This document shows, piece by piece, positions 1-64,000 of a stretch of DNA of 64,000 bases. The notes beneath the pieces were generated by a model. The model was not told the DNA's origin, did not search any database, and worked only from the letters and a program-made list of their open reading frames with translations. Origin of the DNA: Syncephalis fuscata (Eukaryota; Zoopagomycota; Zoopagomycetes; Zoopagales; Piptocephalidaceae). Numbering within the stretch: position 1 is the first letter of the stretch; every line of letters begins with the position of its first letter. A program made the translations under genes and the position numbers. The stretch is from assembly GCA_025786725.1 (NCBI GenBank), contig JAHLTZ010000046.1:86202-150201 (forward strand). Reading direction: 5' to 3'.

Positions 1-179
1 TTTATATTTTGCTAGTGCGGTATTAATGTTTGTTTTACACGTATTAGTATACTATATTATACACCAATGGCTCAAACGCCAGTACAGTTGAGCTTCGGCG
101 GACGTTGTCGTTGCGCCACAGGGCCAGCAATGGATATTCGTGGCAACAACACATAAACCACACGCGTTATTTGAACCAA

Positions 180-304
180 CCAACTTTACAAGTGAGCTGG
201 TGAGCCCAGACACCATACGAAGCCGAATTGTCTTCAGTCTTGCAGTATCCACAGTTAGAAATATTATCGCCAGTCGGCGTGACCATTGATTCTTCTATGG
301 ACAT
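180..304 (-). pseudogene. Truncated ATE1 5' fragment (copy A, exon 1 only)
   Basis: On the minus strand this repeats the first coding exon of the arginyltransferase gene at 12623, including the start and the zinc-binding CGYC motif with the following GVWAHQLTC. Homology stops abruptly just inside what is intron 1 of the complete gene; positions 1-179 are unrelated sequence. No later ATE1 exon follows, so this is a fragment carried along with the neighbouring 7TM-RGS duplication. It marks one breakpoint of that duplication. Confidence 0.8.
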
Positions 305-481
305 TGCAACGTTTCGGCAGTGAAATACTGTAAGACGATAGACAGAAAGGATGTGTACAAGTTGAATAACGAGTTAAAGTGGCAGTGACAGCAATGGCAA
401 TGACAACGATCACTGGTTACATCAATAATTAATTAATTAACTATGGCTGGCCATTAATGTTCAATACTTTTTGATCCATGA

Positions 482-2503
482 TTAGTGAAAATACCAACGT
501 AGCATACGTGGCCATGTATTTTGAAAAATCAATTGGAGTATTTCGTAACGAGCTAGTTCAAAGTCCTTAAGCGTTAATCGATTTTGTCGATAAGCATTTG
601 TCAGGTCCCTGCGACATTCAAATGTAATATTGATTTCATTGCGTGATGACGGACTGATAAAGTCCTCATAAATTAAATTAATTTCTCTATCTAATATATC
701 TTTTGTTTTTGCACTCATTGGTGGCCTTGTTGCTTCGTGTTCTTCTAATATTTCGTCAATTGAGCTAATCGAGCCACTGTGAGTATTGGCAGCAGATAAT
801 GAAGGTCTAACCGGATGGCTCGTGTTGTCACGAGGTGATAAGCTATTTTGAATAGATACTTTTGATAATTTAGTAAATGGCTGGCAATTAGCAATAAACA
901 TACCTTGCTGTAAGGGTCTACCGTGATTTCTATATATTGGATGATGCATAAGTGTACTGTAATAAGGTCTGTAACTTTCGTCACGGTTATGAATCAACGT
1001 TTGATCCAGAAAGCGCAATCTTCGCAAAAACGACAAATTTTCATTTGTAAAATCACGAATGGAATACTGATGCAGCTGAACATTTATTAGATTCAATTAA
1101 ATAAAGTATGAGTACAATAATTGACTTACTGCTAGTTGTATTTCCCTATAATCTATTGTCTCCATAAACACTTCAAAGTCACTAATGTCGCCTGAGGTTC
1201 TATTCGACACTATATTTTCTACCGTTTTTTTAGCTTGATGTTGTTGTTTACGTAAAATACGCCGTTCATAATACAAATATCCCATTGGCCAGGTAAAGGA
1301 CATTATATGACTAAAGAATAGCAATATTTCAAGCAATATTTCTGCAGGAAATGCTCTACGAGCTTTAATCCAGGCAGGACTATCGATATAGCGAATCAGA
1401 AAAAATGAAATTATACAAAGCATTCCTATTAAATATTGAAAAATAAATTCGTTGCGGATACCATAGGCATCTGTTACATTCCACATAATAATTCCAATAG
1501 CGGGAAAAATAACACCAAAAAAGCCGCCAAATCCAACGTTGATCAGCTTAAATGACCAGTTAGCAGAGCATATGGGCAGCTGTGGATATGTTTTGCTCGA
1601 ATAAACAGGATCTAATAAAATAACCATAACAACAGTAATGGCAGTGAAAAATGTAATAACAAAAACTACATATACATGATATCGCGGTTCCAAGATTTGG
1701 ATTTTTGCTATGTATTTTACAAAACGCTGAAATGGTGTAATTTTATCTTGCCACGCCAATTTCGATGGTCTTATGTTTCCATTTTGTGACTTATGGCGTC
1801 CAAGTAAAACGTCCCACCAAGGCCTACGTGGTCTAGGCCCTATTGTATTGGATAAAGGCAAAATCTCAATGGCCGTACTTGGAACTGGTAACTCAGTATC
1901 ATCACGAAACATTCTGGGTAATGCCAAAGGTGAATTATCTGTTTGTTTTGTGCAAATATTGCCAGCCTTTACAGTGCAGTTTCCAACTCCAAACCATGTT
2001 GCCCGTCTAGCATGTCGTCTTGCACGTGTGGCTAATTGCTCATCTGCTGATGTAGGTAGCGGTAACAGTTCTGGATTATATTCTCTCAATGCATCTAGTG
2101 AGCTGCGTCGAATTTCAGTTCTTTTTATTTGTTCTTTTTCAAATAGGCGTCGATTGATTTCATAAAGCCACATCACTCGCCAAAATTTAAGACCCTGGCT
2201 TGTTGCCCAAAGAGCCAGCCCAACAGATAGAATAGAAAAATATATTTTACATGTATAAATATTACGATTCTGTATTGCAACAAATGTATTAGTTGCAAGC
2301 ATAGCGCTGCCTAGTACATGGATAACAGCCAGAAATCTACCGCGATAACGTATTGCTTGTTCTTTTCGGGATAAAATTAAAAAAATGAGCAAATCTATAA
2401 TAAATATTGCATTGATCACTCCACATAGAGTATAAAAAAGTGGTGCATTGTCAAAGAACGTCCCAAAACTCGCTTGGGGAATTAATCCCACAGTTGTACT
2501 CAT
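482..2503 (-). CDS. 7TM receptor-like protein with C-terminal RGS domain, copy A
   Basis: Two exons (2503-1130 and 1075-482) are joined by a 54-nt GTAAGT...TTCAG intron in phase 0, giving about 655 residues. Seven hydrophobic segments are visible: three near the N-terminus (for example FIIDLLIFLIL), then a basic loop of about 130 residues rich in R and S/P, then four more up to FSHIMSFTWPMGYLYY. After the last segment comes an RGS-like region: ALHQYSIRDFTNENLSFLRR at the exon junction, and later DREINLIYEDFISPSSRNEI and LARYEILQLIFQNTWPRML. A Ser-rich insertion separates the two halves. RGS domains speed GTP hydrolysis by G-alpha, so a plasma-membrane sensor that dampens G-protein signalling is the inferred role. 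The frame is intact here. Ligand and partner G protein are unknown. Confidence 0.75.
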
Positions 2504-4141
2504 AAAAACTGATTAATTAATTAAATGACAAGAAGAAAGGTATTAAACATTACGTTGTTATTGCATCCAAGTAATATTGTTTATTTTGAATAACACATAA
2601 ACATTTGTTGACAACAGTTCACCCTGAAGTGCGTAAATATGCTGCCCCAGACCGAATTACTATTTAAAAAGTTTAAGAATCAATTATATGCCCTTTCATA
2701 GTTGAGTCGTCAGACCTTGCAAAACGTTAACTATATTGCACTAAAATATGCTGTTATGGCTGCTACCTCTTTCATTAATCGGAGTTATACTAGTAAACAT
2801 TGACTGAAATATTGTTTAATTATGGTGTATTTGTCGTCCTAATAATTAAACTAGTAGCTATCATTTATTTCAACAGGCATTGCGTATGTTACCGGCCATA
2901 TATATAGTCCATTTATTATTATCTTTTTTAATGCTTTACTATTTAAAATAGTTTGTTATACGCATATTATAAAACAACAATCCACACTTTTAATTAGCTA
3001 ATTATTATATATTTAATATTCAATTTACATATATTCTCTATTCATCCATGTCATTCCTCATTACATACTCATGATGTTAATAAAAGTTGTCTATTTATTA
3101 CTAATTTATATCAATTTATTTTTGCTCATTTTTTGTCTTAACGCACTATAGCTTAATAATCGATTTTTGCATACTTTTATTTGCTTAACCATAATGTTTT
3201 ATATTATTATCTACTTTAGCAATGCGTTATTTAGCATGAAATAATGTGTTCTTTTTAGCGCTAGCATACATACCTTTATACACTAAATTTTTAACTGCAT
3301 GTAGTTTTATATTCAGATATTATTTTCTAATACATTTGTTGTTATTGTTTTATTAAATAAACAAAATAAAAGCATTTTTTTACAAAATTTTAAATATTCT
3401 GTTTAAGTAGTGCATAATTGGTGGTATCTGATATCCAGCCTGTACTAATATTACACCATTTTGCTTTCTATCTTCTTTGTTTCTTTGTTCTTCATTACAC
3501 CCCATATCAAGCTACTATATAGATTGCCCTTTTTTGTACATTGTTCGGTTCCCTTGAATTGCATTTGCATATCTTGACGGCATTTCACTCCTTTGTTCCT
3601 ATTGTGCCACCATGCTTTAGTCTACTTTCGGTATTAGTCACCTCGTCCACATTGCCGTTTTTTTGTAAAAAAATACTTATAATATTCGATATTTTTAATA
3701 AATAATTATACTTTTTTAACAAGCTATTAACAGATTCAATAGTAATAATAACATTACAGCATGTAGTCCATTGACAAGCAAAACAAGAATATGTAATAGC
3801 AGTCTAGATTTTATTTTTAAATAAGTTGGAACAATAGTGTCAAATATATGTTCTATCTATAAATAAACCAGAACAATGCCATACAATCTGTATTCTATTT
3901 ATAACTAATCAGAACAATGTTCATAGAGCTTCAATATGCATACATAGGCATGTTGCTATCTCACTATAAATAAAGTAAATTAGTTACAATTATCCACGTT
4001 TCTATATTCAAATCTACCATTTTTGTTTGACTATTAAATAACAGTTTTTGTGAACTTCATTTTAGTCAAACATATCTTCAAAACGTTAGCTGCAAACGCT
4101 TTTGCAAAAATTCTGATATTGTGCTGTATCTATATCGTTAT
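2504..4141. other. Intergenic, AT-rich; first 500 bp is duplicated promoter
   Basis: Positions 2504-3004 are the upstream region of 7TM-RGS copy A and recur inverted at 9931-10426. From 3005 to 4141 I see only A/T-rich sequence with short homopolymers. No open frame has convincing composition and there is no tRNA-like structure. Confidence 0.6.
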
Positions 4142-4563
4142 ATGGATGTGTTACATATTATGACCTTTTCTAGAAACTATAGGCCAGTTTATCAAACAAT
4201 ATCTACCTATTTTCGTTTCTTGAAACAAAAGTATATGGATAACTTTTGTTTGGGAGATTCAGGCAAGCAAGAGTGGATGAGATGGTTTATGTGGTACATT
4301 AATTTTATAACAAAATCAGGCAAGTAATACTAATTAATATTAATTACTATAATAATAATTCACTAATATTATTAAAAACAGTAGATGTAAATGCAATAAA
4401 AAAGCTAAACACTAAAAAGGGCTTAAAGTTTATTCTGCCTTTGGTGGGGCTTCTACAAGCTCATTGGTTTCTACACCTTCAAAGGAACGAGACATTTGCG
4501 GTCGACATGCCATTGTTGTATGGCCGTATACTGGGAGAATGCGTCCCAGCCTTATTTATCTAG
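4142..4563 (+). CDS. Orphan small protein, two exons with a GC-AG intron
   Basis: The first frame, from ATG at 4142, runs to an in-frame stop shortly after GGCAAG. If a GC-AG intron (GCAAGT at 4320 to ACAG at 4381, 62 nt) is removed, the frame continues in phase 1 into a second exon of better codon quality, ending at TAG 4561-4563. The product would be about 119 residues and aromatic-rich. It is basic in the middle (KKLNTKKGLK) and ends in a hydrophobic stretch starting ILPLVGLLQAHWFLHLQ. I do not recognise the family. Exon 2 is visibly less AT-rich than its surroundings, which supports coding. It could also be a remnant of a larger gene, since the end lies only about 100 bp from a large palindrome. 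Confidence 0.35.
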
Positions 4564-4666
4564 GTGGCAATGTCGAAGCCAGCCTAGAAAGAAGACCGGA
4601 GCTGATGGCCATCCACAAGAATTGGCTAATCCTAATATAGCCTATAAACGACAAATCATATTTTAG

Positions 4667-4746
4667 ATGGAATCACTATTTGATGTCATAAATTACAGTC
4701 AATTGATATAGTTGATTGCAATTATGACATCAAATAGTGATTCCAT
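4667..4746. repeat. Perfect 23-bp inverted repeat with 34-bp loop
   Basis: ATGGAATCACTATTTGATGT at 4667 and following bases returns as the reverse complement ending at 4746, giving 23 perfectly paired bases. The loop is itself partly self-complementary (CAATTGATATAGTTGATTG). It could form a cruciform, or be the footprint of a small foldback element. No transposase is nearby. Confidence 0.75.
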
Positions 4747-5573
4747 TTTAAAAATACAAATAAAAGCATCATTTAATATATATTCACCCTGTTCAATTGT
4801 TACATTTGTATTAAACAATTTATTGGCAACTATTATCATTTGGAGTCAAATGACTGGATTTCATAATATGTGCGCAGTTGAACTAAATAATTGTTCTATT
4901 AAACATGGGGCGAATGATGATTTATTAATGATTAAATTATTACATTTATTGTTTGTTTAGTGATCAAATGACTATTTTAATAACATTCGGATTTATTGAA
5001 CATGAAACTAGGAGTAATTCACATCAGGGTCCAAAATACTCATTATTATAGATTTATTATACAGTATGCATATATTCAGTATACATATATATTTTATTCA
5101 TTTATATCACTTCCAATATGCCCTACACTATTATATATCATTTATAATATACTAAATGTATTTTATTTATTATATACACCAACACACTTTACGCAGTCCA
5201 CTCATTACTTTATACACACTATCACGTCAACATCGTTTTATATGCTTTCTCGCCGTACATTTATCATTTTATACGCCATTCTATAATTGCCTAGCCTTTC
5301 TCTATCCAAAGCTGCTTTTATTCTTGTTCTAGCTTTATCATTAACAAATGTCGACCAATTTGTTCATTAATTTGTAATATATATAGCATTCCAAATTAGA
5401 CAGCTACTAAAAAGTATTTATTTTGTATAACTATAAAATAAAGCATTATAATACAACGTGCGAGTATTTGCAAAAATAGCTACTCTTATTTTGGTTGTAA
5501 AATAGTTATATATAGTACAGTGGCAACACTGAATAAATTAATGTGGTATACTACACCAATAGCGTTAGCATTT
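4747..5573. other. Intergenic, very AT-rich
   Basis: Short frames occur at 4724-4960 and 4996-5286. Their translations are Ile/Tyr/Leu/Phe-rich in the way expected of AT-rich noncoding DNA, and they lack splice or start support. A few pyrimidine-rich stretches (around 5280-5330) resemble sequence near 63 kb, but no defined repeat could be delimited by eye. Confidence 0.5.
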
Positions 5574-5920
5574 ATATTTAATCTAGCTAGAAATTCTTAC
5601 CGAATAGCGTAGGCCGCACAACAGCTATCTCGTTGATTTGGCTTGTATAAATATGCTCCAGATCTATTTCAAGTTAAATTCAGTATATTGGTTTGTTGCA
5701 TTCAGTCGAATCTACCTTCGCCAGCCACGATTAATAAACATTTGGTAGTCCTAAATAGTATTTGTATGAGTAATAAGCTTTGTTTGCTTGATATACCAAC
5801 TTTACAAGTGAGCTGGTGAGCCCAGACACCATACGAAGCCGAATTGTCTTCAGTCTTGCAGTATCCACAGTTAGAAATATTATCGCCAGTCGGCGTGACC
5901 ATTGATTCTTCTATGGACAT
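5574..5920 (-). pseudogene. Truncated ATE1 5' fragment (copy B, exons 1-3)
   Basis: The minus strand repeats ATE1 exons 1 to 3 of the complete gene. Present are the start at 5920, the CGYC zinc motif, a short exon ending in INRGWR, and an exon with YLYKPNQRDSCCAAYAIR. Identity ends inside intron 3, just past the donor GTAAGAATTTC, and unrelated AT-rich DNA follows. The catalytic C-terminal half is absent. It is a passenger on the copy B duplication, longer than the copy A fragment, so A and B have different breakpoints. Confidence 0.8.
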
Positions 5921-6097
5921 TGCAACGTTTCGGCAGTGAAATACTGTAAGACGATAGACAGAAAGGATGTGTACAAGTTGAATAACGAGTTAAAGTGGCA
6001 GTGACAGCAATGGCAATGAAGACGATCACTGGTTACATCAATAATTAATTAATTAACTATGGCTGGCCATTAATGTTCAATACTTTTTGATCCATGA

Positions 6098-8119
6098 TTA
6101 GTGAAAATACCAACGTAGCATACGTGGCCATGTATTTTGAAAAATCAATTGGAGTATTTCGTAACGAGCTAGTTCAAAGTCCTTAAGCGTTAATCGATTT
6201 TGTCGATAAGCATTTGTCAGGTCCCTGCGACATTCAAATGTAATATTGATTTCATTGCGTGATGATGGACTGATAAAGTCCTCATAAATTAAATTAATTT
6301 CTCTATCTAATATATCTTTTGTTTTTGCACTCATTGGTGGCCTTGTTGCTTCGTGTTCTTCTAATATTTCGTCAATTGAGCTAATCGAGCCACTGTGAGT
6401 ATTGGCAGCAGATAATGAAGGTCTAACCGGATGGCTCGTGTTGTCACGAGGTGATAAGCTATTTTGAATAGATACTTTTGATAATTTAGTAAATGGCTGG
6501 CAATTAGCAATAAACATACCTTGCTGTAAGGGTCTACCGTGATTTCTATATATTGGATGATGCATAAGTTCACCATAGTATGGTATATAATTTTCGGCAC
6601 GATTATGAACCAAAATTTGGTCTAAAAAACGTAATCTTCGCAAAAATACCATATTTTCAATTGTGAATTCACGCATGGAATATTGGTACAACTGTACAAT
6701 TATTAGATTCAATTAAATAAAGTATGAGTACAATAATTGACTTACTGCTAGTTGTATTTCCCTATAATCTATTGTCTCCATAAACACTTCAAAGTCACTA
6801 ATGTCGCCTGAGGTTCTATTTGATACTATATTTTTTACCGTTTTTTTAGCTTGATGTTGTTGTTTACGTAAAATACGCCGTTCATAATACAAATATCCCA
6901 TTGGCCAGGTAAAGGACATTATATGACTAAAGAATAGCAATATTTCAAGCAATATTTCTACAGGAAATGCTCTACGAGCTTTAATCCAGGCAGGACTATC
7001 GATGTAGCGAATCAAAAAAAATGGAGTCATGCAAAGTATTCCTGCTAAATATTGAAAAATAAATTCGTTGCGAATACCATAGGCATCTGTTACATTCCAC
7101 ACAATAATTCCAATAGCGGGAAAAATGATGCCGAAAAAAGCGCCAATCACAATGTTAAGAAAATCAAATGGCCATTTACTACCGCAGAAGAATAATGCTG
7201 GATGCATCTTAATTGAAAACAAAGGTTCCAGTAAAATGACCATAACAACATACATGGCAGTGAAAAATGTAATAACAAAAACTACATATACATGATATTG
7301 TGGCTGTAAAACTTGTATCCCTGCTATGTATTTTACAAAACGCTGAAATGGTGTAATTTTATCTTGCCACGCCAATTTCGATGGTCTTATGTTTCCATTT
7401 TGTGACTTATGGCGTCCAAGTAAAACGTCCCACCAAGGCCTACGTGGTCTAGGCCCTATTGTATTGGATAAAGGCAAAATCTCAATGGCCGTACTTGGAA
7501 CTGGTAACTCAGTATCATCACGAAACATTCTGGGTAATGCCAAAGGTGAATTATCTGTTTGTTTTGTGCAAATATTGCCAGCCTTTACAGTGCAGTTTCC
7601 AACTCCAAACCATGTTGCCCGTCTAGCATGTCGTCTTGCACGTGTGGCTAATTGCTCATCTGCTGATGTAGGTAGCGGTAACAGTTCTGGATTATATTCT
7701 CTCAATGCATCTAGTGAGCTGCGTCGAATTTCAGTTCTTCTTATTTGTTCTTTTTCAAATAAGTGTCGATTGATTTCATAAAGCCACATTAGTCGCCAAA
7801 ATTTAAGGCTCAAACTTGTTGTCCAAAGGGCCAATCCAAGTGCTACCATTGAAAAAAAGACAGTGCAAGGATAAACAGGACGGTTCTGCAGTGCAACAAA
7901 CGTATTAGTTGTAATAATGGCGCTACCTAGCACATGAGTAACAGCCAGAAATCTACCACGATAACGTATTGCTTGTTCTTTTTGGGATAAAATTAAAAAA
8001 ACAAGCAAATCTATAATAAATAGTCCATTGATCACTCCACATAGAGTATAAAAAAGTGGTGCATTGTCAAAGATCGTCCCACGAGGCGTATGGACCACAT
8101 GATTCACAGTTGCGCTCAT
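6098..8119 (-). CDS. 7TM receptor-like protein with C-terminal RGS domain, copy B
   Basis: It has the same two-exon plan as copy A, with an intact frame. The start at 8119 (MSATV...) aligns with the MSTTV start of the other copies; further upstream the same frame has only a TTG. Compared with copy A, the large loop between segments 3 and 4 (from LREYNPELLPLPTSADEQ to WQDKITPFQRFVKYIA) and most of the RGS half are identical. The N-terminus, transmembrane segments 2-6 and the first RGS stretch (FLDQILVHNRAENYIPYYGE) differ. The inferred role is the same as copy A, with a different extracellular and membrane surface. Confidence 0.75.
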
Positions 8120-8927
8120 AAACACTGATTTTAGATAAATATATGACAAGAAGAAAGATATTAAATATTAAGTTGTTATTGGATCCAAGCAATATTGTTT
8201 ATTTTGGATAATACATGAACATTTGTTGACGATAATTCACCCTGAAGTGTGTAAATTTGTTTTTCCAGGCCGAATCGCTATTCAAAAGGTTTCAAGGGCC
8301 GGTTATGTGCCCCTTCATTTTGGACCTCAAGACTTTGTAATGTGTTAAATGTGTTACACCAAAATATGCGAATATGAGGCATGTGGTATTGGCATATGGT
8401 CGCACAATGAACATGTTGGTATCATAAGTAATAAAATGTATTCATTGAAATGCTTTGGAATTTTTAACAAGTAACAACATAATGCTGTTCATATAATATA
8501 ATCTGAATAGCGTTTCAAAACGTTTTGATTATTGTTTTTAAATAGCTGGACTTGTACAAAGAGTTTATCGACTAAAAATAGCGCACAAGCCATGAGTCAT
8601 GTGATATGTAGTATGCAATGAATTCCGGTTTAGTACAATGTGTTATTCATGAACAAAGACCCTGCCCATTGACCTTTTACAGCATGCGTGTAAAATAAGA
8701 CGCATTATATGACAAAATATCATGCGATCACAAACCATGGATTTAAATAAAGACGGTTTAAGAACAAGAGTCTTAGAATAGCAAGCTACTTTACAATCCT
8801 TATTTCATCATTTCAGTGCACTACTTTCCAAACACCAGTCTCGTTGCTCTATACACCTGCTAAATCAACTCTTAGTTAATACTATTACGTTTAATAATTG
8901 AATCTTACACTTAATTACATTGCCAAA
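8120..8927. other. Divergent promoter region between copy B and a secreted-protein gene
   Basis: The first 270 bp are the diverged 7TM-RGS upstream region. Nearer 8928 there is a TATA-like ATTTAAATAAAG around 8742 and an A/C-rich leader, consistent with transcription of the plus-strand gene. No other gene is visible. Confidence 0.5.
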
Positions 8928-9563
8928 ATGCATTCTTCTTTCTTCATTGCTGTCATAGTTATCTTAGTCCAGATGACCAATCTTACTGGCTACATCTCGA
9001 CTACGGATGCAGCACCAACAACTATAACTATTCCCGATTATGGAATTTTAAATCTTCCTAACGGTGATAGATATTTATTTACAAAGCTCAACGATGCACC
9101 CAACTTTGGCTTTAGTCAATGGGGCGCCATAACTAGCAATAATGGCCTACAGGAACTTCCAACGCCTGCTGTTCAACCACCAATTGACATTTCCAGCCAA
9201 CCAAACTCTGCCTCAACGATTCCTGATAATAAGCCACAAGAACCTTCTGCACCTGTGGCTCAGCAGCCAACCGACTCTCCCAACCAAGCAAAATTTGCTT
9301 CAATTCCTTCTGACAATACTGCTATTGACGCTCCACAAACAAATTCTACTGCAACACTAACAAACTTTGCCAAAGGTGCTTTAAATACAACTCGTGATGC
9401 TATTCGCAACAACGCCGGTATAATCGGCACTGCCGCTGGTACTGCCGTGGGTGCTGCTGTTACAGCTGGCACGAGTACATTTATAGGTCCCGGCGGTATA
9501 GCTGCGGGTGCGGCAGCCGGGAAAATGACATCTGAAAAAATAAGAAATACGTTAAGCAAATGA
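8928..9563 (+). CDS. Secreted protein with Pro/Gln/Ser-rich middle and glycine-zipper C-terminus
   Basis: A single exon encodes about 211 residues. I chose the ATG at 8928 (context CCAAAATGC) because it directly precedes a classical signal peptide (MHSSFFIAVIVILVQM...) with likely cleavage near TTDAAP. The middle is low-complexity, with two imperfect repeats of the type QPPIDISSQPNS / QQPTDSPNQAK. The C-terminal 45 residues are a Gly/Ala helix with regular small-residue spacing (GIIGTAAGTAVGAAV, then GPGGIAAGAAAGKM) and a basic end. Glycine zippers pack or insert helices into membranes and occur in secreted membrane-active proteins and surface lipoproteins. No family is recognised. It sits inside the duplicated block but is itself single-copy here. 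Confidence 0.7.
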   Translation: MHSSFFIAVIVILVQMTNLTGYISTTDAAPTTITIPDYGILNLPNGDRYLFTKLNDAPNFGFSQWGAITSNNGLQELPTPAVQPPIDISSQPNSASTIPDNKPQEPSAPVAQQPTDSPNQAKFASIPSDNTAIDAPQTNSTATLTNFAKGALNTTRDAIRNNAGIIGTAAGTAVGAAVTAGTSTFIGPGGIAAGAAAGKMTSEKIRNTLSK

Positions 9564-10426
9564 ACTCAGCAAGTGGCAACTGCAACCTGTCTTATTAAAT
9601 AAGCAGTGGTTTCGTAAATAAATATGTTTTATTATTTAATTTATTTACTTAAAAAAATAGCAATATAATATTTGAATAACTAGTGGATATTATAAAAAAG
9701 TAGATTTATTAAAGTAGTGTAATTATAAACCCTTCATAAATACTTGTTGATGCGGTTAATATTGTTAAAAAAGGCCATTATAAGAGTAAAACTGCTGGAA
9801 AATTTTAATGTATTTATGTAAAGCTGGTTTAAGTGGTATTATTTTATTTAATTACGGGACTACTATTAAATTAGTATATTAGATTCTAAATAAAGCAGTT
9901 TTAGCGATTGAGCTAAAAAATGGACCAATTAGTTAATTAAAAGTGTGGATTGTTGTTTTATAATATGCGTATAACAAACTATTTTAAATAGTAAAGCATT
10001 AAAAAAGATAATAATAAATGGACTATATATATGGCCGGTAACATACGCAATGCCTGTTGAAATAAATGATAGCTACTAGTTTAATTATTAGGACGACAAA
10101 TACACCATAATTAAACAATATTTCAGTCAATGTTTACTAGTATAACTCCGATTAATGAAAGAGGTAGCAGCCATAACAGCATATTTTAGTGCAATATAGT
10201 TAACGTTTTGCAAGGTCTGACGACTCAACTATGAAAGGGCATATAATTGATTCTTAAACTTTTTAAATAGTAATTCGGTCTGGGGCAGCATATTTACGCA
10301 CTTCAGGGTGAACTGTTGTCAACAAATGTTTATGTGTTATTCAAAATAAACAATATTACTTGGATGCAATAACAACGTAATGTTTAATACCTTTCTTCTT
10401 GTCATTTAATTAATTAATCAGTTTTT
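9564..10426. other. Intergenic; second half is duplicated promoter of copy C
   Basis: Positions 9564-9930 are AT-rich 3' flank of the secreted-protein gene with no supported feature. From 9931 the sequence is the reverse complement of 2504-3004, the 7TM-RGS upstream region. Confidence 0.6.
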
Positions 10427-12446
10427 ATGAGTACAACTGTGGGATTAATTCCCCAAGCGAGTTTTGGGACGTTCTTTGACAATGCACCACTTTTTTATAC
10501 TCTATGTGGAGTGATCAATGCAATATTTATTATAGATTTGCTCATTTTTTTAATTTTATCCCGAAAAGAACAAGCAATACGTTATCGCGGTAGATTTCTG
10601 GCTGTTATCCATGTGCTAGGCACCGTTATGCTTACAACTAATACATTTGTTGCAATACAGAATCGTAATGCTTATTCTTGCGCCGTCTTTTTTTCAATAT
10701 CTCTGTTGGGCTGGCTCTTTGGGCAACAAGCCAGGGTCTTAAATTTTGGCGACTAATGTGGCTTTATGAAATCAATCGACACTTATTTGAAAAAGAACAA
10801 ATAAGAAGAACTGAAATTCGACGCAGCTCACTAGATGCATTGAGAGAATATAATCCAGAACTATTACCGCTACCTACATCAGCAGACGAGCAATTAGCCA
10901 CACGTGCAAGACGACATGCTAGACGGGCAACATGGTCTGGAGTTGGAAACTGCACTGTAAAGGCTGGCAATATTTGCACAAAACAAACAGATAATTCACC
11001 TTTGGCATTACCCAGAATGTTTCGTGATGATACTGAGTTACCAGTTCCAAGTACGGCCATTGAGATTTTGCCTTTATCCAATACAATAGAGCCTAGACCA
11101 CGTAGGCCTTGGTGGGACGTTTTACTTGGACGCCATAAGTCACAAAATGGAGACATAAGACCATCGAAATTGGTGTGGCAAGATAAAATTACACCATTTC
11201 AGCGTTTTGTAAAATACATAGCAAAATCCAAATCTTGGAACCGCGATATCATGTATATGTAGTTTTTGTTATTACATTTTTCACTGCCATGTATGTTGTT
11301 ATGGTCATTTTACTGGATCCTGTTTATTCGATCAAAACATATCCACAGCTGCCCATATGCTCTGGTAGTTGGTCATTTAAGCTGCCTAACATTGGAATTG
11401 GCGCCTTTTATGGCATAATTTTTCCCGCTATTGGAATTATTGTGTGGAATGTAACAGATGCCTATGGTATTCGCAACGAAATTATTTTTCAATATTTAAT
11501 AGGAGTTATTTGCATGGCTCCATTTTTTCTAATTCGCTATATCGATAGTCCTGCCTGGGTTATAGCTCGTACCAAATTCCCTTTTGAACTATTAATTGAA
11601 ATATTGCTATTCTTTAGTCATATAATGTCCTTTACCTGGCCAATGGGATATTTATATTATGAACGGCGTATTTTACGTAAACAACAACATCAAGCTAAAA
11701 AAACGGTAGAAAATATAGTGTCGAATAGAACCTCAGGCGACATTAGTGACTTTGAAGTGTTTATGGAGACAATAGATTATAGGGAAATACAACTAGCAGT
11801 AAGTCAACTATTGTACTCATACTTTATTTAATTGAATCTAATAAATGTTCAGCTGCATCAGTATTCCATTCGTGATTTTACAAATGAAAATTTGTCGTTT
11901 TTGCGAAGATTGCGCTTTCTGGATCAAACGTTGATTCATAACCGTGACGAAAGTTACAGACCTTATTACAGTACACTTATGCATCATCCAATATATAGAA
12001 ATCACGGTAGACCCTTACAGCAAGGTATGTTTATTGCTAATTGCCAGCCATCTACTAAATTATCAAAAGTATCTATTCAAAATAGCTTATCACCTCGTGA
12101 CAACACGAGCCATCCGGTTAGACCTTCATTATCTGCTGCCAATACTCACAGTGGCTCGATTAGCTCAATTGACGAAATATTAGAAGAACACGAAGCAACA
12201 AGGCCACCAATGAGTGCAAAAACAAAAGATATATTAGATAGAGAAATTAATTTAATTTATGAGGACTTTATCAGTCCGTCATCACGCAATGAAATCAATA
12301 TTACATTTGAATGTCGCAGGGACCTGACAAATGCTTATCGACAAAATCGATTAACGCTTAAGGACTTTGAACTAGCTCGTTACGAAATACTCCAATTGAT
12401 TTTTCAAAATACATGGCCACGTATGCTACGTTGGTATTTTCACTAA
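10427..12446 (+). pseudogene. 7TM-RGS copy C, broken by two single-base deletions
   Basis: The gene has the same exon plan as copies A and B, with the intron near 11799-11852 intact. Two one-base deletions relative to copy A break the frame. One is near 10699-10702, just before transmembrane segment 3. The other is in an A-run at 11223-11226 (GCAAAATCC where A has GCAAAAATCC). Away from these the sequence is very close to A. Substitutions cluster in segments 5-7 (FKLPNIGIGAFYGIIF; WVIARTKFPFELL). The second break is a homopolymer change, so assembly error is possible. If both are real, this copy is dead while its neighbour ATE1 is whole. Confidence 0.7.
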
Positions 12447-12622
12447 TCATGGATCAAAAAGTATTGAACATTAATGGCCAGCCATAGTTAATTAATTAAT
12501 TATTGATGTAACCAGTGATCGTTTCATTGCCATTGCTGTCACTGCCACTTTAACTCGTTATTCAACTTGTACACATCCTTTCTGTCTATCGTCTTACAGT
12601 ATTTCACTGCCGAAACGTTGCA

Positions 12623-14275
<1,653 letters not shown>

Positions 14276-14484
14276 TAATAGGCGTACACACACACACAAA
14301 TATATAAACAATTGGCACTTTATCATTTGTTTAAACATGGTGGCAATCGCCAATCAGCATATATCAGTCAGGTAGCCACAACTATTCTTGACCTTCCGCC
14401 GGTGGAAATCCATCGTCCACTAATCATTAATGTATAGCAATGTTAATATTGATATATATATATATTCAGTAGCTATCTAATAAA

Positions 14485-15816
14485 CTATTTACCTCGACGT
14501 CGATAAATGGTAATTTCTTGTTGTTTAAAATAGCGTCGGTTTTCTTCATCTACCAAGACTAAGTTTAGGAAATAACGAGCCGAGAAGCGTTTATTGACTT
14601 CACGGAAGGTTGGCGTCAATTCAAATCCTCCCAAGAACAAACGAATAGGAATTGTTTCACCTATATTTATAAACAGTAGTTAAACAGCTAATTAATATTA
14701 AGTAATATATGTATTATATAGATCTTGTACCTTTTACAGGTGCGCCATCCATAATTTCGAATTTAGTAATTGTTTCACTCTCATTGTATTGATTTGGAGC
14801 TGTGTAATAAATAACATTAAATAATAATAATTGTTAAAATACATCATCTAGTTTCTACAGCTATTTACCTGCACCGGCTGTTTCTCGACGTATAATAGCC
14901 AATTCCATATGTTTAATTTTAATTCTTACTAAAAGGAAATAAATCTTCCCCACAATAACATCCTTTAAGTGGTATCTAATAGACGATGTGGTCATTATTA
15001 TAGTGATAGCGCTATATCCATTATCCACTACTTACTTTGACTTGTTATACTCAAATTCGATATGCAAACAATCTTCAATGCCTACTTCCATTTTAATGGA
15101 GCTTGTGCCTTCAGCAGGCATTCGATACGAATAAACCCAAATATCCCGCTCTTTGATATCATCACCTAGTCGGCGGCCAATGCTAACACGAATAAAGTAC
15201 TAAAAACCAGTATTAAATTATCTAACTAAATCACTATTGATATTTGATAGATTACCGTAATTTAACATTAATGCCATGATAACTTTCGTATTGTTTTTCA
15301 ACATTTTTGAATTCAAAATCGTATTTTGTTGTCTGTTTTAATTCTCCGGGTGTGGCCAATTCCTGTGATAATGACACAAATTCATATCGATTGCCACGAT
15401 CATAAAACATTTCTAATAGTTAAGTAGTTAATATCAATTACTATCATTGCACTACTAATAACAGTTAGTGACTTGCCAATAAACCAACAAATTCAACTTT
15501 AATGCCATTATGTTCAATTCGCCTTCCATCTCGTAATTTGACCGCTATCTTTAAAGATGTTAGAGGATATTTATTTTAATGGACATCCTATTACTATCGA
15601 CTTACTTGGCCTGATACCGTCTCGCCGTCTAGATACAACGGCATACTCTCTCGCTCGTCCTTGTCAACCTTAACATCGACATGTTTGCGCTTATCTTCTC
15701 CATCAAGCAATATATCTATCTCTGCGGCAGTACCAAACCGGAAGAAGCTCTAACGTGTGCCCAGTGTTAGCCGTGCTAGTTACAAACAGCATCGCTATCA
15801 ACCAAATGATTACCAT
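14485..15816 (-). CDS. VPS26: Vacuolar protein sorting-associated protein 26 (retromer)
   Basis: This arrestin-fold retromer subunit works with VPS35 and VPS29 to recycle cargo from endosomes to the Golgi. Visible blocks in order: SFFRFGTAAEIDILLDGED, the YLDGETVSG strand, IEHNGIKVEFVG, FYDRGNRYEFVSL, NVKLRYFIRVSIGRRL, SSIKMEVGIEDCLHIEFEY, LKDVIVGKIYFLLVRIKIKH, FEIMDGAPVKGETIPIRLFL and FNLVLVDEE-like YFLNLVLVDEENRRYFKQQE. The last coding residues are YRRRGK then TAG, shorter at the C-terminus than animal homologues. The start is unusual: the only fitting ATG (15814-15816) is directly followed by a GTAATC donor, so exon 1 codes only Met and the next exon (from 15749) begins with Ser. The exon between VGLL and FYDRG has a weak donor and its exact edge is uncertain. 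Confidence 0.88.
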
Positions 15817-16802
15817 AGTGAAAGCGCTGTGGCCCAAGTAACTTGCTAACAACTCTGTGTTAAGAATGTACTAACGAGATGAACTAAGCACCAACCGAAC
15901 AACAAAGTAGAGAAAGAGTAGTGGGTGGAGTAGTGGTGGTGACAAGTAGTTGGCAAAAGGTAAAGTAGGATGGTGCTTAAATTGCTAGGGAAAAGGAATA
16001 GGTGATCAAATATAGACTGACGTTATTATTACTATTCCATTTGGTCACTCATGGCTTTTCTCGTTTTGTTGTTATTATGTAGGCATATAGACACCACTGC
16101 AATCGTGTTTATTTCTACAGCACTTTGCATACTTACTTCGTCTTATCTTAAGATAAATGACGATGAATCCAGTGCACATTGAGGAAGCCGTATTTTGCGG
16201 CCAGATCAATCAAATAGATTAATATTTATTGATATGCTGACGCCGAACAGAAATCGGATACTTGATGAGGTGATAGTAAGCTATGTCAGTGTTGTAGGGA
16301 TATACATGTACAGCAGTGGCGCAGCTTTATTAATAGCACGCGACAAACGTCATTTACAGTTGATCTTGTAGGTTTAACAACGATTGCATTAGTGACGACA
16401 GCAGTATATTGATAGCCAGACGTGAATTGTAGACCTTAGGGTCACTTTCTATATGATGGTCTATATGCAGTTTTCAATCGGAAACGCGCGTTGTTTGTAA
16501 TCACTTGTTATACTGTAATAGATATTCATAATCTATAAGGCGGTGATGATACCGAAGGCGAAGATGAAGACAGCCAACGACTAGCTCTAGCTAGTACGAT
16601 CTGTTATATAAATACGTATTATGATGGCGCGAGTTATCTTTTACGTATTCATATTTTTGTTGTTTATGAAATGCCTGCGTTCTGAGCCATTATTTTTTGA
16701 TGTTAATGTAGTAATAAATCGTTAAATCTTTATTTACCAACTTTCTGTTATTACATCACTACATATCGTTTCACTTGTTAACTATTGTCACAGACTTGTA
16801 AT
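15817..16802. other. Intergenic between divergent VPS26 and VPS53, with coding-like scraps
   Basis: Divergent promoters of VPS26 and VPS53 must lie here. Around 16180-16370 one plus-strand frame stays open with ordinary amino-acid composition (SRILRPDQSNRLIFIDML..., SSGAALLIARDKRH). Around 16541-16600 an acidic GDDTEGEDEDSQRLALAS is possible. No start, splice chain or family could be established, so I do not call a gene. Confidence 0.4.
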
Positions 16803-19800
16803 ATGTCCGATATCAATGCTGTTGTTGCAGGTGAAGTAGCGTCACCCAAATATGACACTCATTTAGAAGAGAAAATGGCGCATCTCTTGGTAAAGAGTGA
16901 CGTTTTCAGTACGTTAGACTTTGACCTTTATGAACAACTCAACCTTCTCTTTCCCAATGGTAAATGCGCGCGTTATATTCATGTACACTGTAAATAATAA
17001 ATAAAAAAACTAGCGGACTCTATCAATACAGCAAGTGAGGTATATGAACAGACAAAGACGCAATTCGACGAGGTTGACCGGGATTGGCGTGATTCATTGC
17101 GGTGTTTTCAAAGTACCAGCAATACAACAAGTGATACAGCCCTGGATCTAGTCTATCAACATATCAAGGTAGATTTGATATTATAAAAAACTAACATTAT
17201 TAATAACGTACAATAGGAATTGACGGCGCAAGTAGAGTCAATTTATAATAGTGCCGAACAATCAGAGACAACGGCATTAGAAATGACCAAAGATGTAAAG
17301 CAACTAGATACAGCCAAGAAGAATCTAACCGAAACCATGACTGTACTAAAAAGACTCCAAATGCTAGGTAGAATTAAACATTACTATTTGTAAATAATTA
17401 TTCTAATATAATCATTAATAGTAACTGCTACAAGTCAATTGGAGATATCAGTACAAGAGAAACAGCATTCTGAGACAGCACAGCTCTTAGAGGTAAATCA
17501 ATCAATTAATAATAATTGTAATTATAATAATTATCATTATTATTTATAGGCTACATCACAATTACTTGCACAATTTGATAGATTCGCTAATGTGGAGCAA
17601 TTAGAAAGTATTCGACAAGAACACGAACAATTCCAGAGAAAGTTGTCCGATCAACTATTTCGTGAATTTACTGCATGGTACATAGATAGATAGATATACA
17701 TATATATATATATATGTGTGTATATGTATATGAAGAATCTATACTAATAAGCAATATTTATATTTTATATATTATATATTAGTTTCCATGCCCAAGGTGT
17801 TTTAGTACAGACTAAATCAAATGTACAAGATATTTGTTTAATTGCTCAATCATTGGATAAAGTCTTTCGGTAAATATTGATATAATACTGCATCAACTAT
17901 TAATTAATTAATTGACGGTAATAGTGATCGTCTAATTCAATGGTATACCAAGATTCAGTTGCAAGAATATCGTAATATTTTCTGTGGTAATGAAGAAGTA
18001 AGTTGTATTTGTTATTTATGGTAGAATTGGTATTAATTGAAGGGTAAAAGGTTGCTTCATTAGAAGGTGTTCCACGCCGATATACTTGGTTAAAAAGATT
18101 ACTGAAGACGATTGAAGAAGAACATGGCGACTTATTCCCTGAATCATGGCATGTGGCACGTGGTGTAGCTTATGAATTTGCTAAAGTAACTCGGTTAGTA
18201 AATAACGTTATTAATTAAATAGTCCAACATTTAATATGATATAATATACAATAGACAAGACATGCAAGCAGTACTTGAAAGAGAGGCGGCAAATGATGTA
18301 GCAGCAATGTTAAAAGCATTACAATTAACTCTTGAATTTGAACAACAATTAAATAGAAAGTTTATGAATCAGGTAAGTTATATCGCTGAATTAGGCAATT
18401 ATTTAATTAAAGGCTATTGATTATAGGATAAATTACGAGAGGAATTAGTAGGAGAGACCAGTGAAGCACCTAATGATTCATCTGTAATTGAATTCACAGG
18501 CAGTATTTCAAAGGCATTTGAACCATTCCTTGGCTATTATATTGAATCAATTGATCGGTTAGTATCCAGTATTAACGAGTACTCATCTATTAATTAATAA
18601 ATATATTAATAGATCATTGTCTGATCTTATGCAAGGCTATCTATCAGAATCAATTGCCGTTGAAGAAGGATCTGATACATTGGCACTTGCCTCAAGTAGC
18701 GACCTTGTCTACTTCTTTAAAGAGGCATTTGGTCAATGTGCAAAATTATCTACTGGTCGTCCATTAGTTGATCTGTCAAAATTGGCCGCTAAATGGCTTG
18801 CTATTTATGCCAATACAGTATTAAAGAGGAAATTACCACAGTAAGTTGAATGGTAGCTAGAATAATAGTCTAAACGATAGAAACGATGATAGAAACGATC
18901 GGCGTTTATCAGGAAGTGGTAGTGGTGGACGTGATGCCCGAATTATTGCTTCTTATGTAGTTATTAATACGGCTGATTATTGTCAGACTACAGCAGAACA
19001 GGTAGGTGAATAGTAATTAATTGTATTAGTATTAACTATAACGCTTAATAGTTGGAAGAAAAGTTCCGAGATAAAGTAGATACTCAATACTGTGATGAAA
19101 TCCATTTGTCAGAACAACGAGAACCATTGTTAAAGTAAGTTACTAACTATTACAATGATTTGCTATTAAACTATAATGATCTATTAGTATCATCATTACA
19201 GCTGTTAAATCTATAGTACGAGAGGTAGAGATTGCTTGTGAGCCATCATTCCAACGTATGTTATTACTGCCATGGGGTACAATGTCACTGCGGGAAGATG
19301 ACCACTCTGAATATGCCACCGAATTATTACATATCATTAAAGGACAGGCCAAAATACTACGTAAACATTTAATGAATTATCGATTTTATAGATCATTTTG
19401 CGATCAATTTGCCGAGTAAGTAACTATTAGTATACAATTAATTATTTAATTAGTTAGTTAACAACTATAACTCTATACTACAATAGAACATTTATTCAAT
19501 TGTTAGACTTGTGGATTGGTAGAATTAAACGATTATCATCTATGGGTGCCAAACAAGTAAGTATTATTATTAAATACTATTGCATTATCATTAACAATAG
19601 TCTATTCTAGTTAATATCAGATCTGGCATTTCTACGCACTATGTTACTTGATCTGCCATCTCTTGGTGGTGATGCATCAAGCCAATCTAAAGGACCATCA
19701 ATGACGTAATACAATGCAAATGTAACCGTTTATTAATATTATATTAACTATTCTATTGTCTATTAGATATACTAGAATAGTACAAGAAGGCATCAATAAG

Positions 19801-20309
19801 ATTGAGGCAAGCTTTAAACTAATTGATCTCGAGGCAAATACCGCACTGGTAGAAAGCTATGTTCAACAAGCACCGACACCTACAATGATTGGTTTCCAAC
19901 GAGTACTTGAACTAAAGGTAACTTGCAGCTATTCTATAGATATTGCCATACTAACGATAACCATAATGTGTTCCATACTATTGACTATTTATAGGGTCTA
20001 AGTCGAGTAGAACAACAACCATTATTGGAATACTATCGTAAACAATATAGTCCACAAGAGTCACCGCCCACTATTGCTACACCCCCCACATCCACTAGTC
20101 ATCCATTATCTAGTTCACCGCTTAGAGATAGTGTTCTATCAGCCACATCACCTATACAGATCACTACATCGCCTAATACGTCTATTACCGCCATGAGTAC
20201 AAGTCCTTCATCGAGATACAATAAATTCCGTCGATTAGTTGCGGGTATGTCAATGAAACGAGATCCCACTTCAGATAGAAGCGGAGATGAAAGTGGCAGT
20301 GGATTGTAA
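16803..20309 (+). CDS. VPS53: GARP/EARP complex subunit VPS53
   Basis: About eighteen short exons with GTAAGT...TAATAG introns. VPS53 is a tethering subunit for endosome-derived vesicles at the trans-Golgi. The N-terminal region is helical, with coiled-coil blocks (MTKDVKQLDTAKKNLTETM, LKRLQMLVTATSQLE). It is followed by the diagnostic LIQWYTKIQLQEYRNIF, then GVPRRYTWLKRLLKTIEEEH, a conserved FP-W-VA block and MLKALQLTLEFEQQLNRKF. Further exons give FGQCAKLSTGRPLVDLSKLA, ARIIASYVVINTADYC-like sequence and a C-terminal FQRVLELKGLSRVEQQPLL. The last exon ends with a Ser/Thr/Pro-rich tail and KFRRLVAGMSMKR. I use the ATG at 16803; just upstream only a TTG is in frame. Confidence 0.88.
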
Positions 20310-20409
20310 GAGAAGAGAAGAGAAGAGGGTTGACATTATAGGAATAAAATTAAACATCAATATATTATTATTGTTATATAATAGTCATCGCTATGAAAAT
20401 AGAGTGTTT

Positions 20410-22099
20410 CTACAGCAAATAAGGACGTTTAGAAGCAATAAACGCATCGAGTGCATCCCAGAACTCGCCAACTACCACTTGATCCGTGTGTCGTTTATAT
20501 TTGTGTACCTAGTAATAGTTATTAATAAATAGATGAAGATAGTTGTCTAGTATCTGTTGTATAGTTACCTCTAATATTGTAACATTCCAGCGTTGTACTG
20601 TATCCTTTGTTGGTTCATCGGCATATTTCAAGTAGTATCCTTTAACTATATTATAGTGTATTAATATAACGTATTATTTAGTTAATAGTCATTTACCATT
20701 ATTAAAAATGTCCAAAGGTGTTTGCCATACCCAATTCTTGAATTGCCATTCTGCACCAGTGGTAAATACGGCCACCACTCGTTTCCTATTACAATATAGT
20801 ATATTACATTATATTGCTATTGTTAGTATATACTATTTGATATAGTCTATACGATAATTACCAATCATCTGGTCGAAGTTTATCTACTGAATCAATTACT
20901 TGATATACTGATGTGGTATCGGATCCTTCACTGCGTCGTTCAATATTGATCAGTGTTGGTCGAGCAGTGCTTTGTTCTCGAGCATTACGAGAATCGATAA
21001 AACTTATTATAGTGTTATTAATGCTAAACAATACTATTTTATTATATTTACCTTTTATCTTCTAAAAACTGCTTAACATTGTAAAGATTTACCATTGAAG
21101 TGGCGGCAGCTGGTACAATAATAATTGGAATACGAGCACCTAGTAACAATATATATGCTATAGGTTAACCAACAACAATAGCTGTGCCAGTATCTATTCA
21201 TTACCTTTGGGTCGTGAATGACTAGAAGATCCACTGCTTGATTTACCTAATACAATAATAATCAATATTAATTAATACTTGTAATTAATAACTTACTTTT
21301 ACTAGATGTTGCATCTTTTGATGTTGATGGTGTCGTTTTACTCTTATTTGATTGTTGTGTTAATAGATCACGTACGTGTTTATATATTTCATCAAATGAC
21401 TATTATAATGATGCTGATGATTAGATGGCTTGTTAATAATAGAGACTATTACTTACTCTATTACTACAAATAAGCGCGTCTCTAGATAAAGCAATCTGTT
21501 CATGATCTGTAACTGCTTTAGCATTAGCAATATCCTAATATACATATTTAGTATTGGAATAATAAAAGTATTAATAATCTACCGTTTCACTGAATATTTG
21601 AGCCTGGTCTGCTTCGGTTCTTGCTCGTTTTTCGGCATGTAGACCTGCTGCTGCACTAACCACGTCTAATGGTTGGCGTTTTGCACCTAATATAATATAG
21701 TATGCATATATTAATTGATTAATTTAAATAGTGCACTTAACATCTACTAAACTACTTACTTGACGTATCTTGTGATGTAGATAGCATGCCTAGCAGTTTA
21801 TTACGGTCCATCACAGTTACCGTAGGAATTTCGGCACCAACACCAGATTTCAAGTAGGCCAAATAGTTTTCATCGCGATGATCTACCATAAGCAATAGCG
21901 TTTCGATTGTATAATACTCTTCGGTACCGCTCTTCTTCAATATTGTTTTCTGGGTCTTTGGTAGTTTCAGCTCGCCAAACACGACGGTCTGCGCGTCAGC
22001 TAGTCCTTGCACAGCCGTGCCCGCGGCATCCACCAACTGGACACTATCCTTGTTTGTAGCATATTGCTGCAATAGAGGGATAGGGTCGAATTCATCCAT
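20410..22099 (-). CDS. CDC73: Cell division control protein 73, Paf1 complex subunit (parafibromin)
   Basis: The Paf1 complex travels with RNA polymerase II and supports elongation and histone H2B ubiquitination. The N-terminal exon begins MDEFDPIPLLQQYATNK and carries YYTIETLLLMVDHRDENY, typical of Cdc73. The C-terminal Ras-like fold is very conserved: ARIPIIIVPAAATS, NLYNVKQFLEDK, FIDSRNAREQSTARPTLINI, VYQVIDSVDKLRPDDW, RVVAVFTTGAEWQFKNWVWQ and finally DQVVVGEFWDALDAFIASKR before PYLL-stop. Seven or eight short introns interrupt it. The frame extends upstream of 22099, but the added residues (His/Asn/Thr-rich) do not look conserved. It is divergent from OLA1, with only a few hundred bases between them. 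Confidence 0.92.
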
Positions 22100-22602
22100 C
22101 TCTGCACTATAACTATTAGTATTGCTACGGTGGCAGCTATTTGTATGTGCGTGTGTATGTCCAAGTAAATGAAAGTTAGATCGCGTGTTCAATATATGCG
22201 TACTATTGGTTGTTGAATGCAAATAGGCGTTGTTGTTGTATTCATGTTATCGTATTAATTTGTGTGGTTTTTGTTTTTTTGTTCTTTCTCTTTCCTTTAC
22301 ACATTGTCCGCCGACGACTTGTAGGATCGTGTGTGTCTATATACATCTAGTAAGTGTCTAGCTAGAGTTGGATCGAGATGCAGGCCGTGTATAGACGCTC
22401 CTCGCTTGGTGGTGTGCTGGCTATTGTGGGCAGCTGGCGCCCACGACGAGATATGGCTATAGCGACTACGGCATGGGCACATGCATATAGCCACTACCCT
22501 TTTGACAAAGCTCCGCTGACCACTGTACGTCCATTGTTGGCCGTTCAGAGTGCTTGGATTCACGTTTCGAGAGTATCTGCCGCGAAAGCCGTCCGTAAGA
22601 AA

Positions 22603-24343
22603 ATGCCTCCCAAGAAAGCTATCAAGGAAGAGAAGGTGATGCTGGGTCGTCCCTCGAACAATCTTAAGATCGGTGTCGTAGGTCTTCCTAATGTTGGGTA
22701 AATACTACTATTACTACTAAGTAAAACTTGTATAATGTATTAATATAAACATTAAAATAGTAAATCAACCTTCTTTAATGCTATTACCAATAGCGCTGCT
22801 GCTGCCGAAAACTATCCTTTCTGTACCATTGGTAAGTAGTTTATTCATTCTATTGATTGATGTGTATATACATGGCATATAGTATATTAATGTCTTTTAT
22901 AATATGTAGATCCGGAAGAGTCACGTGTAGCAGTGCCAGATCCACGATTCGACTGGCTTTGCGAGCACTACAAGCCAGCATCCAAGGTACCCGCCTACTT
23001 GACAGTCATTGATATTGCTGGTCTGGTAAAAGGTGCTGCCGGTGGTGCCGGTCTTGGTAATGCCTTCTTGAGTCATATTCGAGCAGTCGATGGCATTTTC
23101 CACGTCATTCGTATCCTTTTGTTTAGTTTACATGCTAGATTTATTCATTGTCTATGTTGATTACATTGTTTATCTTGTCACTTCTTATAGGCGCTTTTTC
23201 GGATGAAGATGTTATTCACGTCGAGGGTGAGCTTGATCCAATTCGTGATTTGGCCATTATCCACGAAGAACTTCGTTTGAAGGACTTGGAGTTTCTTGAG
23301 AAACAAGTGGCCAACTTGGAAAAGGCCACCTACAGTCTAGGTGCCAACTGCAGTGTGGCTGATAAAGCCAAGAAAGAGGAATTGGCAAGTGTATAGCGAT
23401 GTAATAGTTATAGCAGTCTATTAACAAGTAGATATAGGTTGTTGTACGCAAACTGCTTGCTCATGTAAAGGATGAGGAAAAGGATGTCCGCAAGGGCACC
23501 TGGAGCAACAAAGAGGTAAATTAATATAATATATCATAATAGCCATTATTTATATATTGCTTCAATAGGTTGAAATCATTAATACGCTCCATCTTATTAC
23601 GGCCAAGCCAGTTATTTATTTGATCAATCTTAGCGAAAAGGATTACATTCGCAAGAAGAACAAGTGGTAAGTTGTATTAATTAATTAATTATCAATAAAT
23701 CCAATATATTAATAATTAATCGTATATTTTATCAGGCTACCAAAGATTAAGGCATGGATTGATGAGAACAATCCCGGTGACTTGGCTATTCCATTCTGCA
23801 GTACTATGGAATACGAGGTAAATACTATAGTATACTTGTAACTTTTACACACTAACTAATAATATTATCGTTATTGTGCAATAGCTTTCTCAATTGCCAG
23901 CAGAAGAACGTAAAACGCGTGAAACTGAATTAGGCACAGCATCTATCTTGCCCAAGATTATTGTGTCTGGCTATCAGTCACTCCAATTGTGTTACTTCTT
24001 CACTGGTGGTGCCGATGAAGTCCGTGCTTGGACGGTTCGTCGCAACTCCAAGGCACCACAAGCGGCCGGTGTTATTCACACCGACTTTGAACGTGGCTTT
24101 ATTATGGCTGAAGTAATGAAGTATGATGATTTGAAGGAACTCGGCACGTAAGTTATAAATGAATACTATCTATTAATTCAATATTAATACAAATAATACA
24201 CCCATCATCATTATTATTATTATAGTGAGGCTGCCGTAAAGGCTGGTGGCAAGTATTTGCAAAAGGGCCGTGACTATGTTGTCGATGATGGCGATATTAT
24301 CTACTTCAAATTCAACGTTACCGCTGCTCCAAAGAAGAAATAA
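22603..24343 (+). CDS. OLA1: Obg-like ATPase 1 (YchF family)
   Basis: OLA1/YchF is an ATP-preferring P-loop protein linked to ribosomes and stress responses. The start [11 protein letters not shown] matches the usual eukaryotic N-terminus. Motifs: G1 [12 protein letters not shown] split by an intron, [21 protein letters not shown]3 [20 protein letters not shown], the helical hairpin region with [20 protein letters not shown], the [10 protein letters not shown] strand with the atypical G4, and a C-terminal TGS domain ([25 protein letters not shown]-like [31 protein letters not shown]). About ten exons. The frame is open upstream to an in-frame ATG at 22378, giving a possible 75-residue basic extension. 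Confidence 0.95.
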
Positions 24344-24415
24344 ATTGATTACTAACGTGTGATATTTACACAAATTACGTAATTTTGCTTTATAAATCGT
24401 CTTAATGTGCATTAT

Positions 24416-25478
24416 TCAATATTGTTTGGGAAAGAGACGAATAAACATAAATGTAAATACAAATACGAGACAGACAACTAATAGAACTGTCCAAGTAAAC
24501 ACAGTTGTTTTACTGGCTTGTTTGCGGAATGAACCCAAACGATGTCCTTCTCGTCCCAGTCGATCTATACTAGTGGTCATGGTAGATTGCATATCAGATA
24601 CCACCTACATCAAAAGTAGTATTAATAGCCGGTAAAGTAATAAATAACGCTAATTACCTGCTGATCTTTACGTAGAATATCGCCAAATGATGATACATTA
24701 CTTTTTAGTACTTTGGCTAAACGAACCATATCATCAGTGAGTTCACTGTGAATGGCTCTATCTCTTCTTAAAACACTTTCAAAATCCTCATTCGATGTAT
24801 TCATAGTAGAAGAACGACTACTAAACCTATTATCCATTATTATAATCAACGGTTATTAATCCCATGATTGTAAACTATTGTAACGTACAATTCTTTACGT
24901 AAATCACTGTTACTTTTACCTAATTATCTTTTTATTAATATCAATTATAATATATTAAATAATGACTTACGTGTATCGATTTCATCGGTACTTGTCTTAT
25001 TATCATTGCGTTGCTATCATTTTAAACTTAATACCATCATTATATTAATTATTAACCATTTACCTGTAAAAGTGCTTCTTTCATAACCATTTCTGCTCGA
25101 CGTCGTAGTCGTAATTCCTGCATACTTTCTTGTAATCGCTCTTTATCCTGTTGTTGAACAAATGTTAAAGAGCGATTTTGTGATAATGAATGATCAATAG
25201 GTGATGCCTTGTTATTATAATTATTGTTATTATCTAGCTATTAATTAATTTAATAGATTGCTTGCTTACAAGTTTAGCATCGTCAATCACTCGCGAAAGA
25301 CGCTGAATCGATTGTGTATAGTCACTAAGTACTGCTTTATCATATTGACTATACTGCTTTAGTAATACACTATATATAATAAACTAAATAACATACCATG
25401 AATCCCTATTTTCCTTCCATTCATCTAAAGTTGTTTTTAAAGATCGCAGGTTCTATAACATATAAGCGGTCATATTAA

Positions 25479-25517
<39 letters not shown>

Positions 25518-25674
25518 ACTTTCTACTTACTGTGGCTAATTTGGCCGTTTCTGGTGTAATACACAAGGCATTAGTGTCATTACGTGACAATAGATCCTCT
25601 GTTCTGGCTAGTAGTCGTCGAAAGTCAACCTCCTCTCTAGAAGGTGATGTAGTTAATGTGGCTACCGGTAACAT
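24416..25674 (-). CDS. USE1: Vesicle transport protein USE1 (ER Qc-SNARE)
   Basis: USE1 is a tail-anchored SNARE for Golgi-to-ER retrograde fusion. The N-terminal exon has VDFRRLLARTEDLLSRND, and following exons encode helices with SDYTQSIQRLSRVIDDAKL and RLQESMQELRLRRRAEMVMK. The SNARE motif begins ELTDDMVRLAKVLKSNVSSF and continues through LRKDQQVVSDMQSTMTTSID. The C-terminal anchor is TVFTWTVLLVVCLVFVFTF followed by MFIRLFPK, very like other USE1 tails. About seven exons. The first intron contains a long AT dinucleotide run (about 25480-25515). It is convergent with OLA1, with only 72 bp between the two stop codons. Confidence 0.85.
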
Positions 25675-26056
25675 ATTATAAAAGACAAGACTATTGTTAT
25701 TGAAAAGAAGTGTTTAAAACAGTATTTGAATATAAATGACTGATTTACTAACTAATGGGTGAAAAAACAACTATAATAATAGAACGTGTAAACAGATCAT
25801 ATTCTATTAATCATTAAATTTAATAGAATAAAAAACTACCTTTAGTTTAATCAATAACTAATTATTGTAGTGGATGATTAGCTCTTTACTGGCAAATAAA
25901 AGACAGTGATGCAATGGTAGTTAAGTAGTAAAGAAAAGGAAAGTAGTGAGAGTGAGTTTGTAGGACATTCTTATTTTCAAAAAAAGGTATTTTTTCAATC
26001 GAGAATATAGCAAACATGGTCGCGACTGTTAAACAACATACAAACGCATACACATA
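25675..26056. other. Intergenic, USE1 upstream / G3BP-like 3' flank
   Basis: AT-rich and purine-rich stretches only; no supported gene or structured element. Confidence 0.5.
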
Positions 26057-27725
26057 TTACTTGTCCAATGGACGGCCACCATGACCGCCATGACCACCAC
26101 GGCCGCCTCGACCACCACGGCCGCCACCACGGCCACTGCCAAAGCCACCTGATGTATTACGATCAAATCCGCCGCTGTGGCCACCTTCACGACGATCAAA
26201 TCCGCCGCGGAATCCACCGCGTCCACGTCCACCCGTCGGTGTAAATCGACGACGTTCTTCGATTGTAAAGGAAGTACCGCGCAATTCAAAACTATTGCGT
26301 GTAATAGCTGTCTTGGCCAATTCAACATTGGCAAACTCAACAAAGGCACAATTCTAAATAATAAGTCATTTACACTAACATAAATATTAATTCGTTAATT
26401 ATTATTTTACTCACCTTGGCTGAAATGTGATCAATGGTTTTTACGGGTCCAATGCTTTCAGTCAAAAAAGTCTTTAAAGTATCGGTATTAATACGTTCTG
26501 AAATGCCTTTTACGTAAACAACTGCTGCTTCGTCTATTCAATGCCATTAGAATAACAATAATATATATATATATTAATCATTTATAAACTTACCACGCGA
26601 TGGGAATCGGTTACGTGGACCACCATGAGCATGTGGTGGCGGCGTTGATGTTGGCTGAGCATTACCGGCTGATGTAGTCGCTGCCGTTGTCGTCGTTGTT
26701 GGTGCAGTGGTAGAGCTAGCAGTGCTAGCAGCCGCTGTTGAGCCAGTACCTTTGTTAGCAGGCATAACTACTGATGTACCGCGTATTTCAGATGCTTGAG
26801 TGCCCCATCGAGTTGAGTTAACAGCTGCCAAATTGGCCCATGATTTGACTGTTGACTGCGGTGTAGATGCAGTGGGTGTCTCTACCTTTGCCGTAGTGGC
26901 TGGAGCAGCTGGAGCAGATGATGCACGATTAACAGCTGCCTTACCACTATCTATTACTGCCTCGGGTTGGACAGCCGGTGTCGTTGACTTGACACCATTA
27001 GGCTTTGTTTGTTCCGGAGCAGCTGCTGCACGTGGAGCTGATTCAGGTTTTTTAGCTGGTACAGCCACTACTGGCTCTGCTACAGGTGCCTCGACCACTG
27101 CTACCTCAACTGGTGCGGGTGCGGGTGATGCAACAACCTCCACCGGTTCAATAGCCGCAACAGTCTCTTCTACTGGTGCCGCTACATTCAGTGTGACCGC
27201 TGATTCATCCGACAACTCATATTCTGCACCAACATCATCTTTCAAGAATCGAAAGATATCATTAAGCACAAAATAGCCGTTGGGCTGTTCAGCCAAAAAG
27301 AATGTTTGGGCAAACTTTTGCGAAGGACCTTCTTTGTTGCACATCTCACCAAGTACTTGAATAATAATACCGCCATCGAGAGAAGCCACACTATCCACAT
27401 TGGAGACTAAGACGTGACAGTCATCAAAACCAAGTTCAATAATTTTATCGTGGATTTCCTATCCATTGATATTGGCGTGTCAATACAGCAGCGCTAGATG
27501 TTGGCCATTTCCTACCTTCTGGCCCTTATACGTATTGACCGGTTCACCTTCATGGCCATGAATCATTTTAGACTTTTTGTTATAAAAACAATGGAGACGC
27601 GACGGTTCCTTATTCAAGAATGTATAGTACTGTTGAACAAACATCCAGCCAATCTCGTATGCTTCCGCTGTAGGCGAAGTAGATTGCGTGCCAGTGGCAG
27701 CAGCATTGGGTGCAGTAGAAGCCAT
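26057..27725 (-). CDS. G3BP-like NTF2-domain RNA-binding protein (RRM plus RGG tail)
   Basis: The N-terminal half is an NTF2-like fold: EIGWMFVQQYYTFLNKEPS, LHCFYNKKSKMIHGHEGEP, VLVSNVDSVASLDGGIIIQV and FAQTFFLAEQPNGYFVLNDI. A linker of about 170 residues is rich in Ala, Val, Pro and Thr. An RRM follows (VVYVKGISERINTDTLKTFL; CAFVEFANVELAKTAI), then a C-terminal Arg/Gly tail with FRGGFDRREGGHSGGF and runs of GRGG. This order is that of G3BP / fungal Nxt3-type proteins, which nucleate stress granules and assist deubiquitination complexes. Start MASTAPNAAATG at 27725. Five exons or so. Antisense frames of up to 158 codons over the linker are composition shadows. Confidence 0.85.
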
Positions 27726-28358
27726 CAGCAAATCAATAATACCTGGCACGACTTAATAATAACAAATTTGTATTCGTTGTAATCGTTATATAGATAGTTA
27801 TATGGTTATATAGTTAGTATACTGCAAATAGCTATAGATATTTATAAAGCTTGTCTAGCATAACATTAATATACATGGTCATAATCTATGATCTATAGAC
27901 GCTAGCTAGATGGGACAGACATATGCACGTTTAAATAATAGCCAGGGTCATGATCTGACTGACATATCCCATATTTGACCTTCAACTCATCTAGATCACT
28001 GTCAACTTACTGGTTAGCAGTATATGTCCCTAAGACAGTGTAGTTAATTTAAGTGTAATTAGATACACTCACGCACTCCCAAGCGAGAGGGAAAAGAATG
28101 GGACAATAATGACCAGTATTTGGAGAAGAGAGAGTAAGTAGTAGTGACAATAGTAGTAAATGAACTGTTGTGTGTGTGTGTTAAGAAAAGAGAAGAGCAA
28201 ACGCGTAACAGGTCTGTTATCACGTGTTTATAGATACCAAGAATGATGATAGATTCGTTTATTGATTCATTGTGTTAATTCAATAACAATACACTTGGAA
28301 TAAATGATTGTTCTAATGGTAGCAAGTGTAATAATAATATTGATGTGGATTGTAATAG
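27726..28358. other. Intergenic, G3BP-like promoter side
   Basis: Contains a TG-repeat near 28170 and several A/G-rich tracts. No frame with coding character and no RNA gene seen. Confidence 0.5.
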
Positions 28359-29888
28359 TTACTGTCTACGTTGGTATGGTGTAAATCTTTGACGTGGTTG
28401 TTTATGTTGACCATTAGACCGCTAATTGTTATATAATCAATATAGTGTTGTACTAGAATGATGTATCTACTACTTACCATGGCTGTACGATGGGCTGTTG
28501 TTGTATCAATGTTGCTATTATTAGCTGTATTATTAGATGACCAGCTACAAAGCTTTCCATCTTCTCCTCCAGATACTAGATAATTGGACTATATTCACTT
28601 ATTAGTAGCTAATTAAGTAGCCTATTTGTTATTTGTACCTTGGGTTGCCAGTAACTGCCTCGAATAATCTCAGAATGACCACCGCTCATGAATGAAGTAC
28701 AGTGCTGTAATTCATTCAAATTAACATGGTGGATATGTAGTGCACCTCTATTATAGTGTTAATAATCGATTTATCCTGTATATAGTAAACTTACTCATTG
28801 GATCCAGATAGCATGAATAGTCGCTGACTACTGGCATCGTATTGGCAGTTAATAGCATAGTCAATTGTAGTTGTATCCGTGGATGCACGGCGAATATCAC
28901 CAAATAGACAGAGTGGATCCATCTATATCAATCATTAATATAATGTTATACACTATACTATGGCCGTATTACTTACTCCTTCACCTTTCCATAGCGAAAG
29001 TGTTTCCATATGACTTAGACAGTAGATATATTCAAAGGATGGACCAAAAAAGTCGGCACGATGAATGGATGATTCAGTGTTGGCAGAGGCAATAAGCACA
29101 TCATCCTCTTCTTGTTCTTGTAAATCGTAGATATTTAACATGCCATCCATCGATGCAGTCAATAAATACTGTGCGTTATCTGGATGGAAGTGCACCTATA
29201 GCAAGATTAGATATATGGATATGTATAGGGTTAATAAATAAATTGTTACTTACCTGAGTAACTGAATCACTATGCGCTTCACTAAATTGTTTAACTAGAC
29301 TATTGGAACGCATATCCCTTAAGGCGAGTTAGTTATGTACTAAAACCAGTATTATTGATATAATAGAATTACCAGAAAAGCACATAGGCATCATATTCTA
29401 CTAGATCTGTACCAGCAGCAATAATGGTATCTGCTTGATCAAGGGCTAACATAGGAGTACAAATATTGCCTATGTAATTGATCGTAACATTAAATTAAAT
29501 ATTAATTTCTAGACGTGTATTTACTTACTTTGATAGCTTTGGCTAGGCATTTTAGTGTTTTGACGAAAATCCCATAGTGCTACGAGACCATCTTCGCCGC
29601 AAGATAGCAATAAATGGTCAGTACCTTGTACACGCTGCATCCCTCGAATGGTATTTTGATGGCCCACAGTCGAGCCATCGGTGTAAGGTGGTTTTTGTCG
29701 TAAATACGTATATCATGGTCGGCTGAAGTAGTGACGGCCAGTGTCTGTTCTCCCATATCGTGTATATCATAAATATACGCCGGTTCACCAGTGGTAGCGG
29801 CTATCGTGCAGCTATGCTGTAGTGGATAAGGCGTATTCGCCAGTAATTCCGGTGCATGACCAACCTGGAATGTTGGACCTGTCGTCAT
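28359..29888 (-). CDS. WD-repeat protein, WDR89-like, with one apparent frameshift
   Basis: Beta-propeller blades are recognisable across about eight exons: SADHDIRIYD, HLLLSCGEDGLVALWDFRQN, YDAYVFFWDMRSNSLVKQF, HSDSVTQVHFHPDNAQYLLT, ASMDGMLNIYDLQEQEEDD, then FEYIYCLSHMETLSLWKGEG, HSEIIRGSYW and LVSGGEDGKLCSW, ending with a basic RRQ tail at 28359. Blade order and the acidic QEQEEDD turn fit the WDR89 family, whose function is poorly known. In exon 1 the frame changes at an A-run (29692-29696 on the plus strand): one more A would keep the blades in register. With the rest intact, an assembly error is more likely than a dead gene. Confidence 0.75.
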
Positions 29889-30507
29889 GATGGCAATAAA
29901 GAAAGAAAAAGCAAATATTATTTTTCAAATGGATCTGATTTGATTGATATTCGTTGAATTTGAATCAAATTTCAACGTCACTCCACTCTCTTGTTCTACA
30001 TTTCAACAATCTATTTGCATTATTTTTCATTATATATATATAGATTGTCGTGGTAAATTAAATTACTATTATTTATTGTTTATAGTAAAGTATTATTAAG
30101 TAAATAGCAGCATTTATAGCAACCATATTTTTAATATAAAACAACAGTAGTTTTTAAATAGTTAAATATAATGGAAATTGTGATTGTCAGGTCGTTACTA
30201 ATATGTCATATATTGCATATGCACAGTGCTCTATGTAGTTTAATACAAAGGATAAGTGGTTTATATAAACAATACACTATGTACTAATAAACAGAAAAAT
30301 CTATCAGACATATCCAAATATACGAAATCCATATAACGGATTGTTCCACAGCTTGCGTTTATGCAATATTTGTTGCTTTCTGTTTAAATCATGCTAGCTG
30401 ACACTTTACAAATGAATAGTCATATCCATTAGTAGTTAATGACTAAATAAATGATTCATAGAATATATTGTATAACTGTAATAATTAGACCATGGCATGA
30501 CATGGCT
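29889..30507. other. Intergenic, AT-rich
   Basis: WDR89-like promoter side and 3' flank of the secreted-protein gene. A stretch near 30383-30430 (TGTTTAAATCATGCTA...) recurs in diverged form near 32758-32800. Confidence 0.5.
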
Positions 30508-31719
30508 TTATTTAATCGACTGTTGGCGAGAAGGCCAGTTTAGAGTATTAATCAACTGCATTCTTTCCAATGAATACATAATGGCCTTGTCTGCTTTCTT
30601 CAAACAATCGGCTGGCTCTAGGTAGTGAAGTGTAAAATAAACCCAATGCGAACTGTATAAAACTTCTCTTTTTTCTTTATATTCGGCATCTTTAAGTTTG
30701 CAAAGTACTTCGATTTTTACATCAGTAGGAGCAAGCTGAAGAAATGTTTCTAAAGTAGCCTCATTTACAGAGAAACGCACTATATTCATTTCTTCATTGT
30801 TAAATTCTCTTTTTGTTGAAATGGCATTATTAAAGTTGAAAAACCGTGGTATATATCCACCATTGCTTGTCTTGATGATGCAAATATCTAGCAATACAAT
30901 TAATATGAACATCGATAATAAATACCATACTTACCATTAAAATCCATCTGAGCATACCATCCCGCTTTTTCTATAGCATTTAAACCTAATAATAGTCTAA
31001 TATACATATATTACGTAAACAACAAATGCCTGTACCTAATCCAATCTTCCGCCATAGACTCAACACTATTTTCATATCACTTTGAATTTAAATTAATTGG
31101 AATGTTAGAATGGTATATATTATATAAAAACAATGTTATTAGCTTTCCATACCTGGGAGGACTTTCAGTAAATTCTTTATATGTTTGCTCACATTGGCCT
31201 GGTAAAATATAACACGTATTTTGTCCAGGCATTATGAAACTTCTTCTAGACATAACAACCGAAAACCTGTCGTTTTTAAATAATCCGGGATTTGCCATTA
31301 TATCCTGTCGATGATGATACTTGTGAGTTTTTATATATTACTTTTATATAAAACTTGCTTTATACACATAAAAAGCGGGATTGCGTGGATTTGAATCCAG
31401 CCCACACGCAAGTGTAATGAGATTTCCATGCTGCTTTCCTTTGATATAGTGTACATCATTATTTTTGTACGGCGTTTCGGTAAACTGGATACTATGCATT
31501 GTAAATGGACTCTCTGGATCATTGTTTTTAAAGCCCATAAATTCTACATAAATAGTAGTTTTAGTAAATAACACGAATAAACCGGAGTGAATGCTTACCA
31601 ATGGACTCGGACTTCAACGCTCCTAATATGTTATTGGCAGGCGTGGCTTGAGTAACCGATGCTAGCATAAATGCAGTAGCGGCAATGGCGAGGATGGATT
31701 TCATCATAAACATGACCAT
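30508..31719 (-). CDS. Secreted protein of unknown family, six exons
   Basis: The first exon encodes a signal peptide (several Met, then KSILAIAATAFMLASVTQA) with probable cleavage before TPANN. Exon 2 carries FMGFKNNDPESPFTMHSIQF and GKQHGNLITLACGLDSNPRN. It is followed by a GC-AG intron (31358-31305, GCAAGT...GACAG), then an exon with two Cys (PGQNTCYILPGQCEQTYKEF). Short exons give SDMKIVLSLWRKIGL and LNAIEKAGWYAQMDFN. The last exon contains DICIIKTSNGGYIPRFFNFN and LHYLEPADCLKKADKAIMY. Junction phases agree throughout, giving about 280 residues. I do not recognise the fold. Secretion and Cys pairs suggest an extracellular or effector-like protein. The start could be any of the clustered Met codons at 31702-31719. 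Confidence 0.65.
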
Positions 31720-31759
31720 GCTAAGATTTAGTCGTCAAATAAAAGTTTGTAGTTTTCAT

Positions 31760-32000
31760 TGAACTAGTACGTAAAAAAAGATTAATAGTGGTATAAAATA
31801 AATCCGCTAGCAAATGTAGATATTTATAACGAATTACATCGTGCAATAGTCGACATCTTTACTATGAGGCTAGACAAGTACAGTATACACGTTTTTGAGT
31901 AAGAAATCACGGAAAGAGCACATGGAATAAGCCAAAAGTGGCTAATTTCCGTTATTTCAATACAGGATGTAAAAATGCAAATGTTTAAAGCAACATTTTT
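31760..32000. repeat. Upstream region of the secreted-protein gene, duplicated at 32985-33225
   Basis: Shared blocks in the same order include GATATTTATA, CATCGTGCAATAG versus CATCATGCAATAG, GGACAA/AGACAA, ACACGTTT versus ACATGTTT, GAGCACAT(G/A)GAATAA and GCTAATTTCCG. The pair is diverged but clearly related over about 230 bp. Confidence 0.65.
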
Positions 32001-32451
32001 ATTTCTGTCTATATATATATTAAATTGTACAAAATAGACAACACGTGGTTTATTGTGGCGTTATCATCTTCGTATGACTATTATTTTTTGCAATCATAGA
32101 TGTCCAAAAATCAAATAAATTTAAGCATTGCTAAAGATTGGGCCACAACATTAATCTGTTTATATAAACTATAACATATAGTCAAATATTTGTATTACTA
32201 AAGACATGAATATAATAAAAAGGACTACTTTTAAATCTATAATTAAATAGCAATTTTATTATAAATAGACAAATAAATGGCATAACAGCAGTTCAATTGC
32301 TTAATCCGAATGGTTTATTTTAATGGTGCTGTAATTATATTAAACATTATTAATCACGCAATAGCATTATGCCAATTATCTTATCGAAAATTTTTTAAAA
32401 ATATTAGTGTTATGTAAGGAAACAGTAGTTGTTTTCGAGTATTTAAATTCA

Positions 32452-32694
32452 ATGGCTACTAGAATGTTCAAGCCATTAAAGATCATTGTACATCGATTAA
32501 GCATTGCGCTTCGACACTTTGACACAGAAATGAATGGAATCACAAAGGAACAATGTAAAAGATGCAACTGTTTGTTTATCCAGAATGTATTAGATGGTAT
32601 CGCCATATTGAATTTAGTATTTGCTAGTTATGATGATTATGCGCTATTGGCAGCATATAAAACGTTGAAGGATAAAGATAATCAAATACATTGA
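32452..32694 (+). other. Short open frame, doubtful
   Basis: Eighty codons from ATG with ordinary composition (MFKPLKIIVHRLSIALRHF; CKRCNCLFIQNVLDGIAILN). There is no signal peptide, homologue or splice context, and the frame is open upstream only to a GTG. It lies between the two duplicated flanks of the secreted-protein unit, so it may be chance or a remnant. Confidence 0.2.
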
Positions 32695-32756
32695 AATACA
32701 CTAATTTATACAACAAATTGTATAGAAATTTGCTCTTATAAAGTACTGAGTGTGCT

Positions 32757-33225
32757 GTTTAAATCATGCTAAATGGCATTTACAATAGCCATGAAATAGT
32801 ATACTTGATAAGCAAATAATCAACATTAGCACATTACATAGCCGTAGCGATTGAAGCATAGCATGTCATTGCTTATTTAAACACATATTAACTATTTGTA
32901 AAACTCAATATTCTTCATCTAAAGACAATAACAAATTGTTGAGTAACTTTAGCAGGCCAGGGTTGTACTTTCTATGAAGTTAGTACGTGAGAAGAAAAAG
33001 TATGATGTGATGATTAGACAAATAAATCTACCGAAAATGCAGATATTTATAGCAAAACACATCATGCAATAGCCGATGTATTTAAGATTGGACAAACATA
33101 GAATACATGTTTCTGAGTGAAAAATGTGAAACGAGCACATAGAATAAACTATAAACAGCTAATTTCCGCATCTCAATACAGACTCTGAATTACATATATT
33201 TTAAAGTAGCATTCTCGTTTTATTT
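32757..33225. repeat. Remnant second copy of the secreted-protein unit with the gene body missing
   Basis: The left part (32757-32810) resembles the 3' flank of the secreted-protein gene (near 30383) and the right part (32985-33225) resembles its 5' flank (31760-32000). They have the same orientation and order, but only about 150 bp lies between them where 1.2 kb of gene would be expected. The coding region appears to have been deleted. Confidence 0.5.
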
Positions 33226-33659
33226 TTTGCATATTGAGCAATAAAGCGAGCAAAATAACGACCCATTATAGTAATAAAAATTTAGATGGCCCTTTTCTTT
33301 AAATGCTAATATTCAAAGAAAATTGTAGACTTGTTTTTAAATACTGTGAAAAAGAAGCATCTTTTGTTAGTATTAACTAGGACTAAAAATGTCTTAAGTT
33401 TAAACACAAATTCAGCAATACATATTACAATTAACCAATGATTTAGTGGCTGTTTAGAACAAAACAAGCTATTACATGCTATTTATGCATTCCAATATAT
33501 ATAGTCGTATTATCGATACATTATTAATATTTAATTCACCAACTGATAGCTCGACTGTCTAGCTTGAATAATCAGTGTAAACGCTATGTTTAGTGAATTA
33601 TAAATAAATACCATTCTTGTGAAATACCCTCGTCCTATGTCCTGCCTTTTTCTATTCAC

Positions 33660-35131
33660 ATGTTGCCTCTTGAAGGAATTCGCGTTATTGAAATGGCCGG
33701 TCTGGCCCCTGCACCATTTGCAGGTAAGTAGTAGTAAGGTATTGGGTGTAATTGAACTAAAAACTACGCATGTTCAGGTATGCTACTGGCTGATTTTGGC
33801 GCTAATGTCATTCGAGTCGAAAGACCTGCCGCGCTTAACACCGACGTGCTAACGAGGTAAATGAAAGTGTGAACAGCTAAGCACTGATTTGTATTAACAT
33901 GGCTTAGAGGAAAACGTTCGCTAGCTGTTGATATTAAATCGGCCGAGGGTCTAGCAGTGATACGTCAACTGGCTAAGCAAGCCGATGTTTTACTTGAACC
34001 GTTTAGACCCGGTGTTATGGAACGTTTGGGTCTTGGACCAGATGTGTTACTGGCCGAGAACCCTCGACTGATATTTGCACGCCTGTCAGGCTTTGGACAA
34101 CAAGGTAACTTTTAATGAATAGTCGTTGATTAGTGTTTATTGATTACCTTTAGGGGAATACGCTCAACAGGCCGGACATGACATCAATTATTTGGCTATG
34201 GCGGGAATACTTTCCGTAAGTATTAATTGGCGCACATAACTGGTGCTAATTATCTGCTATAGGAATTGAGACGGCAAGATGAGGATCCGCGTTTCCCCAT
34301 TAATCTATTAGGTAGACATTTGCGGCCATCATGTCACTCGCTACTAATTTTATTGGAATAGCCGATTTTGGTGGTGGCGGCATATTTTGCGTGGTTGGCA
34401 TTTTAGTTGCATTACTACAGCGACACAATACTGGTCGTGGTCAAGTGGTAGATGTGTCTATTGTAAGTTATTATAAATCGATAATATTGATTTAATTTTA
34501 GTATAATAGACAGAAAGTGTTGGCTATTTAGGCAACTTTATTCGCCGTATGAAATCTATTGGTGGACCTGTAGAATCACTACGTGGTGATGCACCCTTTT
34601 ACAATGTATACAAAACAAAGGATGACAATTACATGAGTGTGTGGGTACAGTTGATGGAATTACCCATACTGTTATTAATCATTTAATTGATATAGAGGTG
34701 CACTTGAACCACAGTTCTACGCACTATTGCTAAAAGGACTGGAGCTTGATTCAAATCAATTGCCCGACCGACAAGATCCGTCCAACTGGCCTCAGTTACA
34801 CACAATATTCAGCGAGTTATTCGCCAAAAAAACGATGGATGAATGGTCGTGTATATTTAAACAGAGTGATGCCTGTGTATTTCCCGTTCTAGCCATGGAA
34901 CAAGCTCCAATGCCTCCTCGCCGTACACCACGACTTTCTTCCGCGCCCGAAACAACCATGACCCATGATGCTTCAGCCGATACACCCGGTGACATTTTAT
35001 TGACCCCAGGTCTGCACAGTGTCGAAGTATTGAAGGAATACGGTTGGAGTGAAGCCCAAATCAATAAGCTTATTCAGCAAAATATCGTGCAACAAGTAAC
35101 AGGAATTGAGAAACGCGATAGCCATTTGTGA
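33660..35131 (+). CDS. Alpha-methylacyl-CoA racemase, class III CoA-transferase family
   Basis: AMACR-type enzymes racemise the 2-methyl group of branched acyl-CoAs for beta-oxidation in peroxisomes or mitochondria. The start [20 protein letters not shown] with [16 protein letters not shown] is diagnostic. Then come [60 protein letters not shown] with [50 protein letters not shown] and [17 protein letters not shown]. The Asp in ADFGGGG and the His-Asp pair in GHDINY match catalytic positions of the family. About eight exons. The final exon has a Pro/Thr-rich segment before [20 protein letters not shown], which is normal for the family. No obvious PTS1; it ends DSHL, which may be a weak peroxisomal signal. 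Confidence 0.9.
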
Positions 35132-35373
35132 TGATGACGATATTAATGGTAATCATACTAATGTGATCCATTGTTAAATGCCACATTTGCCATAATAAAT
35201 AAAGAGCGAAATTATACCCGAGTCATCTGATCATCCTTACTCATTATTTGTCTCAGCATAGCCACCACCACTTCTATTGTAACTTGGCTTCATCTCTTTA
35301 GCATTTTATTGGAATTGCCTCTCCTTTATTCCTCTTGTTTCCGACTGTCGTTCTTTGCAGTACCGTGCACATC

Positions 35374-36628
35374 ATGTCGTTCTTTGACCTCGAGGCCGGC
35401 CTATCTAAAGGTCCTTCTGCGCCTAATGGCGCCTCTCAAAGCCTTCTCAATTGTAAGTATCGAACGAATAGGTTGCCAAGGCCACCGTGTCACTCATTGA
35501 ATACTGACTACGTATACTGCGCGTATTAACCAACAACTAGCGCCCGATCCCGCCTACAGTGAACTCATCAGTCGAATCCAAACCCGTGTACTTACTAGCA
35601 ATAGCAACAATGCCCGTATTCAACGGCTTATCCAACGACTTGGAACACACACTGACTCGGAAAAGAATCACGACGAATTGTAAGTAACTCAACTGGAGTT
35701 TGACACTTGCTAATCTATAGCGTATAGGCACGCACTTCTTGAAGAGACACATAAGCTAGTTTGTGATACGATGGCCGATATTAAGCAGCTGGGATCATTT
35801 CCTGGTAAAACACCGCAAGAAATGGTAATTAAATGGTAATTAAATAGAGTAAACACAGACAATTAATACTATAATAGAAACAACGAAAGATGGAGCAGCA
35901 AAAACTATCTCGTGACTACCAAATGGTAATAGATAAATTTAAAGGTGCTCAACAATTTGCTGCGGAGCGTTTACAAACGTTAAAAGTGCGCGTAGAAGCA
36001 CAACAGAAACAGAATGCAAAGTAAGTCACAGATTCTCTGTTAATTGCAATAATTTATTCGTTAGTAGAAAATTATCACAAGATGGATTTGAATCAGATAC
36101 GGCAGAAGATCAACCATTACTATTGGAAGACAATGAAGAGCAACGGTGGGTCTAATATAAATTAACTGTGTGTTTAAACGATATTAAACGATGGCCATCA
36201 TAGTATTCGTCTACAAAAAGTTATGGAGAATGAAGTTACTTTCAATGAATCAATGATTCAACAGCGTGATGCAGAGATTATAGAGATAGAACAAGGTATT
36301 ACACAATTAAATGAAATATTCCGTGATTTGGGTACTATTGTTACAGAGCAGCAAACATTATTAGGTAAGTGATGATTGTATTGATAATAATAGATTTGAT
36401 TAGTTAACAAATATGATTAATTAACTAACGAACTAACTAACTAATAATGACTACATAGACAATATTGAACACAATGTTGATAGTGTTGCTGTATCGACAC
36501 AAAGGGGAGCTGAGGAATTGACAACGGCGAATCGATACCAGCGACGTGGGCGACAGCTTAAATGTTATCTACTACTTGTTCTATCCATTATTCTTGCTTT
36601 TGTTATTTTGTTGGTGTTTATGGTTTAG
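35374..36628 (+). CDS. Endosomal syntaxin (Pep12 / syntaxin-7 type Qa-SNARE)
   Basis: Begins MSFFDLEAGL. A Habc-like helical region follows (AYSELISRIQTRVLTSNSNN, LLEETHKLVCDTMADIKQL, MVIDKFKGAQQFAAERLQTL). Next is an acidic linker with DTAEDQPLLLEDNEE, then a SNARE motif IQQRDAEIIEIEQGITQLNE... continuing FRDLGTIVTEQQTLLDNIEH with the central-layer Gln in EQQ. The C-terminal anchor is CYLLLVLSIILAFVILLV after a basic RYQRRGRQLK. Qa-SNAREs of this type drive fusion at late endosome and vacuole. About seven exons. No other gene of the pathway is adjacent. Confidence 0.85.
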
Positions 36629-36801
36629 AGTCGATTATGTTAGTAGTAGTAGCAGTAGTAGTACAATTTATTTCGTAGCCATTATTGTAAACCTTATCAT
36701 AACCATACAATGAATGAAGCATCTTTATGGAGTGTTTGCTATTGTGCTATGAAAGTGTATCACTGAAATATATATATGTGTGTGCGTATGTATTTATATG
36801 G

Positions 36802-36951
36802 CTATTTGAGCTTTTTGAATTCCTTGTCAAGAGTCTCCTTAAATGCTTTAGTAAAGTCATTGGCTCGTTCCATAGATTCAGAATTTTTTATCTGTTTAGC
36901 AATCTCTGAACCTATATCATACAAAATATTAAACTTTGTTACTACTACTAT

Positions 36952-36982
<31 letters not shown>

Positions 36983-37170
36983 ATTACTCACCCTTCTCGC
37001 TTAATTCCTCTACTTTCTCGTGGGTTCGTGCAGCCATACGATGGAATGCCGGGCTTTCCAACAGCTATTGAACCAATATGGTCATGAACTCATTCTTCAT
37101 AATACTATAGTTATTCTACCTTTTCTGTGATGTGTTTCTCGGCCAACTGTCGAAGTATATGTTTTAACAT
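36802..37170 (-). CDS. Small conserved-looking helical protein (77 residues)
   Basis: Three exons splice cleanly. MLKHILRQLAEKHITEK is joined in phase 0 to LLESPAFHRMAARTHEKVEE, then in phase 1 to SEIAKQIKNSESMERANDFT with a lysine-rich end. The pattern of a short amphipathic start followed by S-P-F-R-THEKV resembles small mitochondrial-associated fungal proteins, but I cannot name the family with certainty. The second intron contains an eight-unit CAG/CTG trinucleotide run (36957-36984). Start at 37170; stop TAG at 36802-36804. Confidence 0.55.
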
Positions 37171-37788
37171 GTTGATTTCATAAAGATAAAAAAGTATAAA
37201 GAATAGTAAATACTGTTGTGTGAGAAAAGTGAATCAAATAAATAGATTGTTTTAAATCTGAAGTATTCATGTTACACTTTAATAGGATCACATCACGAAG
37301 ACTTGACCAGGCGTAAATTACGTATTTAACTCAATATTACATTGTTTGTTTTCTATTTATACTGAAAATGTTGTTTTGCATTGTACGTGATCGTAGTGCA
37401 TCCAGGCTACATTATAGTAGTAATAATAAAACTACTAAATTTAAATATAAATAAAATATAAATATATATCTATATTAATTATGGATCCTTCTTCTGAACT
37501 CCACTCACCATGTGGTCATGTTCAAGGATAAATATTTTGGTCATAATCAATATAACAAGAACAATGGTACTCTTAGGTTATTCTATTTACGCATGGTCTT
37601 GAGCTTTCTACAGAATATTTAGTTTTTTACTGCACTTCTAGGCTAAAGTTCATCGATCGTCATAGACCTTTAGCTGAAATATATTGTATTTTCAACGCTG
37701 AAGGTTGATATAACAGGAAGATTGGCATGGCAGTGCCACAAATACCTGTTATTCCATCTTTTTATAGTAAGTAACAAGTACAAAGAGC
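37171..37788. other. Intergenic between divergent genes
   Basis: AT-rich with no further coding sequence recognised. It should contain the promoters of the small helical protein and the 7TM gene. Confidence 0.5.
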
Positions 37789-38891
37789 ATGCGACTTTTT
37801 CCTCTACAGTTTGGCCCATCATTTATTACATATGGACTATGTGCTAACAGCTGTACTAAAATATTAGTTTTCTTTATTTTGTTAATTACCATGCCTTTAA
37901 TCAACTATAATAGCGTCAAAGATACTGCGTGGATCAAGAATGCCACTCGCCTGTGGGGTATCCCGCTTCATCCGCGAGGTGAATTAAGTATCGATGAGTA
38001 TTATTTGGAAGTTGTTGGCGATATGAAGCAAGAGCGTATCCGTATGTTAAGCACATTTACACATAATATCATGGTATTGTTTGCTTCTTGTATATTTGTA
38101 CGCAATTTTATTTTATCTACCGGCGTCGTTATAAGACAGCGCCGCAGTTTTCCTGCATGGCTCTGTTGGATTGCCTCGTTGGGTGGCCTAGTGTTTGCCA
38201 CTGAAAGTGTTATGTTAATACTTGACGCTGGCGTTAACTGCCGGATGCTGATTTGGTCAACTTGGTACGGCATGCCTTGGGCACAGTTTTTCAACAGTGC
38301 AATACTACTACAGAAAGCCTACCTAGTACTATGTCGACAAAAGTGGATATTGTATATCGGTATTCCAATGCTATTTCCACAACTACTTCATGGGCCAATT
38401 GTTATGTATTATTCGTACATAACAACAGATCCTGCAGGATTTTGTGGCATGCATTTCCCTCCATTTGTACCAATGTGTTGGTTTGGCGTTATTGTAACAA
38501 TTAACACATTTTTCTCCATAATCTTTTACCGAGTTGCATATAAGCAATACCGTATATTTGGAGCGGATGCCTGGAGAAGATTAGCAAATGATGGAATTCA
38601 GTATATGTGCTTGGTTGCGTTATGTAACATTTTATGTTGCACTTTCATTGTGTCTGAAGTAGCAGGCAATTATACCGATATATTTTTCCCAATAGATTGG
38701 TAAGTAAACATAAATGTGAACTACACAAAGCTAACTGAAACGTATTCAGGTCTATCTCTGCAGCATTGATAGTGAATCATTGTCAAAGCATCCGAAATGC
38801 AAAGGGATTTTCGAATCGCCCAAAGACAAGTCATATGTTGCGTATTTCGCATATTGATACCGCGGGTCTCACAGCACAACAAATACTCTGA
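37789..38891 (+). CDS. Seven-transmembrane protein of unknown ligand
   Basis: Two exons (37789-38699, 38750-38891) are joined by a 50-nt GTAAGT...TTCAG intron with a CTAAC branch site, giving about 350 residues. Hydrophobic segments are TKILVFFILLITMPLI, NIMVLFASCIFVRNFIL, WLCWIASLGGLVFATESVML, a fourth around WAQFFNSAILLQKAYLV, KWILYIGIPMLFPQLLHGPI, VPMCWFGVIVTINTFFSIIF and MCLVALCNILCCTFIV. After the splice, SISAALIVNHCQSIRNAK runs into a basic tail without an RGS domain. It shares overall style with the 7TM-RGS genes at 0-13 kb, but there is no clear sequence identity. Probably a sensory receptor-like protein; ligand unknown. Confidence 0.7.
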
Positions 38892-39090
38892 TTACTATTT
38901 AGATTATAGAATACATACTAACTGAACACCGAAATTAATTGCATAATATATAACCTTTAGATACTTTATACTTAAATAAATAAAAATCGTAGTACAATCG
39001 GATTGTACTGCTAAAATCATCATTATGTTAAGATGTGCTCTAATAATGTACAAATTATTTAACTTTTTACTTTTTTGTTTTACGATTGGC

Positions 39091-40641
39091 ATGCTGAAAA
39101 TACATTCATTACTATGTCGCGTGCAGCGCAATGGCGTTTCTCAAAATATCCAAAGCAGAGCCAATTTATTTGAATTTAACAGAACGCTATATCCATGCAA
39201 TGGAGTGACACGGCGTTGGACTAGTAAAGTATGTTTATAAACATATTATTTATGATTTTTTAGTACTAACTTCAAGCACTTATAGCACAGCGGATTGTCG
39301 GATATCTGGGCTCTAGATATTGAAGGTGGCCGTGGTGGTGATGGATGTGTAAGTTTTGAACGTTCGGGCGGTAGTGCTACACGAGGAGGATCGCTGCGTA
39401 ATTTTGGTCGTCCATCCGGTGGCGACGGAGGTCGAGGCGGCGATGTGTGGATTGAAGCTAGCAGTGATGTTAGCGATCTTGGTAGTGTTGCTACGCCATT
39501 GTTACGTGGTTCACGCGGCCAATCAGGTCGAGGAGATATGGTGCGTGGCAAAGATGCAGAGGACACTGTGGTTCGCGTGCCTATAGGCACTGTTGTGCGT
39601 CGGTTTCCACCGACTGTACACGAACCAGACGACATAGAAAAGGAACTTACCAACACCAGGCCGCATACCAGTTATCACGATAAAAAAGCGTTAACAGAGG
39701 AGGAAGAGGAGGTATCCAGCGAAGATTTACGACCATATTATGTCTACTACCCCGGATGGGAGGATCGTGGTGAGATATTTGAGTGGGAAAGACGGGCCGC
39801 ACGTACGCAACAAGGTCGACGATTGCTTGAACATATTGGTCGACGATCACCAAGAAAAATAGCCACTAAATCAACAGATGAAGATGAAGCACTTTCTACA
39901 GTGGTAGACGTCTATGATATGCTGACACCTGGTCAGCGCATATTGGCGGCTACAGGTGGTCAAGGAGGTCATGGCAATCGATGGTTTGCCATGCGAGATC
40001 GACCACCAGCAAAGTTTGCATCACGTGGACTTGTTGGTGAACAGTGTCGATTAGAATTAGAGTTGAAACAGTTGGCGCAGGTAGGATTGGTAGGTGCGCC
40101 CAACGTTGGTAAATCAACACTTTTACGTGCAATCACGCGTGCAAAACCAGAAGTGGCAGACTATGCGTTTACTACACTTCGACCGGGTATCGGTGTACTT
40201 GAATTTGAAGACGGTCTACAGATAAGAATTGCGGATATTCCAGGACTAATCGAAGGCGCTGCACAGGATCGGGGATTGGGTCTAACATTTCTGCGCCATG
40301 TAGAGCGCACTCGCCTACTGCTGTTTATTGTTGATCTGACATCGGATGAACCGTGGTGCGGCCTTGAAACGCTGATACATGAACTGACGGCATATAAATC
40401 AGATTTGCTGCAGCGACCCGCATTGCTTATTGGGAATAAAGCAGACGCACCTGGTGCCAAACAGAATTGGGATCGATGGTGGCGACCACTAGCAATGTCA
40501 AAATCGATTATAGATGATTTGCCAAAGGAGCTGGCGCCAATACAACTTAATGGCGTGATGGCAATATCAGCACTTGAGCAGAAAAACGTCGAACGATTAG
40601 CACGTCAAATACGCCAGCTAGTAACCATGGACCAATCGTAA
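39091..40641 (+). CDS. Mitochondrial Obg-family GTPase (MTG2/GTPBP5-like)
   Basis: MTG2-type GTPases assist assembly of the mitochondrial large ribosomal subunit. The first exon from ATG 39091 gives a basic, acid-poor presequence (MLKIHSLLCRVQRNGVSQ...). An upstream ATG at 39025 would only add a hydrophobic stretch. One intron (GTATGT...TATAG) follows. The glycine-rich Obg domain shows GGRGGDGCVSFERSGGSATR and GGDGGRGGDVWIEA, then the G domain GLVGAPNVGKSTLLRAITRA, FTTLRPGIGVLEF, switch II ADIPGLIEGAAQDRGLG and G4 LIGNKADAPG. An insertion of roughly 110 residues, with an acidic EEEEEVSSEDL run and a basic part, interrupts the Obg fold between VPIGTVVRRF and LTPGQRILAATGGQGGHGN. Confidence 0.88.
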
Positions 40642-41082
40642 ACATAGCATAATACTAATATTAATAATAATTTTCATTTATGTTTAATCATTCCATTGTA
40701 AAGTTTGTGTAAAATAATAATGGTTTTTACGTAATTATATAGCCATTACCTCAGTGTTATGTTATTGGCGTTTATTATATTGCATATGTAGTTGTAAGCT
40801 ATGAATTTGAAAGTTTGTTTTTTATTATGACTTATGCGTTTGTTGGTAGGTGATAGGCTTGATTATATGGTATACCTTTTATAAATCGATATATGATGCA
40901 ACTATTGCAATGTTTAAGTATGAATTGTGCGCTAAAGTTAACGTTTATTGCTAATAATAATATGAATACCGGTCGTAGTTTCGGTAATTGTTGTGATTGG
41001 ACTAGCCATTATCGGGATGTTTGTTGCCAGTTGTATCAAGATACAGCGACAGTGGTATAAAGAGCAGAGATGATTATTATTC

Positions 41083-41255
41083 CTATTTGCCTGGAGTACG
41101 TGGTATATTGTAAAACACACAGTTAGTAAAAAACAGTCATACAAAAATAAAGTGCACAGCTTACCACCACGACCAGGAACTGGCTTAGCATTTGCCGTAG
41201 CCATAACTACTAAAAGAACTGCGGCAGCAGCACAGACAGTGACGAAAAGCTTCAT
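41083..41255 (-). CDS. Short secreted peptide gene
   Basis: Exon 1 (41255-41165) encodes a clear signal peptide, MKLFVTVCAAAAVLLVVMAT followed by ANAKPVPGRG. An intron with consensus donor GTAAGC and a perfect TACTAAC branch site ends at CTCCAG. Splicing there gives stop after GK, about 32 residues. A second AG eight bases on (AAATAG) would instead give a slightly longer hydrophobic tail. If the intron is retained the frame stays open to 40938. The start resembles the first exon of the micro-exon gene at 46938 (both ATGAAGCTTT then hydrophobic). The product may be a processed extracellular peptide; function unknown. Confidence 0.4.
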
Positions 41256-43641
41256 GTCGATCTTGGTAGATAAAACAAAGATTAGGATGGGATGAGTACA
41301 GAACAGGCATTGCTGGTCCAATTGATACGCAGTATTTAAATATGCGATAGAGCAGCCCACATGATCTAGATGCATACAAATACCATTTGGCAGGCAAGTC
41401 AAGGCGACATTGGTACGTCTGCACGGGTAAACCTGAATCTACAAGGCACCCGAATACAGACTTGCACTCGCAGTGTAAAATTTTCGGGTTTTAAGTTTCA
41501 ATAAGAAAAGCGAATAGCCAATTGATAGTTTAGAACGCAGCCATGTTACGTATCTCCTTATCGTATGATGCATGATGGTGTTTCATGATGAGTGCCAATG
41601 GATGGATCGTCATATGATGTATTAATGCATACCTGTTCCCATTCCATGTGACTACTGGACTTCTAAAGTGTAACTCTATGGCAAACCAATTGCAGTACAG
41701 CATGCTGTCCAAAAATAACGCGTTTGTATGAATAAGAATGTGTTATTATACATATATCTAGTTTGGCATGTGCTTATCGATTTTAGGCTTACAACGGTCT
41801 AAATAGCGTAGCTGATCGATCGCACGTCATGTAGTTTATGCGGGAAATCGACTCATTTTTTGTTTTCTCAAAGTTATATGCTACTACAACGTCTGGTAAT
41901 CTCATTATCTGGTTGTTTCCACATTTTAATATAAAAAATACCACTGGCTATTCTTAATCCGTTGTCCTGAATATACTGAAAACTACTATATAACTGATTA
42001 TTTTTATCATTATTATAAAAGATAGCAATTTTTTAAACACACTACTACAGCGGTCTAGCTATAATATTATAATAATAACATATAGTCACTGTAAAAATAT
42101 AGTTTTTTATTTCCAATAGTTATAATTGCATCAATAATATTTATACCTATTTCTAATACCTTAAAATACCAATAGAACGCTAGCTTACAGATTTGTTTTT
42201 TTAGATTATCAAGCCAATGTTATTATAATATGCAAAAACGTTAAACGTAATTTTAGTGTAGTTAAGTGATAAAATGCACAGCATTTGAATCAAAAAGCAA
42301 TGATAATACAATAGTACTAAATAATTGCTAAATTGTGTATAAATTTACGTAAAGTTAATTAAACAGTGTGATATTTTGTACAAGTATGTATATGGTATAG
42401 AGATAGCTATTAACAAAGTATAACGTAATTGTATTGCATTGTAATGCAATGGTTGCATTAATACACAAATAAATCTGAAAAATATTAGTTTTTTATCGTT
42501 TATAGGCAATATACTTAAAAGATAGCAAAACAGTTGTTGGATTTAGACTTTCCATGCTTAGCTGAACCGTTCAATATAAATATAGAGCAATAATTTTTGC
42601 AAAAAATGTTAGCCAAAATGCAATCTACGTTATTTTAGTATATCTAGTAAAGCATCAATAATACATATAGCTTTACGTAAAGCTATCTATACTATTATCG
42701 AAGCTTCATTAATCAAATCATTTCTATTGTTTTTTAATTCATATTTTACTGCTTTTTATTACACGATTACATTTAAATTATTTTTATTACTGCTGTGCTT
42801 TCATAATATTAGCACAATAATTTCACGTTCAATCTTTTAAATTAGCGTTTTATTGGTATTTCAAAGTATTATAATTATAAATAAAGTATTTTATTGCCAT
42901 GATAACTATTAAAAGTAAAAATATTACAGTTTACGATGCTCGTATCGTTACAATTCTGGTAATATGAGCATATTGTCATGATTACGTAGTTAGAAAATAC
43001 TCCATGCAACTAGACAGATATGCTAAACTACGCGTGAATAGACAAGAATATTACAAATATAGAATATCGTCAGAATAATATGTTGCTTGCTTATTTAGTT
43101 TACAGTTTCCAAAATCAAATTTGTAACATTAATAACTTTGCAGCAACATTTCTAACATGATCAAGTAAATATACTTTGATAAATTTAATATGTTACGTCA
43201 CTATCAACGTTTAAATCGAATATTCAAATCTACATATCACTACTATTAGCTATTTGCAGTGCTCATTTATAACTAATAGTCCGTTGCTATTTTACATCTA
43301 TTCTGTTTACTAAAAGCAATAGATTAATGCAGCGTTGTTGAATATATGACATTTTAAACTTTTGTCTAAATAGTTGCCTATAACATGCTAGAATTATTAG
43401 GCAAACAAATAATCAATTTTACGCTAATATTGCTAAAATCAATAGTAAACCTTTTTAAAACACATTAGACTATTTAGTTGTATCGACACTAGCAATGACA
43501 ATCTTTTACATATGCTCTGCTTAATATGACCCAACACTCACAAGTAAATCAGTAAATAAAGACAATGAATAGCAATAAAATAACCTTTATTATTTAGCAC
43601 TTTAATGCTGATCTAGTTGTAGTACTATTCATTATTCTGTT
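41256..43641. other. Long AT-rich intergenic stretch (2.4 kb)
   Basis: Apart from the promoter side of the short secreted peptide gene (TATA-like ATATTTAAATACTGCG around 41330-41345), I see only AT-rich sequence. No convincing coding frame, tandem repeat or RNA gene is present. Confidence 0.5.
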
Positions 43642-44147
43642 TCAGTTGTAAGTCGTTGCTTGCTTAGCATTTTGGGAAGTTTTTGGAAAATTATGGTTAC
43701 GGCCAAAGTTTTGTGTCCAGTAAGGTACGCCATCGCTGCCCATAGCCAGGCCACTACCGAAATATGAATAATCATTTGTTAAGTTCTCATAATAAGTACT
43801 TGAACTAATCCAGACGTCCATGGCTTGCTTCATAGATTTCAATCTGGATGCAACGTTTTCCCTTATATAGTTCCACCAGGCGCCGTCGATGAAGCAGCGC
43901 TGCAGCAACTCAGGCTCACCAGGGAATAAATGGCCATAATTATATCATTGGCTTGAACTTGGCTATGGCTCTGTGCAGCTTTGTTTAAAACAAGATGTAT
44001 TGCAAATGGTGGAAGCTTTTTTCCAGCGCGGAATTTGTTAACCAGGGAAAGCATCCCTTGTGGTGTAAAGCCAAGTAGACTGGCGCTTACTTTAACTACG
44101 CTGGCGGCGAATGCGGTAAGCATAACAAGAGTAGTGAGGAATTGCAT
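43642..44147 (-). CDS. Secreted CAP/SCP (PR-1-like) domain protein with an apparent frameshift
   Basis: Begins with signal peptide MQFLTTLVMLTAFAASVVKV. A CAP-like start follows: LSLVNKFRAGKKLPPFAI and LVLNKAAQSHSQVQAND. The next conserved block (NYGHLFPGEPELLQRC) lies in another frame: one base appears missing around 43939-43946. The remainder is typical: AWWNYIRENVASRLKSMK, AMDVWISSSTYYENLTND, YSYFGSGLAMGSDGVPYW and TQNFGRN. CAP proteins are secreted, bind sterols or lipids in some fungi, and are common in host-interacting species. The good conservation on both sides of the break suggests a recent mutation or an assembly error. No intron. Confidence 0.65.
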
Positions 44148-45947
44148 TATGATAATGATTGCAAGTTTAAAAGTTGTGCGTAGTTATTGGTGCGTTTATT
44201 CGCTTAATCAGATAGCTGTAATCAATAAAATAAAATAGTAGTGTAAGTTGCTGGAGAAGCTATAGCTTTGTTGGGATGCTGGATCAACTATTGGCCAGAT
44301 AAATTGCTGTGTATTTATACTCAATCTTGTAGTAGCATCTGCTAAGATGTGTTTTATGGTTATAATTATGGCCAAGAGTATTCTTATTTTCTAAGTCCTG
44401 AGTAGTGTAATAAACAACGTCTCCGACCACGCCATGCTAAAACATAACAGTCCTTAATAGCATAAGATTTAATGTTTCAGGTAAACAACCAGTTATCACA
44501 TTTTTATCAAAGCCACACTTTTGCATATTATATTGCCACAATTTGCTAATAGTATTTATGTGTTATAGTTATATCGTTTATTCTTGGTATTAATGATCTT
44601 TTGCCAACAAATATATCAACACACCAACTAATGTGCTATATTGTAAAATTGGTTTATTAATTATTGCATATTGCACGTTTTATATTCTTGCAGGATACAA
44701 GTTTGCACTCATTTTATTGCAGTAAAGTTTTGATCCAACTTTCGCGGTACTGGTTTGAATTTTCATGCTTTGTTATACTTACTGATTATAATCTATTGGT
44801 TTCATTAAACCGTACTAGGACCAACTCCTATGAAATTATTCCGGCTATGTTTAGCACAATACTGCCATAGTTAGATGTTATTGATTTAAAGGTAGCTGTC
44901 CTTATTATGCATGCATTTGCTCAAGACATTGTAATAGACCAATAAACAAATGATTAGACCAATAAACTGGTATTTTATAACTATGAAGGTTCCACGTGCA
45001 ATGCAAACACAATATAACGATTGATTGCAATAGATTCAATTACTACAATGTGGTTATTGGTTTTATTGATTTAATAACAAATTTATTTTTTATTAACCAC
45101 TAATCATCATAGTTTAATTATAATAAACTGAATAATTGTATGATACCAAATAGAAATAAAATGGAAGTAAAAGTTTATTGTCTTCATTGATATAGAATAA
45201 AGCTACAATTATATAGTAAGTATAGCTAGTAATGAAGCTTGAGCATTTTGTAGTATCTCATCATTAATGCAGCATATCAGTTCATGTGTCTGCTCATATG
45301 CTCACAGCCAATAAATAGCTACTCGCCATATTGTTTTAATAGTCGCTTGTTTTTCAGTAATTAGTGTTGATATTCGATATAAGTACATATCATTATCATC
45401 TGTTTAATCAAATAATGCATTTTTAGTCACACCATTAAATATAACAGTATTAAACTTAAAGTTGTAGTGTCTGTGTTGTGAAATTACGTATGGCTAGATT
45501 GTATAATAAGACGGCAATGTCAAGCTATGTTAAATGTAGCTATACACAATTTACATTATAGCTATTGCCAATTGATGAGTACCATCGTACCAACATCAAT
45601 ATAGGCCCTCACCAATCATATAGTAATAATAATAATAATGATAATAGATTTGCTAATATTTATTAGTTGCTGATACAAATAGAACATGAATATAGGTGCG
45701 ACAACTTAATTACATATAGCTAAATTAAGTCATTTCATTACTACAATTTTTGCATATTTGAATAGACACAGATAAATCAAATCGTTAGTAATGTAATAGT
45801 AACATTGGTGGAAAAATCAATAAGTGGAGTATTGGATATGGCTTGATATGAATGAGCTAAACGCAGTTCTTGAATGATTTTGATTTTTTTAAATATATAC
45901 CTAAAATATATTGAGCTAGCAGTTAATTTGCACCACCAATGCTATTT
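44148..45947. other. Intergenic between two secreted-protein genes
   Basis: Holds the CAP gene promoter (TATA-like GAGTATAAATACAC near 44310) and AT-rich DNA. An open frame at 44664-44870 starts with a non-ATG codon and lacks support. A TAA/ATA-rich microsatellite lies near 45625-45645. Confidence 0.5.
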
Positions 45948-46938
45948 TTAAAAGCACCAGTCATTCTATGTTTGTAAATAAATATAGCGCATGCTACATT
46001 AGTGTATAGGTCATCAATATATAATATTACTTACAAGCTGTTTATAACGTTGTTAATATATAGTGCGTAGCATTTAGTTGGTATATAAACTAATCATGCA
46101 AATTGCTACTTACCACCTATTAGTATAAGTTATCAAACACACAAAATACGTAGCATCTGTTTAATAAATAGTTAGTTAATATAGATTGCTACTTATGAAC
46201 TGTTGGCGATAGATACTAAGTGTCCATAGTGTATAATATATGATTAGTATATTGTTAATAATATGCGGTATGGCTTACTGTCTATTAATATCAAATTATT
46301 AAACGTGCAATGCATAGTATATTTTTAGTGCATAGCTAAATAATACAAGATTTTACTTACGAGCTATTAATGTTAAATCAATAAAACACCCGGTAAATAT
46401 AATATGATTAGTACATGATTAGTCAGCAAGGTCTTACTTACGAACTATCAGTATTAAGTTGTTGATAAACACAGCAATAGCATACCATTAATGTATGGTC
46501 AATAATATACAATGTCACTTACAATCTATTAATATTAGGTTGTTAATATGCACAATAAATAGCATGTAATTAATGTATATTTTGTTAATATACAATTTCA
46601 CCTACCAGCTATAATAGTGTATTATTAATATGCGTAGTACACAGTTTGTAATTAGTGGGTAGCCAAACAATATACAATTTGAATTACTTCCTATTAGTAC
46701 AAGTTTTAAACACACGCAACGTATGGAATATAATTAAAGCATAGCTAATCAATATACAATACAACTTACGAGCTATCAATGTTAGTTTGAGAATAAAAGT
46801 AATATTTAATTAAATGAGTAATTAGTTATTGTGATTGTAACATATTACGACGAATTAAACTAGCTTAGTATACACTATGGCTATATTAAGCACAAAAGCC
46901 ACGACAATGGTACAGACGACGGCAACAGAAAGCTTCAT
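45948..46938 (-). CDS. Candidate micro-exon gene: signal-peptide exon, ten 3-nt exons, terminal exon
   Basis: Exon 1 (46938-46876) encodes the hydrophobic secretory leader MKLSVAVVCTIVVAFVLNIA plus Ile and ends at a GT in phase 0. Downstream, ten tandem intron-like units each end in (A)TAG or ACAG, leave exactly three bases, and restart with GTAAGT or a close variant. The triplets (46770-46772, 46688-46690, 46606-46608, 46523-46525, 46442-46444, 46361-46363, 46279-46281, 46197-46199, 46114-46116, 46035-46037) read CTC, GAA, CTG, ATT, TTC, CTC, ACA, TTC, GTG, CTT on the minus strand. In phase 0 they add LELIFLTFVL. The terminal exon from 45965 gives NDWCF and stop at 45948-45950. Nine of ten donors keep GT (the unit after 46197 has AT), and all acceptors keep AG. 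A single long intron skipping all triplets would also keep the frame. Expression is unproven. Confidence 0.4.
45966..46868 (-). repeat. Tandem array of ~82-bp intron-like repeats
   Basis: Spacing between successive triplets is 82, 82, 83, 81, 81, 82, 82, 83 and 79 bases. Units share the order GTAAGT, an ATTGTATATT-like block, a CTATGCACTAAT-like block and a TTAATATTAATAG end, with many substitutions in between. The array therefore looks old. Splice-site bases are far better kept than the interior, and the three bases at each junction vary freely. Confidence 0.85.
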
Positions 46939-47980
46939 GGTGATATTGATTTGTTATAAGCAGCAATTAGAATAAGCAATGGAATGTGTTTGCTACAAAA
47001 TAAACAATAACGAGTAGTTGACGGCAATTAGAGTGCAATAACGATATCGCGGATTACTTGTGTGTATTATGCGGGCTATTTAAATTTATGATTACGCTGA
47101 AATAGCAACATGACTTATTGTATGGGAGATACAATTAATGTGTAGTATGAACCAACAATAGCAATGACATCACACTGTCTTTGTTCTCTTTTTTTCAAAC
47201 TTTCAATGACAACGTTTGCATACTCCATGAACAAAAGCCATAAATTATATTACTGTAACATTAATGTGTTATAAGATATTTTTGCACAATATGTTTTATT
47301 GTTTGTAAACAAGTTGTCACTTCTTGAACCATAAAACATACTTATTGCTTTATTTGTGCGCTCAGTTTGATGTTGTAGCTACTGTTACAGGAACGAACAA
47401 CATGCTTAATCCACAAAGGCATTATGTCTAAGCATAAATTTGTACATTGTATACTATTGTTGAAATATCAGATGGCCATTGGTCGAGATTCATATGGAAT
47501 GGGCATTGTAATAAACAATATTCGTAATGTAGTGTATCACAACACTTTCAACAATAAACATTTCAGTCTTATTGATGTCACTGGTTAGGCAATTGTAGTG
47601 TAATCTGCATTTGAAAGACTATATGCGATACAATGTGTAGACGCTAGGCTAGGTATATCAAGCAGTTCCAGCCATATACTATTATCTTTGAACATATAAT
47701 GGTAGTGAATTGCATCTCAGCCAGTGATTACACAAAGCCTAATTGATTCCAGATGCCTCTAAAACAATCCTAACATCACATCACAGAATATTGCTTACAA
47801 AATAATAAACAAAAGTAGCAACCACTGAAAAAGCAATTTGATTTTACTAAGACAAGATAGCCATTACTTTTATTGTTCATTTAAGAGGCGAGTTTTGTAA
47901 AGAATCATCAATTTTATTAAAGAATAGGTTGATTAACTTCTTTCTCCTCTATTTTTCTTCAACACACATACGTACACAAG
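46939..47980. other. Intergenic between the micro-exon gene and SRP14
   Basis: Includes a TATA-like TAAATTTAAATAGCCCGC about 140 bp upstream of the micro-exon gene start (minus strand). Otherwise AT-rich, with no supported gene. Confidence 0.5.
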
Positions 47981-48376
47981 ATGACTCGAGTGGGCAACGA
48001 CGAGGTATATTGTCATAAAACAAGCATATTTGTTAAGCATTCCATTAATTGTACTTAGTTTCTCAAGCAAATTCCATTATTATTTGCTGGTGCTCGTGAT
48101 AAAAACACGGTTTACTTGACTCAAAAGCGCTGTAAGTAATGGCGGCTATTTGACACCGCTTTCTATTTAACTCGGCATCCTGTTAAATATAGACGATTAC
48201 GAGACAAAGGCCAAACGAGCACTTAGAACTCATCAAGATGACAAAGCTGAGCGAGAATACGCGTGTGTTTGGCGAATCACTTGTGCCAAGGAGAAATTCA
48301 GTACAGTTGTAAGTGTTAAACATAACACATAGCTCAACAGCGTTAATATCAACGTCTTATTAATAATGCACAATTA

Positions 48377-48407
<31 letters not shown>

Positions 48408-48549
48408 GGTGGAGCCAGAAAATTTAGCAACATTTCTAACCGGATATGCTGCAGCTGTTCGTTCACAAGCCACGTCATTAAAGAAAAAGGATAAGCGACG
48501 TAAACGCAATCCAGCCAAATCAACTGGACCTGCAACAACAACATCTTAA
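47981..48549 (+). CDS. SRP14: Signal recognition particle 14 kDa protein
   Basis: SRP14 with SRP9 binds the Alu domain of SRP RNA and delays elongation during ER targeting. Four exons give about 110 residues. The sequence FLKQIPLLFAGARDKNTVYL with TQKRYDYETK, a W-R-ITCAKEKFSTVV strand, and the C-terminal helix NLATFLTGYAAAVRSQATSL with a KKKDKRRKRN tail match the family. The basic tail ends in a short Thr-rich stretch. A (TTA)n run sits in the last intron (about 48377-48408). Confidence 0.88.
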
Positions 48550-48615
48550 AATAAATAGTATAACAGATAAAGACTGGTTTATTCTTATTTCAGACAGCAG
48601 TTCTCCCTTTGTGCA

Positions 48616-51570
48616 TTAGCCTAGTAGATCGGCAAATGGATCATGGGCAGGTTTCGTTTGTGTAGACGATTGATTAGAAGTGTTGTTGTTCTGCAAATTG
48701 TTGCTGCCAAATGGTGTTAGAGCCGATGATGGCGATGTTATGGAGGATGATGATGTTGGTGCACCACCAAATATATCAAGCAAATCATTCATTGCCCCTC
48801 CTGAAGTGGCCGATCCATGAGAAGTGGCCGGTACCATGGAAGTATTACCCGCTGGTACAAGTGCATTCATGTTATTGGGTGCATCCAATAGATCCATTAG
48901 TGATGGTGCCGACTGTTGTTGCGAAGTAGATGATATTGGAGAGATTGCACTGGAAGCAGGCGGTGAAGGTGACATGTCAAAATCAAGATCCAATAAATCC
49001 TCAACGGCACTTTTCTGTACTTGAGCTGCCACGGCAGCCACCGCTTCCTCAGCCGAGTTAGGAATACTAATGGATAATAGCTAATTAGATCAATAAATAG
49101 TACAGGTTCACTGGTAAACTTACTGAACAGTTTGTAATGCTGAATCCAATCCTACACGCTCGGTACCAACAATAGACTCTGGTAATTTGTGATAGACCGA
49201 GGATAGCGTTGATAAGTTACGAATTAACACGTCAAGTAATGGTGGCGATACTGTTTGAATCTCCATGTTAATTGGTGGCTTTTCTGCTAATACAACAGCC
49301 TAACAAATTGGTATAATTACTTAGTGTTGTGTATATGCATATAGCCGTTGTACTTACTTTAGCAGCATCTGGATTCGATGAAAGCAATCGCCAGTAAATA
49401 TAGGCTCTGTCTCGGATATCTGGATTGTCGCACTCTTTCGTGGCTGCTTCTAGCGTTTGAATCACAATATCTTGACCGTCACTTGGTCGTCGTAAAAACA
49501 TTTTTACAACTGCTGTTACAATTTGTAATTGCACCTAATTAATCAAAATTTGTTAATTACTAATCATCACTGCGGTCGTTTCAATATTACCATAGTTTCT
49601 TCCTCTTTAAAGTTTTCAAGGAATTCGCCAAGAAGAGGTGCGGCATTATCAATACGATCAGCGTATTCTCCAAGAATCCAGATTAACGATGCCTTGGCCT
49701 CTGGCTCATCAAGAACATCGAGATTCTCGTTGAGCACCGGTATAATGCCTTCATATTGATGTGGATACTTGCGGAATATATCCTATAAATACGATATTGG
49801 CATATTAGTACGTTAGTATGTTGAAATAAACACATATTTTATATGCAGCCATTTACCTTTATTACAATCACTGCTTCTTGCACGACATGATTCACTTTAG
49901 TGCGTATAAGTTCGAGCAATACATTGACGCATCGTTCTGCGGCCGGCTCTAGCTTAATAGCACATCGGCCAATGGCTCGCACCGATCGTCGAACAAAATC
50001 GATATCCACTTCATTGGCATACCTATATAAAGTTACAGTATTAATTATCAGCTAATAGTGTTGTAATTTAATTGCCTACTCTTGTAGCTCAGTTAACAAA
50101 TGGTCAATATTCTGTTCATTGGCTAATTTAATAAGGATTTCCAATTTCTCAAGCTTTACATATAGTGGATCATTATAGCGGCAGAAAAAAACACGCATCT
50201 CATTGCCCAGTAGATTGGGCTGCTTTTGTAGAATAAGACTGATATTACGCAGTGCTACATACTGAACTTCAGGTGCCGAAGATAGTAATGTCACTAAGTT
50301 TGCAAAATATATAATGAGGTTAGTTTCTATTAATCTAGCTAATGCATTAATGCTAACCTAAAGGGGGTGTCATTTTCTTTAGTATTTGTTCCCGGAATTC
50401 TTCATCTTCAATGTACGGCATAAATACGAGTAGAATCTATCACAAGTGATTATAAATATTGCTTAAATACCAATACAGTTTATTCACTTACTCTAACTGC
50501 CACGAGTACTACACTGCCATTGGCGTGTTGTAGTCGAGGAATGACACGTTCACACACATTGGTAGCATCTTCACTATCTGATGGTATGTAATTAACAATA
50601 GCCGTTAAAATAGCAATCTGTCCCCATCTAAAGATTTAGTGATCAAATTAGTATTATTATTATATAATAATAAAGTTTAAAATACTTACTCGGTACACTC
50701 ATTGAGTGCAATAAGCAATTTACTAAGCATGGCCGAATCCACTGCAAATAAATCGTTTGTATCCGATGCTTCATTAATGTCCATCAGTGCTGTTACTGCA
50801 TTGGCCACCACCTAATGTTATACCAATAAGCCATTAATAATAAATACAGCTGTATATATTACCATTGGATTAGAGTCGGCAACGAGTTCACGAAGTACAT
50901 CGATAAATCCATTGTCAACGGCCAGTTCCGGGCTAAGATCGTACAATTTTGCCACGTTAATCGCTGCCGTCTTTCGTACGTATGGATTATCATCACGTAG
51001 ACACTTCATCAATGGCTCACTAATAAAGTCAAGCATTTTATCCACTCGAATACATCCCATGGTACGAATGGCCAATGCACGAATCAATGGATTTCTATCG
51101 CTCGTATCCTAATAAAATCAAATAATCGGTATGATTAGAAATACACATTAGCTTGTATTAATTCAGCTCTTACTTTTACAAACGTATTAACAGCTAGAAT
51201 GACTAGTTCAGGCTGAGTCTTTGCATAATTCATTAAATAAAGATATACGAGCTTTTTTAGTTCTAGGTCGTCCGTTTGCATGTTCTTCAACATATCAGGG
51301 AATAGACTGCTAACATCTTTGCCTATTGTCATTTGCGCAATAACGCGCTTGACCGTTTCCTTGCGTCGTATACGCTCATCGCTATTCAAGTCAGAGCGTA
51401 ATTCTGTCAGTTCGCCTATTGAACCAGGATAAATAACGTTATACAGCCGTGCCAGTACTATACTTGCCTCGACGTGTGTTGGCAAAGTAGTTTGGTGCTC
51501 GTACAGCCGCGATAAAATCATTGACAGCACGCTCAACATCTGACAATTGAATATTGGCAAGGGTATTCAT
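48616..51570 (-). CDS. AP-1 complex subunit beta (beta-adaptin without ear)
   Basis: The beta-adaptin trunk is an HEAT-like solenoid. Visible in order: [108 protein letters not shown], then [11 protein letters not shown]-like and [13 protein letters not shown]-type repeats. The C-terminal hinge has an LLDLDF clathrin-box-like motif and [15 protein letters not shown], ending DPFADLLG. No appendage (ear) domain follows, as in fungal AP-1 beta. About nine exons. The first intron (51467-51416) is GC-AG; using it is required to join RR-G-ELTELR correctly. It sorts clathrin cargo at the trans-Golgi and endosomes. Confidence 0.88.
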
Positions 51571-52049
51571 TGTCAAATGCAAATTGCGTACCCAGTGCTA
51601 TGTATATTTAAAGACTACAGTGGCAGTAAAGGAGCTGCTAGCTGAAATTCAATAGATGAAAGATGGAGTATAGCAATATGAAGTAGTGTGCGTGTGTGTG
51701 TGTGTGTGTGTGTGGCAATTTATTCCTCACCTATTAAAGTAATAATAATGATTCGTTTTAATAATAAGCTATCACCAGTTTCTACACTGGAATATACAAT
51801 TTGTTAACGTGGTGTAATGGCAACTCCGCTAATTTCAGGCAGAATTAAGCTAATCATAGTATTTTCAATATTTGCTAGTAAGTAGTAAATTATTCAAGTA
51901 GATGTATACTTGCATAATGTATTCACTATCTTTATACATACTTGGTATATATGATAACGACTTGTACTGTTAGAAATGAATCTATCAACTACATTTTTAT
52001 TCTATTACTTTATAACATATTTATTTATTTAAGCTGATAGTTTATCATT
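51571..52049. other. Intergenic with a GT-dinucleotide run
   Basis: A (GT)n microsatellite lies at about 51690-51714 in the AP-1 beta upstream region. Nothing else is recognised. Confidence 0.5.
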
Positions 52050-53361
52050 TTATTCAGTATCAGTATCAGTATCAGTATCAGCATCACCTATGGCAGCAAA
52101 ATCAATCGCCTATACCAATTTTTAATTAATAAAATATTTATTAATAGTATTTAATAATTGCTAGTAACTTACATGACCACCATCGGTAATAGGTGCTTTG
52201 GAAGTTGTCTCTTCATGCGTACTTCTTCGTGCTGCGCGTGTTTTTGTTTCCATTACAGCATTTAAATTTAAAGCTATGCAAAGCTATATTACACAATAAA
52301 TGGCCTTTAATAACAACCTACATTCCTGTTCTGCTTTTAATTCACGTTTAATAGCAACTTGTTTACATTTATCCAATGTTGGCCTCCCTATATTAAATAG
52401 TTATCGTATAATATCATTAAAAAAATGCATTCTAGAAACCTTTAATGCCCAATTCTTCAAGTATAGACTGTAGTCGTCGAATCTGCTCCTTGCCAGTCTT
52501 GCAGTCGGCCAGTTCTTTAGACCTGTAACATATGTAAATAAAATGACTTGTTATTTACTAATTATCATACCATTGCTTACGTACACCACATTTAAGGATG
52601 TATTTCTTTAATGTATCAATCTTTTTAGCTTCTATGTCAGTTTTTACAATATTGTCTTTGGTTGACTAAATTGTAACAGTGTAAATATTTAACTAATATG
52701 ATTTTAATTATAGTCACCGTTGTTGATTTGGAAGTTGATTTTGCAGTATTTAATTTACGTGATTTTTTCACTAATGATTTTACTGAGTTTTTTACAGGAT
52801 CTATTAACTGATTTATACGGTATTTAGCTATTTGTTCTATTACTTCATAGGTAACTTACTTCTTCCGACGATTCTGTTTCTGCATGACTACTTTCTGATG
52901 AAATAATTGCATTTGATCGGCGCTTCTTTCCTTCCACTTGTTTATCGGTAGTGCTACTCTTACTGCTAGATGCCACTGCCGACTTTGACTTGCTGCGTTT
53001 GTCAGTCTTACTTTTGGCTACATCTGCTGGTGCTTGACTTAATATTGCCGCCTAATTATTATTATTATTATTATTAATAGCTATAATAAAGTATAGCAAC
53101 ATACATATTCTTGTTTAAGAAGCTCTTTTATGGTTAGTTTAGCGTCTGCAACATCCAGCGATTTATCCGGTAGTTGAAAGTGCTCTTCAAGTTGTCGACG
53201 CAACAGCCTTTCGGTTAGCGTTCTAATCATTATTAAAATGACGAAAAGTATGTAATCCCGTCTGCATCTACTTACTCAACGTCGCTCTCTTTCAAAATAT
53301 CGCGAATAGTTTTACAAAGAAGCTCTTGCTTTTTTAGAATAGCGTTAACAGTAGTGGTCAT
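52050..53361 (-). CDS. HIRIP3-type histone chaperone (CHZ-domain-like)
   Basis: The N-terminus, from ATG 53361, forms a DEK-C-like helical domain (MTTTVNAILKKQELLCKTIR; LLRRQLEEHFQLPDKSLD). A Lys/Ser-rich disordered middle (VAKSKTDKRSKSKSAVASSS) leads to a conserved block, KKIDTLKKYILKCGVRKQW, GKEQIRRLQSILEELGIKGR and PTLDKCKQVAIKRELK. This matches the HIRA-interacting protein 3 domain that contacts H2A-H2B and the CHZ motif nearby. The C-terminus has DFAAIGDADTDTDTDTE encoded by a hexanucleotide-type repeat. Seven or so exons. Role: nuclear histone handling; inferred from the family. Confidence 0.7.
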
Positions 53362-54598
53362 TGTGGTAAAGTGTAGGTATTAAAACTTTTTGCTTAACTA
53401 TTTTACTTTGTCCCTTAGCTTTTTTTCCACTTTTCTCGCCTTCAATCCTTCAAATCATTATTTATTTAATATTATGGAGCTACTGTACTTTGACTCCCTA
53501 TCTTTAAACTGAAAGTTAAAAAGATTCATAACTCAAGTAAGCCGTTGATCAATTTTAATACTGAAAAGTGATTTGTTGAAGTAATGCTACATCAACTCCG
53601 ATTGAATCAATCAGTCTTAGTTAATTTGCACTATTTTCAATATTAAAATAGATATTAAATAGTAGTTTCATGTCGCTTACAATAAAATATAATAAATAAA
53701 TGTTAATCCATATCATTGCTACTGTAAAGTATTCAAAGCATTATAATTTGCTTATTTAATAGCACTCACCATTTAGTTCCATGTTTAGTAGAACAACAAT
53801 GTGTAGTTCAATCAAGTAAAGAATGTCAATTTCGATCTTTTGACACTGAATCACCTTAGTCTATTTATTAATTATTAGATTGGAGTTATTCTATTTTAAC
53901 TTTCACATCTTTTCTTTATCCATTTCACTTCCCTTTTCTTACCACTTTTAAATACAATTAAACACTCATTTATCAGTGTGACATGTATAATATTACATCC
54001 AACATTAATTAATTCATGTTTAATTATTAATACAATGACGTAATTACTTAGTTATCTTGATTATTGCTTTAACATATATATATATTGTCATTTATTTAGT
54101 CAAATTGGCTATAGGGAAATGGCTGTTTTACTAAAGAATAAATGACAATAATAAGATTTCATTAAATTAAAAGATTAAAAGCCATTCACCCCGTATGTGA
54201 CTGGTATAGCTTTTGCATTTCTTTGCAACAATCTCCTACGCTTGTCCCTCCATAATTTGTCATTGTTTGTATGGGCTAGTATATTGGTGCAACACCTTTG
54301 GTGCCTAAAAAGGTCCCTTCGACTTTTGAATTCGCCTATTACTATTTTGATACAAAAACATGTGGTCACTGTCTAAAATAAGTCAATCTGTTACTTGGAA
54401 ATTGTACGCTTTTAGTAGATGAATTAAAGATTTAAAAAAATTTACCGCGCACAGCACCTCCTCTAAATTATTTCAATCTCTCCTAATTGCTCGTAGCTTT
54501 AATTTTTTTAACGAAAACTCTAATAATTATATTCGCCATCTAATTTCTATTATATCTATTGCATAATTTACCATTTGCCACTTGCGCTAATTAATCTA
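53362..54598. other. Intergenic, mostly one arm of a long inverted repeat
   Basis: Positions 53478-54112 form the left arm of the inverted repeat described separately. The rest is AT-rich with no gene. The minus-strand frame at 54175-54369 lacks support. Confidence 0.6.
53478..54112. repeat. Left arm of a ~640-bp inverted repeat
   Basis: Near-identical reverse complement of 61723-62390. It runs from AGCTACTGTACTTTGACTCC to AGTCAAATTGGCTATAG. It lies directly upstream of the HIRIP3-like gene, so it probably includes that gene's promoter. Confidence 0.9.
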
Positions 54599-57409
54599 AT
54601 GGCACCCGAAGCTAATTCAAAGGCTTTGTTTCCCAATGCTATGGGCAGTGCTATCCGGGAGATGCACAACGTTAACCGAGATAAGCAACGTAGCATTCGA
54701 ATAACCATCGAAAATCATCACTCAACGCTTCGACTATCGGGTGCACGATTTGATTGTCAGGGAAGCAGCTGCAAAGAAGTACCGAGTCATGTCGTTGATT
54801 CGTGCCATGAACAAACAACGCAGATTGTGTCTGTAATGCCTAACACTGCGTGTAGTGGCTATATAATCTACCGGATGCTTGATCATGCACCGGCTCTGCC
54901 CCATGAAATGGAGTTATTCGTTCTTATTATCTGGGATGTTCCCATTGTAGGCACCAACCGATATCTGCTTGAAATCCTACAAGCCTCGCCTGGAACCCAT
55001 TTACTACGCCAAGATAACACTGTGCAGGAAATCATAGACTATAGGCGTAGTCATCGACTCATGGCAGCTACACATGCCCAATCTCAAGGCTGGAGTGTTG
55101 CGGATAAGGCCTTTATGGCTATTGCTGCCATGACCAATACAATTAATGCAAAATTGGAGCTACGTATTACAAACGTTCCGGATGGCTCTTCGAAGCTGCT
55201 TGATGCACCTGAACACGTCCAGTCTACGGGGTAAGCTGTACACGATCTAATTGAGACAATATGTCGTTAACTCAGTATGTATCAACATTAATCTTTATTA
55301 GCGAGTCGATCGATTGGGGCTTTAACATTGACCCCATATCGCCTAAGCCAGTACTACGAAATGGTAAGAAATAGATCAACTAATAATAAACAAAAAGCAC
55401 AGTCACGTATGCAGTAAACTAATCCAGAACATCCTGTCGCACTGTCCTTTAGACTCCTGTTGTGGCATGCTAAAGAGGGCAAACATGGTTGTACAGCTGA
55501 ATAACCAAACCGACCGAATGTATCTGAAAAATGCTCGACTGTGTATTAAAGAGGGGAATTCAATAGCCCATACGTTTCATGATGTTGCACCGCAAGATCA
55601 AGTGTTGATACCATTTACTGCCCATCGTAAACTAAAAGGCTGTCTCGTCTACGAGATCACTACGCAACAAGCGGTGAAGGCTGATGCGATTGCTGTAGAC
55701 ACAGCTGCTGCCTATCGTAACCATTGTCTATTTTTATTGATTGCGTGGTCTACTCATCCACGCAAAGGCAATCGACTCTGTGTTGATGTCGTGCGCGCGC
55801 GATGTGATATATTTCCTGGTACTGATCAACAATTATCGCAGTTTTACGATGCTTACATTCGCTACCTGCTGGGCTCGACGACACGGCCATCAATCTGGCA
55901 ATTGACAAACGGCGATCGTATTAAAATTACGTCGTTTATTGATGCTGGGCTACATGACGTCGTTCTACTGCTGGATATTGGCAATGTTACGTTTGATTTG
56001 GCCCGTGCTGAAGCACCATTATTCCTTCCAAATCTTGGCATTGGGTAGGTTATTAGGTATTATGATAATAACGACAACGCTAATAGGAATGGCAATTGAT
56101 GCAATAACACGCGATAATAGTGTCACAATGAATAACTCGCTGGCCGATGTGACCGAACGATTTGCGCAACGCGCGCATTGGAAACAACAACAGTTGTTAT
56201 TAATTGTTGAAAATACCCATCATAACTTAACACTTACGCCGATATGGCCCATTGAAAATATTGACCAACAAATAAGCCAGGGACGTCACGAGCTAAAAAT
56301 GTTGAATCGTGCACGACTCCACTGGGCAACTGAGGGCATTCGGATTTATCAGATTATTATGCGCAACTCAAAGACTGCCAGTCCTAATATTATTTATTTC
56401 TTAGTTGTACGTGCGCGCGACACAGAGCTTAGTGTTGGAATTATGGCTGCCTGGGCTTCCGCCTATTTGGAAAGCTCGATCGATATGGATTCCATTGTTA
56501 ACTGTGTACGTATGGTGCCCAACATGGCCCGTTTACCGATGGCTCGACACATTCAGCAAGATATTCAACTAAACAACGGAACCGCCTTTCAACTGACGGC
56601 ATTTCGTAATCCCACTATGCCATTTACCCTTACACTGACCATAGGTCATGCAAGTAGCAATCAGGTAAACAAAACAGCCATTTACGTAGTATATATTGTT
56701 TATCATTATACCATTACATAGATACAAAACTGGCCAGAGCAGCGTACATTCGCTATACCAGCTGGTAAGTTATAGCTTGCAGCTAGCATTAAAGCTAATC
56801 GTTTATATTATAGCTGGTTTATGGCGACCTTTACAGGGACATATTAACTCACCGATTCCACCACAATTACGCGTTACAATGCTTAACGATGAAAGTGGAT
56901 TGCAGCTGGGACATTCGCAGGTGTTCAGTGTCGGTTATCAATTAGCAGCAATACCTGAAAAAACCCAGTTGCCCATAACAAAATTGGTTTTTAACTTTAA
57001 ATCCCTTCCGGCCAATGAAGAGCGAAGCATTTATATATTCCACACTTTACTTGACACGTTCAGTGCATTTAAAATATGGTTTTCTGTACAAGCAAGGGGC
57101 GATTTATTAAGTTTCCACGCTAAATGTAGACTGGATGAACAAGAAATGGCGACTTTGGAATCTACAATGTCTAGGTCAATGTGCACGACGACGGCACTGC
57201 CTGGCAACGATCAGTCCAATAATTCAGTGGCTGTCTTTAGTCAGCCAGACGGCCAAGCATTTTATGTTGCACTTTGTATTGGCCGCAATTTGAATGGCAA
57301 TCGAACTGAATTGATCATATGCTGTGCCGATCAACGTGAAAAAGTAGAAGCTTGCGTGCAAGCATCGAATGAACATCTGCGTTCGTCAGTAATGGAGGTG
57401 CAAGAGTAA
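54599..57409 (+). CDS. Multidomain protein with tandem actinoporin-like repeats (tentative)
   Basis: Six exons splice in consistent frame from ATG 54599 to the stop at 57409, about 860 residues with no signal peptide. Three or four units of about 180 residues share a plan. Each has an opening strand with I-x-I-E-N-x-H (RSIRITIENHHSTLRL; LLLIVENTHHNLTL; VVQLNNQTDRMYLKNARL), a central FxV..P/A block, a hydrophobic strand such as LFVLIIWDVPIVGTNRY or NHCLFLLIAWSTHPRKGN, and a closing strand such as LELRITNVP or FTLTLTIGHAS. This layout is reminiscent of the anemone-cytotoxin/actinoporin and aegerolysin-like beta-sandwich, which binds membranes. The match is by eye and weak at residue level. Intron 4 must use the second of two TAATAG acceptors (before TGTCAC) to keep the frame. 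It lies between the arms of the long inverted repeat. Confidence 0.55.
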
Positions 57410-58563
57410 CGACAATTAACTTTAGTTTTATTTTAATGTAAAATCCGTATTATACCGCGCCTATCTGGACGTCATTCTATGCTGACTTTTATAAGCTATT
57501 ATAATTATGGTGGGCGAACGCGGAAAATATCTACAAATGGATGAAAAAGCTATTGCGATCACTTACGATGTGAATAATATTTTAATTTTAAGTTTAATGG
57601 GATGTTTATGTTTTTGTTTTATGTAAAAATATAATATATATTGTTTGACAACCATTACATTGCGATTTCGTATTGCAATATAATTACCATGCTGGAGTAC
57701 ATCATATACTTTGCGTTTTAATTTAGCAATCGGAATGTTGTTTAGTATTTTAATTTTACACTTGTTAACTTGTCAAAAAGTAATCAACATAAATGAATTT
57801 AACAAGATCATTTTAATAAAAAAGGACAATAATTTACTGTGTTACCATATTTAGTAGTATAAATTAATTAAAATTTTGGAGCTAATGTACTTTAAATAAA
57901 CTTTTCTTCATATTATTGTCGTTGCTTGCCATTTATATAAAATATAACTAGTAGTTGAATACTTTCTATTGAGCTATAAATTCTTATTAAATATGATGCT
58001 GAATGGAAGTAGTATCAAGTATTGAATTATTAAATTATAAATATCTTATCGTCAGTATATAATAAAATAGTATATATATATATATCAGCATCATCATCAC
58101 CCTTGCATATTCATATATATATATACTATTTTATTATATACTTGTATCGTATTAATAAAAAGCTGTTTATTTATTACTACGTGTATTTATCATACATTTT
58201 AATTTATTCCATTCAATGTACTCTACTTACAGTCATATACACATTATAGATGTACCATTATTATATTACTACTGGTATAATTACTAGTATTATTGCTGCT
58301 ATTAGTTATGCTGTTTGTAGGTTGTAATTTGGTTTGCTTAATCGTATACACATTATAATTGCTAATATACATAGATATTTACCAAGCTCGATATTTTTAT
58401 TGACAAGGAAATCTACACACTCTGCGTCAACACAGTAACGTGTATAGGATGCATTGTCGTATAAACTGCAAATAAAATGTAAAATGTAAAGTGGATGGGC
58501 AGCTATTGTAATGTTGTGAAGAAGAGAGGATTGGTAAAGATGTCAACAATGTTGTATTAGTAT
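57410..58563. other. Intergenic between convergent genes, with a palindrome
   Basis: AT-rich 3' flanks of the multidomain gene and HSP90. Besides the palindrome at 58054-58142 there is weak similarity between 58143-58260 and 63040-63130 (TATTAATAAAAAG...TTTATTTATT). No gene seen. Confidence 0.5.
58054..58142. repeat. 32-bp perfect inverted repeat
   Basis: AGTATATAATAAAATAGTAT followed by an AT run at 58054-58085 is mirrored as its reverse complement at 58111-58142. The 25-base non-AT loop contains CAGCATCATCATCACCC. Possible foldback element or transcription-termination structure between convergent genes. Confidence 0.75.
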
Positions 58564-60687
58564 TTAGTCGACCTCTTCCATCTTGGACTCGGCATCTGCA
58601 AGCTCTGGCATCTCTTCATCGGCCACCTCTTCTGGTGCTTCGGTGTCATCGATGGATAGACCAAGCTTGATCATGCGGTTGATACGGCCAGCGAATGCGG
58701 ATGGGTCATCAAGGGAGAAGCCAGAGGCCAAAAGGGACGTTTCGTAGAGCAAATGGGTAAGATCCTTGACGGTCTTGTCGTTCTTGTCGGTGACCACGCG
58801 GTCCTTAAGGGCCTTGATGATTGGGTGGGATGGATTGAGCTCCATAGTCTTCTTGGAGGCCATGTAGGAGGACATGGATGAGTCGCGAAGAGCCTGGGCA
58901 CGCATAATACGTTCCATGTTGGCTGACCAGCCAAATTGGCCGGTAACCAACACGCAAGGTGAGCTGACAATACGAGAGCCGACAGTAACCTTCTCAACCT
59001 TGTCGCCCAAAATCTCCTTAACGGCAGCGCACAATGGCTCCAAGGCTGTCTTTTCCTCTTCGAATCGCTTCTTTTCCTCCTCGTCCTCCTCTAGCTCTAG
59101 GCCTTCCTTGGTGACAGACATAAGCTTTTTGCCTTCGTATTCGCGCAATTGCTGGACGCAGTACTCGTCGATTGGATCAACCATGAATAGTACTTCAAAG
59201 CCACGCTTCTTCAATGCCTCAAGGAATGGCGAGTTTTCAACAGCTTGGCGGGACTCGCCAGTGATGAAATAGATGTTCTTCTGCTTCTCTGGCATACGTG
59301 TGACGTAGTCCTTCAAAGAAGTAGCCTCATCGCCAGACTTGGTCGAGTGGAAGCGCAATAATTCGGCCAACTTGCCACGGTTCTGTGCATCTTCGTGGAT
59401 ACCAAGCTTGACGTTCTTGCCAAAGGCTTCGTAGAACTTGTTGAAGTTTTCCTTGTCCTCGGCAATTTCAAAGAACATATCAATGCATTTCTTGACAATG
59501 TTCTTGCGAATGACCTTAAGAATCTTGTTTTGTTGCAATATTTCACGCGAAATATTGAGTGGAAGGTCCTCGGAGTCGACAACGCCCTTAACAAAGTTAA
59601 GCCATTCAGGAATAAGATCTTCACAGTCATCCATGATGAATACACGGCGGACGTACAACTTGATGTTGTTGCGCTTCTTCTTGGTCTCAAACATGTCGAA
59701 TGGCGCACGTTTTGGTGTATAAAGAATAGCACGGAATTCAAGCTGTCCTTCAACAGAGAAGTGCTTAACAGCCAATGGGTCCTCCCAGTCGTTGGTCAAT
59801 GCCTTGTAGAATGCATCGTATTCTTCAGTCTTGATATCATCTGGATTACGCGTCCACAATGGCTTAGTCTTGTTAAGCTCCTCTTCTTCAGTCTTGGTCT
59901 CCTTGACTGTCTTTGTCTTCTTCTTCTTCTCCTTGGCCTCTTCTTCTTCGTCAATCTCTTCAATCTTGGCGCTGTCTTCGGCCTTTTCAGCGTCGACTTC
60001 CTCCTCTTCTGCTTCGTCGTCAGTAACTTCAGTTTCGGTTTCCTTGGTCACAACGAGCTGAATTGGGTAGCCAATAAATTCAGAGTGCTTCTTGACAATC
60101 TCCTTAATTTTGGCCTCTTCAACGTACTCGACCTGGTCCTCCTTAAGGAAAAGCTTGATGGCGGTACCACGGCCGAGTGGCTCGTTGACGGTATCGAGTG
60201 TAACGGTGAAAGAGCCACCAGCAGCAGATTCCCAAATGTATTGTTCGTCATCGTTGTGTTTGGTGATGACTTGGACACGGTCGGCCACAAGGTAGGCAGA
60301 GTAGAAACCAACACCGAATTGACCAATCATGCTGATGTCAGCGCCAGACTGGAGCATTTCCATAAAGCTTTTGGTGCCGGATTTAGCGATGGTACCAAGG
60401 TTGTTGACAAGATCAGACTTGGTCATACCAATACCAGTGTCACGAATAGTCAATGTCTTGTTGACAGTGTCTGGAATCAAGCGAATGTACAAGTCCTTGC
60501 AGCTGTCCAACACTGACTTGTCAGTAAGCGATTGGTAGCGGATCTTGTCAAGTGCATCAGAAGAGTTGGAGATAAGTTCACGAAGGAAAATTTCCTTGTT
60601 TGAGTAGAAAGTGTTAATGATAAGCGACATAAGCTGGGAGATTTCAGCCTGGAAGGCGAAAGTCTCTGGAGCAGCGTTATCGGCCAT
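58564..60687 (-). CDS. HSP90: Heat shock protein 90 (cytosolic)
   Basis: A single exon of 707 residues. It is an ATP-dependent chaperone for kinases and receptors. The N-terminal GHKL ATPase shows [20 protein letters not shown], the adenine-binding [12 protein letters not shown] and [16 protein letters not shown] lid. A charged linker (residues about 215-270) rich in E/D/K follows. The middle domain has [31 protein letters not shown] and the [16 protein letters not shown] block. The C-terminal dimer domain ends in MEEVD, the TPR co-chaperone docking motif of cytosolic Hsp90. GC-richer codons than neighbours (many CTC, AAG, GCC) suggest high expression. Absence of introns also fits a heat-induced gene. 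The long antisense frames over it are artefacts of this codon bias. Confidence 0.99.
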
Positions 60688-61024
60688 TTTGGTGTATGTA
60701 GATAGGAAGGGAACGTTAAAAAGAGTAAATAAACAGGTGCAACCTAGGCGGTGGCAACAGGACTAGATAAATGAACACTACGAGATAACTTCCACGACAA
60801 AGAGTGGCAGCTAGAAAAAGACAATCGACCGTGAAGTAGACGAGTGCGGCTTACGCGCCAATGTCAAACAGGCTTTTTAAGGATGATGACTCTGGAGAAT
60901 CAAAAAGAAAAATTCACTTTTGAGCGAACACCATGGAAAATGCTGGAACCATCTACGTTTAATCCGGATTGAGTGTGAGATCACGACTCGGCTTGAGTCA
61001 CTATTGAACAAAAGAGACATCTCG

Positions 61025-61062
61025 ACCAATGGAGAGCATAATAGTTGGTCCACGTGACGTCA
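61025..61062. promoter_or_regulatory. CCAAT box and overlapping CACGTG/TGACGTCA motif upstream of HSP90
   Basis: CCAAT occurs at 61025-61029 (plus orientation). A perfect E-box CACGTG (61051-61056) overlaps a perfect CRE palindrome TGACGTCA (61055-61062), about 370 bp upstream of the HSP90 start. I did not find a clean three-unit heat shock element (nGAAnnTTCn) by eye. Confidence 0.4.
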
Positions 61063-61722
61063 TTTACAAGCGAATGTATCAGGTGAATGTGTACAATTTA
61101 ATACTGAAACTAAATGTCTAGGTGGAAAATATATCAGCAAAATATGGCAGCTTTGCCAAGTAAATACACTATTAGCAAATAAATAGACCGACGAATGTGT
61201 GTCTTAATAGCAATAATAGTAATATTAATAAAAATGTTAAATAACTCCATTATTTCTCTAATTTAGCCCAATAAACTATTTTACGTAATCGATCATAGTG
61301 ATTTAAATAATTGATTTGTATTTAAATTATTACTTATAATAAACATTAGTCTAATATTATTGTCCATTATCTTTTTTATAAAATTGATTAAATATAACAG
61401 AAATTGTATCAGTAGCTGCTATTTTAAACATTTAAATAAACAATGTAACATACTATTTGATTTCGTTGAAAAATTTAAGGCAATCATCGTTGTTGCTGGC
61501 CACGTGTAGAAAGATTGATCAAGTATTAATAAAAGCCATATAATTGCAATTCCATGTCATTCCACATTGCTTTTTACTGTATCTATGTACAGCATGGATT
61601 ATTGCATCTGAATAGTCTATTCTATTTGTTATTATTCTACTATTGCATTTTGGACATATTTATAATGTAAAATCAATATTAATATAATTATTATAAAAAG
61701 TCGCTTATTAAACAGCTATTTT

Positions 61723-62390
61723 CTATAGCCAATTTGACTAAATAAATGGCATTTTGCACAATTAGTATCATAATGCCAATATATATATATATATGTTAAA
61801 GCAATAATCAAGATAACTAAGTAATTACGTCATTGTATTAATAATTAAACATGAATTAATTAATGTTGGATGTAATAATATACATGTCACACTGATAAAT
61901 GAGTGTTTAATTGTATCTAAAAGTGGTAAGAAAAGGGAAGTGAAATGGATAAAGAAAAGATGTGAAAGTTAAAATAGAATAACTCCAATCTAATAATTAA
62001 TAAATAGACTAAGGTGATTCAGTGTCAAAAGATCGAAATTGACATTCTTTACTTGATTGAACTACACATTGTTGTTCTACTAAACATGGAACTAAATGGT
62101 GAGTGCTATTAAATAAGCAAATTATAATGCTTTGAATACTTTACAGTAGCAATGATATGGATTAACATTTATTTATTATATTTTATTGTAAGCGACATGA
62201 AACTACTATTTAATATCTATTTTAATATTGAAAATAGTGCAAATTAACTAAGACTGATTGATTCAATCGGAGTTGATGTAGCATTACTTCAACAAATCAC
62301 TTTTCAGTATTAAAATTGATCAACGGCTTACTTGAGTTATGAATCTTTTTAACTTTCAGTTTAAAGATAGGGAGTCAAAGTACAGTAGCT
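61723..62390. repeat. Right arm of the ~640-bp inverted repeat
   Basis: Reverse complement of 53478-54112 with few differences. One is an insertion of about 30 bp next to an AT run near 61745-61790 that itself begins GGCATT and ends AATGCC. Arms are separated by 7.6 kb. Confidence 0.9.
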
Positions 62391-63387
62391 TCGAATCTAT
62401 AATTCATCTACTATTCTTTAGTAAAATAGCTATTCATTAATTATTGAAATTAATTAATATGGCTTTATAGATGCCGTATTACATTAGGTATAGATAGTCG
62501 TATGTAAATCTATAATTATAAAATACATGTAGATTTCTGTATTTGTACACACTTGATAGTCATAATAGTGATGTTGCGTCATTAAAACTAAATATATAAC
62601 GTTACTATACTCATAAATCTATTTTATTTTATTTAACAAAAATAATGGCAGTATTATTGACATGCTACTCAATTCCCTTTGCTGTAGCATTATTATATTT
62701 GGCCAGTTGCTGTTACTATACAAATATTATTGTTATATAGCAACTTGAAGCTATTTTTGCTTATTGTTAGCTGCTTTATCCATTATCCTCTAATTCATAG
62801 TGTCCTTATTTTTTAACTTCGCCTTATTTATTTCTCTCCTTCCCTTTGCTTTTCATTCTTCGAGTCTCACTTTATAATATAGTAGCAACGTTCTGTTCAA
62901 ATCATTGCCTGTTGGATACTTATTTGCCTTAGCTATCAATCTTGACCCATTTACTTACTAAACTACCAGCACAGTATTACTTTCTATTATTCGCAACATG
63001 CTGTATATTCGTTCTATTATACATTAATTATGCATTATTAATAAAAAACCGATTATTTATTGCTAGTTGTATTTTTACACGTTCATTCATTGTGCTTATT
63101 CAGTCACATATATTATAGCTATATTGTTCATGCATTCTATACATTTATATTTTTCATTAGGTAAATCATTTTGTTGTCTCTAATATTTCTACACTTTCTT
63201 TGACTACTCAAATGATTCATATCAAAACACAATAAAAACAATACATAGTTCAGTCTCTTAACATATCCTCTCTTTCTCTCTCTAGCTTCATGAATGATAT
63301 TTTGTTCAGTTTATAAGAGTGTAAGAAGCACATTGTTAACAGACAAAACAACAATTGTATACGAGTAGCCTGGCTGTGTATTCAAGA

Positions 63388-64000
63388 TTAGACCTCATCG
63401 TCGTCATCGTCGTCCATATCGTCGCCTAGTAATGCATCCTATATCAACAGTTCAGTCATCAGTATAACATAACAGCGCATTTTTATTCTATGTATATATT
63501 GCTTTTTCTACTTACCTTGGCATATTGTTCAGCTGCTTCTTGAATTTCTGATGGCACTGGCTGATGACGACCGCCATTTGACACGGGAATCCAACTCATT
63601 TCCAACTGAAACTCGCGGTCTTTATTTTCATCATGTGCCGCATAAATACTAAATAACAAATTAATTAACACCAGCTATGATTACATTTTTATTATTAAAT
63701 AAATACTTACATGCGAGCAGCTTCCTTTACACCTTGCTCGACTGTTAATTCATCAAGTTTTAGTTTTTCAATTTCTGCTTTTGCCACTTGTTTTCCTTTG
63801 CCAATGGCACATCCGGCGTAGCCCTGAACAGTTAAATGGCCGATTAATACTGCGCTCGCTTAAATATTAGTCTTAATATCATCGCACTTACCCAGTAAAC
63901 ACCTGATGGCTCCACAAGGAATAGCTGTGGCCCATGGGTATCTACTGCGCCCACCAATAGAGCACTGCCAAATGGACGTACACTCGAGTATAGTGTGTGG
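63388..64000 (-). CDS. PSMA3: Proteasome subunit alpha type-3 (alpha-7), partial
   Basis: Only the C-terminal half is inside the window; the gene continues past 64000. The 20S core alpha ring gates substrate entry. Visible: [79 protein letters not shown] and [20 protein letters not shown], then an acidic [10 protein letters not shown] end typical of alpha-7. GCAIGK and the acidic tail separate it from other alpha subunits. At least four exons in this part. Stop at 63388-63390. Confidence 0.88.

Follow-up and report, generated by a model that had tools for sequence, protein, structure and literature searches.

Tandem rows of predicted three-nucleotide exons behind a secretory leader in the fungus Syncephalis fuscata

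A decayed array in the window

The window analysed here is a stretch of 64,000 nucleotides from the genome of Syncephalis fuscata, a member of a genus that parasitises other fungi. Its HSP90 shares 94% identity with the Syncephalis plumigaleata protein and 99%, over 83%, with a partial protein of S. fuscata. On its minus strand, between 46938 and 45948, ten consecutive units lie 79-83 bp apart, each made up of AG, three bases and GT (Table 1). The AG is kept in all ten units and the GT in nine, unit 8 being the exception, and the middle base of the triplet is T in eight of the ten. The initial annotation of this DNA had described the locus as a ten-unit tandem array of three-nucleotide exons, and its units, triplets and splice-site counts were confirmed. 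Upstream of the array, a frame beginning with MKLS opens at 46938. Scans of the window for Rfam families and tRNAs gave no matches.

Table 1. Coordinates of the array copy and its flanks within the window
Feature	Position	Strand	Basis
5' flank, like the 5' flank of family loci	46939..47165	-	blastn of 47400-44800 against 34 family loci
Leader exon remnant, MKLSVAVVCTIVVAFVLNIAIVYTKLV and then a stop at 46857-46855	46846..46938	-	comparison by eye with the L015 leader
Site of the family leader donor, here not GT	46840..46845	-	family leaders end in G followed by GTATGT
3-nt exon 1, CTC	46770..46772	-	AG-NNN-GT unit
3-nt exon 2, GAA	46688..46690	-	AG-NNN-GT unit
3-nt exon 3, CTG	46606..46608	-	AG-NNN-GT unit
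3-nt exon 4, ATT	46523..46525	-	AG-NNN-GT unit
3-nt exon 5, TTC	46442..46444	-	AG-NNN-GT unit
3-nt exon 6, CTC	46361..46363	-	AG-NNN-GT unit
3-nt exon 7, ACA	46279..46281	-	AG-NNN-GT unit
3-nt exon 8, TTC; donor place after the exon is ATAAGT, not GT	46197..46199	-	sequence
3-nt exon 9, GTG	46114..46116	-	AG-NNN-GT unit
3-nt exon 10, CTT	46035..46037	-	AG-NNN-GT unit
Presumed terminal exon, acceptor TAG at 45968-45966	45654..45965	-	sequence; blastn rows reaching 45654 (L050)

The locus has many relatives in the same genome. When window 47400-44800 was compared by blastn with 34 loci of the family described below, the best rows started at window 47165, and the 14 best rows matched at 66-70% over 541-1,189 bp. 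The 5' flank also matches the flanks of intronless paralogs (63-141 bp at 73-79%), and the part of the presumed terminal exon beyond its first codon resembles the 3' part of family loci. Read in phase 1, the phase used by the family, the window copy would give the product RTDFPHIRA, which has neither a cysteine nor an internal stop, and the frame closes immediately in the presumed terminal exon (T of exon 10 plus AA). Because the leader contains a stop, the leader donor and one internal donor are not GT, and the product lacks cysteine, the window copy is probably a pseudogene. It is very probably what remains of one gene in an extensive family whose members encode small, secreted and mostly cysteine-rich peptides in rows of micro-exons, the introns of which would be removed stepwise.

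Gene structure and reading phase

A search with the leader scored 150 genomic places among 317 candidates, every one at E <= 5e-7. We sampled 52 stretches, which were picked by leader or array rather than at random and whose paralogs are not independent. In 22 of the 26 loci that were read, a row of tandem units follows the leader in place of an open frame. The leaders read MKLSIAVVCTIVVA...NPALVRR and end in a Kex2-like RR, after which the micro-exon row begins. Gene models were built without any use of the reading frame. L013 gave no chain, L014 and L035 (near copies) were not modelled, and L053, L055 and L059 comprised only 341 bp. All 34 array models open with a secretory leader of the MKLS/MKFS type, by which the loci had been selected, and in all 34 the leader exon breaks off after the first base of a codon (phase 1).

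The exons that follow are nearly uniform in length. Chaining with a flat prior on exon length made 852 of 874 exons exactly 3 nt long. Relaxed chaining, which allowed exons of up to 15 nt, gave 884 exons, comprising 831 of 3 nt, 43 of 6 nt, one of 12 nt and nine of 2, 4 or 7 nt; these nine are not multiples of three and would break the frame if real. A first exon of 28 nt that appeared in 16 models when the 15-nt limit was not applied was discarded as spurious. Relaxed chaining shortened L031, L034 and L045, which have long gaps, to one exon each. The 27 models with at least 18 exons form the set used below; L027, L031, L034, L037, L042, L045 and L047 were left out of it, and the relaxed models of L037, L042 and L047 contain a stop. 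In the 27 longer models, 18-42 exons encode almost all of the predicted mature peptide, and their length is 3 nt with few exceptions, some being 6 nt.

Each codon in the arrays is formed from base 3 of one micro-exon and bases 1-2 of the next. Joined in this way, neighbouring exons are almost free of stop codons: there were none in 410 distinct pairs from 20 arrays compared to 27.0 in shuffles, two in 626 junctions of the strict models of 34 loci compared to 38.8 expected, and none in 667 distinct junctions of the 27 relaxed models compared to 41.6 expected. Exon pairs that span a gap in the 34 loci were too few to be informative, with no stops where 1.1 were expected (n=92). Whole arrays were open in 26 of 27 cases (5.1 expected), with a stop in L011. 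The other split phase carries stops at chance, with 29 compared to 28.8 in the 20 arrays and 42 compared to 41.4 in the 34 loci. Phase 0 was dropped; TAA is absent from its triplets and TGA occurs in nine, yet all TAN triplets are rare (12 in total), a rarity that fits the small number of xTA codons, both in arrays (11 of 897) and in intronless paralogs (4 of 329).

The same test bears on whether one locus yields many peptides by leaving out different sets of exons. As almost every exon measures 3 or 6 nt, the frame would survive skipping. However, joins to the second, third and fourth neighbour carry stops at chance (46 compared to 42.5 expected, 39 to 38.8 and 40 to 39.3), as do joins to the fifth and sixth (28 compared to 35.0 and 30 to 31.9), the slight deficit at the fifth neighbour being nonsignificant (P 0.06). 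Since only joins between neighbours are free of stops, selection appears to see all exons in order and skipping is not maintained, which leaves alternative inclusion a very unlikely explanation.

These results modify the initial annotation in three respects. It had joined the window array to its leader in phase 0; family leaders are in phase 1, and the window leader itself holds a stop and has no GT donor. The hydrophobic codons that it read in the triplets were an artefact of the wrong phase, as the middle base of the triplet falls at the wobble position of the real codon, in line with the bias toward T and C at this base (176 T and 150 C in 467 distinct units). Its proposal that any subset of exons could be skipped to give many peptide lengths is not supported, given the chance-level stops in joins that skip one to five exons. 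Its central picture, that of tandem three-nucleotide exons behind a secretory leader, built from a repeated unit of intron plus three bases with selection on the splice sites, was judged right.

The micro-introns have the form GT/GC...AG and a median length of 78 nt. Among 706 of them, 625 start with GTAAGT and 12 with GCAAGT, and 692 end in TAG. Seven introns of the AP-beta gene in the window, whose positions we set by eye on the protein, are 51-74 bp long; all start with GTA and end with TAG, and two of the seven have GTAAGT. The splice boxes of the arrays are thus of the same kind as those of ordinary introns in this fungus. Such ends weigh against the possibility that the spacers are cut out of DNA rather than RNA, with the codons joined all the same. 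The junction test is blind to this distinction, and programmed DNA elimination would leave it unchanged, but the spacers have spliceosomal ends that the ordinary introns share. DNA elimination is not known from this group, and we regard it as extremely improbable here. A small secreted-looking gene (MKLFVTVCAAAAVLLVVMATANAKPVPGRGG) at window 40938-41254 on the minus strand apparently has one ordinary intron of 74 bp.

Predicted products, intronless relatives and evolution

The predicted spliced peptides are rich in cysteine, which accounts for 14.7% of 897 codons; examples are AGGSEECRVCLENCKKNGWSAFWCHTWSTCSRAC (L038) and GESLTCEECRSKCKEWKDYISACVFKCRQTEC (L023). A six-cysteine pattern was found in 10 of 27 products compared to 2 of 540 shuffled-exon products, and in none of the 27 in either other phase; the remaining 17 products do not fit it. 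Some genes of the family carry the same leader followed by an uninterrupted ordinary frame, for example GPKNPAKCKECINECEGVPKPSMKEKCNKPGRCKAECA (L029). Nine such intronless genes were used for comparison, a set that omits L030, whose mature peptide equals that of L029, and L061, which has another cysteine pattern. The codon usage of the array products correlates with that of the nine (r = 0.861, compared to 0.092 and 0.050 when the other phases are read). A profile of these nine peptides scored a median of 3.3 bits with the spliced products and -0.2 with shuffled ones; at least 5 bits were reached by 8 of 27 products compared to 13 of 540 shuffled, and 8 of the 27 fell below 0 bits. The profile likeness between spliced and intronless peptides is therefore weak. 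Among the matches listed, four intronless genes, two of them near copies, share flanks with array genes, at 79-92% over 154-353 bp upstream and at 76-85% over 252-929 bp downstream.

The stop-free neighbour junctions and the codon usage together bear on whether the arrays are simply an untranslated tandem repeat with chance splice-like boxes around a variable triplet. The units are indeed tandem and alike outside the triplet, and the window copy taken alone could be read in this way. Such a repeat would explain neither why stops are missing between neighbours when longer joins have them at chance, nor why the joined codons resemble those of intronless paralogs, and its probability is close to negligible.

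Splice boxes around three bases proved abundant when the whole genome (28.95 Mb, 299 contigs) was searched. The exact form TAATAGNNNGTAAGT (TAATAG-NNN-GTAAGT) has 2,716 matches, whereas its reversed control has 5. Tandem pairs of exact units number 1,429, with none in the control. With the same boxes spaced by four bases there are 14 matches (20 in the control), and by two bases 26 (36 in the control). Bare AG-NNN-GT is common, with 173 and 216 matches on the two strands of the window; the excess over chance lies in the tandem period combined with fixed splice boxes, not in AG-NNN-GT alone. The exact pattern is fitted by 603 of the 831 modelled 3-nt exons, and extrapolation from this fraction suggests a genomic total that may be near 3,700.

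Near-identical pairs of arrays are frequent, some of them inverted (contig C1 at 475-478 kb and 531-534 kb; C2 at 225-228 kb and 245-248 kb), and are also found on small contigs such as C58; they have either been duplicated recently or are alternative haplotypes that the assembly retains. Arrays of a second class have other intron interiors, long rows and the leader MKLSIAVACTLVVAFVANVAMVDAMPALVRR, as at L062 (C2:658300-660700); further members lie at C2:654526-656861 and C2:519736-540127. The 26 units read at L062 are free of stops in both phase 1 and phase 0. They contain one cysteine, so that the L062 product is not a six-cysteine peptide.

A search of the public protein set yielded 13 relatives, all from Syncephalis fuscata, and inspection of these 13 sequences by eye revealed no micro-exon product. 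At array locus L045 the deposited protein P0123 runs from the leader directly into an open frame farther downstream (reverse strand 552-644), and this model is an example of annotation missing array genes. A Pfam scan of three intronless paralogs gave no match at the gathering score, the best chance-like rows being DUF4245 (12.6 bits, cut-off 30.1) and Fer4_10 (16.3 bits, cut-off 25.5). In L061 and in the proteins P0128 and P0131, the shared leader precedes other uninterrupted mature regions (GPIPPFGACKCRDDDGYCTSC...), suggesting that the leader is common to more than one kind of product.

Alignment of the units shows the lowest conservation at the three exon bases, where the frequency of the commonest base is 0.37, 0.37 and 0.31. 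The donor GTAAGT is conserved at 0.94 or above, in columns that were partly preset because units were picked by a YAG plus GT pattern. In the paralog pairs L024/L025, L050/L051 and L022/L032, exon bases differ by 0.58, 0.46 and 0.46 and introns by 0.18, 0.11 and 0.13; donor boxes and leaders in such pairs differ by 0.03 at most. Of 24 pairs, which are non-independent and of very unequal alignment quality, 22 show greater divergence in exon bases than in introns, by a factor of 1.6-4.3, and two show less (L021/L022 and L037/L042). Diversifying selection on exons, conversion among introns, or both would produce such an excess. In 12 pairs, one of which yielded no codons, cysteine was kept at 39 of 51 aligned positions, whereas the other residues were kept at 129 of 233 (Fisher P 0.007), and among codons with a single difference 41 changes were nonsynonymous and five synonymous.

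A tree of the 93-nt leaders mixes array and intronless forms and forces at least three changes between them, with the two labels also partly clustered; it is weakly resolved, with 5 of 38 inner branches well supported. This mixing suggests that arrays were probably lost or gained repeatedly. Intronless forms with shared flanks would be explained if arrays were lost by way of DNA copied from spliced mRNA.

Possible splicing mechanism and comparison with known systems

Three nucleotides leave too little room for an exon to be bound on both sides simultaneously. We propose that the spliceosome would remove the introns of an array in 5'-to-3' order. With each step the first exon would grow by three bases and the next GTAAGT would come to lie at its end, so that no three-nucleotide exon would need to be recognised from both sides at once. 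Such a scheme would amount to recursive splicing that leaves three bases behind per step. Duplication of the unit, homogenisation, and selection on the three exon bases may together diversify the peptides.

The main rival to this stepwise mechanism accepts the same genes and products and has the introns removed in no fixed order by intron definition, with no ratchet. Intron definition is usual in fungi at intron sizes as short as the median found here. On the other side, if a downstream intron were removed first, the AG of the three-nucleotide exon would still lie only three bases from the joined exon. Free-order splicing is a serious possibility, though we consider it doubtful.

In a bolder reading, an array of one codon per cassette is a categorically new architecture: the exon would have been reduced to codon size, homogenised introns would frame free triplets, peptides could be edited residue by residue without breaking the frame as units are duplicated, converted or deleted, the spliceosome would act as an assembler of three-base pieces, and the outcome would be an arsenal of host-directed peptides. 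We offer this reading tentatively, as somewhat short of an even prospect. As the chemistry is presumably that of ordinary splicing, we class the family as an extreme variant of the micro-exon gene.

The exons of schistosome micro-exon genes (MEGs) span several codons (6-36 nt). Very small symmetrical exons make up most of the MEG coding region, as reported by DeMarco et al. 2010 (cited in PMC4350168). MEGs share with the fungal genes these tiny symmetrical exons, secreted products at the host interface and fast evolution. The concept of a MEG includes alternative splicing, whereas the fungal arrays, judged from genomic sequence, show no maintained skipping. The arrays also differ in having tens of consecutive three-nucleotide exons, with every codon split. 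The bicycle genes of aphids (PMC9168663) likewise encode secreted, fast-evolving putative effectors, and their numerous internal exons are unusually small and almost always share one phase. A bicycle gene has about 17 exons on average; these are larger than the fungal ones, are in phase 2 and do not consist of a tandemly copied single-codon unit.

Exons of a single nucleotide are known from CYP621A in Fusarium (PMC12940212) and from plant APC11 and VPS55 (PMC8831610). They establish that exons this small are spliced, and APC11, like the fungal family, has intronless copies beside intron-bearing ones (PMC8831610). Unlike the arrays, those exons occur singly in otherwise ordinary genes and not in rows of tens. 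Recursive splicing with RS-exons (PMC6224609) resembles the proposed scheme in that a 5' splice site at or near the new junction serves the next step; it removes a long intron or skips an exon, whereas the fungal steps would leave three coding bases. Among the matches listed in open PMC papers, none was recognisable by its title or the start of its abstract as describing a gene of tandem three-nucleotide exons.

Exons reduced to one codon, tens in a row, challenge the concept of two-sided exon recognition. If confirmed by RNA, the arrays would provide a natural system for studying sequential splicing and intron evolution, and a model of spliceosome fidelity in which tens of correct junctions are made per 40-residue peptide. 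The intronless paralogs with shared flanks permit direct comparison. The contrast between the leader-scored genomic places and the few public protein relatives indicates a gene family that has stayed hidden; genes of this kind would probably escape ordinary gene finders, and other genomes may hide them too. Elsewhere in the window, 482-2512, 6098-8167 (minus strand) and 10669-12446 (plus strand) hold three very similar pairs of long open frames, partly hydrophobic and about 2 kb each.
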